59,524 nucleotides of DNA from Rhodobacter sp. CACIA14H1 (GCA_000500915.1 AYNO01000004.1:1-59524), one strand, 5' to 3'. Counted from the stretch's first letter, positions 1 to 59,524 are shown. Numbers and translations: made by a program. Notes: generated by a model from the letters alone, not told the origin.

Positions 1-48
1 GGCGTGGCCTTCCAGCCCATGAGCGCAAGGCGCGACCGCCGCCGCTGA
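1..48 (+). CDS. 3' end of an unidentified protein (partial)
   Basis: Frame 1 is open from the window edge and ends at a TGA after an arginine-rich tail (SARRDRRR). It would converge on the AsmA gene. Only 15 residues are visible, so no family can be named. A frame this short could be open by chance, but the position, directly before a hairpin and a convergent gene, fits a real gene end. Confidence 0.35.
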   Translation, partial: GVAFQPMSARRDRRR

Positions 49-62
49 TCCCGTCGGGGGAT

Positions 63-79
63 GGCGTCCGGCGGACGCC
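63..79. terminator. hairpin between convergent gene ends
   Basis: A perfect 7-bp stem (GGCGTCC / GGACGCC) with a 3-nt loop sits between the partial plus-strand gene and the end of the AsmA gene. It has no clear T-tract, so termination is inferred from position only. Confidence 0.35.
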
Positions 80-93
80 CCCCGCCCCGCCGG

Positions 94-2055
94 TCAGTTG
101 CCGCCGCCCAGCAGGTCCAGCAGCAGGCCGCCCGCCTCTTGGCCGAGTTCCTCCTGCAGCTTGCGCTTTGCCGCATCCTCCAGCGACTCGCCCTCCTGCT
201 GGTCCAGCTCTGCCGCGGCCTTGGCCTTCAGGCTGTCCTCCAGCGCCTTCGCCTCGTCCTTCAGGTTCTCCTGCGCCAGCGCCTCCAGATCCAGCGCGAA
301 GCTGGGCGCGGCCCAGGATCCGGTGATCCAGAGCGGGACCGACACCCCGCCGGTGCCATCCGCACCGCGCAGGGCCGTGGGGCGGATGCGGTATTCCAGA
401 TCGCGGGCGCCAAGGCCGATGCGCCCCGCGCCCTCGGCGCTGACCACGGGACCGGCCATCAGCAGGTCGCGGTTGAACAGGTCGCCGCCATCCATGTCGA
501 AGCTGGCGGAAAGGCTGTCGAAGACCGTCCGCTGCCCTTCGCCCACATAGCCCGTGTCCAGCGTGCGGATCATCCCCGCGATGTCCAGCCCCTCGATCGC
601 GCCGGAACCGAGGTTCATCACCCCCGACCCCGACAGGCCGCGCATGATCGCATCGACAGACCCGCCCGCGCCGAGGAAATCCAGCGTCAGGTCGCCGGTG
701 CCGATCAGGCGGCGGAAGCCCGTCAGGTCGGACAGCATGGGTTGCAGGTCGATGTCGCGGAAGGCCAGATCGCCGCCCACCGACAGGCCGTCGCGGGCGT
801 TCAGGACGAATTGCCCGCCCAGCGTGCCGCCATAGGCGCCCACCTCGTCCAGTTGCACCACGGCGCGGGCGCGGTCCACCGTCACCCGGGCCGCCACTGG
901 CGCCAGCGTCACGGGGCCCAGCGCCAGCGACCCCGCCCTGATCCCGACATCCGCATCCAGCGCCCCCAGACCGGACAGGTCGATGGGCCGGTCCGACCAT
1001 CCGGCCGTCGCCACGGCCCCGCCGCCCTCGCCCGCGCCGGAGCCTCCGGCCACGTGCTCCGCCACGGCCAGCGCATCCGTGGCCAGCCGCGCCACCAGTT
1101 TCGGCCGGTCCTCGCCGGGCAGCAGGTCCATGTCGCCCGTCACCGCCGTCCCGTCCAGCACCACGCGGCCCTTGCGCAGGTGGACCGACCCTTCCGCCGT
1201 CAGCGTCACATCGCCCGCCACCTGCACGCTTCGCGACCCGAAGCCCTGCGGCAGCGCGGGCCGTTCCGTCCCCGACAGGGCCGACACCGCCGCAAGGTCC
1301 GCAAGATCGGCCTCCAGCGCCCCTTCGGCCACCAGCGGAATGAAACCCGCACGCCCTGCGAAATCCACCCGCGCCTGGCCCGCCTGCGCCGACAGGGTCA
1401 CGGGGGACACGCCCCCTTCATAGGCCGTGCGGAACGCCTCCACCGACAGGTCCAGCGCGACCGCCTCGCCCCCTGACTCGGCCGTCAGCGACACGTCCAG
1501 CGGGCCGTCATAGGAGGCCAGCCGCGCCTCCAGATCGACGCCGGTCAGCAGGACGGACCGCCCCGTGGAATGGTCGATATAGCCGATGCTGCCATCGCGG
1601 ATCGTGCCGAGGTCCAGCGTGAAGGGCGTATCCGCCCCCGCCATCCCGGCACTGGCCGTCCCGCCTGCCGTGCCGCCGAAGACCCAGTTGCCCGTCCCGT
1701 CCTCGCCCGTCTCGATCAGGATCTCGGGCCGCGTCAGGTCCAGCCCCGTGATCCTGACCGCCCCGCCCCACAGCGCATTGGCATCGATGCGGATCGCCAG
1801 CGCATCCGCCACCAGCATCGGCCCTTCCTCGGACCAGTCCGCGTTCGAGATGGTGACGCGCCCCGTCTCCACCCCCAGAACCGGCCAGAGCGTGGGGGTG
1901 ACGCCCCCTTCGATCACCAGCTTGCGCCCCGTGACCTTTTCGAACTGGCCCACGGCCAGCGCGGCCACCCTGTCCGACGGGATCAGAAGCAGCGCCGCCG
2001 CGCCAAGGACGACCAGCACGGCCAGAACGCCCAGAACCCGCAAAATCCAGCGCAT
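94..2055 (-). CDS. AsmA family protein
   Basis: Predicted inner-membrane-anchored AsmA-like protein of about 653 aa. Members of this family are linked to outer-membrane lipid and protein homeostasis and resemble bridge-like lipid transfer proteins. The start was chosen at MRWILRVLG because it gives one N-terminal membrane helix (residues about 3-24); the ORF track adds 17 upstream residues with no signal. The N-terminal part matches AsmA (a VAALAVGQFEKVTGR-like segment). The C-terminal part (about residues 430-600) has the AsmA_2 pattern of repeated GDLTLDF and SGSGVMNLGSGAIEGLDI. The tail is Lys/Glu/Gln-rich and likely coiled. It stands alone, 95 bases from the dehydrogenase start codon side on the same strand, and nothing ties it to rhamnose use. 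Confidence 0.85.
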   Translation of the reverse strand: MRWILRVLGVLAVLVVLGAAALLLIPSDRVAALAVGQFEKVTGRKLVIEGGVTPTLWPVLGVETGRVTISNADWSEEGPMLVADALAIRIDANALWGGAVRITGLDLTRPEILIETGEDGTGNWVFGGTAGGTASAGMAGADTPFTLDLGTIRDGSIGYIDHSTGRSVLLTGVDLEARLASYDGPLDVSLTAESGGEAVALDLSVEAFRTAYEGGVSPVTLSAQAGQARVDFAGRAGFIPLVAEGALEADLADLAAVSALSGTERPALPQGFGSRSVQVAGDVTLTAEGSVHLRKGRVVLDGTAVTGDMDLLPGEDRPKLVARLATDALAVAEHVAGGSGAGEGGGAVATAGWSDRPIDLSGLGALDADVGIRAGSLALGPVTLAPVAARVTVDRARAVVQLDEVGAYGGTLGGQFVLNARDGLSVGGDLAFRDIDLQPMLSDLTGFRRLIGTGDLTLDFLGAGGSVDAIMRGLSGSGVMNLGSGAIEGLDIAGMIRTLDTGYVGEGQRTVFDSLSASFDMDGGDLFNRDLLMAGPVVSAEGAGRIGLGARDLEYRIRPTALRGADGTGGVSVPLWITGSWAAPSFALDLEALAQENLKDEAKALEDSLKAKAAAELDQQEGESLEDAAKRKLQEELGQEAGGLLLDLLGGGN

Positions 2056-2149
2056 CGCCGCCCCCTGCCCCGCCCCCGCCACGCCATCTGGCGCAAGGTT
2101 AAGCACCCCCTGCGGATGGCGGCAAGCGGCGGCTGCAACCGCCGGCGGA

Positions 2150-3175
2150 TCAGTTCACGCTGACCGGTTTCGACCGGAACCGCGCCACGGTTTCCCGTTC
2201 CGCCCGCTTGCAGACCATCGGCGGCAGGCCCTTGTCCAGCAGGGCCAGATCCTCCAGCACCATCTCGCCCATCCGCTTGAACGCAACGTCCAAGGCGCCG
2301 GCCCTGTGGGCGGACAGCAGGAAGCCGGTGATGGACCGCACGGGATGATCCTGCGGCAGCGGTTCTTCGGGAAAGACATCCGACGCGGCAAGGATATGCC
2401 CGTCCCGCACCGCCTGCATCAGCGCGGGGAAATCCACCACATCGGCACGCGACAGCAGCAGGAACAGCGCCCCCCGCCGCATCGCCGCGAATTCCGCCGC
2501 GCCAAGGAAACCCCGGTTCTCGGACGTCACCGCCGCCGTGCAGAACACCACATCCGACCGCGCCATCACCTCGGACAGACCGCAAGGCTCCGCCCCCGCC
2601 TCCCTGATCCGCGACGCGGGCAGCCAGGGGTCATAGACCCGCAGCCTGGGCGCAAAGCCCGCCAGCACCCGCGCACAGGCCCGCCCCAATTCGCCGAAGC
2701 CCAGGATGCCGACCTCCGCCCCCGTCAGAAGTCGCGCCTGCCCGTTCCCCTCGCCCCCCCAAAGCTCGCGTCCCGCGCGGAAATCCGCATCCGCGCCGTG
2801 GATGTTCCGCAAGAGCGACAGCGCGAAGCCCAGCGCGATTTCCGCGACGGGCTGGGCGAAGACCGCCCCCGTTGTCACGACATGGATGCCGCGCCGGAAT
2901 ACCTCGTCATAGGGCATGTTGTTCAGCAGGTTGGACTCGACGTTGAAGATGCAGCGCAAGCCGGACAGCCGCGCCAAGGTCGCCTCGTCCAGAGGCGGCT
3001 GGCCGATGATGTATCGCGCCTGACCCAGCACCTCGTCCGGCAGGGACGGCAGGTCTTCGTCGGTAGTTTCCACGATGCGATACCGCGCCCGCAACTCGGC
3101 CAGACGGTCCTCGGACAGGATCAGCGGCAGCGTGCGCGGCAGCGGGCAGGACAGGATCAGCGGGCGGTCATCCAT
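2150..3175 (-). CDS. D-2-hydroxyacid dehydrogenase family protein
   Basis: NAD-dependent oxidoreductase of the D-isomer-specific 2-hydroxyacid dehydrogenase family, 341 aa. The Rossmann motif GFGELG lies near residue 150. The catalytic triad is visible as Arg in LLSRADVVDF, Glu in DVFPEEPLP and His in LLSAHRAG. The start at MDDRPLIL is supported by an AAGGAG ribosome site about 6 bases upstream; the ORF-track start 20 residues earlier lacks this. It is divergent from the rhamnose kinase gene and shares a 143-bp intergenic region with it, so co-regulation with rhamnose use is possible but unproven. The substrate cannot be read from sequence. The family label is firm and the role is open. Confidence 0.88.
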   Translation of the reverse strand: MDDRPLILSCPLPRTLPLILSEDRLAELRARYRIVETTDEDLPSLPDEVLGQARYIIGQPPLDEATLARLSGLRCIFNVESNLLNNMPYDEVFRRGIHVVTTGAVFAQPVAEIALGFALSLLRNIHGADADFRAGRELWGGEGNGQARLLTGAEVGILGFGELGRACARVLAGFAPRLRVYDPWLPASRIREAGAEPCGLSEVMARSDVVFCTAAVTSENRGFLGAAEFAAMRRGALFLLLSRADVVDFPALMQAVRDGHILAASDVFPEEPLPQDHPVRSITGFLLSAHRAGALDVAFKRMGEMVLEDLALLDKGLPPMVCKRAERETVARFRSKPVSVN

Positions 3176-3318
3176 CGGGAAACTCCTTCGTCTTGCGCCG
3201 GACGCTATGCCCTGCGTGCCACGCCCGCAAGCCATCCGTCAGGCCCCGTTGACTTGCGGTGGCGGTGCGGGAAACTGCCCGCAAAGGGCCGCGCAAAGGG
3301 CCCGCAAGGGGGGACAGG
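3176..3318. promoter_or_regulatory. divergent promoter region, dehydrogenase / rhaK
   Basis: This 143-bp gap separates two divergent genes and must hold both promoters if each gene is transcribed on its own. I see ribosome sites at each edge (AAGGAG on minus, AAGGGGGGA on plus) but no convincing -35/-10 pair or clear operator. Confidence 0.3.
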
Positions 3319-4670
3319 ATGCGCCACATCGCCGTCATCGACATCGGCAAGACCAACGCGAAACTCCTGTCCATCGACCTTGCCACGGGGGCGGAAACCA
3401 CCATCGCCCGCGCCCCCAATGCGGTGCGCCGCGACGGCCCCTATCCGCACCATGATGCCGATGCGCTCTGGTCCTTCCTGCGGGGGGCGCTGGCCGATCT
3501 CGGCAAGGCCCATCCGGTGGATGCCGTCTCCGTCACCACCCATGGCGCGGCGGCGGCGCTGGTGGATGCGCAGGGCAGACTGACCCTGCCCATCCTCGAT
3601 TACGAACATGACGGCCCCGACAGCCTGCCGGCCTATGACGGCCTGCGCCCCCCCTTCGCGGAAACCGGTTCCCCCGCCTGCCGGTGGGGCTGAACCTCGG
3701 GGCGCAGATATACTGGCAGGCGACGGCCTTTCCCGAAGCCTTCGCCCGCACCCGCCACATCCTGACCCTGCCGCAATACTGGTCCTTCCGCCTGACGGGC
3801 ATAGCCGCCAGCGAAGCCACCTCTCTCGGCTGCCATACGGACCTGTGGAACCCGCACGGCGCCACCTTCTCCACGCTCGTGGACCGCATGGGCTGGCGCG
3901 ACCGCTTCCCGCCCGTCCGCAAGGCGGGCGACATCCTCGGCCCGCTCCTGCCCGCCATCGCGGCGGAAACGGGCCTGCCCGCCGATACCCCCGTCCTCTG
4001 CGGCATCCACGATTCCAACGCCTCGCTGGTGCCATGGCTGGCGGCCCCCGGCCCCCGCGCCATCCTGTCCACCGGCACATGGATGATCACCATGGCGCTG
4101 GGCGGCAAGGCCGTGACGCTGGACCCCGAACGCGACACGCTGATCAACGTCAACGCACGCGGCGAGCCCGTCCCCACCGCCCGCTTCATGGCAGGCCGCG
4201 AGTTCGAGGAAATCGCAGGCCAGACCCCCGCCCCCGCCACCGAAGCAGACGAAGCGACCGTCCTGCAAAACTCCATCATGGCCCTGCCATCCCTCCACCC
4301 GACCACCGGCCCCTTCCCCGGCAAGTCCTTCGCATGGACCACGGAACCCCAAGGCGCGGAACGCACCGCCGCCGCCTCCTTCTATGTGGCGCTGATGGGC
4401 GCGGCCTGCCTTTCGCTGATCGGGGCCGAAGGGGAAACGGTGATAGAAGGCCCGCTCGCCCGCAACCACGCCTTCGCAAGGATGCTGGCCGCCGCCACCG
4501 CCCGCCCCGTCACGCTGGCGGGTCAGGGCGCGGGCACCGGCCTTGGCGCGGCGCTGCTGGCCGGACCGCTTGGCACCGCCCCCGCGGGACGCCAGACCGT
4601 CCAGCCGCCGCAAGACCCGCGCTATGCCGCCTATGCGGCCGCATGGCAGGCCAAGGTCAGCGCCCGCTGA
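3319..4670 (+). pseudogene. rhaK: FGGY-family carbohydrate kinase, L-rhamnulose kinase type, frameshifted
   Basis: Sugar kinase expected to phosphorylate L-rhamnulose, or to act in rhamnose uptake and phosphorylation as the rhizobial RhaK does. The N-terminal half (AVIDIGKTNAKL, phosphate-binding strand) is in one frame and ends at a TGA at 3691. The C-terminal half (GLNLGAQIYWQA through STGTWMI) continues in the next frame from about 3672. Adding one C to the C5 run at 3671-3675 restores ETGSPRLPVGLNLGAQ and a protein of about 450 aa, the normal length. The start at MRHIAVID has a strong AAGGGGGGACAGG ribosome site. Both halves are well conserved, so a sequencing error or very recent mutation is likely. 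The gene converges on rhaM with a 4-bp gap instead of ending the minus-strand operon as in Rhizobium. Confidence 0.85.
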
Positions 4671-4674
4671 CCCG

Positions 4675-4989
4675 TCACGCCATGTAGAACGTCTCGTCCA
4701 AGGGCACCGCCACGGGCGACCCGTCCGGGTTCGTCCGCATGATGTCGCCCATGAAGGCCCACCATTTCCTCATCACCGGATGGTCGGGCAGGTCCGCCAT
4801 CGCATGATCGTCCCGCCGTTCCAGATAGCCGAAAAGCACCATCGTCTCGCGGTCCAGATGGATGGAGTAGTTGGAAATCCCCGTCTGCCGCAACAGGTCC
4901 ACCAGTTCCGGCCAGATCTCGTCATGCCGGCGGATGTATTCCGCCTCGCATCCCGGGTTCAGATACATCTTGAACGCATGTCGCTGCAT
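4675..4989 (-). CDS. rhaM: L-rhamnose mutarotase
   Basis: Interconverts alpha and beta anomers of L-rhamnose so that the isomerase receives its preferred form. It is called RhaU in rhizobia and RhaM in E. coli. The 104-aa length is exactly that of the family. Typical motifs are visible: [39 protein letters not shown], and the conserved C-terminal [13 protein letters not shown] and LDETFYM. It is the last gene of the minus-strand rha operon, 10 bp downstream of rhaQ, and meets the kinase gene tail to tail. Confidence is very high from sequence and context together. Confidence 0.96.
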
Positions 4990-4999
4990 CGCCGCCCCC

Positions 5000-5953
5000 C
5001 TATGCCCGCGCCCGCCGCGCCCGCAGGTCGCCCACCATGTTGGGCAGCAGCACCGACAGGATCAGCAGCGTCCCGATCACCCCCGTCTGCACATGCCCCG
5101 TGATGTTCAGCAGCGCCATCCCGTTGCGCAGGTTCAGGATGATCAGGATCGCAAGGAACACCCCCGCCATGCTGCCCTTGCCGCCAAAGATCGACACGCC
5201 GCCCAGCAGCACCATGGTGATGATGTCCAGCTCGAACCCCAGCGCGGAATCCCCCCGCACCGACCCCAGCCGCGCGGCATAAAGCACGCCCGCCACCGCC
5301 GAAATCACCCCCGACATCACGAATAGAATTGCCTTCACCCGCGCCACGTCCACGCCGGAAAACCGCGCCACCTCGGCATTGGTGCCGATCACCACGACCT
5401 GACGCCCGAACCCCGTGCGGTGCAGCAGCACCCCCAGCGCGACCAGCAGGACGAAGAACAACACCAGCGACAGGGGCAAGGGCCCGATCAGCCCCTTCTG
5501 GCCAAGCTGCGTCACCCATGCCGGGAAATTGCCCAGCGACGTGTCCTGCACGATCACCCGCGACAGGCCGCGGAAACAGATCATCATCGCCAGCGTCACC
5601 ACCAGCGACGGTATCCCCACCCGCGCCACCAGCAGGGCATTCACCAGACCCGCCAACAGCCCCACGCCCAGACAGACCAGCGCCGCACTGCCCCCGCCCC
5701 AGCCGCTGTTCAGCAGATAGGCGAAGACCACCGCCGCCAGCCCCATGACGGACGCGACCGAAAGGTCGATCTCGGCATTGATGATGATCAGCGTCATCAC
5801 CAGCGCGACGATGATCTTTTCCACCGAAAGCTGGAACAGGTTGATCTGGTTCTGCACCGTCAGGAATTCCGGCGCGAAGCTGACATTCAGCGCCAGCGTG
5901 GCAAGGAAGACGACCAGAAGCCCCCCTTCCCAAGACCTCAGCCAGCCCATCAT
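5000..5953 (-). CDS. rhaQ: rhamnose ABC transporter permease RhaQ
   Basis: Inner-membrane permease of a CUT2-type (ribose/xylose-like) sugar ABC transporter, about 317 aa with 8-10 hydrophobic helices. The BPD_transp_2 signature is seen as [17 protein letters not shown] and in [12 protein letters not shown] near the C-terminus. The ORF track extends it far upstream through the rhaP gene in another frame, which is a shadow. The start MMGWLRSW at 5953 gives an ATGA overlap with the rhaP stop, so the two are translationally coupled. It pairs with RhaP, RhaT and RhaS to import rhamnose. Order and strand match the rhizobial rhaSTPQU arrangement. Confidence 0.93.
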
Positions 5954-6959
5954 TCCGCCCCCCCGTCCTTGCGCCGCATCCGCGCCAGTTGCCGCGCCGC
6001 CAGCGTGTCCACCGTCACCGCCGCCATGATCAGCATTCCCAGCAGCGCGTCGCGCCAGAACTCGCTGACCACGGCCCAGCGCGTCAGGGAATTGTCGATC
6101 GTATCGACCAGCACCGTCCCCATCAGCACGCCGAGGATCGTCCCCGACCCGCCCATGATGGACACGCCGCCCACCACCACGGCGGCGATGGATTTCAGCT
6201 CGAAGCCCAGCCCCGCGACGACCGTGATGTTCCCGAACTTGGCAAGGAAGATGAACCCCGACAGCCCCGCCAAGGCCCCCGCCAGAACGAAGGCCGTGAA
6301 GACCACCCTCGGCGCGTCGATCCCCGCCATGCGGGCCGCATCGGGGTTGGACCCCACCGCAAGGAACTTCCGCGCCGCCCGCAACCGCGACAGCGCCACG
6401 CCCGTCACCAGACAGGCCGCCAGCGCCAGCACCACCGTCACCCGCACATCCAGCGCCCCGATGGAAAACAGGCTCGCCTGCGGCAGGTCCACCAGCCATT
6501 GCGGCAGGCTGGCCGTGGTGATCGTGGTGGCGTTGGAATATTCCACAAGGAACGACCGGTACAGCGCCAGCGTCCCCAGCGTCACGATGATCGACGGCAC
6601 GCGCCCCCATGCGATGATGACGCCGTTGATCGCCCCCGCCACCGCGCCGATCCCCATGGCCAGAAGCACCGCGAAGACCGGATGCATCTCCGGCATCGCG
6701 CCGAGCGCCTGCCCGGTCATATAGGCCACGACCCCAAGGATGGACCCGACCGACAGGTCGATGTTGCGCGTCATGATGACGATGGCCTGACCCACCGCGA
6801 TGGGCAGGACCACGGCGGCGGATGTCGAAATCCGGTTGAACATCCGCGCCGACAGATACCCTTCGATCTGCGTGGAAAAGAACAGAACCACCGCCAGCAG
6901 CGCAAGGAACAGCGCCACCAGCCGCAGCGTCTGGGGCGAGACGCGACCCAACAGACCGT

Positions 6960-6963
<4 letters not shown>
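5950..6963 (-). CDS. rhaP: rhamnose ABC transporter permease RhaP
   Basis: Second CUT2-family permease, 337 aa, with 8-10 predicted membrane helices. The conserved loop [14 protein letters not shown] is near residue 65, and the C-terminal cytoplasmic motif [14 protein letters not shown] contacts the ATPase in this family. Start and stop overlap their neighbours by 4 bp on both sides (rhaT upstream, rhaQ downstream), which indicates one transcript and coupled translation. It is paralogous to RhaQ, as expected for a heterodimeric sugar channel. Confidence 0.93.
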
Positions 6964-8465
<1,502 letters not shown>

Positions 8466-8495
8466 CGGACATTCCGTCAGGGTGCAGGGAAGGGA

Positions 8496-8521
8496 TCGGG
8501 GCCGCGCATCCGCAGCCCCGA
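8496..8521 (-). promoter_or_regulatory. intercistronic hairpin between rhaS and rhaT
   Basis: Within the 80-bp gap after the binding-protein gene, TCGGGGC and GCCCCGA form a 7-bp GC-rich stem with a 12-nt loop. There is no T-run. Such hairpins after binding-protein genes commonly stabilise that part of the message or attenuate downstream genes; this function is inferred here. Confidence 0.4.
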
Positions 8522-8545
8522 CCATGTTTCGGGATGGACCCCGCC

Positions 8546-9592
8546 TCAGTTGGCGGCGGCTTCCACGTTGTCCTTGGTATAGATGGTGAACGGCCCCATC
8601 AGGATGCGCTTGGCACCCGCACGGCCGGGGTCTTCCTCGATCTTGAAGGTGCCCATGCGGCCCGCCGTGAACTCTTCGCCCACCTCGCCCTTGATGGCGC
8701 CGGTCGCCAGCGCATAGGAGGCATGATAGGTCAGATAGCCAAGGTCCACGAAGCTCCACAGCGCGAACTGGGGGGCGCAGCCGTTCAGCGAATAGCTGAC
8801 CATCTCGGCCGGCAGACCCAGACCCGACACCTTCACCTTCTCGCACAGGCCCTCGTCCTGCATGGCCTTCGCGGCGGCCACGATGCCCACCGTGGTCGGC
8901 GCCATGATCACCTTCAGGTCCGGATACTTGTCCACCAGACCAAGGGCGCGGTTGTAGGACTCTTCCGACTGGTCATTGCCATAGACCACATCGACCAGCT
9001 TCAGGTCCTTGTACTTTTCGCCCGCCAGCGCACCCTTCATCGCCTCGATCCAGGCGTTCTGGTTGGCGGCATCGGGGCTGGCCGACAGCACGGCGAATTC
9101 GCCCGCGCCACCGGCAAGGTCATAGGCCATGTCGGCCATCACCGTGCCGATGGAGCCGAAATCCACCTGCGCCACGAAGAAGGATTCCCCCGCCCCGCTG
9201 GGAATGGGGCTGTCCCAGGTCACGACCTTGGTGCCCGCCGCCTGCGCGGCCTCGGCGGTCGCGGCGATCTGGTCGCCCGCGTTGTTCGACAGCATCACCA
9301 CGTTCTGCTTCTGCGTGGTCGCGGTCGTCAGCATCTCGATCTGGCCGGCGGCCGAATTCTCCGGCGTCGGGCCGATGAATTCCAGCGTGCCGGTCGATCC
9401 CAGCTCTGCCGCCGCTTCCTGTGCGCCGCGGTTCGCCTGATCGAAGGGCAGGATGCCCAGGAACTTCGGCAGCAGCACGGCATTCACGGCCTGCCCCGGC
9501 GCGGCGGTGACGGGTTCGGCCATCGCGGTCGTGCCCATCAGACCGGCGACAAGACCCGCGGCCAGCGCCAGCCCCTTCATCTTCATCATCAT
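8546..9592 (-). CDS. rhaS: rhamnose ABC transporter substrate-binding protein
   Basis: Periplasmic sugar-binding protein of the Peripla_BP_4 (RbsB-like) family, 348 aa. A Sec signal peptide is evident: MMMKMK, a hydrophobic core, then cleavage after TTAMA. The mature part has family features such as [32 protein letters not shown] and VVTWDSPI. Three ATG codons in a row follow a GGGAGGAG ribosome site; the first (9592) has the best spacing. It lies first among the transport genes, 37 bp after the regulator, and is followed by a hairpin that may raise its expression over rhaTPQ. Confidence 0.94.
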
Positions 9593-9629
9593 CGTGTCAC
9601 TCCTCCCTGTTTTGTTTCCCCTTGGCGGG

Positions 9630-10430
9630 TCACGCCGCCGCAGGCACCTTCACGTCCTTCGGATCGGTCAGGATCACCTCCACCCCCACGCCGCGCAGAT
9701 GGTCCACCATGTGCTGCGGTGCGCCGGTATCGGTGATGACGGTCGAGACGCGGGTCAGCGGGCAGACCACGATGTTCCCCCGCGCCTCGAATTTGGAACT
9801 GTCCACCAGAACGATCAGCCGTTCCGTGCGGCTCAGCAGCTTTGCCTCGGCCCGGGCGATCAGGGGATCGCTCTCGATCACGCCCAGCGGCGTGATGGCA
9901 TAGGCCGACATGAACATCTTGGACGCCGCGAAATGCTGGATCGCGTCCTCGTCGAAAGGCGACAGGATGATCCCCGGCTCGCGGTACAGCTCCCCCCCGG
10001 GCAGCACCACGCGGTTGGCGGAATTGGCGATCAGCTCCTGCGCGATGGGGAAGGAATTGGTCAGGACCTGCATCCGCTTGGCCCGCAGGCATTGCGCCAT
10101 GAACCACGTCGTGGACCCGGCATTCAGGATGATCGAATCCCCGTCCTCGCACAGCCCCGCCGCCGCTGCGGCAATCGCCTGCTTTTCCGTGGCATGGATC
10201 GTCTGGCTTGCGCCGAAGGACGTGGCCGTCAGCTCGTTCTGTCCCGACACCTCGGCCTGTTCCGCCCCGCCATGGACGCGGCGCAACTGCCCCGAATCCT
10301 CCAGCTTCGCCAGATCGCGGCGCAGCGTGGCGACCGAAGCGCCGGTCCACAGCGCAAGATCGCTCACGCGGACGATGCCCCGTTCGCGCAGTTTCGTCAG
10401 GATGAGGGTCCAGCGTTCGCGTTCATGCAT
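9630..10430 (-). CDS. rhaR: DeoR-family transcriptional repressor of the rha locus
   Basis: DeoR/GlpR regulator, 266 aa. The N-terminal helix-turn-helix is seen at residues about 6-57 ([28 protein letters not shown]). The C-terminal DeoR sensor domain includes [22 protein letters not shown], and DSSKFEARG near the end. In rhizobia the matching protein represses the rhamnose genes until a pathway intermediate is present; the same role is inferred here. It is the first gene of the minus-strand operon and divergent from rhaD, so it probably controls both arms from the 160-bp region between them. It is not related to the AraC-type RhaR of E. coli. Confidence 0.9.
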
Positions 10431-10590
10431 GATTGGAAGGCTAGAGAGAATCGCTCACATCCGTCAACAAACAATCGCAATGCTGCACTGCAATATAATC
10501 TCTGCGACGCAGAATGACGTTTCTTGATTGACTGTGATCGTTCCGGCGGTAATCCTTTGCCCAATTCCCAGATGGAAAGCTGCCCGAAAG
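10431..10590. promoter_or_regulatory. divergent rhaR / rhaD control region
   Basis: This 160-bp AT-richer stretch separates the two arms of the rha locus. A perfect TATAAT sits at 10494-10499 on the plus strand, but no good -35 box lies 17 bp upstream, which would suit an activated or repressed promoter. Upstream of it are two GCAAT repeats (ATCGCAATGCTGCACTGCAA), and downstream an 11-bp odd palindrome CTGCGACGCAG (10501-10511). These are the best operator candidates for the DeoR protein. On the minus strand TTGACG (complement of 10460-10465) could be a -35 box. Confidence 0.5.
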
Positions 10591-12660
10591 ATGACCAAGG
10601 ATCTCCTCCTTCCGTCCCTCTGGGACGACGCACATGCCGCGACACTGGATGAACCGGGGCTGCTCCTCTACCGTTCGAATCTCCTCGGCTCGGACCTGCG
10701 CATCACCAATTTCGGCGGTGGAAACACCTCGGCCAAGGTGGCGGCAAAGGACCCGCTGACCGGGGCGGATGTGCAGGTGCTGTGGGTCAAGGGATCGGGC
10801 GGCGACATCGGGTCGATGAAGCTGGACGGCTTCGCCACGGTCTATATGGACCGCCTGTTCCAGCTCCGCGCCCAGTACCGCGACCTTTCGCAGGAAGACG
10901 CGATGGTCGAGGCATTGTCGCATTGCATCTACAACCTGAACCCCCGCGCCCCCTCGATCGACACATGGCTGCACGGCTTCGTCCCCCGCGCCCATGTGGA
11001 CCATGTCCATTCCGATGCCGTCATCGCCATCGCCGCCTGCGCCGATCAGGTGCGGCTCACGCAGGAAATCTTCGGCGGCGATCTGGGCTATCTGCCGTGG
11101 CAGCGTCCGGGCATCGACCTTGGCATCAAGCTGGGCGAACTGGCCGAAAGGAACCCGCACCTGAAGGGCGTCGTCCTTGGCCAGCACGGGCTGTTCACAT
11201 GGGCCGATACCGCCAAGGACTGCTACCTCCTGACGCTGGAGATGATCAACAAGGCCGCCGTCTGGCTGGATGCCAACGTCAAACGCCCCGTCTTCGGCGG
11301 CGAACGCACCCCCGCCCTGCCCGCGCAGGACCGCAAGGCCGAAGCCCGCCGCCTGATGCCGCTGATCCGGGGCCGCATCTCGGCCTCCGAGATGAAATCC
11401 GGCCACTTCACCGACGCGCCCGAAGTGCTGGACTTCGTGAACTCCCACGCGCTCGACGCGCTGGCGCCCCTCGGCACCTCCTGCCCCGACCACTTCCTGC
11501 GCACCAAGATCAAACCGCTGGTCATCCCCGCAGGTGCCGACACGGCCACCCTCGACACCCTCATCGCGCAATACCGCGCCGATTACGCCGCCTATTACGA
11601 CCGCTGCAAACGCCACAACTCCCCCGCCATCCGCGACCCCAACGCGGTGATCTACCTGATCCCCGGCGTCGGCATGATCTCCTTCGCCAAGGACAAGGCC
11701 ACCGCCCGCATTTCCTCCGAATTCTACGTCAACGCCATCAACGTCATGCGCGGGGCCTCGGGCGTGTCCACCTATCAGGGCCTGCCGGAGCAAGAAGCCT
11801 TCGACATCGAATACTGGCTGCTGGAGGAAGCAAAACTCCAGCGGATGCCGAAACCCAAACCCATGCAGGGCCGCGTGGCCTTCATCACCGGCGGCGCGGG
11901 CGGCATCGGGTCGGCCACCGCCGACCGCCTGCTGCGCGAAGGCTGCAACGTGGTGCTGGCCGATATCGACGCGAAATCGCTGGACGAAGTCACCGCAGGC
12001 TTCGCCAAGCGTTACGGGCGCGACATGGTCCGGTCGGTGGTGATGGACGTGACCAGCGAGGCACAGGTCATCGCGGCGCTGGAAACCGCCGTGGCGGAAT
12101 ATGGCGGGCTCGACGTGGTGGTGAACAATGCAGGCATCACCTCTGCCGCCGCCGTGGAAGACACCACGCTTGCCATGTGGAACCGTACCTTCGACATCCT
12201 CTCGACCGGCTATTTCCTCGTGGGCCGCGAAGGCTATCGCATCATGAAGGCGCAAGCCCTCGGCGGCTCCATGATCTTCGTGTCGTCCAAGAACGGTGTC
12301 GCCGCCTCGCCCGGTGCTTCCGCCTATTGCACGGCCAAGGCCGCCGAAATCCACCTCGCCCGCTGCATGGCGCTGGAAGGCGCGCCGATGGGCATCCGCG
12401 TCAATGTGGTCAACCCCGACGCCGTCCTGCGCGGGTCCAAGATCTGGCAAGGCGAATGGAGCCAGCAACGCGCCGCCTCCAACAAGATCGCCGTTGACGA
12501 GCTGGAGGAGCATTACCGCAAGCGCAGCCTCCTCCAGCGGTCGGTTTTCCCGGAAGACATCGCCGAAGGCATCTTCTTCTTCGCCTCGGACCTGTCCGCC
12601 AAATCGACGGGGAACTTCCTGAACGTCGATGCGGGCAACGCCATCTCCTTCACGAGGTAA
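10591..12660 (+). CDS. rhaD: bifunctional rhamnulose-1-phosphate aldolase / short-chain dehydrogenase
   Basis: About 689 aa, the normal length for the two-domain RhaD of alphaproteobacteria. Residues about 1-400 form a class II aldolase domain (ITNFGGGNTSAK, the metal-ligand segment HVDHVHSDAV, and HGLFTW) that splits rhamnulose-1-phosphate to DHAP and L-lactaldehyde. Residues from about 424 form a short-chain dehydrogenase (FITGGAGGIG, NNAGIT, YCTAK), expected to oxidise the lactaldehyde to lactate. The start MTKDLLLPS was preferred over the track start 21 residues upstream because family members begin here. It is followed after 3 bp by rhaI, and both are divergent from the transport operon. 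Confidence 0.93.
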   Translation: MTKDLLLPSLWDDAHAATLDEPGLLLYRSNLLGSDLRITNFGGGNTSAKVAAKDPLTGADVQVLWVKGSGGDIGSMKLDGFATVYMDRLFQLRAQYRDLSQEDAMVEALSHCIYNLNPRAPSIDTWLHGFVPRAHVDHVHSDAVIAIAACADQVRLTQEIFGGDLGYLPWQRPGIDLGIKLGELAERNPHLKGVVLGQHGLFTWADTAKDCYLLTLEMINKAAVWLDANVKRPVFGGERTPALPAQDRKAEARRLMPLIRGRISASEMKSGHFTDAPEVLDFVNSHALDALAPLGTSCPDHFLRTKIKPLVIPAGADTATLDTLIAQYRADYAAYYDRCKRHNSPAIRDPNAVIYLIPGVGMISFAKDKATARISSEFYVNAINVMRGASGVSTYQGLPEQEAFDIEYWLLEEAKLQRMPKPKPMQGRVAFITGGAGGIGSATADRLLREGCNVVLADIDAKSLDEVTAGFAKRYGRDMVRSVVMDVTSEAQVIAALETAVAEYGGLDVVVNNAGITSAAAVEDTTLAMWNRTFDILSTGYFLVGREGYRIMKAQALGGSMIFVSSKNGVAASPGASAYCTAKAAEIHLARCMALEGAPMGIRVNVVNPDAVLRGSKIWQGEWSQQRAASNKIAVDELEEHYRKRSLLQRSVFPEDIAEGIFFFASDLSAKSTGNFLNVDAGNAISFTR

Positions 12661-12663
12661 CAG

Positions 12664-13956
12664 ATGACCGACCTCATCTCGCCCGACCTGATCGGCAGCC
12701 TGAACGAACAGGCCCGCATGGCGCATGAAGACGACCTCGGGTCGCTGGGCCGCCAGCTTGCCCGCCGTGGCATCGACATCGAATCCGTGATCCGACGCGC
12801 CATGCAATGGACGGTCGCCATCCCCACATGGGGCGTCGGCACCGGCGGCACCCGCTTTGCCCGCTTCCCCGGCGCGGGCGAACCGCGCGGCATCCATGAC
12901 AAGCTGGCCGATTGCGGCGTGATCCAGCAACTGACGCGCGGCACCCGCACCGTCAGCCCGCATTTCCCGTGGGACGAGGTGTCGGATTACAACGCGCTGC
13001 GCCAAGAGGCAGCGCAATACGGGCTCGGCTTCGATGCGGTGAACTCCAACACCTTCCAGGACCAGACCGACCAGACCCACAGCTACAAATACGGCTCGCT
13101 GGCATCGGCCAAGAAAGACACCCGCGCCCAGGCCGTCGCCCACAACATCCGCTGCATCGAAATCGGCAAGCAACTGGGGTCACAATCCATCACCGTCTGG
13201 ATCGGCGACGGCACCAACTTCCCCGGCCAGCAAAGCCTGACCCGCATGTTCGAAAACTACCTCGACGCGATGGGCGACATCTACGCCGCCCTTCCGCCCG
13301 ACTGGTCCATGTTCATCGAACACAAGATGTACGAACCGGCCTTCTATTCCACCGTCATCTCCGACTGGGGCAGCAGCCTGATCGCCGCGCAGACCTTGGG
13401 GGACAAGGCGAAATGCCTCGTGGACCTCGGCCACCACGCGCCCAACGTGAACATCGAACAGATCGTGGCCCGCCTGATCCATGTGGGCAAGCTGGCAGGC
13501 TTCCACTTCAACGATTCCAAATACGGCGACGACGACCTCGATTCCGGCTCCGTCGATCCCTTCCGCCTCTTCCTCGTCTTCAACGAACTGGTGGATGCCG
13601 AAGCCCGGGGCGCCAAGGACTTCCGCCCCGCCTACATGATCGACCAGAGCCACAACGTCACCGACCCGATCGAAAGCCTGATGTCCTCGGCCACCGAAAT
13701 CGCCCGCGCCTATGTGCAGGCGTCACTGGTGGACCGCAAAACCCTGTCCGAGGCGCAGGCCGAAAACGATGTCATGGCCGCCCACCGCCTGCTCAAGGCC
13801 GCCTATATCACCGACGTCTCCCCCATCCTTGCCGAGGCGCGGCGCAGGCAAGGCGGGGCGCATGACCCCATCGCCGCCTACCGCGCCGCAGGCTACCGCG
13901 CACGGGTGGCCAAGGACCGGCCCGTGGTCAAGGGCGCTTCCTCGGGCATCGTGTAA
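12664..13956 (+). CDS. rhaI: L-rhamnose isomerase, rhizobial type
   Basis: Converts L-rhamnose to L-rhamnulose, the step before phosphorylation. It has 430 aa and belongs to the RhaI family of rhizobia (xylose-isomerase-like TIM barrel), not the shorter-range E. coli RhaA type. Metal and substrate residues are seen in SNTFQDQ, FIEHKMYEPAF, VDLGHHAPN and FHFNDSKYGDDDLDSGS. It lies 3 bp after rhaD and 11 bp before the DUF4037 gene, so the plus-strand arm appears to be one transcript through at least GH78. Confidence 0.94.
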   Translation: MTDLISPDLIGSLNEQARMAHEDDLGSLGRQLARRGIDIESVIRRAMQWTVAIPTWGVGTGGTRFARFPGAGEPRGIHDKLADCGVIQQLTRGTRTVSPHFPWDEVSDYNALRQEAAQYGLGFDAVNSNTFQDQTDQTHSYKYGSLASAKKDTRAQAVAHNIRCIEIGKQLGSQSITVWIGDGTNFPGQQSLTRMFENYLDAMGDIYAALPPDWSMFIEHKMYEPAFYSTVISDWGSSLIAAQTLGDKAKCLVDLGHHAPNVNIEQIVARLIHVGKLAGFHFNDSKYGDDDLDSGSVDPFRLFLVFNELVDAEARGAKDFRPAYMIDQSHNVTDPIESLMSSATEIARAYVQASLVDRKTLSEAQAENDVMAAHRLLKAAYITDVSPILAEARRRQGGAHDPIAAYRAAGYRARVAKDRPVVKGASSGIV

Positions 13957-13967
13957 GGGGGCGGGGG

Positions 13968-15020
13968 ATGAAGCGGTCCATCATCGACGACAGCCGCGAC
14001 TTCTGGGACGAGATCGTCCTTCCCCTCCTCCGATCCCATTTCCCCGAAGAAACCAACCACATGGCCGCAGGCTTCTTCGGCTACGGCTCCGAAGTGCTGC
14101 GGCTGGACGACCGCTATTCCACCGACCACCACTTCGGCCTGCGGGTGAACATCCTGCTGCCCGAAGCCATCAAGTCCGCCCGGGGCCAAGCCATCGAAGA
14201 CGGCCTCGCCGCCCACCTCCCGCATACATGGCGCGGGCAGGAACTCCGCGAAGGCTACACGCGGACGAAGGGCGTGGAACTCGCCAGCCTGGAACACCAC
14301 CTGCGCTCCACCATCGGTCTGGACCACCCGCCGCAGACCCTGACCGAATGGCTGAAGATACCGGAGGAAGACATCACCCACATCGTGGCGGGCGAAGTCT
14401 GGCACGACCCTTCCGCCCGTTTCACGGCGATCCGCGAAACGCTGGCCGCCTACTACCCCGAACCTGTCCGCCTGCGCCGCCTCGCGCATTGGTGCCGCTA
14501 CTTCTCCGGCATGGGGGTCTATGCCCTGAAACGCGCCCTGCTGCGCGACAACCTGCTTTACGCCAACACCACCTTCGCCCGCTCCCTGCGCTGGGGCGTG
14601 CAGATGGCCTTCCTTCTGGACCGCCGCTACTACCCCTATGACAAATGGATGACCGAGATGTTCCACCGCCTCCCCCGCATGGGGGCGCGGCTGGCCCATA
14701 TCGTGGACGAAGCCCCGCGCCTCGACACCCCGTGGCAGCGCAAGCTCGACCTGCTGCACGACATGTCCGACATCCTCGACGCCGCGATGGTGGAAGACGG
14801 GCTCATCGCCCCCCATCCGCCATACCGCGTCTCCGAAACCTCCGGCTACCGGCTGCTTGAATCCGCCTATGCCGAACTGATCCGCCAATGCCCGCCCGAA
14901 ATCCACGGCACCGTCCCCGAATGGGAACAGGTGCATTGGGAAGGGTTCCATTCCCGCTTCGTCGCCGACGTCGATCTGGCCGACTGGCGCCGTATGCTCG
15001 TTCTGGAGGAAATCCGATGA
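13968..15020 (+). CDS. DUF4037 domain protein (nucleotidyltransferase-like)
   Basis: 350-aa protein with a DUF4037 signature near residues 30-60: GFFGYGSEVLRLDDRYSTDH followed by HFGLRVNILL. DUF4037 is related to the nucleotidyltransferase fold, where a GS motif and paired acidic residues bind NTP and metal. Here the usual DHD appears as DHH, so catalysis is uncertain. The rest is helical with many Arg and Trp residues (LAHWCRYFSGMGVYALKRALLRDN). Its stop overlaps the next start as ATGA, so it is coupled to the UroD-like gene and sits 11 bp after rhaI. No published role in rhamnose metabolism is known to me. Family assignment is fairly sure; function is unknown. Confidence 0.75.
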   Translation: MKRSIIDDSRDFWDEIVLPLLRSHFPEETNHMAAGFFGYGSEVLRLDDRYSTDHHFGLRVNILLPEAIKSARGQAIEDGLAAHLPHTWRGQELREGYTRTKGVELASLEHHLRSTIGLDHPPQTLTEWLKIPEEDITHIVAGEVWHDPSARFTAIRETLAAYYPEPVRLRRLAHWCRYFSGMGVYALKRALLRDNLLYANTTFARSLRWGVQMAFLLDRRYYPYDKWMTEMFHRLPRMGARLAHIVDEAPRLDTPWQRKLDLLHDMSDILDAAMVEDGLIAPHPPYRVSETSGYRLLESAYAELIRQCPPEIHGTVPEWEQVHWEGFHSRFVADVDLADWRRMLVLEEIR

Positions 15021-16003
15021 ACTCCCTCGACCGCGTCATGGCCACGCTCAACCACCGCCCCGTGGACCGCACCCCCATCGACTGCTGGCTCTACCAGAAG
15101 CAATTCCTCGAACGGCTGGAAGCGGATTACGGCCCCCGCGAGAAATTCATCGAAGAATTCGGCATCGACGTCTTCGTCGGCCTCATGCCCTTCCCCAACC
15201 AGCACGGGCGCAAATTCGACATCCACGAACTGGCCGAAGTCCCGCTGGAAGACCCGCGCCACCCGAAATGGCTGAACTTCACCGACTGGAACTACGATTT
15301 CGGCGGCGTCAACATCGCCACCGCCATCCGCGACCACAAAGGCAAACGCTGCGTGCTGGCCCATTGCTGGGGCATGGTCGAAGGCACCTCGTCCTTTCTG
15401 GGGATCGAAAATTGCTGGATGAACCTCGGCGGCAACCCGGACCTCATGGCCAATTTCTTCGACCGCTATGCCGACTGGATGTGCGTGCAGGTGGACCAGA
15501 TGGTCGAGGCGGGCGTGGACATGATGACCCTGTCGGACGACTGGGGATCGAACGGCACCATGCTCTTTTCCCCCAAATCATGGCGCGAGCTGATCAAGCC
15601 CTATGCCATGCGCGTGGTGCAGCACGCCCGTTCGCGGGGGATGCCCGTCAACCTGCATTCCGACGGCTACATCATGCAGATCCTCGATGACATCGTGGAA
15701 ATGGGCTACACCTCCTGGCATCCCGTGCAGGAAAGCGCGGGCATGGACCCGCGCGAGATCAAGGCGAAATACGGCGACAAGATCGTGATCTACGGCTCGC
15801 TCGACGTGGTGGACGGGCTGCTGAAATATGACGGCGAGGAGCTGGACGAATACATCACCGAACGCTTCGGCATCTACGCCCCCGGCGGCGGCTTCATCTT
15901 CAACGGCGGGCATTTCATCCAGCCCGACATCCCCCCCGCCCGCCTGATCCGCGCCTACCGGCTGGTGAACGAACTCGCCCGCCAATACGGCACGCTGCAA
16001 TAG
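15017..16003 (+). CDS. uroporphyrinogen decarboxylase-superfamily protein (not HemE)
   Basis: 328-aa TIM-barrel protein of the UroD/MtaA superfamily. It starts with MNSLDRVMATLNHRPVDRTP, the classic start of the non-HemE branch, and lacks the RQAGR motif of true uroporphyrinogen decarboxylases. Family landmarks are DDWGSNGTMLFSPKSWRE, VNLHSDGYIMQ, YGSLDVVDGL and NGGHFIQPDIP. MtaA-like methyltransferases bind zinc with H-x-C in the LHxCG segment; here it reads LHSDG, so the cysteine is an aspartate. The start overlaps the DUF4037 stop by 4 bp. Paralogues of this branch are seen near sugar genes in other bacteria, as I recall, but no reaction is established. A role on rhamnosides or methylated sugars is only a guess. 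Confidence 0.8.
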   Translation: MNSLDRVMATLNHRPVDRTPIDCWLYQKQFLERLEADYGPREKFIEEFGIDVFVGLMPFPNQHGRKFDIHELAEVPLEDPRHPKWLNFTDWNYDFGGVNIATAIRDHKGKRCVLAHCWGMVEGTSSFLGIENCWMNLGGNPDLMANFFDRYADWMCVQVDQMVEAGVDMMTLSDDWGSNGTMLFSPKSWRELIKPYAMRVVQHARSRGMPVNLHSDGYIMQILDDIVEMGYTSWHPVQESAGMDPREIKAKYGDKIVIYGSLDVVDGLLKYDGEELDEYITERFGIYAPGGGFIFNGGHFIQPDIPPARLIRAYRLVNELARQYGTLQ

Positions 16004-16013
16004 GGCGCGGGCG

Positions 16014-18014
16014 GTGCAGCCACCCGCAGGGACATACTGGATCGGGTCGGACCACCCCTTCGACCTGCACGAATGCTATCTGGTCTTCGTGGCCGACCTG
16101 ACCCTTGCGGAAACCCCGCGCCAAGCCACCCTCCACCTCACGGCCGACAGCCGCTACCGCCTCTACGTCAACGGCACTTTTATCGGCCGAGGCCCCGAAC
16201 GCTCATGGCCCGCCGCAATGGCCGTGGACTCCCGCCCCCTGCCCCTGACCGCAGGCACCAACCGCATCCGCATCGAGGTCTATTCCCCCGGCTATTCCCA
16301 CTTCGCCCATGTCCACCGCGCCGCCTGCGGCCTGCTGGCATGGGCGGAGATCGACGGCGAAACCCGCATCCCCACCGACCGCGACCACTGGCGCGTCCGC
16401 CGCGACCCGTCATGGTCCGCCCATGTGCCGCGCATCTCCATCTACGGAACCGGTGTCGAAGACCGCGACCTGACCCGCGCCCTTCCCCACGATGCCGACA
16501 CCGCCACATGGGCGCAACCCCGCATCGTCCAGCCGCCCGAAGGCCCGGTCTGGGCCACCCTCCGCCCCCGCACCACCCCGCTGCTGGACGAACCGCTCCC
16601 CCCCCTCACCACCCCGTGGCGCACCCACTACGGCCCGACGATCCCGCAGGACGACCCGCACGAAGCGATCCGCCGCGCCCTCACCCTGCCGCAAACCCCG
16701 ATCCCCGCGACGATCCCCGCAGGCCACACCGCCCTCTGGATCTTCGACCTCGGCCAAAGCCGCACCGCCACCGCCGCTGCCACGATCACGGCAAACCAAG
16801 GCGACACGCTGACCGTCAGCTATGCCGAGAAACTGCGCAACGGCGCCCCCCTCATCTCCGACCCCGCCACCTATTGCCGGATGCGCCCCAGCGACCGCTT
16901 CCGCCTGACCGAAGGCCGGAACCACATCGAAGGCTTCACCCCGCGCGGCGCGCGCTACATCCTGTTCCAACTCGACACCGCCACAGGCACCACGCCCGAC
17001 CCCACTTTCCACGCCCGCCTGCCCGCCTACCCCCCGACGCCACCGGAACCGCAAGACCCCGTCGCCGCCCTCTGCCAGCGCACCACGCTCGCCTGCCTGC
17101 AAGACGGCTTCACCGACTCCGTCTGGCGCGAAAGCTCCCAATGGCTGGGCGATGTCGTGGCCCAGTCCTTCGCCCTTCTGGCGATCACCGACGACCCCCG
17201 CCCCCTGCGCCTGACGCTGGAACAGGCGGCGCAAGGCGCGGCCGAGGACGGCATCCTCCCCTCCGTCCTCCCCGGCGACGTGCCCGCCTATGTCGTCACC
17301 GACTACAACTTCTCATGGGTGGAACTGCTGCACTTCTGGCACCACCACCCGCAGACCGACCCTGCCCTGACGGCCGAACTCTGGCCCACCCTCACCCGCC
17401 TGCTGGACCGCTTCCACGCCGACCTCGCCCCCGACGGCCTGATCCGCAGCCAGCCGGGCCGCCGCCTCTTCCTCGACTGGTCCACGATGAACCGCGCCGA
17501 ACCCAACCTCACCTACAACCTGCGCTACCTGCACGCCCTGCAAACGGCGCAAACCCTCGCACAGGAAACCGGCCACCCCGCCCCCGCCACTTGGGGCCAG
17601 CGCAGCGAAACCCTCGCCGAAGCCATCCGCACCACCCACCACACCCCCCAAGGCTGGCAGGAAAGCCCCACCGGCACCCCCGCAAGCCAGCTCGCCCTCG
17701 CCTTCCTGATCCTGACGGGTCTCTCCGACCAACCCGATACCCACGCCACAACCATCACCACCCGCTCCCTCGACCTTGACGACGGCCCCAAGACCCCGAC
17801 CCTCGCCAGCCCCTTCATGCACCACTACCTGTTCCAGGCCCTCCACCACCTGAACCGCCCGCAGGACATCCGCGCCATCATCCACGCCCGCTGGGGCCGC
17901 TGGGTGCAGGAAGGCCGCGCCACCACGCCCGAAAACTGGAACATCGACTTCCCCGACGGCTCTGCCTGCCACGGCTTTTCCGCCCATCCCCTGCGCTGGC
18001 TGCAGATCACCTGA
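16014..18014 (+). CDS. GH78-type alpha-L-rhamnosidase
   Basis: Glycoside hydrolase expected to release L-rhamnose from rhamnosides, 666 aa. The N-terminus is a jelly-roll domain (RYRLYVNGTFIGRGPERSW, typical of GH78 carbohydrate-binding parts). The (alpha/alpha)6 catalytic part follows, with the acidic motif DSVWRESSQWLGD near residue 365 and the conserved end CHGFSAHPLRWLQI. The start is a GTG 10 bp after the UroD-like stop. There is no signal peptide, so the enzyme should act in the cytoplasm on imported small rhamnosides. As the last gene of the rhaD-rhaI arm it feeds the pathway with free rhamnose. Confidence 0.88.
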   Translation: MQPPAGTYWIGSDHPFDLHECYLVFVADLTLAETPRQATLHLTADSRYRLYVNGTFIGRGPERSWPAAMAVDSRPLPLTAGTNRIRIEVYSPGYSHFAHVHRAACGLLAWAEIDGETRIPTDRDHWRVRRDPSWSAHVPRISIYGTGVEDRDLTRALPHDADTATWAQPRIVQPPEGPVWATLRPRTTPLLDEPLPPLTTPWRTHYGPTIPQDDPHEAIRRALTLPQTPIPATIPAGHTALWIFDLGQSRTATAAATITANQGDTLTVSYAEKLRNGAPLISDPATYCRMRPSDRFRLTEGRNHIEGFTPRGARYILFQLDTATGTTPDPTFHARLPAYPPTPPEPQDPVAALCQRTTLACLQDGFTDSVWRESSQWLGDVVAQSFALLAITDDPRPLRLTLEQAAQGAAEDGILPSVLPGDVPAYVVTDYNFSWVELLHFWHHHPQTDPALTAELWPTLTRLLDRFHADLAPDGLIRSQPGRRLFLDWSTMNRAEPNLTYNLRYLHALQTAQTLAQETGHPAPATWGQRSETLAEAIRTTHHTPQGWQESPTGTPASQLALAFLILTGLSDQPDTHATTITTRSLDLDDGPKTPTLASPFMHHYLFQALHHLNRPQDIRAIIHARWGRWVQEGRATTPENWNIDFPDGSACHGFSAHPLRWLQIT

Positions 18015-18053
18015 CCCTTCACCCGCAGCCCCGTTTGCGCTATGGGGCAGCGC

Positions 18054-19433
18054 ATGACCCAGAACCCGCCCAACCTCCGCCCCGACCTTGCCCGCGCCAC
18101 CGTCCCGGACGAACGGCGCGACGGCCAGCCGACGATCGGCATGGTCTCGCTCGGCTGCCCCAAGGCGCTGGTGGACAGCGAACGCATCCTCACGCGGCTG
18201 CGGGCCGAAGGCTATGCGATCTCCCCCGATTACGCGGGCGCGGATGCGGTCATCGTCAACACCTGCGGGTTTCTGGATTCAGCCCGCGCCGAAAGCCTCG
18301 ATGCCATAGGCGAGGCGTTGAAGGAAAACGGCCGCGTCATCGTCACCGGCTGTCTGGGTGCCGAACCCGACTACATCACCGGCGCGCATCCCAAGGTGCT
18401 GGCCGTCACCGGCCCCCACCAATACGAACAGGTGCTGGACGCGGTCCACCTTGCCGTCCCCCCGCAGCCCGACCCCTTCATCGACCTGCTGCCGGCCTCG
18501 GGCGTGAAACTCACCCCGCGCCATTACAGCTATCTGAAGATTTCCGAAGGCTGCAACCACAAGTGCAAGTTCTGCATCATCCCAGACATGCGCGGCAAAC
18601 TCGTCAGCCGCCCCGCCAATGCGATCCTGCGCGAGGCGGAAAAGCTGGTGGAAGCCGGGGTGAAGGAACTGCTGGTGATCTCGCAGGACACCTCCGCCTA
18701 CGGCGTGGACCGCAAGCATGACGAAAGCCCGTGGCAGGACCGTCAGGTCCGCGCCCATATCACCGACCTTGCGCGGGAAATGGGCCAGCTCGGCGCATGG
18801 GTGCGCCTGCATTACGTCTATCCCTACCCCCATGTGCGCGACCTGATCCCGCTCATGGCCGATGGCCTGATCCTCCCCTATCTCGACATCCCGTTCCAGC
18901 ACGCCCATCCCGACACGCTGCGCCGCATGGCCCGCCCCGCCGCCGCCGCCCGCACGCTGGACGAAATCGCCGCATGGCGTGCCACCTGCCCCGACATCAC
19001 CCTGCGCTCCACCTTCATCGTGGGCTACCCCGGCGAGACGGAACAGGAATTCCAGACCCTCCTCGACTGGCTGGACGAGGCGCAGCTCGACCGCGTCGGC
19101 TGCTTCAAATACGAAAACGTCCCCGGCGCACGGTCCAACGCCCTGCCCGACCATGTGCCCGAAGAGGTCAAGCAGGACCGCTGGGAACGCTTCATGGAAA
19201 AGGCGCAGGCCATCTCTGCCGCGAAACTGGCGGCCAAGGTGGGCCGGACGATGCAGGTCATCGTGGACGAGATCGACGAAGAAGGCGCCACCTGCCGCAC
19301 CAAGGCCGACGCGCCGGAAATCGACGGCAACCTCTTCATCGACGACGGCTTCGAAGCCCTCTCCCCCGGCGACATCGTCACGGTCGAGGTGGAAGAGGCG
19401 GGCGATTACGACCTCTGGGGGCGGCTCGTCTGA
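18054..19433 (+). CDS. rimO: ribosomal protein S12 methylthiotransferase
   Basis: Radical SAM enzyme that adds a methylthio group to an aspartate of ribosomal protein S12; about 459 aa. The N-terminal UPF0004 domain carries cluster cysteines in [22 protein letters not shown] and VTGCLGAEP. The radical SAM motif is CNHKCKFC near residue 165, and a TRAM domain ends the protein ([20 protein letters not shown]). The [12 protein letters not shown] segment is RimO-like rather than MiaB-like. An ATG 12 bp upstream is possible, but 18054 has a GGGGCAG ribosome site at good spacing. It lies 39 bp after the rhamnosidase, probably by chance. Confidence 0.95.
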
Positions 19434-19508
19434 CCATCAGTCTGCCTTGACCGCAGCGCAGCGAAGCGCAGATTGCACCCCGTAGCCAGTCGCCACGCAG
19501 GAGCCATC

Positions 19509-19751
19509 ATGTCCGACGCCCCCAAGATCGCCCAGAAAGCCCCCTATCCCGTCGAGGTGGAGGCCGGAAAATCCTACTTCTGGTGCGCCTGCGGCCAGTC
19601 CAAGAACCAGCCCTTCTGCGACGGCAGCCACAAGGGCACCACCTTCACCCCCGTGAAGGTCACGGCGGAAGAGGGGAAGAAGATGTTTTTCTGCGGCTGC
19701 AAGGCATCCGCGAAGGCCCCCTTCTGCGACGGCTCCCACTCGCGCCTGTGA
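19509..19751 (+). CDS. double CDGSH-type iron-sulfur domain protein
   Basis: 80-aa protein with two CDGSH zinc-finger-like motifs, each binding a 2Fe-2S cluster by three Cys and one His: CACGQSKNQPFCDGSH and CGCKASAKAPFCDGSH. Such tandem mitoNEET-like proteins are common in alphaproteobacteria, with roles proposed in redox or cluster transfer. The start at MSDAPKIAQKAP was chosen over the track start 12 residues upstream, because the domain begins soon after and GGAGCC precedes it. Confidence 0.92.
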   Translation: MSDAPKIAQKAPYPVEVEAGKSYFWCACGQSKNQPFCDGSHKGTTFTPVKVTAEEGKKMFFCGCKASAKAPFCDGSHSRL

Positions 19752-19797
19752 TGTCGCACCCGCTTGGCGCGGGGCGACCCGCGCCTAGCTTCACGGC

Positions 19798-20187
19798 ATG
19801 ACCGCCCCGATGAACAACGACGACACCCGCATCCTCTACAACGACACCTGCCCCCTCTGCCGGTTCGAGGTGGACCATTACCGCGCCGCCGCCACCCGCA
19901 CCGGCGCCCCCCTGCGCTTCGACCGGCTGGAGGATGCGGCAGACTGGGGCCTGACCGAAGATCAGGCCGCCCGCCGCCTGCATGTTCTGCGCGACGGCGA
20001 ACTCCTCTCAGGCCTTGCCGCCTTCCGCGCCATCTGGGCCACCCTTCCCCGCTGGCGCTGGCTCGCCCGCATCACGGGCTGGCCCGTCATCCGCCCCGCC
20101 GTGACCGTCCTTTACGACCGCATCGCCGCCCCGCTTCTCTACCGCGCCCATCTGCGGCGCAGCGCGAAACGCGCCGGGCGGCAGTGA
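19798..20187 (+). CDS. DCC-family (DUF393) thiol-disulfide oxidoreductase-like protein
   Basis: 129 aa with the DUF393/DCC start pattern: ILYNDTCPLCRFEVDHYR, where CPLC is a candidate redox pair. It continues with the typical LHVLRDGELLSGLAAFRAIWATLPRWRWLARI and a C-terminal basic helix. The family is thioredoxin-like and its substrate is unknown. It lies 46 bp after the CDGSH gene on the same strand and converges on the next gene with a 6-bp gap. Confidence 0.85.
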   Translation: MTAPMNNDDTRILYNDTCPLCRFEVDHYRAAATRTGAPLRFDRLEDAADWGLTEDQAARRLHVLRDGELLSGLAAFRAIWATLPRWRWLARITGWPVIRPAVTVLYDRIAAPLLYRAHLRRSAKRAGRQ

Positions 20188-20193
20188 CGGCGG

Positions 20194-20793
20194 TCAGAAC
20201 CGGTATTCGAACAGGACCGACACCGTGCTTTCCCGCTCTGCCCGCACGTCCAGCAGATAGCCCAGCGTCTCCTCCGGCGGCATCGGCGCGGCGGCAAGCC
20301 TGCAATTCACCTCGGCCACCCCGAAGATGCCGTAATCGGCCGTGCAGCTCCGTTCCCGCAGCCGCCCCCCCAGCACCGCCTGCGCCCGCAGCGACAGCGT
20401 CGCGCCGGGGAAAAGCTCCGCCTGCCAGACCAGACCAAGGTGCAACGCCGGATCGATCCGGTATTTCACGCCCCTCTCGCCCGACGAAAGCCCCCAGATG
20501 ACCCCGAACCGGTCCGAGGTCTGGGTCAGGAACAGCACCGTCAGGTCCGGCAGGCGCGGCCTGTACCAGTCGCGGAACCGGACCGCCCCGCCCCCCGCCA
20601 GCTCATACCCGCCCGCCCGCAGGTCGCGCAGGATGTCGCTGCGCGGCGATCCGGCATGGATGTCCAGCAGATGGGTATGGTCCGCAAGCTCGGCCCCCGC
20701 AGGAACCGGCAGGACAGCCAGCAGCAACACCGCTGCCACCCGCCGCAGGACGCGCGGGATGGCCTGTCGCCACGGCAAACCTGTCTGTGCCAT
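20194..20793 (-). CDS. predicted outer-membrane beta-barrel-like protein
   Basis: 199-aa secreted protein with a clear signal peptide (RRVAAVLLLAVLPVPAGA then cleavage). The mature part has alternating short strands (LTVLFLTQTSDRFGVIWGLSSG, HLGLVWQAEL, LSLRAQAVLGG). It ends in VLFEYRF, with the terminal phenylalanine typical of proteins inserted by the BAM machinery. Two cysteines (SCTADYG, NCRLA) could form a disulfide. I do not recognise a named family, and the function is unknown. Confidence 0.7.
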   Translation of the reverse strand: MAQTGLPWRQAIPRVLRRVAAVLLLAVLPVPAGAELADHTHLLDIHAGSPRSDILRDLRAGGYELAGGGAVRFRDWYRPRLPDLTVLFLTQTSDRFGVIWGLSSGERGVKYRIDPALHLGLVWQAELFPGATLSLRAQAVLGGRLRERSCTADYGIFGVAEVNCRLAAAPMPPEETLGYLLDVRAERESTVSVLFEYRF

Positions 20794-20890
20794 CCGGTGA
20801 TACCCGCATCCGGTCAGGGAACGTCCCGCAGCACGCAGGCCCCGTCCGGACCCGCATCACGGCAACCGGAGCAAGTCCCGCGCCAGCCCC

Positions 20891-21952
20891 TCAGTAGATG
20901 CTTGCCGGTGCCAGCGCCCGCGCGATGCTGGCCTCGCCCCGCCCATGCACCGCCGCGCTGTAATTGCCGATCGTATCCGTCCGCGCCGTGTCCAGCAGCC
21001 GGTTGGTGATCTGGGTCGGCGTCGCCGTGGTGAACTTGCTGCCCAGCACCGCCGCATAGCCGGTCACGACCGGCGCGGCGAAAGAGGTGCCGTAAAGCCC
21101 CGTCAGGTCGCCCCGCACCCCCACCGTCAGGAACTGCGCCTGGATCACCGGGTCGCTTCCGGCAAAGTTGGAATAGCTGGCCAGCAGGGCGGGCGATGTC
21201 ACCGTGCCGTTGCGGTCCAGCGCACCGACGAAGATGGCCGACTGCGCCCCGACCAGCGCGACGTTCAGGTAATCGGTATTCCCCGCGCGGTTCGCGGTCC
21301 CCACCGCCACCGCATCGTTCCCCGCCGCCTTGACGACCACCGCCCGGCCATCCGTTGCATAGCCGATCAGCGACGATTCCTGCGCCGACCACGCGATCTG
21401 CCCGATGCTGTAGCCCGACCGCGCATACATCCCGTAGCTCAGGTTCACCGCATTCAGCCCGCTGCGTGACAGACCGACGCTGCGCCCCGACGCGAAATCA
21501 TGCGACGCGACCGCCGCCGACGGGGCGATCATCGACGCCTCCAGACGGATCCATTCCCCGTGGCGCAGCGTGGATGTCCCCGTGCCCAGATTGCCCGAAT
21601 AGACCTTCGTGCTGGAAAAGTCGTCCACCACGGTGATCGTGGTGCCCTGCCCGCGATAGCCCGCATTCCACGCCTCTGCCACCTCGGGGCTCATCCACGG
21701 CTGGTACACCGGCGTCTTGCCGCCCGCGGTCTTGCCGCCCCGCGCGGCCGAGACGGTCAGCAGAGGCTGGTTCCCGCCGGGGGCATCGGGCGTGACCGCC
21801 TCCACCGGCGCCTTCGCCGCACCGGCGGCCAAGGCGGCGGCGCGGCTTTGCGGCACCGGGCTGAAGGCCGGCTGTTCGGCCAGCGCGGCAAGGCCCAGGG
21901 AACCGGCAAGCGCGGCGACAAGCGTGACGAAGGCAGGGCTGCGGACGGACAT
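20891..21952 (-). CDS. secreted S8 (subtilisin-like) serine peptidase
   Basis: 353-aa exported protease. The start MSVRSPAF has an AAAGGTG ribosome site and opens a signal peptide ending near LAALA. The catalytic set is visible: Asp in TVVDDFSS (about residue 108), His in RHGEW, oxyanion Asn in KAAGND and Ser in GTSFAAPVVTGYA near residue 310. The His motif is HGEW instead of the usual HGT, and the Asp-His spacing is only about 20 residues, so the domain is compact. A propeptide-like Ala/Pro-rich stretch lies between signal and domain. It stands alone, with no obvious target or inhibitor beside it. Confidence 0.85.
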   Translation of the reverse strand: MSVRSPAFVTLVAALAGSLGLAALAEQPAFSPVPQSRAAALAAGAAKAPVEAVTPDAPGGNQPLLTVSAARGGKTAGGKTPVYQPWMSPEVAEAWNAGYRGQGTTITVVDDFSSTKVYSGNLGTGTSTLRHGEWIRLEASMIAPSAAVASHDFASGRSVGLSRSGLNAVNLSYGMYARSGYSIGQIAWSAQESSLIGYATDGRAVVVKAAGNDAVAVGTANRAGNTDYLNVALVGAQSAIFVGALDRNGTVTSPALLASYSNFAGSDPVIQAQFLTVGVRGDLTGLYGTSFAAPVVTGYAAVLGSKFTTATPTQITNRLLDTARTDTIGNYSAAVHGRGEASIARALAPASIY

Positions 21953-22083
21953 GATCGCACCTTTGCAGGGAATAATATCATTCTTGGAATTCAACTAGCA
22001 GGCGGCACATCCCTGCGTAACCGCTGCGAAAGTCCGCCCCGCATCCGAAGGAAGGGGCGACCGGCGCAAAGGCACGGGCACCG

Positions 22084-22446
22084 CTACCCCAGCAGCACCA
22101 CGACCCACGCCACCCCGCCCGCGATGGCCGTCACCGCCACCACCGCCGACCCCGCATCCTTGGCCCGCTTCGCCCGCGGGTCACGCTCTTCGGAAATGTA
22201 GTCCACCACCTCCTCGATCGCCGTATTCGCCAGCTCCGCCGCCAGAAGCAGCAGCCCCAGCGCAAGGATCAGCGCCCGCTCGCCCGGTGTCATCTCGATG
22301 GCAAAGGCCAGCCCGGCAGAGATCACGTTGACCAGCGTCCATTGCCGCAGCGACTTCTCGCGCTGCCAGGCAGAGACCCAGCCCTCCCACGACCAGACCG
22401 TCGTGTTCCCGATCCGCCGCAGCTCGGCCTTCACCCAATCGATCAT
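22084..22446 (-). CDS. dgkA: diacylglycerol kinase
   Basis: Small integral membrane kinase of the DgkA family, 120 aa with three helices, recycling diacylglycerol to phosphatidate. The active-site region LLLAAELANTAIEEVVDYIS holds the catalytic glutamates, and KRAKDAGSAVVAVTA matches the conserved third helix start. The start MIDWVKAELRR was chosen; the track ORF runs 82 residues upstream in antisense-like sequence. It is 26 bp downstream of the YigZ-like gene on the same strand. Confidence 0.92.
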   Translation of the reverse strand: MIDWVKAELRRIGNTTVWSWEGWVSAWQREKSLRQWTLVNVISAGLAFAIEMTPGERALILALGLLLLAAELANTAIEEVVDYISEERDPRAKRAKDAGSAVVAVTAIAGGVAWVVVLLG

Positions 22447-22472
22447 CGCACCCCCCTGACCCTGCGTCAGGA

Positions 22473-22835
22473 TTATCCCGACCGGCCCGGCGCGTCGAGA
22501 TAGGCCCGCACGCAGGTCACCACATGCGCGAAACGGTCGCCACCCAGATGCACCCCGCCATACCAGCGGGTGACGACCACCACATGGTCGCGCAACTCCG
22601 CCCGCTCCAGCATCTTCAGGATCACCGCCCCGGCGCCCGACTCCCCGTCGTCGCCCTTCTGCGGCCCGCCATCGGTCAGGACGCAGGCCCATGTGTTATG
22701 CGTGGCCTTGGCGTATTTCTTCTCGCGCTTCAGCTCCGCCAGAAACGCATCGATGCCCGCGCGGCCCGCCACCGGACCGCCCGACACCGCATAGCGCGAC
22801 CCCCGGTCGCGCAGCACTTCGCCCAGCTTCAACAT
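22473..22835 (-). CDS. YigZ/IMPACT-family (UPF0029) protein
   Basis: 120 aa covering only the N-terminal UPF0029 domain of the YigZ/IMPACT family. Landmarks are KATHNTWACVL, the acidic DDGESGAGAVILKMLE and VVVTRWYGGVHLGGDRF. Bacterial YigZ proteins are about 200 aa with a second domain that is absent here; single-domain forms exist. A regulatory or translation-linked role is known for eukaryotic IMPACT but not shown for bacteria. Confidence 0.8.
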   Translation of the reverse strand: MLKLGEVLRDRGSRYAVSGGPVAGRAGIDAFLAELKREKKYAKATHNTWACVLTDGGPQKGDDGESGAGAVILKMLERAELRDHVVVVTRWYGGVHLGGDRFAHVVTCVRAYLDAPGRSG

Positions 22836-22883
22836 GCCCCCGCCATAGCCTGCGGCGGGCCTCCTGTCACGCCGTCAGGGCCG

Positions 22884-23138
22884 TCACCGCGCCACCAGCG
22901 ACTCGATCCCCGCCTTGTTCGGGCAGAAGGCCGGCAGTGCCTCGGCCCGCACCACATGCGCCAGCCAGCGCGTGCAATCCTCCGACCGCCCGCAGGCCTG
23001 GCAGCGGTCCACCAGATCGGCCAGTTCGCCCCGGGTCAGCCAGCCCTCGACCACCGCATCGGTCAGGTTCACGCCCACCACGCGCCCCATCCCCCGCGTC
23101 AGGCCCCATGCCTTCGGGGCCTCCACATATCCCATCAT
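22884..23138 (-). CDS. DUF6455 family protein
   Basis: 84-aa protein typical of Rhodobacterales. It has the DUF6455 layout: a basic N-terminal part with RGMGRVVGVNLTDAVVEG, then RCQACGRSEDCTRWLAH and a last cysteine in AFCPN. These four cysteines could bind metal or an FeS cluster, but the function is unknown. An AAGGAGG ribosome site 9 bases upstream supports the first of two adjacent ATGs at 23138. Confidence 0.8.
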   Translation of the reverse strand: MMGYVEAPKAWGLTRGMGRVVGVNLTDAVVEGWLTRGELADLVDRCQACGRSEDCTRWLAHVVRAEALPAFCPNKAGIESLVAR

Positions 23139-23217
23139 CGCCAAGCGCCTCCTTGTCCGCGCGACAGGAAGCCTGCACCCGTCGCCCCCGCGACGCATTG
23201 ACGCAAATCAACCGCGC

Positions 23218-23943
23218 TCAGTAGCCCCGCAGCCGCTGCACCACCGCCGCCACCTGCGCCTTGCGGCGCTGGTTCGGCGGGTGGCTGCCAAGGAACTGGT
23301 CCCCCGGATCGGGCAGCCGGTCGAAGAACCCGGTCCCCCGCACCGGATCGTATCCCGCATAAAGCGCGATCTCGGCCCCCAGCGCATCGGCCTCCAGCTC
23401 GAAGGATTGCGAATAGCGCCGCGCCCCCACCGTCGCCCCCATCCGCTGCGCCGCCTGCACCGCCCCGGCATCCGCCCCCGTCGCCTGCGCAAGGATGCCG
23501 GCCATCATCGCCCCCGCCATCGCCGTCTGCTGGGTCTGCGGGATATGGCCAAGGATGTGATGCGCCGCCTCGTGGCCAAGGACGAAGGCGATCTCGTCCT
23601 CGTTCCGCGCATCCGCGATCAGCGCCAGCGTGAAGCCGAGGATCGGCCGCCCGCTGCCATCCACCGTCTGGAAGGCATTGGGCCCCTGCCCCGGCCGGTC
23701 ATCGATCACGATCCGGAAATCGCAATTCACCCCCCGCGTGCGGGCGCGGCAGATATCCTCGGTCATCGGCTCCACGCGGCTGACGACGCGGATGAAATTC
23801 GACGCCGCCTCGCGCGGGGCAAGGGGGGCGGCGACAGGCTCCGGCACGGCCACGGCAGGCGGCGCGTCATAGACCGGCCCATAGGCGGGCACACAGCCCG
23901 CCAGCCCCGCCACCGCCAGCATCGCCAGAAGAAAAACCCGCAT
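23218..23943 (-). CDS. M48-family metalloprotease lipoprotein
   Basis: 241-aa lipoprotein with the lipobox LAGC near residue 17 (MRVFLLAMLAVAGLAGC). The zinc motif HEAAH is near residue 145, and the third ligand glutamate lies in FELEADALG. The DGSGRPILGFTLALIADARNEDEIAFVLGHE stretch is typical of YfgC/BepA-like M48 peptidases that check outer-membrane protein assembly. The protein ends after a short SHPPNQRR motif seen in this family. The track ORF adds 28 residues upstream that break the signal peptide, so the start at 23943 is preferred. Confidence 0.9.
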   Translation of the reverse strand: MRVFLLAMLAVAGLAGCVPAYGPVYDAPPAVAVPEPVAAPLAPREAASNFIRVVSRVEPMTEDICRARTRGVNCDFRIVIDDRPGQGPNAFQTVDGSGRPILGFTLALIADARNEDEIAFVLGHEAAHHILGHIPQTQQTAMAGAMMAGILAQATGADAGAVQAAQRMGATVGARRYSQSFELEADALGAEIALYAGYDPVRGTGFFDRLPDPGDQFLGSHPPNQRRKAQVAAVVQRLRGY

Positions 23944-24157
23944 CGCGCCTGCCCGTACCGCCCGGTGCCACCCCCGGCACGCCCGCACAAGGGGGCGCAC
24001 CCGTCCGGCACATCTCGTTTCCCGCAATCTAGCAAAGCCCGCGCCGCAGGCCAGCCCTTCCCGCCCGCCACAGGCCCCCGCTCACGCCCATGTCAGCAAG
24101 GCCCCGCCGATGCCTTTCCCGTTGCGTCCCCCCGCCCGCCCGCGCTAGCCTGTCCCC

Positions 24158-24406
24158 ATGTTCACCATCGAGCACGATTTCGACGCCACCGTGATCACCC
24201 TCATCGACGAGGGGCACGAAGGCCTGATGGAGGATGTGACCATCCTCGCCTTCGACGATTGCGTGACGATCGAACAACTGGACCCGATGACCGAAGAGCC
24301 GGTCCGCATCACCCTGTCCATGACGCAACTGCGCGACCTCGCCGCCGCGCTGGACCTTCCCGAAGGCAGCTACCGCATCGAAGGCAAACCGGCAAAACAG
24401 GGCTGA
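24158..24406 (+). CDS. conserved hypothetical protein (82 aa)
   Basis: Small acidic protein beginning MFTIEHDFDATVITLIDEG and ending RIEGKPAKQG, with no signal peptide or helix. It looks like one compact beta-alpha domain and carries two well spaced features: EDVTILAFDDCVTIEQLD, and LSMTQLRDLAAALDLPEGSYRI. I recognise the type from Rhodobacterales genomes but no function. It is convergent with the YggU gene. Confidence 0.7.
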   Translation: MFTIEHDFDATVITLIDEGHEGLMEDVTILAFDDCVTIEQLDPMTEEPVRITLSMTQLRDLAAALDLPEGSYRIEGKPAKQG

Positions 24407-24433
24407 TCCCCCCTCTCGCCGCCCCCCCGCCAC

Positions 24434-24691
24434 TCAGTCCAGACGGAACCGCTTGTCCCGCGACGCCGCGCCGCGCAGCAGCACCAGCCGCCCCTTGGCC
24501 ACGCCCAGCGCATGGGCCAGCGCCGCCGCCACGGCGGCATTGGCCTTGCCGTCCTCGGCCGGCGCATTGACCGCGATCCGCCAGACGCCCCCCTCCAGCA
24601 CGCAGGACGCCACCCGCGCCCGCGGCGTCGCCTGCACCTCGTACTCCGCGCCCGGCACGGCCAGCGCCGAATGCCGGCCCTTCTGTGTCAT
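24434..24691 (-). CDS. DUF167 (YggU-family) protein
   Basis: 85 aa with the DUF167 core: VQATPRARVASCVLEGGVWRIAVNAPAEDGKANAAV, then GVAKGRLVLLRGAASRDKRF. This family has known structures but no proven function. The start MTQKGRHSA overlaps the stop of the membrane-protein gene upstream by 4 bp (ATGA), so the two are coupled. Confidence 0.88.
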   Translation of the reverse strand: MTQKGRHSALAVPGAEYEVQATPRARVASCVLEGGVWRIAVNAPAEDGKANAAVAAALAHALGVAKGRLVLLRGAASRDKRFRLD

Positions 24692-25386
24692 TCGATACGC
24701 TCCACCAGCGCGTGGCGACCGAAACGCGCCCGTTGCTTCGCCGCAAAGCCGGAACGCAACCCCCCGCGCAGGAACAGGTTGTAACCACAGAGACAGAGGA
24801 TAAGCCCCATCGCTCCCAGCACCATACGATCCTTTGCCTCCGGCCCCTCCATAAAGGGACCTGCAAGGAACCAGAGGACCGACACACCCAGCACCACCCA
24901 GCACCCCAGAAGAAGCTTGCTCAATCCCACGTTCACCGCCGTGACACTCAGCATGGGCGCACTGCCGTCGTCCATGCGGAAGATCATCCGGTAAAGCTTC
25001 CCCTCGAATTCCTCCTGCAGCATGTCCACATGCCGTTCCCAGTTCAGCTGCCATTGCTTGGAAGCCTTGGCCCCCAGAAGCGAGAACCACGCCGATCCAA
25101 GGCCGAATACCGCGATGGCAAGGACGAAGGCCGTTAGCGGCACCTCCATCCCCGGCGCGACCGCGCCCTCTTTGGCCATGGCGCCGATCGCGACGCCGAA
25201 GCCTGCAAAAGCAGCGATCTGGAACCCCCAGAAATAGGTCGCACGTTTCCAGTACAGTTCGATCTCCACCGTCCGCAACCCGTGCGCCCGCGCCAGCGCG
25301 TCCTTCCGCGCCTCGCGCTTGTCCTCTCCGTCAAGCCCCAGCACGCCAAGATAGACGTCACGATCCTTCAAGAAACCTTCGCTCAT
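24688..25386 (-). CDS. RipA-like membrane protein
   Basis: 232 aa with two pairs of predicted helices (about residues 45-95 and 145-200). The motif VEIELYWKRATYFWGFQIAAFAGFG matches what I recall of the RipA octameric membrane protein family first studied in Francisella. A soluble segment follows (WQLNWERHVDMLQEEFEGKLYRM), and the tail is basic. The start MSEGFLKDRDVY was chosen over the track start 30 residues upstream. It is coupled by ATGA overlap to the YggU gene. The family call is moderately sure; the role is unknown. Confidence 0.65.
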   Translation of the reverse strand: MSEGFLKDRDVYLGVLGLDGEDKREARKDALARAHGLRTVEIELYWKRATYFWGFQIAAFAGFGVAIGAMAKEGAVAPGMEVPLTAFVLAIAVFGLGSAWFSLLGAKASKQWQLNWERHVDMLQEEFEGKLYRMIFRMDDGSAPMLSVTAVNVGLSKLLLGCWVVLGVSVLWFLAGPFMEGPEAKDRMVLGAMGLILCLCGYNLFLRGGLRSGFAAKQRARFGRHALVERIE

Positions 25387-25468
25387 CCCACGGCAACCCT
25401 TCAAGTCAGCGGAAATCTCGGTATCTCCTTCGATTGCAGCGACACTTCGACAGACAGGTGCAAACAGC

Positions 25469-26584
25469 ATGACCACCGCCTTCTACTCCGACGAACGCTG
25501 CTTCTGGCACCATGGCGGCCATTACGCCCTCACCCTGCCCGTCGGCGGCGCGATGGGCGGCCTCGTCCAGCCCGGCGCCGGCCTGCCCGAGAATCCGGAA
25601 ACCAAGCGCCGCCTGAAGAACCTGCTGGAGGTGACGGGGCTGCTCTCCACCCTCTCCGTCCGCTCCGCCGCCCCCGCCACCCGCGACGACCTGCTGCGCG
25701 TCCATCCCGCCGCCTATCTGGACCGCTTCAAAGCCCTCTCCGATGCGGAAGGTGGCGAACTCGGCCCCCGCGCACCCTTCGGCAGGGGCGGCTATGACAT
25801 CGCCGCGCTGTCGGCGGGGCTGGCGAAACAGGCGCTTCTGGACATCCTGTCGGGCGATATCGCCAATGCCTATGCCCTGACCCGCCCGCCGGGGCACCAT
25901 TGCCTGCCCGACCGGCCCAACGGCTTCTGCCTGCTGGCCAATATCGCCATCGCCATACGCGCCGCACAGGCCGCCACCCCCGCCCGCCGCTTTGCCGTCA
26001 TCGACTGGGACGTCCACCACGGAAACGGGACCGAGGCGATCTTCCTCGACGATCCCGAGGTGCTGACCATCTCGCTGCACCAGGACCGCAACTACCCCAC
26101 CGATACCGGCGGGGCCGACATCCGCGGCACCGGCGCGGCCCGCGGCACCAACCTGAACATCCCCCTGCCCCCCGGCACCGGCCACAGGGGCTATCTCGAG
26201 GCCTTCTCGCGCCTCGTCCTGCCGGCCCTGCTGGCACACCGCCCCGACGCGATCATCGTCGCCTGCGGCTTCGACGCCGCCGCGCTGGACCCGCTGGGCC
26301 GGATGCTGGCCACCGCCGACACCTTCCGCCAGATGACCCGCCTGACCCGGCAGGCCGCCGCGACCCTTTGCGACGGGCGGCTGCTCTGCGTCCACGAAGG
26401 CGGCTATTCCGAGGCCTACGTCCCCTTCTGCGGCCATGCCGTCATCGCCGAACTGGCGCAAAGCCCGATCGACGCGCCCGATCCGCTGGCCGCCACGCTG
26501 GCCGCCCGCCAGCCGGACGCGCGTTTCGACGCCTTCCTGTCGTCCTGGCTGGACGATATCGAAACCCTGCTGGCGCAAGCCTGA
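25469..26584 (+). CDS. histone deacetylase-family amidohydrolase
   Basis: 371-aa zinc deacetylase of the class II HDAC / acetylpolyamine amidohydrolase / acetoin-utilisation superfamily. Conserved blocks are RPPGHHCLPDRPNGFC (about residue 138), VIDWDVHHGNGTEAIF, VACGFDAAALDPLG and VHEGGYSEAY; these contain the paired His, the metal Asp-His-Asp and the catalytic Tyr region. In bacteria such enzymes act on acetylpolyamines or acetyl-lysine; the substrate here is not determined. It leads a plus-strand run with the nitroreductase and EI24 genes. Confidence 0.92.
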   Translation: MTTAFYSDERCFWHHGGHYALTLPVGGAMGGLVQPGAGLPENPETKRRLKNLLEVTGLLSTLSVRSAAPATRDDLLRVHPAAYLDRFKALSDAEGGELGPRAPFGRGGYDIAALSAGLAKQALLDILSGDIANAYALTRPPGHHCLPDRPNGFCLLANIAIAIRAAQAATPARRFAVIDWDVHHGNGTEAIFLDDPEVLTISLHQDRNYPTDTGGADIRGTGAARGTNLNIPLPPGTGHRGYLEAFSRLVLPALLAHRPDAIIVACGFDAAALDPLGRMLATADTFRQMTRLTRQAAATLCDGRLLCVHEGGYSEAYVPFCGHAVIAELAQSPIDAPDPLAATLAARQPDARFDAFLSSWLDDIETLLAQA

Positions 26585-26612
26585 CCCGCCCCCTTTCCAA
26601 AAGGCCGACCGA

Positions 26613-27182
26613 ATGACCCGCAATCCCGCCGCCTTCGACTTCCTCGCCACCCGCATGTCCTACCCGGCCAAGGCGATGGTCCCCCCCGCCCCCGACCGCG
26701 CCGCGCTGGAGCCGATCCTGCAGGCCGCGCTGCGCGTGCCCGACCATGGCAAGCTGGAACCCTGGCGGCTGGTCGTGGGCCGCCGCGACGCCCTGTCCCG
26801 CTGGGCCGATCTGGGCGAGGCGCGGGCGCGGGAACTGGGCGGCGATCCGGTGATGCTGGAAAAGGGCCGCAGCCAGTTCGACCGGTCGCATCTGGCGGTG
26901 GTCGTCATCAGCGCCCCGAAAGCCGCCGACAAGGTGCCGCCGGTGGAACAGACGCTTTCGGCCGGGGCGCTCTGCCTGAACATCGTCAACGCGGCCGCCG
27001 CCGCCGGCTGGGCCGCGCAATGGCTGACAGGCTGGGTCGCGCATGACCGCGCCTTCATCGCCCGTGCCTTCGGCTGCACGGAAACCGAAAGCGTGGCGGG
27101 CATCATCCACATCGCCAGCGCGGGGGCCGAGGCGCCGGACCGCCCCCGCCCCGACCTGTCGCGCATCGTCACCTGGGCCTGA
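26613..27182 (+). CDS. nitroreductase family protein (YdjA-like)
   Basis: 189-aa flavoenzyme of the nitroreductase family. The YdjA-like N-terminal block reads ILQAALRVPDHGKLEPWRLVV, and the flavin-contacting QTLSAGALCLNIVNAAAAAGWAAQWLTG follows. The start MTRNPAAF is preceded by AAAAGG; the track ORF extends 59 residues into the previous gene. Substrates of this branch are mostly unknown. It lies 28 bp after the deacetylase gene. Confidence 0.9.
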   Translation: MTRNPAAFDFLATRMSYPAKAMVPPAPDRAALEPILQAALRVPDHGKLEPWRLVVGRRDALSRWADLGEARARELGGDPVMLEKGRSQFDRSHLAVVVISAPKAADKVPPVEQTLSAGALCLNIVNAAAAAGWAAQWLTGWVAHDRAFIARAFGCTETESVAGIIHIASAGAEAPDRPRPDLSRIVTWA

Positions 27183-27195
27183 AAGGGGGGCCGCC

Positions 27196-27891
27196 ATGGG
27201 CATGATCCTCTCTGCCTTCGCCGCCGCGCTGGGCCAGTGGCCCGACCCGCGCTTCCGCCGCGTCGTCCTGCTGGGGGTGGGGCTGACGCTGGGGCTGCTG
27301 GTCCTGCTCTATCTGGGCGTGCTGGCCACGATCCAGCTTCTGGTGCCCGAAACCACCGACCTGCCGCTGGTCGGGCCGGTGGGCGGGCTGGACACGGTGC
27401 TGTCCATCGGCTCGGTCCTGCTGATGCTGCTGGCCTCGGTCTTCCTGATGGTGCCCGTGGCCTCGGCCTTTTCGGGGCTGTTCCTGGAAAGCGTGGCCGA
27501 TGCGGTGGAGGACCGCCACTATCCCGCCCTGCCCCCTGCCCGCCCCGCGGGCCTTGCCGAAGGTCTGGCCGGCGCGGTCAGCTTCTTCGGGGTCGCGCTG
27601 GCGGCGAATCTGGTCGCGCTGCTGCTCTGGCCCTTCGCGGGGCCGCTGGTGCCGGTGCTGTTCTGGTCGCTGAACGGCTACCTGCTGGGGCGGGAATACT
27701 TCACCCTCGTCGCCCAGCGCCGGATGGACCGCGCGGCGGCCCGGGCGCTGTGGCGGGCCAACAAGGCCCGCATCTGGGGGGCGGGCATCCTGATGGCCGC
27801 GCCCCTGTCGGTGCCGCTGGTGAACCTGCTGATCCCGGTCTTCGGCGTGGCGACCTTCACCCATCTGGTCCACCGCCTGACCCGCCGCTGA
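27196..27891 (+). CDS. EI24 / CysZ-like membrane protein
   Basis: 231 aa with about six hydrophobic helices (for example VVLLGVGLTLGLLVLLYLGVL and MLLASVFLMVPVA). The FSGLFLESVADAVEDRHYP motif and the NGYLLGREYFTLVAQRRM segment are typical of EI24-domain proteins related to the sulfate transporter CysZ. Start at 27196 follows a strong AAAGGGGGG ribosome site. Transport of sulfate is possible but cannot be claimed without other cys genes nearby. Confidence 0.85.
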   Translation: MGMILSAFAAALGQWPDPRFRRVVLLGVGLTLGLLVLLYLGVLATIQLLVPETTDLPLVGPVGGLDTVLSIGSVLLMLLASVFLMVPVASAFSGLFLESVADAVEDRHYPALPPARPAGLAEGLAGAVSFFGVALAANLVALLLWPFAGPLVPVLFWSLNGYLLGREYFTLVAQRRMDRAAARALWRANKARIWGAGILMAAPLSVPLVNLLIPVFGVATFTHLVHRLTRR

Positions 27892-27972
27892 CCTTCCCCG
27901 ACCAAAGCGGAGCGGGCGCAGGCGCCCGCAAGCCACCCCTGTCGCCTCCGCATCCGCTCCGGCTCCGCCGTC

Positions 27973-28013
27973 AGGGGGCGCGCGCGCCCCCTCTTGCCCC
28001 GCAGGCGGGGCAA
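27973..28013. terminator. two stacked hairpins between convergent genes
   Basis: AGGGGGCGCGCGCGCCCCCT (27973-27992) is a perfect 20-bp palindrome, directly followed by TTGCCCCGCAGGCGGGGCAA (27994-28013), another perfect hairpin with a 2-nt loop. They lie between the convergent EI24 and DUF1467 genes and could terminate both transcripts. Confidence 0.6.
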
Positions 28014-28025
28014 TTCACCCCCTGT

Positions 28026-28047
28026 GGATATTTGCAGCGGAAAATGG
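28026..28047. repeat. dispersed GGATATTTG repeat, copy 1
   Basis: GGATATTTGCAGCGGAAAAT matches the shared core GGATATTTG-n-CGGAAAA found at five other places in this window. It lies just beyond the hairpins in the same convergent gap. Confidence 0.5.
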
Positions 28048-28061
28048 CCGCGCGGGGGGGG

Positions 28062-28331
28062 TCAGTCCGACATGACCCCGCGCATGTCGATGTCGCGCAC
28101 GCCGATCACGCCCGAGGTGATGATCCCGGCCAGCAGCAGCCAGACCAGCGCCGCGATCCATGTCGTCATCTTCGCCTTGCGGGCCACGATATGGGTGGCG
28201 GGCGCCCCCTTGGGCGTGCCCGGCACCACCTCGCCCGCGTCGCCCTGGCTGACGAAGCGCAGGGGCAGGACGACGAAGAAGGTCATGAACCAGCAGACCG
28301 CGTAAAGCACGATGGCGGAGGTGATGCTCAT
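28062..28331 (-). CDS. DUF1467 family membrane protein
   Basis: 89 aa with two membrane helices (SAIVLYAVCWFMTFFVVLPL and the WIAALVWLLLAGIITSGVIG stretch). The conserved DUF1467 segment between them is PLRFVSQGDAGEVVPGTPKGAPA. It lies 4 bp downstream of the methylmalonyl-CoA epimerase gene, an order often kept in Rhodobacterales. Function unknown. Confidence 0.88.
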   Translation of the reverse strand: MSITSAIVLYAVCWFMTFFVVLPLRFVSQGDAGEVVPGTPKGAPATHIVARKAKMTTWIAALVWLLLAGIITSGVIGVRDIDMRGVMSD

Positions 28332-28335
28332 CGGA

Positions 28336-28740
28336 TCAGACCTGTTCCAGTTCGACGAGGCAGCCGTTGAAATCCTTGGGATGCAGGAACAGCACCGGCT
28401 TGCCATGGGCGCCGATCTTCGGCTCTCCCGATCCCAGCACGCGGGCGCCTGCGGCCTTCAGCCGGTCGCGGGCGGCAAGGATGTCCTCCACCTCGTAGCA
28501 GATGTGGTGGATGCCGCCGGCCGGGTTCTTTTCCAGGAAGCCCGCGATGGGCGAGTTTTCCCCCAGCGGATAGAGCAGTTCGATCTTGGTGTTCGGCAGT
28601 TCGATGAACACCACCGTCACCCCGTGATCCGGTTCGTCCTGCGGGGCGCCGACACGCGCGCCCAGCGTGCCGCGATACTGCTCCGCCGCTGCCGCAAGGT
28701 CCGGCACGGCGATGGCCACATGGTTCAGACGTCCGATCAT
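28336..28740 (-). CDS. mce: methylmalonyl-CoA epimerase
   Basis: 134-aa VOC-fold enzyme that interconverts (S)- and (R)-methylmalonyl-CoA in propionyl-CoA assimilation. Family blocks are IGRLNHVAIAVPDL, VFIELPNTKIELLYPLGE, GGIHHICYEVEDI and KPVLFLHPKDFNGCLVELEQ, containing the metal His and Glu residues. The start at 28740 begins the protein with the conserved HVAIAV strand; the longer track ORF is a shadow. Together with prpE at the other end of the window it indicates a working propionate route. Confidence 0.95.
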   Translation of the reverse strand: MIGRLNHVAIAVPDLAAAAEQYRGTLGARVGAPQDEPDHGVTVVFIELPNTKIELLYPLGENSPIAGFLEKNPAGGIHHICYEVEDILAARDRLKAAGARVLGSGEPKIGAHGKPVLFLHPKDFNGCLVELEQV

Positions 28741-28899
28741 CAGGTCACTCCCTCGCAAGCTCTCCTGCGGGGTTATGGGTGCGCCCCTGCCCCGGTGCAA
28801 GGGGCAGCGCCGCCGCACCCCCGTACTGAGGCGGAGAACGGAACCTTTACGCCTTCCGCGCCATTCTGCCTGCAGATGCCCAAGGACGGAAGCTGCCCC

Positions 28900-29013
28900 A
28901 TGTCCGCACCCCAGATCGCCCTCGCCCGGCCCTGTCCGGCGCCTGCCCCGCTGCGCCCCGCCCCGCTGCTCGACGCGCTGAACGCGCTGATCCTCGCGCT
29001 CTATCCCGGCTGA
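28900..29013 (+). CDS. possible small protein (37 aa)
   Basis: In the 260-bp gap between the epimerase start and the GNAT stop, an ORF begins MSAPQIALARPCPAPAPLRP and ends LLDALNALILALYPG. GGACGGAAG lies 8 bases before the ATG and could be a ribosome site. It is Pro/Ala-rich and overlaps the convergent GNAT stop by 13 bases. Only weak support. Confidence 0.25.
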   Translation: MSAPQIALARPCPAPAPLRPAPLLDALNALILALYPG

Positions 29014-29711
29014 AGCGCGGGGTCCGACGCCGCCCTGACCAGCGCCGTCAGGTCCGACAGCCGTTCCTTCTGCCGCCCGTCCGGGCCGAAATTGGCGGGC
29101 GACAGCCAGGCCGCATAGGCCTCGCGCAGGGCGGGCCATTCGCTGTCGATGACCGAGAACCAGGCGGAATCGCGGTTCCGCCCCTTGATGACCATGTGCT
29201 GGCGGAAGACCCCCTCGAAGGAAAAGCCCAGCCGCTGCGCTGCCCGCCGCGACGGCAGGTTCAGCGCGTTGCACTTCCATTCATAGCGGCGGTAGCCGTT
29301 GGCGAAGGCCCAGTCCATCATCAGGAACATCGCCTCGGTCGCCGCCACCGTCTGCTGGAGCTGCGGCGACAGGCAGATATGCCCCACCTCGATCACCCCG
29401 TGATCCGGCGTGATGCGCAGGAAGGACGCCACCCCCGCCGGATGCGCCGCGCCCTTCTGGCGGATGGCCCAGAAGACCGGGTCCTTGCCCGCCACCGCCT
29501 CCTTGGCCCAGCGGTGATAGGCGGGGGCCGAATGGAAGGGACCGTAGGGCATGTAATCCCACAGCGCGTCATGGCCCGCGAAGGCGCCGAACAGGTCGGC
29601 GGCATGGGCATCGGGGTCCAGAGGGTCCAGCCTTGCGTGGCGCCCCTCCAGCGGGGCATCCCCCGGCCATGCCGCCGGTTTCCATCCCGCCACCACTTCG
29701 CCCGTCATCAT
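29001..29711 (-). CDS. GNAT-family N-acetyltransferase (RimJ/RimL-like)
   Basis: 236-aa acetyltransferase of the RimJ/RimL branch. It starts with a substrate-side region (LEGRHARLDPLDPDAHAADLFGAF), then GVASFLRITPDHGVIEVGHICLSP and the acetyl-CoA region with RRYEWKCNALNLPSRRAAQRLGFSFEGVFRQHMVIKGRNRDSAWFS. The target is unknown. Two adjacent ATGs follow a GGGAGG site; 29711 is used. The gene is downstream of the HEPN/MNT pair but has typical high-GC codons and probably belongs to the core genome. Confidence 0.88.
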   Translation of the reverse strand: MMTGEVVAGWKPAAWPGDAPLEGRHARLDPLDPDAHAADLFGAFAGHDALWDYMPYGPFHSAPAYHRWAKEAVAGKDPVFWAIRQKGAAHPAGVASFLRITPDHGVIEVGHICLSPQLQQTVAATEAMFLMMDWAFANGYRRYEWKCNALNLPSRRAAQRLGFSFEGVFRQHMVIKGRNRDSAWFSVIDSEWPALREAYAAWLSPANFGPDGRQKERLSDLTALVRAASDPALQPG

Positions 29712-29791
29712 CCGCCTCCCGTGCTTTGCGCGACAGTGCCCCGAGGCGGCGGCGCGGTGCAAGGGGGGCAGATTGATACCGACATGACGGC

Positions 29792-30247
29792 TTACCTCGG
29801 CGGTGCCGTCCTGCCGGCAACAGGTTGGTCCAGCTTCACATCTACCCGGTAGTGCAGGGTGCATTTCTCCAGGATTGACTTGAGTCCTGCAAAAAATCGC
29901 TCCGCCTCTTCCGTGCTCGGGGGATCCGGTATCCTCCCGGAAGGGGTCGGATACCGGTATGTCGTGGCGTATGCGACAAGATCTATCACCTTCTCGAAGT
30001 CGATCCTCACAGCACACATGTCCGGAAGCTCATCGACCATTCGGTCCAGCTGGTGACTGCCGAACTTGCGCCGTATTGCCCCTGCATCGATGCCCTCGGA
30101 TGTCAGCACAGCCATCAGAAGGTTCTCGGCGGCATAGAACATCTGCGTTGGTGAACTGGGATGCGTCGGTGAAGCGCGATGCACCATCTGGAGCGACGAC
30201 GCTGCCATATTGATGTGGCTGCCAATCAGCAGCGCCTCACGCGTCAA
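29792..30247 (-). CDS. HEPN-domain protein (putative toxin of a HEPN/MNT pair)
   Basis: 151-aa helical protein. The HEPN ribonuclease motif R-x4-H appears as RKFGSH in the segment IDAGAIRRKFGSHQLDRMVDE, and YAAENLLMAVLTSEG precedes it. It overlaps the upstream nucleotidyltransferase gene by 11 bp and starts at a TTG with GAAGG 8 bases before; an internal ATG at 30208 (MAASSLQM) is an alternative. In the well studied HepT toxins a tyrosine two residues after the His is AMPylated by the partner; here that position is Leu. GC content is visibly lower than in neighbours, which suggests horizontal gain. Confidence 0.75.
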   Translation of the reverse strand: MTREALLIGSHINMAASSLQMVHRASPTHPSSPTQMFYAAENLLMAVLTSEGIDAGAIRRKFGSHQLDRMVDELPDMCAVRIDFEKVIDLVAYATTYRYPTPSGRIPDPPSTEEAERFFAGLKSILEKCTLHYRVDVKLDQPVAGRTAPPR

Positions 30248-30578
30248 GCCTGATGCCTTCGTGTGAGACAGAATAGCTTATCGTGTTCGGCGTAGATCTT
30301 GCGGCAAGGAAATCGCTCATGCGAGTGGTCAGCAGGTCTGCATGGGCCTTCGATTTTCGACGCAGACGGAATGCGGCGACCGGGCTATCGATACCCGACG
30401 GCGCGTCATCAGGGACCACCGCCAAAATGTCGAAATCGCTGGCCTCATGGTTGTCGCCTCTTGCGCGACTCCCGAAAAGCCAGACCTGATCTGCCAACAT
30501 TTCGGTTTTGCACAGATCGACCAGTCGCCGCACGGACTCGGGAAGGTCCATCCTGGATTTTCGGGCGAGGAGCGACAT
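30237..30578 (-). CDS. MNT-type nucleotidyltransferase (putative antitoxin)
   Basis: 113-aa minimal nucleotidyltransferase. The core GSRARGDNHEASDFDILAVV fits the GSx10DxD catalytic signature with both Asp residues intact. In HEPN/MNT systems this protein neutralises the toxin by AMPylation or by binding. The start at MSLLARKS (30578) has GGAAC at fair spacing; MDLPES (30551) is an alternative. It precedes the HEPN gene and overlaps it, so the two are co-translated. The flanking 214 bp upstream to aspS hold no other gene and are also lower in GC. Confidence 0.82.
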   Translation of the reverse strand: MSLLARKSRMDLPESVRRLVDLCKTEMLADQVWLFGSRARGDNHEASDFDILAVVPDDAPSGIDSPVAAFRLRRKSKAHADLLTTRMSDFLAARSTPNTISYSVSHEGIRLDA

Positions 30579-30792
30579 CGGCGTTCCGTTCTGCAAGACA
30601 CGCTTGCGGTAACCTTCACACCTCACAATGTAGGGTTCTCTGCGGCTGCTGTCAAAGCCCCGCCCGATCAGGCCATGCCACGAAGAGATGATCCGGCTGA
30701 TGTATCAGCGGGATAATCGCCATCATGACGGCAACACTTCCGGCAAGTGGCCTGGCCCGCAGGCGCCCCTTCCCCTCACGCAAGGGAACCCC

Positions 30793-32577
30793 TCACTGAT
30801 CCTTCGGCACGACCCGCAGCCGCAATTCGCGCAACTGCTCGTTCGTCGGCTCGCTCGGCGCGCCCATCAGCAGGTCTTCCGCCCGCTGGTTCATCGGGAA
30901 CATGATCACCTCGCGGATGTTCTGTTCATCCGCCAGCAGCATCACCGCCCGGTCGATCCCCATCGCGCAGCCGCCATGGGGCGGGGCGCCGTATTTGAAC
31001 GCCTTGACCATCCCGCCGAACCGCTTGTCCACCTCGGAATTCGGGTATCCGGCCAGTTCGAAGGCCTTGTACATGATCTCCGGCTTGTGGTTGCGGATGC
31101 CGCCCGAAATCAGCTCATACCCGTTGCAGGCAAGGTCATACTGATAGGCATGGACCGCCAGCGGATCGCCCATCAGCGCCTCCATCCCGCCCTGCGGCAT
31201 GGAGAAGGGGTTGTGGGAAAAGTCGATCTTCCCGTCATCGGTCTTTTCGTACATCGGGAAATCGACGATCCAGGCGAAACGGAACGTATCCGTCTCGGCC
31301 AGCCCCAATTCCCGCCCGATCTCGTTCCGCGCCTTGCCCGCGAAGCTTTCGAACTGCTCGGGCTTGCCCCCGAGGAAGAAGGCCGCATCGCCCAGCCCCA
31401 GACCAAGCTGCGCACGGATCGCCTCGGTCCGCTCCGGCCCGATATTCTTGGCCAGCGGACCGGCGGCTTCCATCCCCGACCCGTCCTCGGCCTCGCGCCA
31501 GAAGATGTAGCCCATCCCCGGCAAGCCCTCTTTCTGGGCAAAGGCGTTCATCCGGTCGCAGAACTTGCGGCTCCCCCCCGTCGGCGCGGGAATGGCGCGG
31601 ACCTCGGTCCCCTCGTTCTCCAGCAGTTTCGCAAAGACGGCGAAACCCGACCCGCGGAAATGCTCGGACACGATCTGCATCTTGATCGGGTTGCGCAGGT
31701 CCGGCTTGTCCGACCCGTACCACAGCAGCGCATCCCGATAGGCGATGCGCGGCCAGTCGGAGGGCACCTTGCAATCGGGGCGGAACTCCTCGAACAGTCC
31801 CTGGATCACCGGCTGGACGGCGGCAAAGACATCCTCCTGCTCGACGAAGCTCATTTCCACGTCAAGCTGGTAGAAATCCGTGGGCGACCGGTCCGCACGC
31901 GGGTCCTCGTCGCGGAAACAGGGCGCGATCTGGAAGTAACGGTCGAACCCCGCCACCATGATCAGCTGCTTGAACTGCTGCGGCGCCTGCGGCAGCGCAT
32001 AGAACTTGCCGGGATGCAGACGCGACGGCACCAGAAAGTCCCGCGCCCCCTCCGGCGACGAGGCCGTGATGATCGGCGTCTGGAATTCGTTGAACCCCTG
32101 CCCCCACATCCGGTTGCGCAAGGACCGCACCACATTCGACCGCAGCATCATGTTGCGATGCAGCTTTTCCCGCCGCAGGTCGAGGAAGCGGTAGGTCAAC
32201 CGCGTCTCTTCGGGATAATCCACCTCGCCGAAGACCGGCATCGGCAGCTCTTCCGCAGCGCCCAGCACGGCCATGCCGGTGATATAGACCTCGATCTCGC
32301 CCGTCGGGATCTTGGGGTTCACCAGCGCGGCATCCCGCGCCTTCACCCGCCCGTCGATGCGGATGACCCATTCGGCCCGCACCTTCTCGATCTCGGCAAA
32401 GGCGGGGGAGTCGCTGTCCGCCAGCACCTGCGTGATCCCGTAATGGTCGCGCAGGTCGATGAACAGCACGCCGCCATGGTCGCGCACGCGATGCACCCAG
32501 CCCGCAAGGCGGATCTCCTGCCCGACATGGGTCTTGTTCAGTTCGGCGCAGGTATGGCTGCGATAGGCGTGCATCAT
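30793..32577 (-). CDS. aspS: aspartyl-tRNA synthetase
   Basis: 594-aa class II synthetase charging tRNA-Asp. The N-terminal OB-fold anticodon domain is seen in [27 protein letters not shown]. Motif 2 is [19 protein letters not shown], a bacterial GAD insert follows, and motif 3 is [12 protein letters not shown]. The end [12 protein letters not shown] is usual for alphaproteobacteria. An AGGGGA ribosome site precedes two tandem ATGs at 32577. The gene is convergent with nothing and is flanked by the HEPN/MNT islet downstream. Confidence 0.97.
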
Positions 32578-32774
32578 CGTTCCCCTAGACGGAGGCTTCC
32601 GGTCCGCGCCGATACACCCCTTGCCGCGCCCGAAGTCAAGTGCGCAGACCGTGCCACCCCCGGCCCGCCTTCGGTGCAGCCCTGCACAGCAACCGCGCAG
32701 CACGGCCCGTTTCCCTGCACCGCCTCACACCCCATATCCCCCGCAACCGAAACTTCCGCCGAAAGGACAGTCCG

Positions 32775-33686
32775 ATGACCAAAATCCCCGGCCTCCACCA
32801 TGTCACCGCCATCTCCGGCCCGCCGCAGGCCAATGTGGACTTCTATGCAGGCACCCTGAAACAGCGCCTCGTGAAAAAGACGGTGAACTTCGACGCCCCC
32901 GACACCTACCACCTCTATTACGGCGATCCCGCAGGCAGCCCAGGCACGATCCTGACCTTCTTCCCCTTCGCCGAGGCAGGCCCCGGCCGCGCCGGCCCCG
33001 GCATGGCCTCCGCCTATGCCTATGCGATCCCGAAGGGCGACTTCGACGCGATGATCGACGAGCTGTCCGCAGGCGACAGCTTCCCCGCCGCCCCCGTCAC
33101 CCGCTTCGGCCAGCGCGTCCTGACCCTGCGCGATCCTGACGGCGCGCCGGTGGAACTGGTCGAAACCGAAGGCGCCACCGACCGGCACGGCTTCCACTCC
33201 GTCACGCTGTGGGAACGCGACCCCGACCCCACCGCCCGCCTCCTGACCGAAGCCTTCGGGTACGAGGTGCTGGGCACCGAACGCAGCCCCGGCGGCGAAC
33301 GCCTGCGGCTGAAGGCCCCGGGCAATGACCGCGCCAACATCATCGACATCTGGCGTGCCGACAACCCCACCGTGCCGCGCCCCGGCAAGGGCACGATCCA
33401 CCACATCGCCTTCCGCGCCAAGACGCAGGAAGACCAGCACCACTGGCAGGAGGCGCTGCTGAAATTCGGCCACCGCACCACGCCGGTGATCGACCGGCAA
33501 TACTTCAACGCGATCTACTTCCGCGAACCGGGCGGCGTGCTCTTCGAAATCGCCACCGACCCGCCGGGCTTCGCCGTGGACGAACCGGTGGAAACCATGG
33601 GCAGCCAGCTGATGCTCCCGCCGCAGCACGAACGCCTGCGCGCGCGGATCGAGGCGACGCTGCCCAAACTGAAGCTCCCCGCATGA
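32775..33686 (+). CDS. ring-cleaving dioxygenase-like VOC protein (MhqO-like)
   Basis: 303-aa protein with two tandem VOC (glyoxalase/dioxygenase) units. The metal ligands are likely His in GLHHVTAISG, His in RHGFHSVTLWE and Glu in PGGVLFEIATDPPG. Length and sequence resemble the Bacillus MhqO/MhqA proteins induced by hydroquinones and electrophiles. It is coupled by ATGA overlap to a hydrolase like MhqD, the same pairing as in Bacillus. The aromatic substrate is not known. The 197-bp gap to divergent aspS holds both promoters. Confidence 0.85.
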   Translation: MTKIPGLHHVTAISGPPQANVDFYAGTLKQRLVKKTVNFDAPDTYHLYYGDPAGSPGTILTFFPFAEAGPGRAGPGMASAYAYAIPKGDFDAMIDELSAGDSFPAAPVTRFGQRVLTLRDPDGAPVELVETEGATDRHGFHSVTLWERDPDPTARLLTEAFGYEVLGTERSPGGERLRLKAPGNDRANIIDIWRADNPTVPRPGKGTIHHIAFRAKTQEDQHHWQEALLKFGHRTTPVIDRQYFNAIYFREPGGVLFEIATDPPGFAVDEPVETMGSQLMLPPQHERLRARIEATLPKLKLPA

Positions 33687-34321
33687 GACGCGCGGGCCCC
33701 TCCAAGGACGCCACCGCCGGGATCGTGCTGCTGCACGGTCGCGGCGGCTCGGCGGCCGACATCCTGTCGCTCATGTCCCACGCCGCCCTGCCCGACGTGG
33801 CCGCCATCGCGCCCGAAGCACCGGGCAATTCCTGGTGGCCCACCTCCTTCCTCGCCCCCGCGGCGCAGATGGAACCCTTCGTCGCAGCGGCACTGGCACA
33901 GGTGGACAGCGCCATCGCCACCCTGCAGGCCGACGGCATCCTCCGCGACCGCATCTGGCTCGCCGGCTTCTCGCAGGGCGCCTGCCTCGCGGCGGAAGCC
34001 TATGCCCGCAAGGGCGAAGGCCTCGCAGGCCTCCTCGCCTTCTCCGGCGCCCTCGTCGGCACGGCGGATGCCGAAGGCGGACCGCAACCGGACCTATACG
34101 GCCACCGCCCCAAACGCCTCGACTACGCAGGCCCGCGCAAGGGCAGGGTCTGGCTCTCGGTCCATGAACGCGACCCGCACATCCCGCTCACCCGCGTGCA
34201 AGAGACGGCAGCAACCCTCGCCACCCTCGGCGCGACCGTGGAAACGAAGCTCTACCCCGGCGCAGGCCATGGCGTGATGCGCGACGACCTCGCCGCCCTG
34301 CGCCGCCACCTCACCGCCTGA
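33683..34321 (+). CDS. phospholipase/carboxylesterase-like hydrolase (MhqD-like)
   Basis: 212-aa alpha/beta hydrolase of the carboxylesterase 2 family. The nucleophile elbow is AGFSQGAC, the acid Asp lies in HERDPHIP and the catalytic His in PGAGHGVM. The oxyanion strand is VLLHGRGGSAADI. With the VOC protein it forms a two-gene operon, probably for handling quinone-like electrophiles. The native ester is unknown. Confidence 0.87.
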   Translation: MRRAGPSKDATAGIVLLHGRGGSAADILSLMSHAALPDVAAIAPEAPGNSWWPTSFLAPAAQMEPFVAAALAQVDSAIATLQADGILRDRIWLAGFSQGACLAAEAYARKGEGLAGLLAFSGALVGTADAEGGPQPDLYGHRPKRLDYAGPRKGRVWLSVHERDPHIPLTRVQETAATLATLGATVETKLYPGAGHGVMRDDLAALRRHLTA

Positions 34322-34380
34322 CCCCACCGTCGCAGGGGGGCCGTCTGCCCCCCACAGGCGCGTGCCGCGCCTTCCCCCCG

Positions 34381-34450
34381 AGGATATTTGAAGAACGGAT
34401 GAAAAGGCATCCGGCATCAAGCCCCTTCATCCGTTCCCAAATATCCCGGG
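34381..34450. repeat. inverted pair of the GGATATTTG repeat (copies 2 and 3)
   Basis: AGGATATTTGAAGAACGGAT (from 34381) and, inverted, ATCCGTTCCCAAATATCCC (to 34447) form about 22 nearly complementary bases around a 20-nt centre. They lie in the 214-bp gap between the convergent hydrolase and class IV aminotransferase genes. The RNA from either strand would fold into a long hairpin, so a bidirectional terminator is plausible. Confidence 0.6.
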
Positions 34451-34535
34451 GTCCGGGGCAGCGCCCCGGCGACCGAGCCGGAGCGGATGCGGAGGCGAGA
34501 GAAAAGGCTTGCGCGGGGCTTGCCCCGCGCTCCTT

Positions 34536-35156
34536 TCAATCGGCCCAGACCGCCGGGATCAGCCCCCGCAACGCGTTGCCCACCCATAGCCGCACGCGCG
34601 GCAGGTCCTCGGCCAGCAGCACCTCCTCCGGCACCGCCAGTTCCGCCCGCAGCACCCCCGGCAACAGGCCCGAGGACAAAGGCGGCGTCCGCATCCCCGC
34701 GCCGCGGTCGAAGAAGACCGTGGTGATGGTGCCGTCGCAGACCTCGTCCCGCTCGTTCCGGAAGACCACCTCGTCCAGCCCCGCCGCCAGCCCCGCCCGC
34801 GCCGCGTCATAGACGCCCCGCCGCGTCGATTTCACCCGCAGCCACGGGTCGCCCGACGACAGCCGCGCCGCCGCCAGCCCGACCCGCCATTCCGCCGCCG
34901 CCGCAGGCAGCGCGGCCACCGTCACTTCCACATCCCCCGCCGCGCCCAGCGTCAGGCGCACCCGCAGCGGCGCGTCCGATACCGCCCCCCGCAGCGCCCG
35001 CTCCACCGTCCCCGCATCGCAGGCAAACCCCAGCGCCGAGGCCCCCGCCGCCAGCCGCGCCAGATGCAGCGGCAGGCGCGGAAACCGCGCCCCGTCCCAC
35101 AGCAGCGTCTCGATCAGCCGGGCGTCCCCAGCCCTTCCGCGTAACGCGCCTTCCAC
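34536..35156 (-). CDS. pabC: aminotransferase class IV family protein (aminodeoxychorismate lyase-like)
   Basis: 206-aa PLP enzyme of fold type IV, expected to convert aminodeoxychorismate to 4-aminobenzoate for folate. It starts at a GTG (35156) behind GGAGGAGG and overlaps the pabB end by 43 bp. Blocks seen are LIETLLWDGARFPRLPLHLARL, the PLP lysine in RVKSTRRGVYDAA, and FRNERDEVCDGTITTVFF. The track shows it joined to part of PabB in one 657-aa frame, but this results from the pabB frameshift and is not a fusion. Confidence 0.82.
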   Translation of the reverse strand: MEGALRGRAGDARLIETLLWDGARFPRLPLHLARLAAGASALGFACDAGTVERALRGAVSDAPLRVRLTLGAAGDVEVTVAALPAAAAEWRVGLAAARLSSGDPWLRVKSTRRGVYDAARAGLAAGLDEVVFRNERDEVCDGTITTVFFDRGAGMRTPPLSSGLLPGVLRAELAVPEEVLLAEDLPRVRLWVGNALRGLIPAVWAD

Positions 35157-36269
35157 AGCGCCTCCTCCCATTCCCCGTCCGCCGTCGAATCCTGCACCAC
35201 GCCGCCACCCACGTTCAGCACCACGCGCCCGCCGTCGAACAGCGACAGCGTCCGGATCGCCACGTTCCAGACCGCATCCCCCGACGGTGCCATCCACCCC
35301 ATCGCCCCGCAATAGACGCCCCGCGCCCGCCCCTCCACCTCGCGGATGATCTCCATCGCGCGGATCTTCGGCGCCCCCGTGATCGACCCGCAGGGAAACA
35401 GCGCCCCCATCAGCCCCGCCAGATCCGCCCCCGCCACCAGCCGCCCCGTCACCGTCGAACTCATCTGGTGGACCGTCGCAAAGGGCTCCACCGCATAAAG
35501 CTCCGGCACCTTGACCGACCCGACCTCGGATATCCGCGCGATGTCGTTGCGCAGCAGGTCCACGATCATCAGGTTCTCCGCCCGCGCCTTTTCCGACGCG
35601 AACAGCTCCGCCGCCAGCGCCGCATCCCGCGCCGGGTCCGCATCGCGCGGCGCCGTCCCCTTCATGGGCCGGGCCGAGATCACCCCCCCTCACCCGGAGA
35701 CAGCTCGGGCGAACGCGACATGACGACCGGCCCGCGCCAAGATCGCAGAAGACGCCGTATCCCACCGCCTGCCGCGCCCTGAGCGCACCGTAAAGGCCCA
35801 GCGCGGACCCCGCCTGCAGCCGCGCCGAAAGCGGGAAGGTCAGGTTGATCTGGTAGCAATCCCCCGCCGCGATATAGCCCATCACGCGGTCCATCGCCGC
35901 GCCATAGGCCCGCCGCGAAATCCCCCGCCGCAGGGCCGACAGCCGCGCCGCCCCCGCCTCCTCCGCCGCCCGCGCCAGCACGGGCGCGGCGTCGGAGGGC
36001 CCGTCGAACACCCCCAGCAGCACCAGCGGCGCAGGCCGCCGCGCCGGCATCAGCCGCGCCAGCTTCGGCTCCAGCGCATAGCCCGCCTCATAGGCCACAT
36101 AGCCCGCCAGCCAGGCGCCCTTCGCCCGCGCCCGGTCGGCGCGGTCCAGCGCCGGGCGCACCTGATCCGCCCGCCGCGCCACGATCACCTCGCGTGCGCC
36201 GTCGAAAAGGGCCGCCGCCCCGCCCGGACCATGTTCGAAAAGGATCACGCGCCGCGCTCCACCGTCCAT
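35114..36269 (-). pseudogene. pabB: aminodeoxychorismate synthase component I, frameshifted
   Basis: PabB makes aminodeoxychorismate from chorismate for folate synthesis. The N-terminal part (LAGYVAYEAGYALEPKL, IAAGDCYQINLTFPL, GYGVFCDLGAG) is in one frame. The C-terminal chorismate-binding part (ISARPMKGTAPRDAD, NLMIVDLLRNDIARI, PCGSITGAPKIRAMEII) is in another. Adding one base near 35729-35733 and one G to the C7 run at 35683-35689 (plus strand) restores PVVMSRSPEL...GVISARPMKGT and about 385 aa. A single base removal would also join the frames but would lose the SPE motif. All key motifs survive, so sequence error is likely. The start 36269 lacks a good ribosome site and is uncertain. Confidence 0.82.
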
Positions 36270-36598
36270 CGAGGGGCCGAGATAGCACCCCCCCCGCCCC
36301 CGACCAGCCCAGCCGCGACGCCTTGCCGCCCCGAACCGCCCGCGCAGGCGTTTTCCGACGCAGAAAACGCGGCGAAATCTGACGCAGATTCCGCCCCCGG
36401 ACGGCGCAGCCGGATCACCCCAAAATTCTGCGCCGGAATCCTGCGCGATTTCCGCGTCAGAAATCGCCCTCCCGGCGCCCCGCACAATCCCTTGCGCCCC
36501 GCGCCCCACTCCCCTAAACCCCCGTCAATTTGCGCGAAGCACGAATCCACCCACCCGCTGGCAACCCCGCCACGGGATGGCACATGCGGGACAGGACC
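36270..36598. promoter_or_regulatory. intergenic region upstream of carB and pabB
   Basis: This 329-bp divergent gap must carry both promoters. It contains imperfect repeats of CGCAGAAAACGCGGCGAAATCTGACGC type, with TTCCGACGCAGAAAAC, TCTGACGCAGATTCC and TTCCGCGTCAGAAATC alternating in both orientations (36352-36468). No clear -35/-10 pair could be picked. Confidence 0.35.
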
Positions 36599-39500
36599 AT
36601 GCCGAAAAGAACCGATATCTCCTCCATCATGATCATCGGCGCGGGTCCAATCGTCATCGGACAGGCCTGCGAATTCGACTACTCCGGCGCACAGGCCTGC
36701 AAGGCGCTGCGCGAGGAAGGCTACCGCGTCATCCTCGTCAACTCGAACCCCGCCACGATCATGACCGATCCGGGCCTTGCCGACGCCACCTATATCGAAC
36801 CCATCACCCCCGAAGTCGTCGCCAAGATCATCGAAAAGGAACGCCCCGACGCGCTCCTGCCCACCATGGGCGGCCAGACCGGCCTGAACACCGCGCTGTC
36901 GCTGGCCGACATGGGCGTGCTGGAAAAATTCGGCGTCGAACTCATCGGCGCGAACCGTCAGGCCATCGAAATGGCCGAAGACCGCAAACTCTTCCGCGAG
37001 GCGATGGACCGCATCGGCCTCGAAAACCCGAAAGCCACCATCGTCGCCGCCCCCAAACTGCCCTCCGGCAAATACGACATCCCCGCCGGCGTGGCCGAAG
37101 CCATGGCCGCGCTGGAATATGTGGGCCTGCCCGCCATCATCCGCCCCGCCTTCACCCTCGGCGGCACGGGCGGCGGCGTCGCATACAACCGCGACGATTA
37201 CGAAGCCATCGTGAAATCGGGGCTGGAGGCATCGCCCGTCGCGCAGGTGCTGGTGGATGAATCCCTCCTCGGCTGGAAGGAATACGAGATGGAGGTGGTG
37301 CGCGACCGCGCCGACAACGCCATCATCGTCTGCTCCATCGAAAACGTCGATCCGATGGGCGTGCACACGGGCGACTCCATCACCGTCGCCCCCGCGCTCA
37401 CGCTGACCGACAAGGAATACCAGATCATGCGCAACGGCTCCATCGCCGTCCTGCGCGAGATCGGCGTGGAAACCGGCGGGTCCAACGTGCAATGGGCCAT
37501 CAATCCCGCCGACGGCCGCATGGTCGTGATCGAGATGAACCCCCGCGTCTCCCGCTCCTCGGCGCTAGCGTCGAAGGCGACGGGTTTTCCCATCGCCAAG
37601 ATCGCCGCGAAACTGGCCGTGGGCTATACGCTGGACGAACTCGACAACGACATCACCAAGGTCACGCCCGCCTCCTTCGAACCCTCGATCGACTATGTCG
37701 TGACCAAGATCCCGCGCTTCGCCTTCGAGAAATTCCCCGGCTCCCAGCCCAACCTGACCACCGCCATGAAATCGGTGGGCGAAGCCATGGCCATCGGCCG
37801 CACCATCCATGAATCCCTGCAAAAGGCGCTGGCCTCCCTCGAAACCGGCCTGACCGGCTTCGACGAAATCGCCATCACCGGCGCGCCGGACAAGGCCGCC
37901 ATCATCAACGCCCTGTCCCAGCAGACCCCCGACCGCCTGCGCGTCATCGCCCAGGCCATGCGCCACGGCCTGACCGACGACGAAATCCAGGCCGCCACCG
38001 CCTTCGACCCGTGGTTCCTCGCCCGCATCCGCGAAATCATCGACACCGAGGCGCAGGTCCGCAAGGACGGCCTCCCCGTCACCGCCGAAGGCCTCCGCCG
38101 GCTGAAGATGCTGGGCTTCACCGACGCCCGCCTTGCCAAGCTGACGGGCCGCGACGAAGGGCAGGTCCGCCGCGCCCGCCGCAACCTCGGCGTCACCGCC
38201 GTGTTCAAGCGCATCGACACCTGCGCGGCCGAGTTCGAAGCGCAGACCCCCTACATGTATTCCACCTATGAATCCCCCGTCATGGGCGATGTGGAATGCG
38301 AAGCCCGCCCCTCCGGCGCGAAGAAGGTCGTCATCCTTGGCGGCGGCCCCAACCGCATCGGGCAGGGCATCGAATTCGACTATTGCTGCGTCCATGCCTG
38401 CTATGCGCTGACCGATGCGGGCTATGAAACCATCATGGTCAACTGCAACCCCGAAACCGTGTCCACCGACTACGACACCTCGGACCGCCTGTACTTCGAA
38501 CCGCTGACGCTGGAACACGTGCTGGAAATCCTGCGCGTGGAACAGGAAAACGGCACGCTGCATGGCGTGATCGTGCAATTCGGCGGCCAGACCCCCCTGA
38601 AACTCGCCAACGCGCTCCATGAAGAGGGCATCCCGATCCTCGGCACCACCCCCGACGCGATCGACCTTGCCGAAGACCGCGAGCGCTTCCAGAAACTCCT
38701 GCACGACCTCGGCCTGAAACAGCCCGAAAATGGCATCGCGCACAGCCGGGACGAGGCTTTCGCCATCGCCGCGCAGGTGGGCTACCCGCTGGTCATCCGC
38801 CCCTCCTACGTGCTGGGCGGCCGCGCAATGGAAATCGTCCGCTCCGACGAACAGCTGGAACGCTACATCTCCACCGCCGTGCAGGTGTCGGGCACCTCGC
38901 CCGTCCTCCTCGACAGCTACCTCTCCGGCGCGGTGGAGGTGGACGTGGACGCCCTGTCGGACGGCGAAAACGTCCATGTCGCAGGCATCATGGAACATAT
39001 CGAAGAGGCGGGCGTCCATTCCGGCGACTCCGCCTGCTGCCTGCCGCCCCACCACCTTTCGGCCGGCATGGTCGAGGAGTTGAAGCGCCAGACCGTCCTC
39101 ATGGCCCGCGCCCTGCATGTCGTGGGCCTCATGAACGTGCAATTCGCCATCAAGGACGGCACGATCTACGTCCTCGAGGTGAACCCCCGCGCCTCGCGCA
39201 CCGTGCCCTTCGTGGCCAAGGCGACGGATTCTGCCATCGCCTCCATCGCCGCCCGCCTCATGGCCGGCGAACCGCTGTCGAACTTCCCGCAACGCGCCCC
39301 CTACCCCGCAGGCGTCGGGCCCGACACCGACCTGCCGCTGGCCGACCCGCTGACGCTGGCCGACCCGCAGACCCCGTGGTTCTCGGTCAAGGAAGCCGTC
39401 CTTCCCTTCGCCCGCTTCCCCGGCGTGGACCCCCTCCTCGGCCCCGAGATGCGCTCGACGGGCGAGGTGATGGGCTGGGACCGCTCCTTCGCGCTGGCCT

Positions 39501-39928
39501 TCCTCAAGGCGCAGATGGGCGCGGGCACCATCCTGCCGGAAACGGGCCGCGTCTTCCTCTCCGTCAAGGACATGGACAAGACGGCCGACCTCGCCGCCGC
39601 CGCCCGCGACCTCGTGGCGATGGGCTTCGACATCGTGGCCACCCGCGGCACCGCCGACTGGCTGAAATCGCAGGGCGTGAAGACGGAAAGCGTGAACAAG
39701 GTCTATGAAGGCCGCCCCAACATCGTGGACCGGCTGAAGAACGGCGACATCGCGCTGGTGATGAACACGACCGAAGGCACGCAGGCGGTGTCCGACAGCC
39801 GCGACATCCGCCGCGTGGCCCTGATGGACAAGATCCCCTACTTCACCACCGCCGCAGCGTCGATTGCCGCCGTGGCGGCGATGAAGGCAAGGGGTGAGGG
39901 GTATGGGGTGCGGACGTTGCAGGGGTAG
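36599..39928 (+). CDS. carB: carbamoyl-phosphate synthase large subunit
   Basis: 1109-aa CarB, which makes carbamoyl phosphate for arginine and pyrimidines. Two ATP-grasp halves are present: the first with [20 protein letters not shown] and [14 protein letters not shown], the second with [20 protein letters not shown] and [14 protein letters not shown]. The C-terminal MGS-like allosteric domain (about residues 960-1109) begins near [14 protein letters not shown]. The start MPKRTDISS matches family starts; the track start is 23 residues earlier. The small subunit carA is not in the window. The gap to divergent pabB is 329 bp. Confidence 0.97.
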
Positions 39929-39956
39929 GGCAAAAGCGGGGTGAACCCCGCCCTAC
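39925..39956 (+). terminator. carB terminator-like hairpin
   Basis: GCGGGGT and ACCCCGC (39936-39951) form a 7-bp stem with a 2-nt loop, enclosed by an outer GTAGGG/CCCTAC stem that begins inside the carB stop codon. There is no T-run. Confidence 0.5.
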
Positions 39957-40029
39957 GGCTCCTGAATGTAAAGAAACCAAGCGCAACGCTCAGGTCCGCC
40001 CCGTGGCCCAAAGGTCCGCAGGACGGGCG

Positions 40030-40059
40030 CGCACGTCCCGCCCCACCGGGACGTGCGCC
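40030..40059. repeat. 11-bp inverted repeat in the carB 3' region
   Basis: GCGCACGTCCC and GGGACGTGCGC are perfect complements around an 8-nt loop. It is the second hairpin in the 352-bp convergent gap between carB and the RHH gene; the remaining bases hold no credible gene. Confidence 0.5.
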
Positions 40060-40100
40060 AGAGGCGCCCGCCCCGGCGTGACGCACGCGCCCCTACCGGC

Positions 40101-40139
40101 GGAGGCTCGAATGGCTCCACTGGAGCCCTTCGAACCTCC
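40101..40139. repeat. 39-nt near-perfect palindrome
   Basis: GGAGGCTCGAATGGCTCC, loop ACT, then GGAGCCCTTCGAACCTCC: an 18-bp stem with one mismatch and a 3-nt loop. This is the third hairpin in the gap between convergent carB and the RHH gene. It is longer than most terminators and may be a mobile palindromic element or a bidirectional stop. Confidence 0.6.
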
Positions 40140-40280
40140 TGGCGCCAAGCAACGCGCAAGGCGGGGTTCCCTCCGCCCCCTTTTCCTCAGCCGCAATCGG
40201 ACCGGCGGAACTGTCCACCGGACAGGTTCGTGTCGCTCCTCTGCCAGCGCCCCCACCCCGATGCAGCCAAACAGCCCCCC

Positions 40281-40736
40281 TCACACCCCCACCCCCCTCA
40301 CCCGCTCCTCCACCCTCGCCCGCGCCTCCACCTCGCGTTCCGCCTCGTCCGGCCCCGGCCCCGCCCCCATCGCCGCCGCCGTCTCGCCCCAGAGCGGCCG
40401 CTCCCCCGCGACCGGCAGCCGGAAGGCGGGCGCCGTCTCCGCCCCCCGGATCACCCCCGCCAGCCGCGCATGCATGTAGGACCGCAGCACCCGGTTCAGC
40501 CGCGGCCCGTAGCCCAGCCCCATCGACCGGAAGAACCGCAGCACATCCCGGTCCAGCCGCAGCGACACACGCTCCGTCCCGACCCGCCCCTCCTCCTGCG
40601 CGATCTCGTGCCACTCCGCCGGGATGCGCCCCGTCGCCTCGATCCTGTGGTGCAGGTCCCATTCCAGCCGCCGCATCGCATCGGCCATGTAATGGTAATG
40701 CGCCGCCGTCTTGCCCGTCATCCGTGCAGGTTCCAT
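40281..40736 (-). CDS. ribbon-helix-helix / BrnA-like DNA-binding protein
   Basis: 151-aa basic protein. The segment TERVSLRLDRDVLRFFRSMGLGYGPRLNRVLRSYMHAR is typical of BrnA-type antitoxins and related RHH regulators, where the first part forms the DNA-binding strand. Residues 1-50 include AAHYHYMADAMRRLEWDLHHRI. The start at MEPARMTG has AGGGGGGCGGC before it. No BrnT-like toxin ORF lies on either side, so it is an orphan antitoxin-like protein or a plain regulator. The C-terminal tail is Glu/Arg-rich. Confidence 0.72.
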   Translation of the reverse strand: MEPARMTGKTAAHYHYMADAMRRLEWDLHHRIEATGRIPAEWHEIAQEEGRVGTERVSLRLDRDVLRFFRSMGLGYGPRLNRVLRSYMHARLAGVIRGAETAPAFRLPVAGERPLWGETAAAMGAGPGPDEAEREVEARARVEERVRGVGV

Positions 40737-41064
40737 GCCGCCCCCCTCGCCAGATCCTCGCGGCCACCCTGCCCCGCCCCCCTTAACAACCCCTGACCCC
40801 ACCGCCCGCTGCGTGCTGACACTCTGCGGTACAAAACGCGGCACAACCCACGGCACGGTTGACTTTGCGCCCCGAAAGGCCCATCTCCCCCTCACGCCCG
40901 CCCTCCGCTGCCGCGTGAGCAGCCCTTAGGGGAGCTGGACCGGGCCTTGAGGTTCCCACCTTCACGCAGGGGTTCCGCGCCGCATGACCGGCGCACCTAC
41001 TGCCACCGGCCGCCATCGCTGCGGCCCCGCTTGGCCTTTTCCCAAGGCCGGAAAGACACGACAC
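40737..41064. promoter_or_regulatory. divergent gap and long leader of the DEAD-box helicase gene
   Basis: This 328-bp stretch holds no credible gene. Near its end GGCCTT (41033-41038) and AAGGCC (41044-41049) form a hairpin with a 5-nt loop, about 15 bases before the helicase start, where the ribosome site should be. A leader structure controlling translation is possible. TTGACT at 40859 is a possible -35 box without a clear -10. Confidence 0.35.
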
Positions 41065-42456
41065 ATGACCACCTTCGCAGACCTCGGCCTTTCGCCCAAG
41101 ATCCTGAAAGCGCTCGAGAAAACCACCATCAAGGACCCGACGCCGATCCAGGTGCAGGCCATCCCCCATGTGATGAAGGGCCGCGACCTGATGGGCCTCG
41201 CCCAGACCGGCACGGGCAAGACGGCAGCCTTCGGCCTGCCGCTGCTACACCGCATCCTCGACATCGGCCACCCGCCCGCACCGCGGACCGTCCGCGCCCT
41301 GATCCTCGCGCCGACGCGGGAACTGGTGACGCAAATCTCTGACAACCTTACGATTTTCACCAAAGGCACCCCGGTCAAGGTCTTCACCGTCGTCGGCGGC
41401 GCCTCGCTCAACCGGCAGGCCATGGCCCTCGCACGCGGCGCCGATGTCCTCGTCGCCACCCCCGGCCGCCTGATCGACCTGCTCGAACGCGGCGACGTCT
41501 CCTTGCAGGCCACCGGCTATCTCGTGCTGGACGAGGCGGACCACATGCTCGACATGGGCTTCATCCATGCCCTGCGAAAGATCGCCAAGCATATTCCCGT
41601 GAAAAGACAGACACTTCTCTTCTCGGCGACCATGCCCAAGGACATCGAGGAAATCGCCGCCACCTACCTCCGCGACCCCGTGAAGGTGCAGGTCGCCCCC
41701 CCCGGCAAGCCGGTCGAACGCATCGTGCAGGGCGTCCATTTCATCCCCAACGGCGACAAGGCGAAGCTGCTGGAAGAGTATCTGAAGAAACATCCCGGCG
41801 AACAGGCGCTGGTTTTCGGCCGCACGAAGCACGGTTCAGAGAAACTTAGCAAATTGCTGGCACAATGGGGCTTCAAGGTCGGCTCCATCCACGGCAACAA
41901 AAGCCAGAACCAGCGTGACCGCACGCTGACGGAATTCCGCAACGGCGAACTCGATGTCCTCGTGGCCACCGATGTCGCCGCCCGCGGCATCGACATTCCG
42001 GGCGTCCGGCATGTCTATAACTACGATCTGCCCAATGTGCCGGAAAACTACGTCCACCGCATCGGCCGCACCGCCCGCGCGGGGGCCGAAGGCAACGCCG
42101 TCGCCTTCTGCGCCCCGGCCGAGATGGGGGAACTGCAAGCCATTGAAAAGGTTATGAAAAAACCCATTCCGGTGATCGGCGGCGCACCTTGGGCCGCCGA
42201 TATCGTCGCTGCCGCGCCCAAGCCCGGCCAGAACCGTGGCCAACGCCCCGGCGGCGGCCGTCCCGGCCAGAAACCGCAGGGACGCCCGCAGGGCAAACCG
42301 CAGGGCCAGCGCCCCGAACACCAGTCGCAGGCCCCGAAACCCCAGCCGAAACAGGGCGCCAAACCCGCCCGCCCCATGGGCGGCGGCGGCAGCCCCACCC
42401 GCTCCGGCAACGCGGGCAAGCCGCGCCAGCAGGGGCAAGGCGGACGCCGGGGCTAA
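41065..42456 (+). CDS. DEAD-box RNA helicase (RhlE-like)
   Basis: 463-aa ATP-dependent RNA helicase. Motifs appear in order: Q motif (FADLGLSPKILKAL...PTPIQVQAIP), Walker A AQTGTGKTAA, PTREL, TPGR, DEAD variant as DEAD in VLDEADHMLD, SAT, then VLVATDVAARGIDIPGV and HRIGRTARAG. The C-terminal 90 residues are a Gly/Pro/Gln/Lys low-complexity tail (GQRPGGGRPGQKPQGRPQ), likely disordered and RNA-binding. The start MTTFADLGLS is the family start; the track start is 27 residues upstream. Such helicases help in ribosome assembly or cold growth. Confidence 0.93.
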   Translation: MTTFADLGLSPKILKALEKTTIKDPTPIQVQAIPHVMKGRDLMGLAQTGTGKTAAFGLPLLHRILDIGHPPAPRTVRALILAPTRELVTQISDNLTIFTKGTPVKVFTVVGGASLNRQAMALARGADVLVATPGRLIDLLERGDVSLQATGYLVLDEADHMLDMGFIHALRKIAKHIPVKRQTLLFSATMPKDIEEIAATYLRDPVKVQVAPPGKPVERIVQGVHFIPNGDKAKLLEEYLKKHPGEQALVFGRTKHGSEKLSKLLAQWGFKVGSIHGNKSQNQRDRTLTEFRNGELDVLVATDVAARGIDIPGVRHVYNYDLPNVPENYVHRIGRTARAGAEGNAVAFCAPAEMGELQAIEKVMKKPIPVIGGAPWAADIVAAAPKPGQNRGQRPGGGRPGQKPQGRPQGKPQGQRPEHQSQAPKPQPKQGAKPARPMGGGGSPTRSGNAGKPRQQGQGGRRG

Positions 42457-42460
42457 GCCC

Positions 42461-42514
42461 TTTCATCCGTTCACAAATATCCTCGGGGGGTCCGGGGGGC
42501 AGACAGCCCCCCGG
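42461..42514 (+). terminator. helicase terminator hairpin with GGATATTTG repeat copy 4
   Basis: TTTCATCCGTTCACAAATAT at 42461 is an inverted copy of the dispersed repeat. CCGGGGGGC and GCCCCCCGG (42492-42514) then form a perfect 9-bp stem with a 5-nt loop. They separate the helicase from tdk on the same strand. Confidence 0.55.
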
Positions 42515-42563
42515 CGCCCGCCACCCCTAGCCAGGCCCCGGCCTTTGCGCTAATCCCGCCTCC

Positions 42564-43145
42564 ATGGCCAAGCTCTATTTCCACTACTCGACCATGAATG
42601 CGGGGAAATCCACCCTGCTCCTGCAAGCCGCGCACAACTACCGCGAAGGCGGCATGGCGACCTATCTCCTCACCGCGCAATTCGACAACCGCGCCGGTCA
42701 GGGCCGCATCGCCTCGCGCATCGGGATCGGCGAGGATGCCGATACCTTCTCCCCCACCGACGACATGTTCGCCAAGCTTTCCAACCGCTTGGCCCAGGGC
42801 CCCGTCGCCTGTGCCTTCGTGGACGAGGCGCAGTTCCTCTCCAAGGAACAGGTCTGGCAGCTCGCCCGCGCGGTGGACGACCTGAAGGTGCCGGTCATGT
42901 GCTACGGCCTCCGCGTCGATTTCCAGGGCAACCTCTTCCCCGGCTCCGCCGCCCTGCTCGCCTGGGCGGACGAGATGCGCGAAGTCCGCACGATCTGCCA
43001 TTGCGGCAAGAAGGCCACGATGGTCATCCGCCGCGGCCCCGACGGCAAGGCGCTGACGGCGGGCGAACAGGTGGTGATCGGCGGGAACGAAACCTATGTC
43101 AGCCTCTGCCGCAAACACTGGCGCGAGGCGGTGGGCGATCGCTAA
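42564..43145 (+). CDS. tdk: thymidine kinase
   Basis: 193-aa type II thymidine kinase, salvaging thymidine to dTMP. Walker A is STMNAGKSTLLL, the acidic VDEAQFLSKEQV holds the catalytic Glu, the lasso has a zinc site with CHCGKK and a later CRKHW, and YGLRVDFQGNLF is the family thymidine-contact block. It complements the deoA/cdd salvage operon elsewhere in the window. It ends at a double palindrome shared with the convergent EamA gene. Confidence 0.95.
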   Translation: MAKLYFHYSTMNAGKSTLLLQAAHNYREGGMATYLLTAQFDNRAGQGRIASRIGIGEDADTFSPTDDMFAKLSNRLAQGPVACAFVDEAQFLSKEQVWQLARAVDDLKVPVMCYGLRVDFQGNLFPGSAALLAWADEMREVRTICHCGKKATMVIRRGPDGKALTAGEQVVIGGNETYVSLCRKHWREAVGDR

Positions 43146-43149
43146 GCCC

Positions 43150-43191
43150 AAATTTCTTCGAAGAAATTTGCAAAAATCTTCGAAGATTTTT
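43150..43191. terminator. twin 20-bp palindromes, bidirectional terminator
   Basis: AAATTTCTTCGAAGAAATTT (43150-43169) and AAAAATCTTCGAAGATTTTT (43172-43191) are both perfect palindromes with the same TCTTCGAAGA core, two bases apart. They fill almost the whole 51-bp gap between convergent tdk and the EamA gene. Each has a T-tract on both strands, as needed for intrinsic termination in both directions. Confidence 0.8.
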
Positions 43192-43196
43192 GGTCC

Positions 43197-44120
43197 TCAC
43201 ACCCCCACTTCCGCCGCCCTTGACCGCAGCGCGATGATGGTCCCCGCCGCCACGATCAGCACCATCCCCGCCACCGCCAGCGGCGCCAGCCCCGTCCCCC
43301 ACAGCGCCCAGGTCCAGAAGGCCGAAGCGGGCAGGATGATGTATTCCAGCACGCTCGCCTTCGGCGCATCGGTGATCTGGTAGGCACGGATCATCATCCC
43401 CACCCCCACCAGCGACCCTGCCGCCTGCACGAAGGTCCAGAAATAGAAGGTCCCCGAAGGCCAGACCGGCCCCCGCTGCAGGAAGCCTTCCGCCCCCTCC
43501 GGCACCGCCAGCGGCACCAGCATCAGCACCGCCATCCCGATCGCCCCCAGCACCCCCAGCGCCACGAAGAACCCCGCGACCAGCGTCGCGGCGCTCTCCC
43601 CCTCGCACCATTCCCGCGTGGCGATGTTGCCCATCGCATACATCGCCCCCGCCAGTACCGGCAGCACGGCAGGCAGCGACGCCCCCGCCATCGCCTCGGG
43701 CCCCAGCACGAGGATCACCCCCGCAAACCCCAGAACAACCGCAAGAATCTGCACTGGCCCGATCCGGTGCCCATAGACGAAACGCGAGATCAGCAGCACC
43801 CAGATCGGCGCCGAGAACAGCCCCGCCGCCACCAACGCCACATCCAGAAAGGCCAGCGCCCCGAAATAGATCAGCATGGCCAGCCCGTGGATCGCCGACC
43901 GCCCCGCTACCCCGGCCCAGCGCACGGGCCGCACGCGAAAGCCCAGCACCAGCGACGCCACCCCCAGCAGCACCATCGCCATGCAGGTCCGCGTGAAGTG
44001 GAACTGCCACAGCCCGACCTCGGCCGCGATGACCCGCACGTAATTGTCGGTAAAGCCGATCACCATCGCATAGACGAAGATGAACCCCGCCGCCGCCAGC
44101 GTCCTGTCGGAATTGCCCAT
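43197..44120 (-). CDS. EamA/DMT-family transporter
   Basis: 307-aa inner-membrane protein with about ten helices in two EamA repeats (around residues 10-140 and 150-295). Typical spots are HGLAMLIYFGALAFLDVALVAAGLFSAPIWVLLISRF and a second-half EYIILPASAFWTWALWG. Members export amino acids or metabolites; the cargo here is unknown. It converges on tdk and is divergent from the acyl-CoA ligase. Confidence 0.88.
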   Translation of the reverse strand: MGNSDRTLAAAGFIFVYAMVIGFTDNYVRVIAAEVGLWQFHFTRTCMAMVLLGVASLVLGFRVRPVRWAGVAGRSAIHGLAMLIYFGALAFLDVALVAAGLFSAPIWVLLISRFVYGHRIGPVQILAVVLGFAGVILVLGPEAMAGASLPAVLPVLAGAMYAMGNIATREWCEGESAATLVAGFFVALGVLGAIGMAVLMLVPLAVPEGAEGFLQRGPVWPSGTFYFWTFVQAAGSLVGVGMMIRAYQITDAPKASVLEYIILPASAFWTWALWGTGLAPLAVAGMVLIVAAGTIIALRSRAAEVGV

Positions 44121-44227
44121 GAAATTGCCTTTTCGTCCCTCTCGCTTCCTCTGTGAACCCTGCTACCTTCGCTCCTGCACGCCTGTCTGCGACATGGGGC
44201 GACGAATTATCAAACGGGGGTAGGGGA

Positions 44228-45874
44228 ATGGGCTGGCTGGCCGATGAAACCGGACTGGAAAAGAACGCGGCGAATTACGTGCCGCTCACGCCGCTCTCCT
44301 TCCTGAAACGCGCCGCCGATATCCATGCCAACCGCACCGCCGTCGTCTGGAAATCCACCCGCCTGACCTATGCCGCCTATGCGCAACAGGTGACGCGCCT
44401 CGCCTCGGCCCTGTCGCGTCGCGGCATCGCGCCGGGGGATGTGGTGGCCACCCTCATGCCGAACATCCCGCCGCAGGCCGTCGCCCATTTCGGCGTCCCC
44501 GCCGCAGGCGCGATCCTGAACACCATCAACACCCGCCTCGACGCCGACACCGTGGCCTATATCTTCGGCCATGCCGGGGCGAAGATCGTCCTCTGCGACA
44601 CGGCCTTCCTGCCCTTGGCCGAGGAGTCGATCCGCCGCATGGAAGGCCCGGCCCCCCAGATCATCGAGGTCGCGGACGAAGGCTTCACCCCCTCCGGCCA
44701 TTACCTTACATATGACGCGCTGCTCGCCGAAGGCGACCCCGACGCGGCATGGGTGATGCCCGGGGACGAATGGGAATCCATCGCCATCAACTACACCTCC
44801 GGCACCACGGGCCGCCCCAAGGGCGTGGTCTATCACCACCGCGGCGCCTACCTCTCGGCCACGGCCAACATCCTGTCCTGGCGCATGGTGCTGCACCCCG
44901 TCTATCTGACCATCGTGCCGCTCTTCCACTGCAACGGCTGGACGCATACCTGGATGACGCCCATCCTCGCGGGCACCCTCGTCTGCTGCCGCGACATCAC
45001 GGCCAAGGCCATCTACGACGCCATCGCGGATGAAGGCGTCACCCATTTCGGCGGCGCGCCCATCGTCCTGAACACCATCATCAACGCCCCCGACAGCGAC
45101 CGCCGCCCCTTCGACCACATCGTCGAGGTGTTCACCGCAGGCGCCCCGCCCCCCGCCGCCACGCTCGCCGCCTTCGAACCCTTGGGCTTCAACGTGACGC
45201 AGGTCTATGGCCTGACCGAAACCTACGGCCCCGCCACCGAATGCACATGGCGCGACGAATGGGACGGCTGTTCCAAAGAAGACCGCGCCGCCTACAAGGC
45301 CCGCACCGGCATCCCCATGCCCATGCTGGAAGGGGCCGAGGTCCACGACACCAACGGCAATCCCGTCCCCCGCGACGGCCAGCATCTGGGCGAAATCGCC
45401 ATGCGCGGCAACATGGTGATGAAGGGTTATTACAAGAACCCGAAAGCCACCGCTGAAGCCTTCAAGGGCGGCTGGTTCCGCTCCGGCGACATCGCCTTCC
45501 AGCATCCGGACGGCTATATCAAGATCACCGACCGCGCCAAGGACATCATCATCTCCGGCGGCGAAAACGTTTCGTCGGTCGAGGTGGAGGGCGTCCTGAT
45601 GCACCACCCCGCCGTCCTGCTCTGCGCCGTCGTGGCCAAACCGGACGACAAATGGGGCGAAGTCCCCTGCGCCTTCGTGGAACTGAAACCCGGCCAGACC
45701 GCCACGGAAAAGGACCTCATCGCCTTCTGCCGCGAACGGCTGGCGGGGTTCAAGACGCCGAAACACGTGGTCTTTGCCGAACTTCCGAAAACCTCCACCG
45801 GCAAGATCCAGAAATTCGAACTCCGCGCCGTGGCGAAACTGATGGGGCAGGACGCGCCACAGGTCGCCACCTGA
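44228..45874 (+). CDS. AMP-binding acyl-CoA ligase
   Basis: 548-aa adenylate-forming enzyme that activates a carboxylic acid as acyl-CoA. The P-loop-like AMP motif is NYTSGTTGRPKGVVYHH, A5 is VYGLTETYGPA, and the catalytic lysine lies in PKTSTGKIQKFELR. Length and the opening GLEKNAANYVPLTPLSFLKRAA resemble the fatty-acid and 3-methylmercaptopropionate (DmdB-like) ligases common in Rhodobacterales. The acid substrate cannot be fixed by sequence alone. Start at 44228 is preceded by GGGGG at good spacing; the track ORF adds 25 residues. Confidence 0.88.
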   Translation: MGWLADETGLEKNAANYVPLTPLSFLKRAADIHANRTAVVWKSTRLTYAAYAQQVTRLASALSRRGIAPGDVVATLMPNIPPQAVAHFGVPAAGAILNTINTRLDADTVAYIFGHAGAKIVLCDTAFLPLAEESIRRMEGPAPQIIEVADEGFTPSGHYLTYDALLAEGDPDAAWVMPGDEWESIAINYTSGTTGRPKGVVYHHRGAYLSATANILSWRMVLHPVYLTIVPLFHCNGWTHTWMTPILAGTLVCCRDITAKAIYDAIADEGVTHFGGAPIVLNTIINAPDSDRRPFDHIVEVFTAGAPPPAATLAAFEPLGFNVTQVYGLTETYGPATECTWRDEWDGCSKEDRAAYKARTGIPMPMLEGAEVHDTNGNPVPRDGQHLGEIAMRGNMVMKGYYKNPKATAEAFKGGWFRSGDIAFQHPDGYIKITDRAKDIIISGGENVSSVEVEGVLMHHPAVLLCAVVAKPDDKWGEVPCAFVELKPGQTATEKDLIAFCRERLAGFKTPKHVVFAELPKTSTGKIQKFELRAVAKLMGQDAPQVAT

Positions 45875-45957
45875 TTGTGCCCCCCATCCCGCTGGGCTAT
45901 CGTCCGCGCATTAGGTAAAGGACGGCTGGACCACCGCCGCAGGATTGCGCCCGAGGC

Positions 45958-46974
45958 ATGACAGCACTCAAGAAATACCAGAGGCTGGAAAGCCCCGGCC
46001 TCTGGCGTGACACGCCCGGGGCCCAGCGCCGCGAGGTGGTCGTCGCCTTCCGCGAGGCGTCGCTCGTCCTCTCCGACCCGCGCACCGAACTGCCGCTCTC
46101 GCACTGGTCCCTGCCTGCGGTGGAACGGCTGAACCAGGGCGAGAGCCCCGCGCTCTACGCCCCCGGCTTCGACACGGACGAGACGCTGGAAATCGACGAC
46201 CCCGACATGATCGCCGCGCTGGAAACCATCCGCACGGTGCTGCGGAAGGGCACGCCGCGCCCCGGCCGCCTGCGGGGCACCCTCCTTGGCGGGCTGACGC
46301 TGGGCATCCTTGCCATCGGGGCGATCTTCGTGCCGGAGGCACTGGTGAAGCACACCGCCGCCATGCTGCCCCCCGCAACCCGCGCCCAGATCGGTGCGGC
46401 GGCGCTGGAAGACATCACCCGCCTGACCGGCGCCGCCTGTTCCACCCCGCTCGGCAACCGTGCGGCGGCGCTGCTGTCGGAACGGCTCTTTGCCGGGGCG
46501 GGCATCGCCATAACCGTGGTCAAGGACGGATTGCCACAGGCCGCCGCCCTGCCCGGCAACATCGTCCTTGTCGGTGCGCCCGTCCTCGCCGCGGCGCAGG
46601 TGCCCGAAGCGCCCGCAGGCTTTGCCATCGCCGAAACCTACCGCGCCGAACTGGAAGACCCGATGATCCCCGTCCTGCGCCATGCAGGACTGTCAGCGAC
46701 GGTCAGGCTGCTGACGACAGGCGTGTTGCCGCAGGGTGCGCTGGCCGGATATGGCGAGGTTTTCCTTGCCGCCCCCCGCCCGCCCCTGCCCGAAGAGGCG
46801 CTGCTCGAACGGTTCGAATCCGCCGCCGTCTCCTCCACCGCCTACGGGTTCGCGCTGGATGCGACGGGCGAGACGACACTCGGCCTGATCGAGGCCGATC
46901 CCTATCGCGGCGGCAGCCCGCGCGGCCTGCTGGATGTGCAGGACTGGGACGCGCTGAAATCCATCTGCAATTGA
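45958..46974 (+). CDS. conserved hypothetical membrane-anchored protein
   Basis: 338 aa with one clear membrane helix at about residues 107-128 (GGLTLGILAIGAIFVPEALV). The N-terminal part is cytoplasmic (LESPGLWRDTPGAQRREVVVAFREASLVLSD), and the larger C-terminal part would be periplasmic. The C-terminal segment AVKDG/LPGNIVLVG resembles the start of a peptidase M48-like or zinc-free fold, but no HExxH is present, so no activity is claimed. I believe it is widespread in Rhodobacteraceae with no known function. Confidence 0.7.
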   Translation: MTALKKYQRLESPGLWRDTPGAQRREVVVAFREASLVLSDPRTELPLSHWSLPAVERLNQGESPALYAPGFDTDETLEIDDPDMIAALETIRTVLRKGTPRPGRLRGTLLGGLTLGILAIGAIFVPEALVKHTAAMLPPATRAQIGAAALEDITRLTGAACSTPLGNRAAALLSERLFAGAGIAITVVKDGLPQAAALPGNIVLVGAPVLAAAQVPEAPAGFAIAETYRAELEDPMIPVLRHAGLSATVRLLTTGVLPQGALAGYGEVFLAAPRPPLPEEALLERFESAAVSSTAYGFALDATGETTLGLIEADPYRGGSPRGLLDVQDWDALKSICN

Positions 46975-46977
46975 AAA

Positions 46978-47000
46978 GGCCCCCCGTTGACCGGAGGGCC
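46978..47000. terminator. hairpin between convergent genes
   Basis: GGCCCCCCG and CGGAGGGCC form a 9-bp stem with one mismatch and a 5-nt loop, just after the hypothetical gene stop and before the SPOR gene end. Confidence 0.5.
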
Positions 47001-47035
47001 GCTTGTACCATTTACGACCTGCCCGACGTTCTGCG

Positions 47036-48274
47036 CTAGCGTATGAACGCGTCACCAAACCCTGCGCCACGCGCCGCACCCAGCGCCGCCTGCGCCTCGC
47101 CCGCCGATCCGAAAGGACCGGCCAGCACGACCTGAACCGCCTTGCCGCCGATGCGGCCCTGCGACCGCGCCACCGGCAGACCCAGCGCCGCCAGCCGCGC
47201 CGCCGCACCATCGGCATTCGCGGCCACCCCGAAACTGCCGACCTGCACGAAGACACGGCCCCCGGCGACTGGCGCGGATTTCGTCGAAACGGTCACGCGG
47301 GGCGGCTCCACCACCTCGGACCGCGACGACAGCACCACCCGCTGCCGCGGCTGCGGCTTCAGGAAGGCGAAAAACCCTTTCGGCGGGTCCGTGGTCAGCC
47401 GCGCCGGAACGTCGCGCGTCCAGATCTGGTCCTGCGCCGCCTGCCCTTCGGCCGTGCCGACACCGCGCAGCGGGTTCAGCCGGTCATCCTCCCACGCCAG
47501 CTTGTAGCCGGACGGAACCTGCACCCCCTGATCCACCAGCCGCACCCCCGTCGTGCCCCGGCCGACCGCCGTCACCTGCCCGAGCGGCACGGTCGCGGCC
47601 TGCGCCACCGGCGCCGTAACGGGCGGCGACAGCGACGCCCCCACCGGCGAACCGGCGGGATAGATCGGGGCGCGCAACCCCTCCAACGTTCCGTCGCCCC
47701 GCGTGCAGACGACGACCGTCCCGCCATTCGTCAGCTTCAGGCGCTGCGGCACGGGGGCCGACCGCGTGCAGCCGATCCGGCTGCCCGAAAAGGACGGCTC
47801 CACCGCCACCGCCACAGGGGCACGGACAGGCGCGGTCACGGCGACGGGCGCCACGGCCACATTCCGCACCGGCGCGGGGGTATAGCTTTCCGGCGGCGGC
47901 TCTCCGGTCGCCACGCGCACGGGCGCCGTCACGGGCGCAGGCTTCACCGCAGGCACCGGCTTCGGCGCAGGAACAGGCTTCGGCGCAGGCGTCTCGGCCA
48001 CCTCCACCGCCGCAGGCCGCGTCCCGCCTCCGAAGGTCGGCGGATAGCCGCACATCGCCTTGCGGTTGCGATCCACGCGCGGCACCCAGTTCACCGTGCC
48101 GCCGATCCCGGCCCGCAGGAAGACGCAGCCGCGGCTGTCGATAAATTGCTGGCCGGAGAACCCGGCCGGCGGCAACTCGCGCGGGCCGCCGACATCGGCT
48201 GCAGATTGGGCAAGGGCCGCACCGACCCCGATGGCGGAGGCCAGGACCGCCCCCGTCAGAACCTTCACGAACAT
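47036..48274 (-). CDS. SPOR-domain exported protein
   Basis: 412-aa secreted protein with a signal peptide (VLASAIGVGAALAQ) and a C-terminal SPOR domain at about residues 335-410 (GRVFVQVGSFGVAANADGAAARLAALG, then GKAVQVVLAGPFGS). SPOR domains bind denuded septal peptidoglycan, so a cell-envelope or division role is likely. The middle is a Pro/Ala/Val-rich linker (APKPVPAPKPVPAVKPAP) followed by a cysteine-bearing region. The region near residue 45 also holds cysteines (SRGCVFLRAG, AMCGYPP) found in related Rhodobacterales proteins. Confidence 0.87.
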   Translation of the reverse strand: MFVKVLTGAVLASAIGVGAALAQSAADVGGPRELPPAGFSGQQFIDSRGCVFLRAGIGGTVNWVPRVDRNRKAMCGYPPTFGGGTRPAAVEVAETPAPKPVPAPKPVPAVKPAPVTAPVRVATGEPPPESYTPAPVRNVAVAPVAVTAPVRAPVAVAVEPSFSGSRIGCTRSAPVPQRLKLTNGGTVVVCTRGDGTLEGLRAPIYPAGSPVGASLSPPVTAPVAQAATVPLGQVTAVGRGTTGVRLVDQGVQVPSGYKLAWEDDRLNPLRGVGTAEGQAAQDQIWTRDVPARLTTDPPKGFFAFLKPQPRQRVVLSSRSEVVEPPRVTVSTKSAPVAGGRVFVQVGSFGVAANADGAAARLAALGLPVARSQGRIGGKAVQVVLAGPFGSAGEAQAALGAARGAGFGDAFIR

Positions 48275-48343
48275 GACTACCCCCCAGTAGCGTGAGGGGA
48301 AGAATGCGCGATGATCGTTTCCGCGTAAAGAGGTTAAGCTACA

Positions 48344-48976
48344 TTATTTTGTGCCGAACATGCGATCACCCGCATCGCCTAGTCCCGGAACGATGTAACC
48401 GTTCTCGTTCAGGTGACTGTCCAGCGCCGCCGTGACGATCGGCACATCGGGATGCGCCTCCTGCATCCGCTTCACGCCTTCCGGTGCCGCCAGCAGGCAG
48501 AGGAAGCGGATATGCTTCGCCCCCTTGGCCTTGATCAGGTCCACTGCCGCCGCGCTGGAATTGCCCGTCGCCAGCATCGGATCGACCACGATGGTGATCC
48601 GGTCCTCCAGCTGTTCGGGCAGCTTGCAGTAGTATTGCACCGGCTGCAGCGTCTCGTGGTCGCGGTAAAGGCCCACGAAGCCGACACGCGCCGCGGGGAT
48701 CAGCTCAAGGATGCCGTCCAGCAGCCCGTTCCCCGCCCGCAGGATCGACACCAGCGCCAGCTTCTTCCCCTCGATCGCGGGGGCGTCCATTTCGCACAGC
48801 GGCGTCTCGATCCGCTTCGTGGTCATCGGCAGCTCGCGCGTCACCTCATAGGCCAGCAGCAGGCTGATCTCGCGCAAGAGCTGCCGGAAGGACGCGGTCG
48901 AGGTGTCCTTCTCCCGCATCAGCGTCAGCTTGTGCTGGACCAGCGGATGGGAAACGACGGTCAGATGGTCAAGCAT
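48344..48976 (-). CDS. upp: uracil phosphoribosyltransferase
   Basis: 210-aa enzyme making UMP from uracil and PRPP. The PRPP loop is [19 protein letters not shown], and the end [17 protein letters not shown] is the uracil-binding signature. [21 protein letters not shown] opens the family core. It is last in the salvage operon; its start overlaps the add stop by 8 bp. Confidence 0.96.
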
Positions 48977-49961
48977 CGCGGGCCTCCAGCTTCTTGCGCA
49001 CTCTCTCCCGCGTATCGCCATCGCAGAAGGCGGCGTCAAGCGAGGTGCGGGCAATCCCTTCGAAAACCCCGTCATCCCAGTCAAAGGCATCGTGCAGCCG
49101 GTCGTATTCCCGCGCCATCGTCGTGTGGAAGAAGGGCGGATCGTCCGTCGATACCGTCACCTTCACCCCCCGCCGCCACAGTTCGGCAATCGGATGCCTG
49201 CGCCATTCGGGATAGATGCCAAGCGCGATGTTCGACCCCGGACAGACCTCCAGCACCACGCCCCGCTCGGCCAGTTCATCGACCAGCGCCAGGTCCTCGA
49301 TCGCCCGGACGCCATGCCCGATCCGCTCCACCCCCAGATCGCGCACGGCATCCCGCACGCTGTCGGGCCCACCCCATTCCCCCGCATGGGCGGTCAGCCG
49401 CAACCCCGCCTCGCGGGCGCAGTCGAATGACCACAGGTAATCCTTGGGCTTGCCCACCTTCTCGTCCCCGGCGATGCCGAAACCCACGATCCAGTCCCCC
49501 GCCGTCTCGGCGGCACAGATCGCCGTCTCCCGCGCCTTCTCGGGGCCGAAATGACGGATGCAGGTGATGATCCCGCGCAGGGTGATGCCCATGTCGCGTT
49601 CCGCCCTGTCCGCCGCCTCGCGCATGGCGTGCAGATATTCCCGCCACGCCCCCACATCGCGGCCCCCGCAGAAATCGGGGCTCAGGAAGGTCTCGCTGTA
49701 AACCACCCCCGACTTCGCGCTCTCCTCCAGCACGGCCAAGGTCAGCCGCGCATAATCCTCCGGGCTCGTCAGGACCGACGTCGCCGCCTCATAGACCTTC
49801 AGGAAATCCCAGAAATCCTTGTACCTGTAATTCCCCCGCCCATCGAAGATGCCGCCGATATCGGCCTTCTTCTCCTGCGCCAGCCCGCGGATGAAGGACG
49901 GCGGCGCCGCCCCCTCCAGATGCAGGTGCAACTCCACCTTCGGCAGCCGCGACACGCTCAC
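48969..49961 (-). CDS. add: adenosine deaminase
   Basis: 330-aa zinc amidohydrolase converting adenosine to inosine. Metal and catalytic residues lie in VELHLHLEG (N-terminus), [21 protein letters not shown] and VSTDDPPFF. The start is a GTG behind GGAGGAG, forming a GTGA overlap with the repaired deoB stop; the track start lies inside deoB. Coupling with deoB, deoA, cdd and upp shows a complete nucleoside-salvage unit. Confidence 0.94.
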
Positions 49962-51153
49962 AGGAAACTCCTCCCCGTTCCTTCCGCAGGCACCCCCAGA
50001 TGCGCCGCGACCGAAGCCGCCACATCCACGAACCCGCACAGCCCGACAGACCCCGCCCGACCCCGTGACACAGCACCGGCACCCGCTCGCGCGTATGCTC
50101 CGTCCCGCGCCATGTCGGGTCATTGCCGTGATCGGCGGTAAAGATCGCCAGATCCCCCGTCCGCAACCCCGCAAGGAACGGCCCCACCCGCGCATCGAAC
50201 CATTCCAGCTGCCGCGCATAGCCCGACACGTCGCGGCGGTGACCGAAATTCGTGTCGAACTCGACGAAGTTCGCAAAGGTCAAGGATCCCTCCTCAGCCT
50301 CGGCCCCCAGCCGGTCCAGATGATCGAAAAGCGCAGCGTCATCCTTGCCCTTGTGCAGATGCGTGATCCCGCGATGCGAAAAGATGTCCCCGATCTTGCC
50401 CACCGCATGGGTCACGCGCCCCGCCCCCTGCACCCGGTCCAGCAGCGTGGGCGCAGGCGGCGCGATGGCAAAGTCGCGCCGGTTCCCCGTCCGCCGGAAA
50501 TCCCCCGGCGCCCCCAGGAAAGGTCGCGCGATCGCCCGCCCCACCCGCATCGCGTGAAGCCGCGGCGCCAGATCGCGGCACAGCCCGACCAGCCGCTCCA
50601 GCCCGAACACCTCTTCATGCGCGGCAATCTGGAACACCGAATCCGCCGAGGTATAGCAGATGGGCCACCCCGTCCGCAGATGCTCGGCCCCCAGCCGGTC
50701 GATGATCTCCGTCCCCGAGGCATGGCAGTTGCCCAATATCCCGCCGACACCCGCCAGCCGGCACACCTCCGCCACCAGATCATCGGGAAAGGCGGGCACC
50801 GTATCGGGGAAATAGGTCCAGTCCCACGGCACCGGCACCCCCGCCAGCTCCCAATGCCCCGACGGCGTGTCCTTGCCCCGCGACTCCTCCGTCGCCGCGC
50901 CCCAGCGCCCCGACGGCACCGCCGTCAACCCCGCCGCCTCCGTGCCCGAGGCCAGCCGCATCGCCGCCCCCAGCCCCAGCGCATCCAGATGCGGCACCCG
51001 CAACGGCCCGCTGCGCCCTTCCTCTGCCCGTCCCGCCGCACAGGCCGCCGCGATATGGCCCAGCGTATCCGCCCCCGCATCCCCGAAGGCCGCCGCATCC
51101 GGCGCACCGCCGCAGCCGACGCTGTCCATCACGATCAGGAAGGCCCGCCCCAT
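49958..51153 (-). pseudogene. deoB: phosphopentomutase, frameshifted near the C-terminus
   Basis: DeoB moves phosphate between C1 and C5 of ribose and deoxyribose. The start [20 protein letters not shown] and the metal site [19 protein letters not shown] are in frame. The reading then leaves frame: adding one C to the CCC at 50056-50058 (plus strand) restores [20 protein letters not shown]...GTGRSFL and a 398-aa protein of normal size. Without this the ORF runs on into add as an 802-aa artefact. The restored stop overlaps the add start as GTGA, which argues that the intact gene is the biological one. The start shares one base with the deoA stop. Confidence 0.88.
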
Positions 51154-52460
51154 CACCCCACCCGCTTCAGGATCAGCGGCGGCTCGTCCGGCACCGAGGT
51201 GCCGATGCGATAGGCCGCCTGCACCGCCTGCACCGCCCGCTCCGCCGCCGCCGCATCTGCGGCATGGACCATGGCCAGCGGCACGCCCCGCGCCACCCCC
51301 TCGCCCAGCCCCGCCAGATCGCTCAACCCCACCGACGGGTTGATCCGGTCGCCATCCCGCAACCGCCCCCCGCCCAGATGCACCACCGCCTCGCCTAGCG
51401 CCCGCCCGTCGATGCCCGCGACGAACCCGTCGCTCGCACAGGGCACCTCCACCACCACCGGCGCCGAAGGCAGCCGGTCCGGCCAGCGTTCCACGAAATC
51501 CGCAGGCCCGCCCTGCGCCGCGACCATGCGGGCGAACCACTCCGCCGCCTCGCCGCTCTCCAGCGCCCCGATGATGCGCGCCTCGCCATCCTCCGCATCC
51601 GCCGCCAGCCCGCCCAGCGCCAGCGCCTCGCCGCCAAGGGCTGCCGTCAGGTCCCACAGCGCGGCATTGACCGACGTGCCGGTCAGCGTCTCCATCACCT
51701 CGATCACCTCCAGCGCATTGCCCGCCGCGGTCGCCAGCGGCTGGCTCATGTCGGTGACCAGCGCCCGCGTCATGCAGCCCGCCCCCTGCGCCGTGGACAC
51801 CAGCGCCTGCGCCAGAGCCTCGGCCTTCTCCGGCGTGTCCATGAAGGCGCCAGAGCCGCATTTCACATCCAGAACCAGCGCCTCCAGCCCCGCCGACAGC
51901 TTCTTCGACAGGATCGAGGCCGTGATCAGGTCGATGCTCTCCACCGTCGATGTCACGTCGCGGATCGCATAAAGCCGCCGGTCCGCCGGCGCGATCTCGG
52001 CACTGGCCGCCACGATGGCACAGCGCACCTCGCCGATCTGTCGGCGCAACTGCGCCTCCGACAGGCCGGTGCGGAAGCCCGGTATCGCCTCCAGCTTGTC
52101 CAGCGTCCCGCCCGTATGGCCCAGCCCACGCCCCGAAATCATCGGCACATAGGCCCCGCAGGCCGCCAGCGCGGGCGCCAGCAGCAGCGACACGCAATCC
52201 CCGATCCCGCCGGTGGAATGCTTGTCCACCACCGGCCCGTTCAGGTCCCAGTCCAGCACGCGCCCCGAATCCCGCATGGCGACCGTCAGCGCCACGCGCC
52301 CCGCCTCGCCCAGGCCCTTCAACAGGACGGCCATCGCAAAGGCCCCGGCCTGCCCATCCGTCACGGTGCCATCCGCCAGCCCCCGCGCGAACCAGCCCAG
52401 TTCCGCAGCCGACGGCTGCCCGCCATCCCGCAGCTTCGCGATGATCGCCCGCGCGTCCAC
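51153..52460 (-). CDS. deoA: thymidine phosphorylase
   Basis: About 435-aa pyrimidine-nucleoside phosphorylase releasing thymine and deoxyribose-1-phosphate. Signatures are [11 protein letters not shown] (phosphate site), [20 protein letters not shown] and [12 protein letters not shown] prefer the GTG at 52460 ([13 protein letters not shown]), because family proteins begin there and it lies 1 bp after the cdd stop; the track start at 52496 would overlap cdd by 35 bp. Its product feeds deoB. Confidence 0.94.
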
Positions 52461-52461
52461 C

Positions 52462-52854
52462 TCAGGCCCGGTCCATATGCGCGGCGGTAAAGACACCGGG
52501 CAGCAACTCGGCCACCGTCATCACGCGGCTCTTGCCATCCGTGGTGCAGAGCGTGACCTTCACCTCCTGCCTGGCGAATTCCGCGATCTTCTGGCGGCAC
52601 CCGCCACAGGGGGGCACAGGCTCGGGACTGTCGGCGATCACGCAGACCTCGGCGATCCGCGTCGCCCCGCCCGCCACCATCGCGGCAATCGCCCCGGCCT
52701 CGGCACAGGTGCCCTCGGGATAGGCCACGTTCTCGACATTGCAGCCGACGAAGACCTGCCCTTCCACCGTCCGCAGGGCCGCCCCCACCTTGAACCGGGA
52801 ATAGGGCGCATAGGCCCGCTCGCGGACCTCCGTCGCGGCGGAAAGAAGGGACAT
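52462..52854 (-). CDS. cdd: cytidine deaminase
   Basis: 130-aa zinc enzyme that turns cytidine and deoxycytidine into the uridine forms. The catalytic CAEAGAI and the zinc pair PCGGCRQ are intact, with AYAPYSRFKVGAAL at the N-terminus. It is the first gene of the salvage operon cdd-deoA-deoB-add-upp. Confidence 0.96.
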   Translation of the reverse strand: MSLLSAATEVRERAYAPYSRFKVGAALRTVEGQVFVGCNVENVAYPEGTCAEAGAIAAMVAGGATRIAEVCVIADSPEPVPPCGGCRQKIAEFARQEVKVTLCTTDGKSRVMTVAELLPGVFTAAHMDRA

Positions 52855-52991
52855 GGGCGCGGCTCCTCACAGAAATCCTGACCGGATGGTCACAGTCTGT
52901 AAGGCTCCGCCCCGAATGGCAAGCAGTCACGGTTTTCCCGCACCGGATCAGGGGGGCTTTGCGCCCCCTCGGCGCGTGCCGCGCCCCCCCG

Positions 52992-53160
52992 CAGGATATT
53001 TGTGGACGGAAAACGGGAACACGCCGCCCGGAGACCCCGAACGGCGTGTCATTTCCCGTCACGGTCATCGGCGTCCCCGCCTGTTCCGCACCCCGACCAT
53101 GCGCCGAAGGAGTTAAGGCTTCCTGAACGACCGGCTCATTTTCCGTCCGCAAATATCCTC
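52992..53160. repeat. structured element bounded by inverted GGATATTTG repeats (copies 5 and 6)
   Basis: The 387-bp gap between cdd and the cupin gene holds no credible gene. Copy 5 (AGGATATTTGTGGACGGAAA at 52993) and copy 6, inverted (TTTTCCGTCCGCAAATATCC, ending at 53158), face each other about 120 bp apart. Between them ACGGGAACACGCCG (53013) can pair with CGGCGTG and TTCCCGT (to 53059), a 14-bp stem with a 4-nt bulge. The rest may hold the cdd promoter on the minus strand. Confidence 0.55.
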
Positions 53161-53167
53161 AGGGGGA

Positions 53168-53240
53168 GTCGCCTGCACCCGCAGGCGACGGGGGCAGAAT
53201 GCCCCCCGCGCCTTGGGCCGCGCGAAGGCGCGGGCCAAGG
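53168..53240. terminator. three stacked hairpins after the cupin gene
   Basis: Three stems follow each other: GTCGCCTGC/GCAGGCGAC (53168-53189, 4-nt loop), GGGGGCA/TGCCCCC (53190-53206, 3-nt loop), and CCTTGGGCCGCGC/GCGCGGGCCAAGG (53211-53240, one mismatch, 4-nt loop). They begin directly at the cupin stop codon on the minus strand. Confidence 0.55.
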
Positions 53241-53241
53241 C

Positions 53242-54370
53242 TCAGGGGCCGTGCGGGCGGAACGCCCGCTCCGCTCGGATCGCGGTGGTCGCGGGGGACC
53301 CCGGCAGCGTCACCTCCAGCAGTTCCAGATCCTCCGTCGGATCGGCATAGCGCGTGGCCATCCCCGGCGGGATCACGAAGGCATCCCCCGGTGACAGGCG
53401 GAAGGGCTCCTTCCCCTCGCCCTCCAGCGTGAAGGCGCCCGACAGCACGAAGGTGAAGAGGATATCCCCCCCGTGCTTCGTCCAGACCGTCGCCCCGCCA
53501 TCGGGCCGCGCCACCATCACCGACGCCACCCCCTTCGTCGCCGCATCGATCCCCCGTATCCCGCGCCACGAACCCCGGCAGGCGGAAGGGCCGGAACACC
53601 CCCTTCGCCCCCCGGTCATGGACGAATCTCTGCCCCTGCCATTCCCGCTCGGGGCGCAGATGGGGCGTGGGCAGCTCCATCACATGGTCGATCTCGGTGA
53701 TGTGCTCCGCCGGAACCCCGATCTCGATCACCTCGATCCCGTCCGAGGCGTGCAGCACCCTGTGCCGGATCTCCGGCGGCTGGATGAAGCAATCCCCCGC
53801 CGTCAGCCGGATGGGCGGCCCCTGATCCTCATAGACCACATCCACCCAGCCATTGATGCAGAAGATCAGCTGGAACCCCACCTTGTGGAAATGCACCATG
53901 TCCGGCACCGGCCCGCCATCCGGGATGCGGATATGGCTCGCGATCATCGCGCCGCCCAGACGCGACGGCACAAGGTCGCGATACTGCATCCCCGCCCGCC
54001 CGATGATCCAGGGTGCCTGCTCGGCCAGCCGCCGCACGACGAAGGCATGTTCCGTCGGCGGCAGCACCAGCGGCGGGTTGGCGCGGTCGATTTCCACCCG
54101 CGTGCCGTTCGGCGCGACCAGCAGCCGCTCGCCCCCCGCGAACCCCTCCTCGTCGGTCAATATCCGCACGGTCCCCGGCGCCTCAGCCGCGCCTTTCTGG
54201 ATGCGCAGCCGCAAGCCATGGCCCGACAACACCGCCACCTCGGGATTGTCGGCGGGATATATCATGTCCAGCCGGAACCCCAGCCGCTTCGTCCAGAAGG
54301 GCAGGTCGTCCCGCAATTCCTGCGTCGGCAGCCGCACCTCGGCCCGCGTCTCGCCCTTGACCTCGAACAT
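53242..54370 (-). pseudogene. VOC-like plus double cupin protein, frameshifted
   Basis: Repaired, this is a protein of about 375 aa. Residues 1-120 resemble a glyoxalase-fold unit (LPFWTKRLGFRLDMIYPADNPEVAVLSGHGLRLRI). A cupin follows (MVHFHKVGFQLIFCINGWVDVVYED, then FIQPPEIRHRVLHA), and a second cupin ends the protein (TVWTKHGGDILFTFVLSGAF, then FVIPPGMATRYA). After FVARDTG the frame is lost; removing one C from the C5 run at 53551-53555 rejoins it (DTGIDAATKGVASVMVARPDGG). The metal His residues of the first cupin are intact. The substrate is unknown. It lies between the nucleoside operon and maeB, on the minus strand and divergent from maeB. Confidence 0.8.
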
Positions 54371-54511
54371 CGTCCCCTCCCGCTTCCTGCCTGCGAAGAA
54401 TGGCCGCGCCGCACGGGGATTTGCAAGGCACGGCGAAAACGCCTATTGGGAAAGCGGGATATTCACGCGCCGGACAATAGTTTAACGTTGAACAAAAGGG
54501 CGGAGGGGACG
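54371..54511. promoter_or_regulatory. divergent cupin / maeB promoter region
   Basis: The 141-bp gap ends with GTTTAACGTTGAAC (54479-54492), a near-palindrome 20 bases before the maeB start, followed by a GGAGGGG ribosome site. It may be an operator or part of the core promoter; no regulator can be named. Confidence 0.35.
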
Positions 54512-56806
54512 ATGGACGATCAGGCAAAGGGCGACGGGCGGCAGGAAAACGCGCGTCAGGCGGCGCTCGACTACCATGAATTCCCCAAGCCCGGGAAACT
54601 GGAAATCCGCGCCACGAAACCGCTGGCCAACGGCCGCGACCTCAGCCGCGCATATTCCCCCGGCGTGGCCGAAGCCTGCCTCGAAATCAAGGCCGACCCC
54701 GCCACCGCCTCCCGCTACACCGCCCGCGGCAACCTCGTCGCGGTCGTGTCGAACGGCACCGCAGTCCTCGGCCTCGGCAATATCGGGGCCCTGGCCTCCA
54801 AACCCGTGATGGAAGGCAAGGCCGTCCTCTTCAAGAAATTCGCCAATATCGACTGCTTCGACATCGAACTCAACGAACCCGACCCGGTGAAACTGGCCGA
54901 GATCGTCTGCGCCCTCGAACCGACCTTCGGCGCGATCAACCTCGAAGACATCAAGGCCCCCGACTGCTTCATCGTCGAAAAGCTCTGCCGCGAACGGATG
55001 AACATCCCCGTCTTCCACGACGACCAGCACGGCACCGCCATCGTCGTGGGCGCGGCGGCGACCAACGCCCTCCTCGTCGCGGGCAAGAAGTTCGAAGATA
55101 TCAAGGTCGTCTCCACCGGCGGCGGGGCGGCGGGCATCGCCTGCCTGAACATGCTGCTGAACCTCGGCGTCAAACGCGAAAACGTCTGGCTCTGCGACCT
55201 TGCCGGTCTGGTCTATGAAGGCCGCAAGGACCAGATGACCGCCCAGAAGGAAGAATACGCCCAGGGAACCACCCCCGCGACGCTGGCCGACGTGATCGAA
55301 GGCGCCGACCTATTCCTCGGCCTCTCCGGCCCCGGCGTGCTGACACCGGAAATGGTGGCCAGGATGGCCCCCCGCCCCATCGTCTTCGCCCTTGCCAACC
55401 CCACGCCCGAAATCCTGCCCGACCAGGTCCGCGCCGTCGCCCCCGATGCCATCATCGCCACCGGACGGTCCGACTTCCCCAACCAGGTGAACAACGTCCT
55501 CTGCTTCCCCTTCATCTTCCGCGGCGCCCTCGACGTCGGCGCGACCGAGATCAACAAGCGGATGGAACTGGCCTGCATCGAAGGCATCGCTGCCCTCGCC
55601 CGCGCCACCACCAGCGCCGAAGCCGCCGCCGCCTATTCCGGCGAAAAGCTGTCCTTCGGCGCCGATTACCTCATCCCCAAACCCTTCGACCCCCGCCTGA
55701 TCGGCGTCGTCGCCACCTCCGTCGCCCGCGCCGCGATGGAATCGGGCGTCGCCACGCGGCCGATCGAAGACCTCGACGCCTACAAGCGCAAACTGGATGG
55801 CTCGGTCTTCAAATCCGCCCTCATCATGCGCCCGGTGTTCGAAGCGTCCAAGGCCGCCTCCCGCACCATCGTCTTTGCCGAAGGCGAGGATGAACGCGTC
55901 CTGCGCGCCGCCCATGCGATGATGGAGGAAACCAACGACCGTCCCATCCTCATCGGCCGCCCCGAGGTGGTGGAGATGCGCTGCGAACGTGCGGGCCTGC
56001 CCATCCGCCCCGGACGCGACGTGCATCTGGTGAACCCCGAAAACGACCCGCGCTACCGCGATTACTGGGGCACCTATCACGACCTGATGGCCCGGCGCGG
56101 CGTCTCGCCGGACATCGCGCGGGCGGTGATGCGCACCAACACCACCGCCATCGGCGCGGTCATGGTCCACCGGGGCGAGGCCGACAGCCTCATCTGCGGC
56201 ACCTTCGGGCAATATCACTGGCACCTGAACTACATCCGGCAGGTTCTGGCACGCGGCGGCCTGCACCCCGTCGGGGCGCTGTCCCTGATGATCCTCGAGG
56301 ATGGCCCGCTCTTCATCGCGGATACGCAGGTGAACCCCGAACCCACGCCGCAGCAGATCATGGAAAGCGTCATCGGCGCCGCCCGTCATGTCCGCCGCTT
56401 CGGCCTGACGCCCAAGATCGCCCTCTGCACGCAAAGCCAGTTCGGCAACATGGACAATTCCGCCGCCCAGCGGATGCGTGCCGCGCTGGAACTGCTGGAC
56501 GCCCGCGAACCCGACTTCTGCTACGAGGGCGAGATGAACGTGGACTCCGCGCTCGACCAGTCCCTGCGCGACCGGCTGCTGCCGAACGCGCGGATGGAAG
56601 GCGCGGCAAACGTCCTCGTCTTCGCCTCCACCGACGCCGCCGCCGCCACGCGCAACATCCTGAAGATGAAAGCGAACGGGCTGGAAGTCGGGCCGATCCT
56701 GATGGGCATGGGCAACAAGGCCCATATCGTGACGAACTCCATCACCGCGCGGGGCCTGCTGAACATCTCGGCGCTGGCCGGAACGCCGGTGGCACATTAC
56801 GGCTGA
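54512..56806 (+). CDS. maeB: NADP-dependent malic enzyme with C-terminal phosphotransacetylase-like domain
   Basis: 764 aa, the length of MaeB. It decarboxylates malate to pyruvate with NADP. The malic part (about 1-430) shows [30 protein letters not shown], the nucleotide site [13 protein letters not shown] and ANPTPEILP. The C-terminal part (about 440-764) is PTA-like ([16 protein letters not shown], and [20 protein letters not shown]), which in this family is regulatory and not a true acetyltransferase. Start at 54512 has GGAGGGG; the track ORF runs far upstream. The C4-to-C3 step fits growth on propionate through succinyl-CoA, linked to prpE next door. Confidence 0.95.
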
Positions 56807-56895
56807 CGCCCGCGGCAAGCTGCCCCTTCGTCTCGGCCCAAATACCCGACCGCGACACCGGTCCCGCAGACCGCCGGGGAAAGCCGGGCACGCCT

Positions 56896-56920
56896 CCCTC
56901 TCCCCCGCGGGGGGAGAGGG
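56896..56920 (+). terminator. maeB terminator-like hairpin
   Basis: CCCTCTCCCCC and GGGGGGAGAGGG form an 11-bp GC-rich stem with a 2-nt loop, 90 bases after the maeB stop. No T-run follows. Confidence 0.45.
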
Positions 56921-56938
56921 CCGGGGTGAGGGGGCCGC

Positions 56939-57062
56939 GTTGCAAAGTGAGTCGCCCCATAATTTGCAAACCCCACCCCATTTCGCTCCGCCTAGCGAAA
57001 TGCGCGGTGATTTGCAAAACTTTGCAGCCCCTCCCCGCAATTTCTGCAAAACATTTTGCCGC
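56939..57062. promoter_or_regulatory. cluster of TTTGCAAA-type sites upstream of prpE
   Basis: The 340-bp maeB-prpE gap holds no gene but several TTTGCAAA-like words: GTTGCAAAG (56939), TTTGCAAA (56963-56970), TTTGCAAA-AC-TTTGCAGC (57011-57028) and TCTGCAAA-ACAT-TTTGCCGC (57043-57062). The last is a pair with 4-bp spacing. As I recall, PccR/RamB-type regulators of propionyl-CoA use in Rhodobacter bind paired TTTGCAAA sites with such spacing. A hairpin TTTCGCT/AGCGAAA (56981-57000) lies between the sites. The prpE ribosome site GGAGGAGGG follows at 57132. Confidence 0.65.
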
Positions 57063-57146
57063 ACCCGCCCCCTGTTCACGGTAACAGCGTTGCGTCAACG
57101 CCCCCCCGTCGCGTAACAAACGGCATCTCGTGGAGGAGGGCATACG

Positions 57147-59039
57147 ATGGCATACCGTGAACTCTATGCGAAATGGAAAGCCGATCCCGAAGGGTTCTGG
57201 CTGGACGCCGCCGGGGCCATCGACTGGGTGTCGAAACCGACCCATGCGCTGAACGCCACCCGCGCACCGCTTTACGAATGGTTCACCGATGCCAGCGTCA
57301 ACACCTGCTGGAACGCCGTGGACCGCCACGTCATCGCAGGCCGCGGCAAGCAGCCCGCCATCATCCATGACAGCCCCGTCACCGGCACCAAGCATGTCAT
57401 CACCTATGCCGAACTGCAGGACCGCGTGGCGCGTCTGGCGGGGGCGCTGAAGGCCAAGGGCGTCGCCAAGGGCGACCGCGTCATCATCTACATGCCCATG
57501 GTCCCCGAGGCGCTTGAAGCCATGCTCGCCTGCGGCCGCATCGGGGCGATCCATTCCGTGGTCTTCGGCGGCTTCGCGGCCAACGAACTGGCCGTCCGCA
57601 TCGACGACTGCAAACCCAAGGCGATCATCGCCGCCTCCTGCGGCATCGAACCGTCGCGGGTCGTCCATTACAAGCCGCTGCTCGATGCCGCGATCGACAT
57701 GGCCGACCACAAGCCCGACTTCTGCGTGATCCTCCAGCGCGAACAGGAAGTGGCGAAACTCATCGAAGGCCGCGACGTCGCGTGGCACAGCTTCCAGTAC
57801 GGCGTCGAACCCGCCGAGTGCGAGCCGGTAGAGGGCAACCACCCCGCCTATATCCTCTATACCTCCGGCACCACCGGCGCACCCAAGGGCGTCGTCCGCC
57901 CGACCGCCGGCCACCTCGTGGCACTCGCCTGGACCATGCGGGCCATCTACAATTGCGGCGTCGGTGACGTGTTCTGGGCGGCCTCCGACGTGGGCTGGGT
58001 CGTGGGCCACAGCTACATCTGCTATGCCCCCCTCATCGCGGGCTGCACCACCATCGTCTATGAAGGCAAACCCGTCGGAACCCCCGATGCGGGCGCCTTC
58101 TGGCGCGTCATCGGCGAGCACAAGGTCCGCTCCTTCTTCACCGCCCCCACCGCGCTCCGCGCCATCAAGCGGGACGATCCCGAAGGGCTGCTGGTCAAGG
58201 ATTACGACCTGTCCAACCTGCAGGCCCTCTACCTTGCCGGGGAACGCGCCGATCCCGACACCGTCAACTGGGCCGGCCGCCACCTGAACGTCCCCGTCAT
58301 CGACCACTGGTGGCAGACGGAAACCGGCTATGCCATCGCCGCCAACCCGCTGGGCATCGAACAACTGCCGGTCAAGGTCGGCTCCCCCTCGGTCGCCATG
58401 CCGGGCTTCGACGTGCAGGTGCTGGACGAAGGCGGCCACCCCGTCGCCGCAGGCACCCTCGGCGCCATCGCCATCAAGCTGCCCCTTCCCCCCGGCACCC
58501 TGCCCACCCTGTGGAATGCCGAGGAGCGGTTCCGCAAATCCTACCTCACCCATTTCCCCGGCTATTACGAAACCGGCGATGCGGGCTATATCGACGAAGA
58601 CGGCTACCTCTACATCATGGCCCGCACCGATGACGTCATCAACGTCGCGGGTCACCGCCTGTCCACCGGCGCGATGGAAGAGGTGCTGGCCTCCCACAAG
58701 GACGTGGCCGAATGCGCCGTCATCGGCGTCTCGGACGACCTGAAGGGCCAGTCCCCGCTGGGCTTCCTCTGCCTGAACAAGGGCTGCACCCGCCCGCACG
58801 CGGATATCGTCAAGGAATGCGTCACCCTGATGCGCGAAACCATCGGCCCCGTCGCCGATTTCAAACGCGCCGTCGTGGTGGACCGCCTGCCAAAGACCCG
58901 CTCGGGCAAGATCCTGCGCGGCACCATGGTCAAGATCGCGGACGGGCAGGACTTCAAGATGCCCGCCACCATCGACGACCCCGCCATCCTCGACGAAATC
59001 CGCGCGGCGCTGCAGGGCATCGGCATGGCCAAGGCGTAA
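57147..59039 (+). CDS. prpE: propionyl-CoA synthetase
   Basis: 630-aa adenylate-forming ligase activating propionate (and likely acetate) as CoA thioester. It carries YILYTSGTTGAPKGVVR with PTAGHLVALAWTM, which marks PrpE rather than Acs; further blocks are DHWWQTETGYAIA and the C-terminal lysine motif RLPKTRSGKILRGTM. The start follows GGAGGAGGGCATACG. It is likely controlled by propionyl-CoA through the TTTGCAAA cluster. With methylmalonyl-CoA epimerase and maeB it outlines the propionate route. Confidence 0.93.
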   Translation: MAYRELYAKWKADPEGFWLDAAGAIDWVSKPTHALNATRAPLYEWFTDASVNTCWNAVDRHVIAGRGKQPAIIHDSPVTGTKHVITYAELQDRVARLAGALKAKGVAKGDRVIIYMPMVPEALEAMLACGRIGAIHSVVFGGFAANELAVRIDDCKPKAIIAASCGIEPSRVVHYKPLLDAAIDMADHKPDFCVILQREQEVAKLIEGRDVAWHSFQYGVEPAECEPVEGNHPAYILYTSGTTGAPKGVVRPTAGHLVALAWTMRAIYNCGVGDVFWAASDVGWVVGHSYICYAPLIAGCTTIVYEGKPVGTPDAGAFWRVIGEHKVRSFFTAPTALRAIKRDDPEGLLVKDYDLSNLQALYLAGERADPDTVNWAGRHLNVPVIDHWWQTETGYAIAANPLGIEQLPVKVGSPSVAMPGFDVQVLDEGGHPVAAGTLGAIAIKLPLPPGTLPTLWNAEERFRKSYLTHFPGYYETGDAGYIDEDGYLYIMARTDDVINVAGHRLSTGAMEEVLASHKDVAECAVIGVSDDLKGQSPLGFLCLNKGCTRPHADIVKECVTLMRETIGPVADFKRAVVVDRLPKTRSGKILRGTMVKIADGQDFKMPATIDDPAILDEIRAALQGIGMAKA

Positions 59040-59077
59040 GGCTGGACAAGCCGCGCCACCCGCGTAACTTGTGGGGC

Positions 59078-59500
59078 ATGACGACACCGCGCCCGGCATC
59101 CCCGCCCCAAGACGGCACCGCCGCCCTTCTGGGCGACGGGCGCACGCTGGCCGACCTGCTGCGGATGGCCGGCCCCGAAATCGCCCCCGCCCTGCTGCGC
59201 CAGATGCAGGCCGATCTGGCCGCGGTGCGGGACAGCCTCGCCCCCGCCCTGCCGGACCCCGCCGCCTCGGCTCCCGCCCCCACCTCCGCCGACTGGCTGA
59301 CCATCCGCGCCCAGTCCCACATCCTCATCTCGCTTGCCGGCACCATCGGCGCGACCCGCCTCCACAGCCTCGCCGTCGATCTGAACGCCGCCGCCCATGC
59401 CCGCGCGGCGGAACGGGTCGCGGCACTGGCCCCGCCGCTTCTGGCCGACCTTGCCGCCCTGACCGCACTCATCCGCAGCCATCCCGAAGCCACCGCATGA
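59078..59500 (+). CDS. Hpt-domain-like protein
   Basis: 140-aa helical protein. The central segment LTIRAQSHILISLAGTIGATRLHSLAVDLN resembles the phosphotransfer helix of Hpt domains, with His in AQSHILISLAG as the candidate phosphoacceptor. Flanking helices are Ala/Leu-rich. It starts 38 bp after prpE and overlaps the next gene by ATGA. If correct, it passes phosphoryl groups in a two-component relay; the partner should be the coupled gene at the window edge. Confidence 0.6.
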   Translation: MTTPRPASPPQDGTAALLGDGRTLADLLRMAGPEIAPALLRQMQADLAAVRDSLAPALPDPAASAPAPTSADWLTIRAQSHILISLAGTIGATRLHSLAVDLNAAAHARAAERVAALAPPLLADLAALTALIRSHPEATA

Positions 59501-59524
59501 CCACGACCGACCTGCCCCCCCTCA
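59497..59524 (+). CDS. 5' end of a gene coupled to the Hpt-like gene (partial)
   Basis: An ATG overlaps the previous stop (ATGA) and continues open as MTTTDLPPL to the window end. The family cannot be judged from nine residues. A response regulator or histidine kinase is expected from the Hpt neighbour, by inference only. Confidence 0.45.

Follow-up and report, generated by a model that had tools for sequence, protein, structure and literature searches.

The window analysed here, a 59,524-nucleotide stretch of DNA from Rhodobacter sp. CACIA14H1, carries a rhamnose locus with genes on both strands. The minus strand holds RhaM together with an ABC transporter (4675–9592) and a DeoR regulator (9630–10430). 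The individual genes are a RhaM/RhaU-type mutarotase (4675–4989), which shares 32–47% identity with the RhaM homologues found beside the triad described below in other phyla, ABC transporter permease 2 (5000–5953, start approximate), permease 1 (5950–6963), the sugar ABC transporter ATPase (6960–8462), the sugar-binding protein of the same operon (8546–9592), and the DeoR-family, RhaR-like regulator (PF00455, E 1.6e-41). On the plus strand follow, from 5' to 3', RhaEW, a rhamnulose-1-phosphate aldolase/short-chain dehydrogenase (10591–12660), the rhizobial-type L-rhamnose isomerase RhaI (12664–13956; TIGR02629, 680 bits against a cut-off of 647), a DUF4037 protein of 350 aa (13968–15020; PF13228, E 7.1e-27), a TIM-barrel protein of the UroD superfamily of 328 aa (15017–16003; PF01208, E 1.4e-23; hereafter UroD), and a GH78 alpha-L-rhamnosidase-like protein of 666 aa with a GTG start (16014–18014; PF17389, E 1.3e-17). 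The start of RhaEW was placed from relatives, using the homologue length in L003.

The last three genes are tightly packed behind rhaI. The RhaI stop (13956) is separated from the DUF4037 ATG (13968) by 11 bp, the DUF4037 TGA (15018–15020) and the UroD ATG (15017–15019) share an ATGA in a 4-bp overlap, and the UroD stop (16003) lies 10 bp before the GH78 GTG (16014). When the ORFs were re-derived, the coordinates, strand, both gaps and the overlap given by the first-pass annotation proved exact. What it had named rhaD encodes the bifunctional aldolase-dehydrogenase RhaEW (NF006189, 1117 bits). Between 9500 and 18200 the plus strand showed no terminator-like site. Downstream of GH78 a different ORF, RimO-like by eye, starts at 18042, and in L014 gyrB is the next gene after the triad; the gene after GH78 thus varies among relatives, and GH78 is taken as the end of the block. 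At 3259–4670 on the plus strand, a rhamnulokinase-like gene is frameshifted into two overlapping ORFs. It is a single intact ORF in the congener G011 (L202), and the frameshift may stem from faulty assembly or from a mutation that arose recently.

The transporter of the window differs from the canonical one. Its binding protein scores 281 bits against TIGR02637, below the cut-off of 342 for canonical RhaS, and belongs to a 'RhaS-II' type in a clade apart from the type-1 RhaS, whereas the RhaS of the triad-less relative G008 (type-1 locus L157) scores 466 bits. Triad-less congeners and other relatives carry such a type-1 rha locus, laid out in the same way but with a different RhaS and ATPase: compared with the window, identities are 37–38% for RhaS and 43–46% for the ATPase, against 61–66% for RhaI and RhaEW. 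The second RhaS type is also present in the triad loci of Chloroflexota, and equally in triad-less Rhodobacteraceae, where it belongs to another kind of sugar locus. In nine such genomes (L193–L201) its neighbours, named by reading their sequences, are mostly apparent MocA-type oxidoreductases, TIM-barrel proteins and RhaM-like mutarotases, apparently an oxidative sugar locus. A joint movement of transporter and triad is unsupported, as the RhaS-II proteins of Rhodobacterales group with those of triad-less Rhodobacteraceae (support 70 and 88). At most, the second RhaS type hints that the substrate is something other than free rhamnose.

The distribution of the three genes was examined in the genomes of 85,462 species of bacteria and archaea, using UroD as the sole seed. 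Of the 55 loci returned, 54 are close relatives, from Rhodobacterales, Chloroflexota (Anaerolineae, Caldilineae and relatives) and Planctomycetota (three loci). The UroD subfamily is sharply bounded, its members scoring at least 556 bits against 134 for the next paralogue, and a single member was present in every genome checked. Among loci whose flanks are long enough to judge, DUF4037 lies directly upstream of UroD in 45 of 49 (Rhodobacterales 29/29, Chloroflexota 13/17, Planctomycetota 3/3) and GH78 directly downstream in 38 of 44 (26/27, 9/14 and 3/3, respectively). The 4-bp overlap between DUF4037 and UroD recurs in 31 loci (25 Rhodobacterales, 4 Chloroflexota, 2 Planctomycetota). The first-pass annotation had asked whether the pair keeps company with sugar genes across genomes, and it does: other rhamnose genes are nearby in 38 of the 42 loci of at least 9 kb (Rhodobacterales 26/27, Chloroflexota 10/13, Planctomycetota 2/2). 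The triad is not absolute, as GH78 is absent beside the DUF4037-UroD pair in L037, L044 and L045, and UroD lacks both partners in L036.

The rhamnose genes beside the triad are non-orthologous between phyla, and isomerase and transporter types differ among them. In Rhodobacterales, including the window, the partners are RhaEW-RhaI; in L030 they are RhaA-RhaB-RhaD with the ABC transporter RhaSTPQ, in L054 the order is LacI-triad-RhaM-RhaT and in L048 triad-RhaM-RhaT. Elsewhere the triad faces rhaI-rhaEW instead of standing behind it (L027, L028) or comes after RhaM and a GMC oxidoreductase (L017). The three proteins give congruent trees (distance correlation 0.86–0.96 over 32 loci); the correlation is weak inside the 8 Chloroflexota. 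Rhodobacterales form one clade in each of the three trees and probably go back to a single acquisition followed by descent, so that the independent contexts number nearer three to five than 54. Carriers are rare, amounting to 2 of 61 relatives, 2 of 190 Rhodobacteraceae genomes (almost every one of a different genus), 1 of 400 Chloroflexota, and 1 of 392 Planctomycetota, where two distant homologues were also seen; no close relative was found in the plasmid records searched. The patchy spread, as among relatives and in Chloroflexota, would be in keeping with unrelated genes that simply read into each other behind rhaI. However, the same order and coupling are kept in three phyla despite different surrounding rhamnose genes, which rules out that the triad is a passenger or a set of chance neighbours for all practical purposes. 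We conclude that the three genes almost certainly form a functional, rhamnose-linked module.

The GH78 protein matches Bac_rhamnosid6H (PF17389) with 64.6 bits against a cut-off of 24.5, and its closest solved structure is RhaB of Bacillus sp. GL1 (PDB 2okx, E 5.7e-83). Residues D368, E373, D380 and E640 are invariant in 20 sequences and align with D567, E572, D579 and E841 of RhaB, which we take to be its catalytic acids. By domain and catalytic acids the protein thus appears to be a member of the alpha-L-rhamnosidase family, and it is probably cytosolic, since no signal peptide was apparent by eye.

UroD scores above the curated cut-off of PF01208 in the profile search, and its AF2 model (mean pLDDT 92.4) matched HemE, MtaA and MetE in Foldseek, with HemE ranked above MtaA. 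It reaches 40.8 bits against the hemE equivalog TIGR01464 (cut-off 302.95) and 40.1 bits against the MtaA/CmuA model TIGR01463 (cut-off 235.4), and carries HSDG...H, not His-Cys-Cys; the curated cut-offs rule out both HemE and MtaA as its identity. The invariant columns include HSDG and GG(F)...H; the putative metal site would consist of H214, D216 and H299 (counted from Met1; 213, 215 and 298 in alignment A1). In profile alignments HSDG falls on the HxCG of MtaA and the later His on the His of FNxGHG in HemE, which lacks the HxD half of the site. The S-methyltransferases of the superfamily use a His-Cys-Cys site, while in O-directed members carboxylates or non-coordinating residues replace one or both Cys (PMC10418091), and some members are reported to lack zinc (PMC13222342). 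The invariant HxD...H of UroD is consistent with the former rule for O-directed enzymes. Paralogues with the HxDG...H motif in UroD-carrying Chloroflexota genomes adjoin corrinoid or B12-binding proteins in L032 and L204, and in L203 such a paralogue is fused to B12-binding domains. In L205 an HxDG UroD also adjoins a B12-binding domain protein. The fusion in L203 (705–2627, 640 aa, from a Chloroflexota genome) has a CmuA-like architecture. The Chloroflexota region L032 (4735–19801) holds, besides the triad, four further UroDs, two corrinoid proteins, a GDSL esterase and a metallo-beta-lactamase-fold protein.

The DUF4037 protein matches PF13228 with 94.5 bits, the Pfam gathering threshold being 22.1; a search of solved structures with its sequence gave no match. 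Its AF2 model (pLDDT 89.7) predicts an N-terminal nucleotidyltransferase-like fold and a C-terminal helical DUF4037 domain, and the best Foldseek matches, weak but consistent, were ANT(4')/kanamycin nucleotidyltransferases (E 3e-3, probability 1.0). The corresponding motif is degenerate (GYGS..L..DD..S.DHH.G). D47, D48 and D53 are invariant in the clade, but the second acid of DxD is a His throughout, and across the DUF4037 family the residue found there varies among H, D, E, W, G and Y. No conserved third acid was found in the DUF4037 alignments, so that the GS...DxD/E motif with a third acid of an active kanamycin-type nucleotidyltransferase is lacking. Because DHH replaces DxD and a conserved third acid is missing, we do not call the protein a nucleotidyltransferase; it would rather be a non-canonical partner or binding subunit.

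The invariant DHH was ruled out as a hallmark of the clade, since other DUF4037 proteins share it. A general coupling of DUF4037 with UroD was likewise ruled out: among other DUF4037 loci, sampled from Planctomycetota, Chloroflexota and the phylum of G067, one further pair was seen. That second adjacent UroD-DUF4037 pair (L072, 7648–10211) contains a UroD of another subfamily (448 aa) and adjoins a sugar MFS transporter in the same planctomycete genome. Related DUF4037 genes have no adjacent UroD in L110, L111 and L112, and in L110 (4068–6211) and L112 (5925–8133) these close relatives adjoin Gfo/Idh/MocA oxidoreductases.

No corrinoid gene was found in the rha locus of the window, and just two of the 54 loci, L032 and L054, have corrinoid proteins close to the triad. 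In the latter, from Planctomycetota, the LacI-triad operon diverges from one that encodes a corrinoid protein, an MTHFR-like protein, an amidohydrolase and a RACo activase; the equivalent corrinoid operon of G065 sits elsewhere and not by the triad. Each of the ten UroD-carrying genomes tested encodes one or more B12-binding_2 proteins; the corrinoid protein of the window's own genome (G000) is encoded at the C65 locus (L140). Rhodobacterales have exactly one each, whether triad-bearing (4 genomes tested) or triad-less (9 genomes tested), so presence of the protein does not discriminate and fails as a predictor of the triad. The corrinoid supply permits corrinoid-dependent demethylation and is no proof of it.

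On this basis we propose that a small rhamnoside would be imported by the divergent ABC transporter of the window and hydrolysed by GH78 in the cytosol, and that the UroD-fold enzyme, with the translationally coupled DUF4037 protein, would remove a substituent that would block RhaI. This substituent would most likely be an O-methyl group, passing via the metal site to a stand-alone corrinoid protein and the one-carbon pool. The freed L-rhamnose would go to RhaI, the kinase and RhaEW, and hydrolysis and demethylation could occur in either order. Here we infer the substrate, the direction of demethylation, the metal and the use of a corrinoid protein. To the reading that the triad lets rhamnose users consume a modified rhamnoside, with UroD and DUF4037 as O-demethylating proteins, we assign a probability of about 0.4. 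O-demethylation is favoured because HxD...H fits the O-directed rule and the HxDG...H paralogues are corrinoid-linked. More tentatively still, a corrinoid-class UroD and DUF4037, as an unrecognised partner, may remove O-methyl groups from rhamnose in aerobes as well.

The main rival to O-demethylation is that UroD is a cobalamin-free, metal-dependent TIM-barrel enzyme (a decarboxylase, lyase, epimerase or hydrolase) which, partnered by DUF4037, would use its 2-His-1-Asp site to act on either the aglycone or a modified rhamnose. Most triad loci have no corrinoid gene, Foldseek places HemE above MtaA, the later His aligns with a HemE His, and aerobic Rhodobacterales are among the hosts, all of which would suit such an enzyme; the HxDG...H paralogues, fused to or adjoining B12-binding domains, and the missing HxD half in HemE argue in the other direction. 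We consider this rival possible, though somewhat doubtful.

The first-pass annotation had suggested that the two coupled proteins act on rhamnosides by removing or adding a methyl group or a nucleotidyl tag. The tie of the pair to GH78 and rhamnose genes holds across phyla, and removing a methyl is the option that best suits the class of UroD, while the tag is weakened by the degenerate site of a fold that is otherwise nucleotidyltransferase-like. An active nucleotidyltransferase that tags a sugar or protein, with UroD acting on the tagged intermediate, would be in keeping with the match to enzymes that modify sugar hydroxyls and with the three invariant Asp residues. It appears improbable given a clade-wide His at a family-variable position, the lack of a conserved third acid and fold E-values of just 3e-3. 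The degenerate appearance of DUF4037 and the tight coupling of the two genes could instead mean that the pair senses rhamnose-operon conditions or regulates the operon and catalyses no step, but UroD retains an invariant active-site-like constellation and many loci already have dedicated DeoR or LacI regulators, which makes this role unlikely too.

Methylated deoxysugars are present in algal and bacterial polysaccharides, and a small transferable block in the rhamnose loci of three phyla is a testable candidate for a methyl-rhamnose route; several culturable strains carry it, among them Tabrizicola flagellatus (L005), Rhodobacter calidifons (L015) and Stagnihabitans tardus (L028). If O-demethylation is correct, the triad would be a dedicated, transferable assimilation system for methylated deoxysugars, and would provide the first function for a DUF4037 clade, as well as a role for the branch with HxDG...H within the large UroD superfamily. 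The arrangement, which the first-pass annotation had put forward as an undescribed system, is real and undescribed in the literature searched. In the searchable literature, outside which most subscription papers lie, we found no paper joining rhamnose, rhamnosidase, operon and uroporphyrinogen decarboxylase, none on a dedicated rhamnose demethylation route, and nothing on the triad system among work on methyl-sugars and corrinoids; DUF4037 is mentioned there, never with a rhamnose function. Uroporphyrinogen decarboxylase is absent from the main text of a 2013 survey of rhamnose regulons (PMC3870299).

Among known systems, the methyltransferase I components of corrinoid O-demethylases (OdmB, VdmB, MtvB; for haloalkanes CmuA, CdmB) share with UroD the fold, a putative carboxylate-for-Cys site and same-motif paralogues adjacent or fused to corrinoid-binding domains. 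In contrast to these, the window operon has no corrinoid protein, methyltransferase II or activase, and its UroD is paired with DUF4037 in a sugar rather than an aromatic or haloalkane context. The methylcobamide:CoM methyltransferases MtaA and MtbA have the same fold (PDB 4ay7) and HxxG loop position, but HxCG...C where UroD has HSDG...H. HemE shares the fold and the GHxI loop with its conserved His, whereas UroD has the HxD site and sits in a sugar operon. ANT(4')/kanamycin nucleotidyltransferase resembles DUF4037 in predicted fold, including a helical C-terminal domain, and differs in having DxD/E and a third acid where DUF4037 has DHH. GH78 has the N- and C-terminal domains and catalytic acids of RhaB of Bacillus sp. 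GL1, but is shorter (666 vs 956 aa) and coupled to UroD and DUF4037. Finally, the rhizobial-type rha operon (rhaRSTPQUK/rhaDI; RhaEW variant, PMC3870299) and the window locus are both arranged as divergent operons with DeoR, RhaEW, RhaI, mutarotase and ABC transporter genes, to which the window adds DUF4037-UroD-GH78 and an ABC binding protein of another type.
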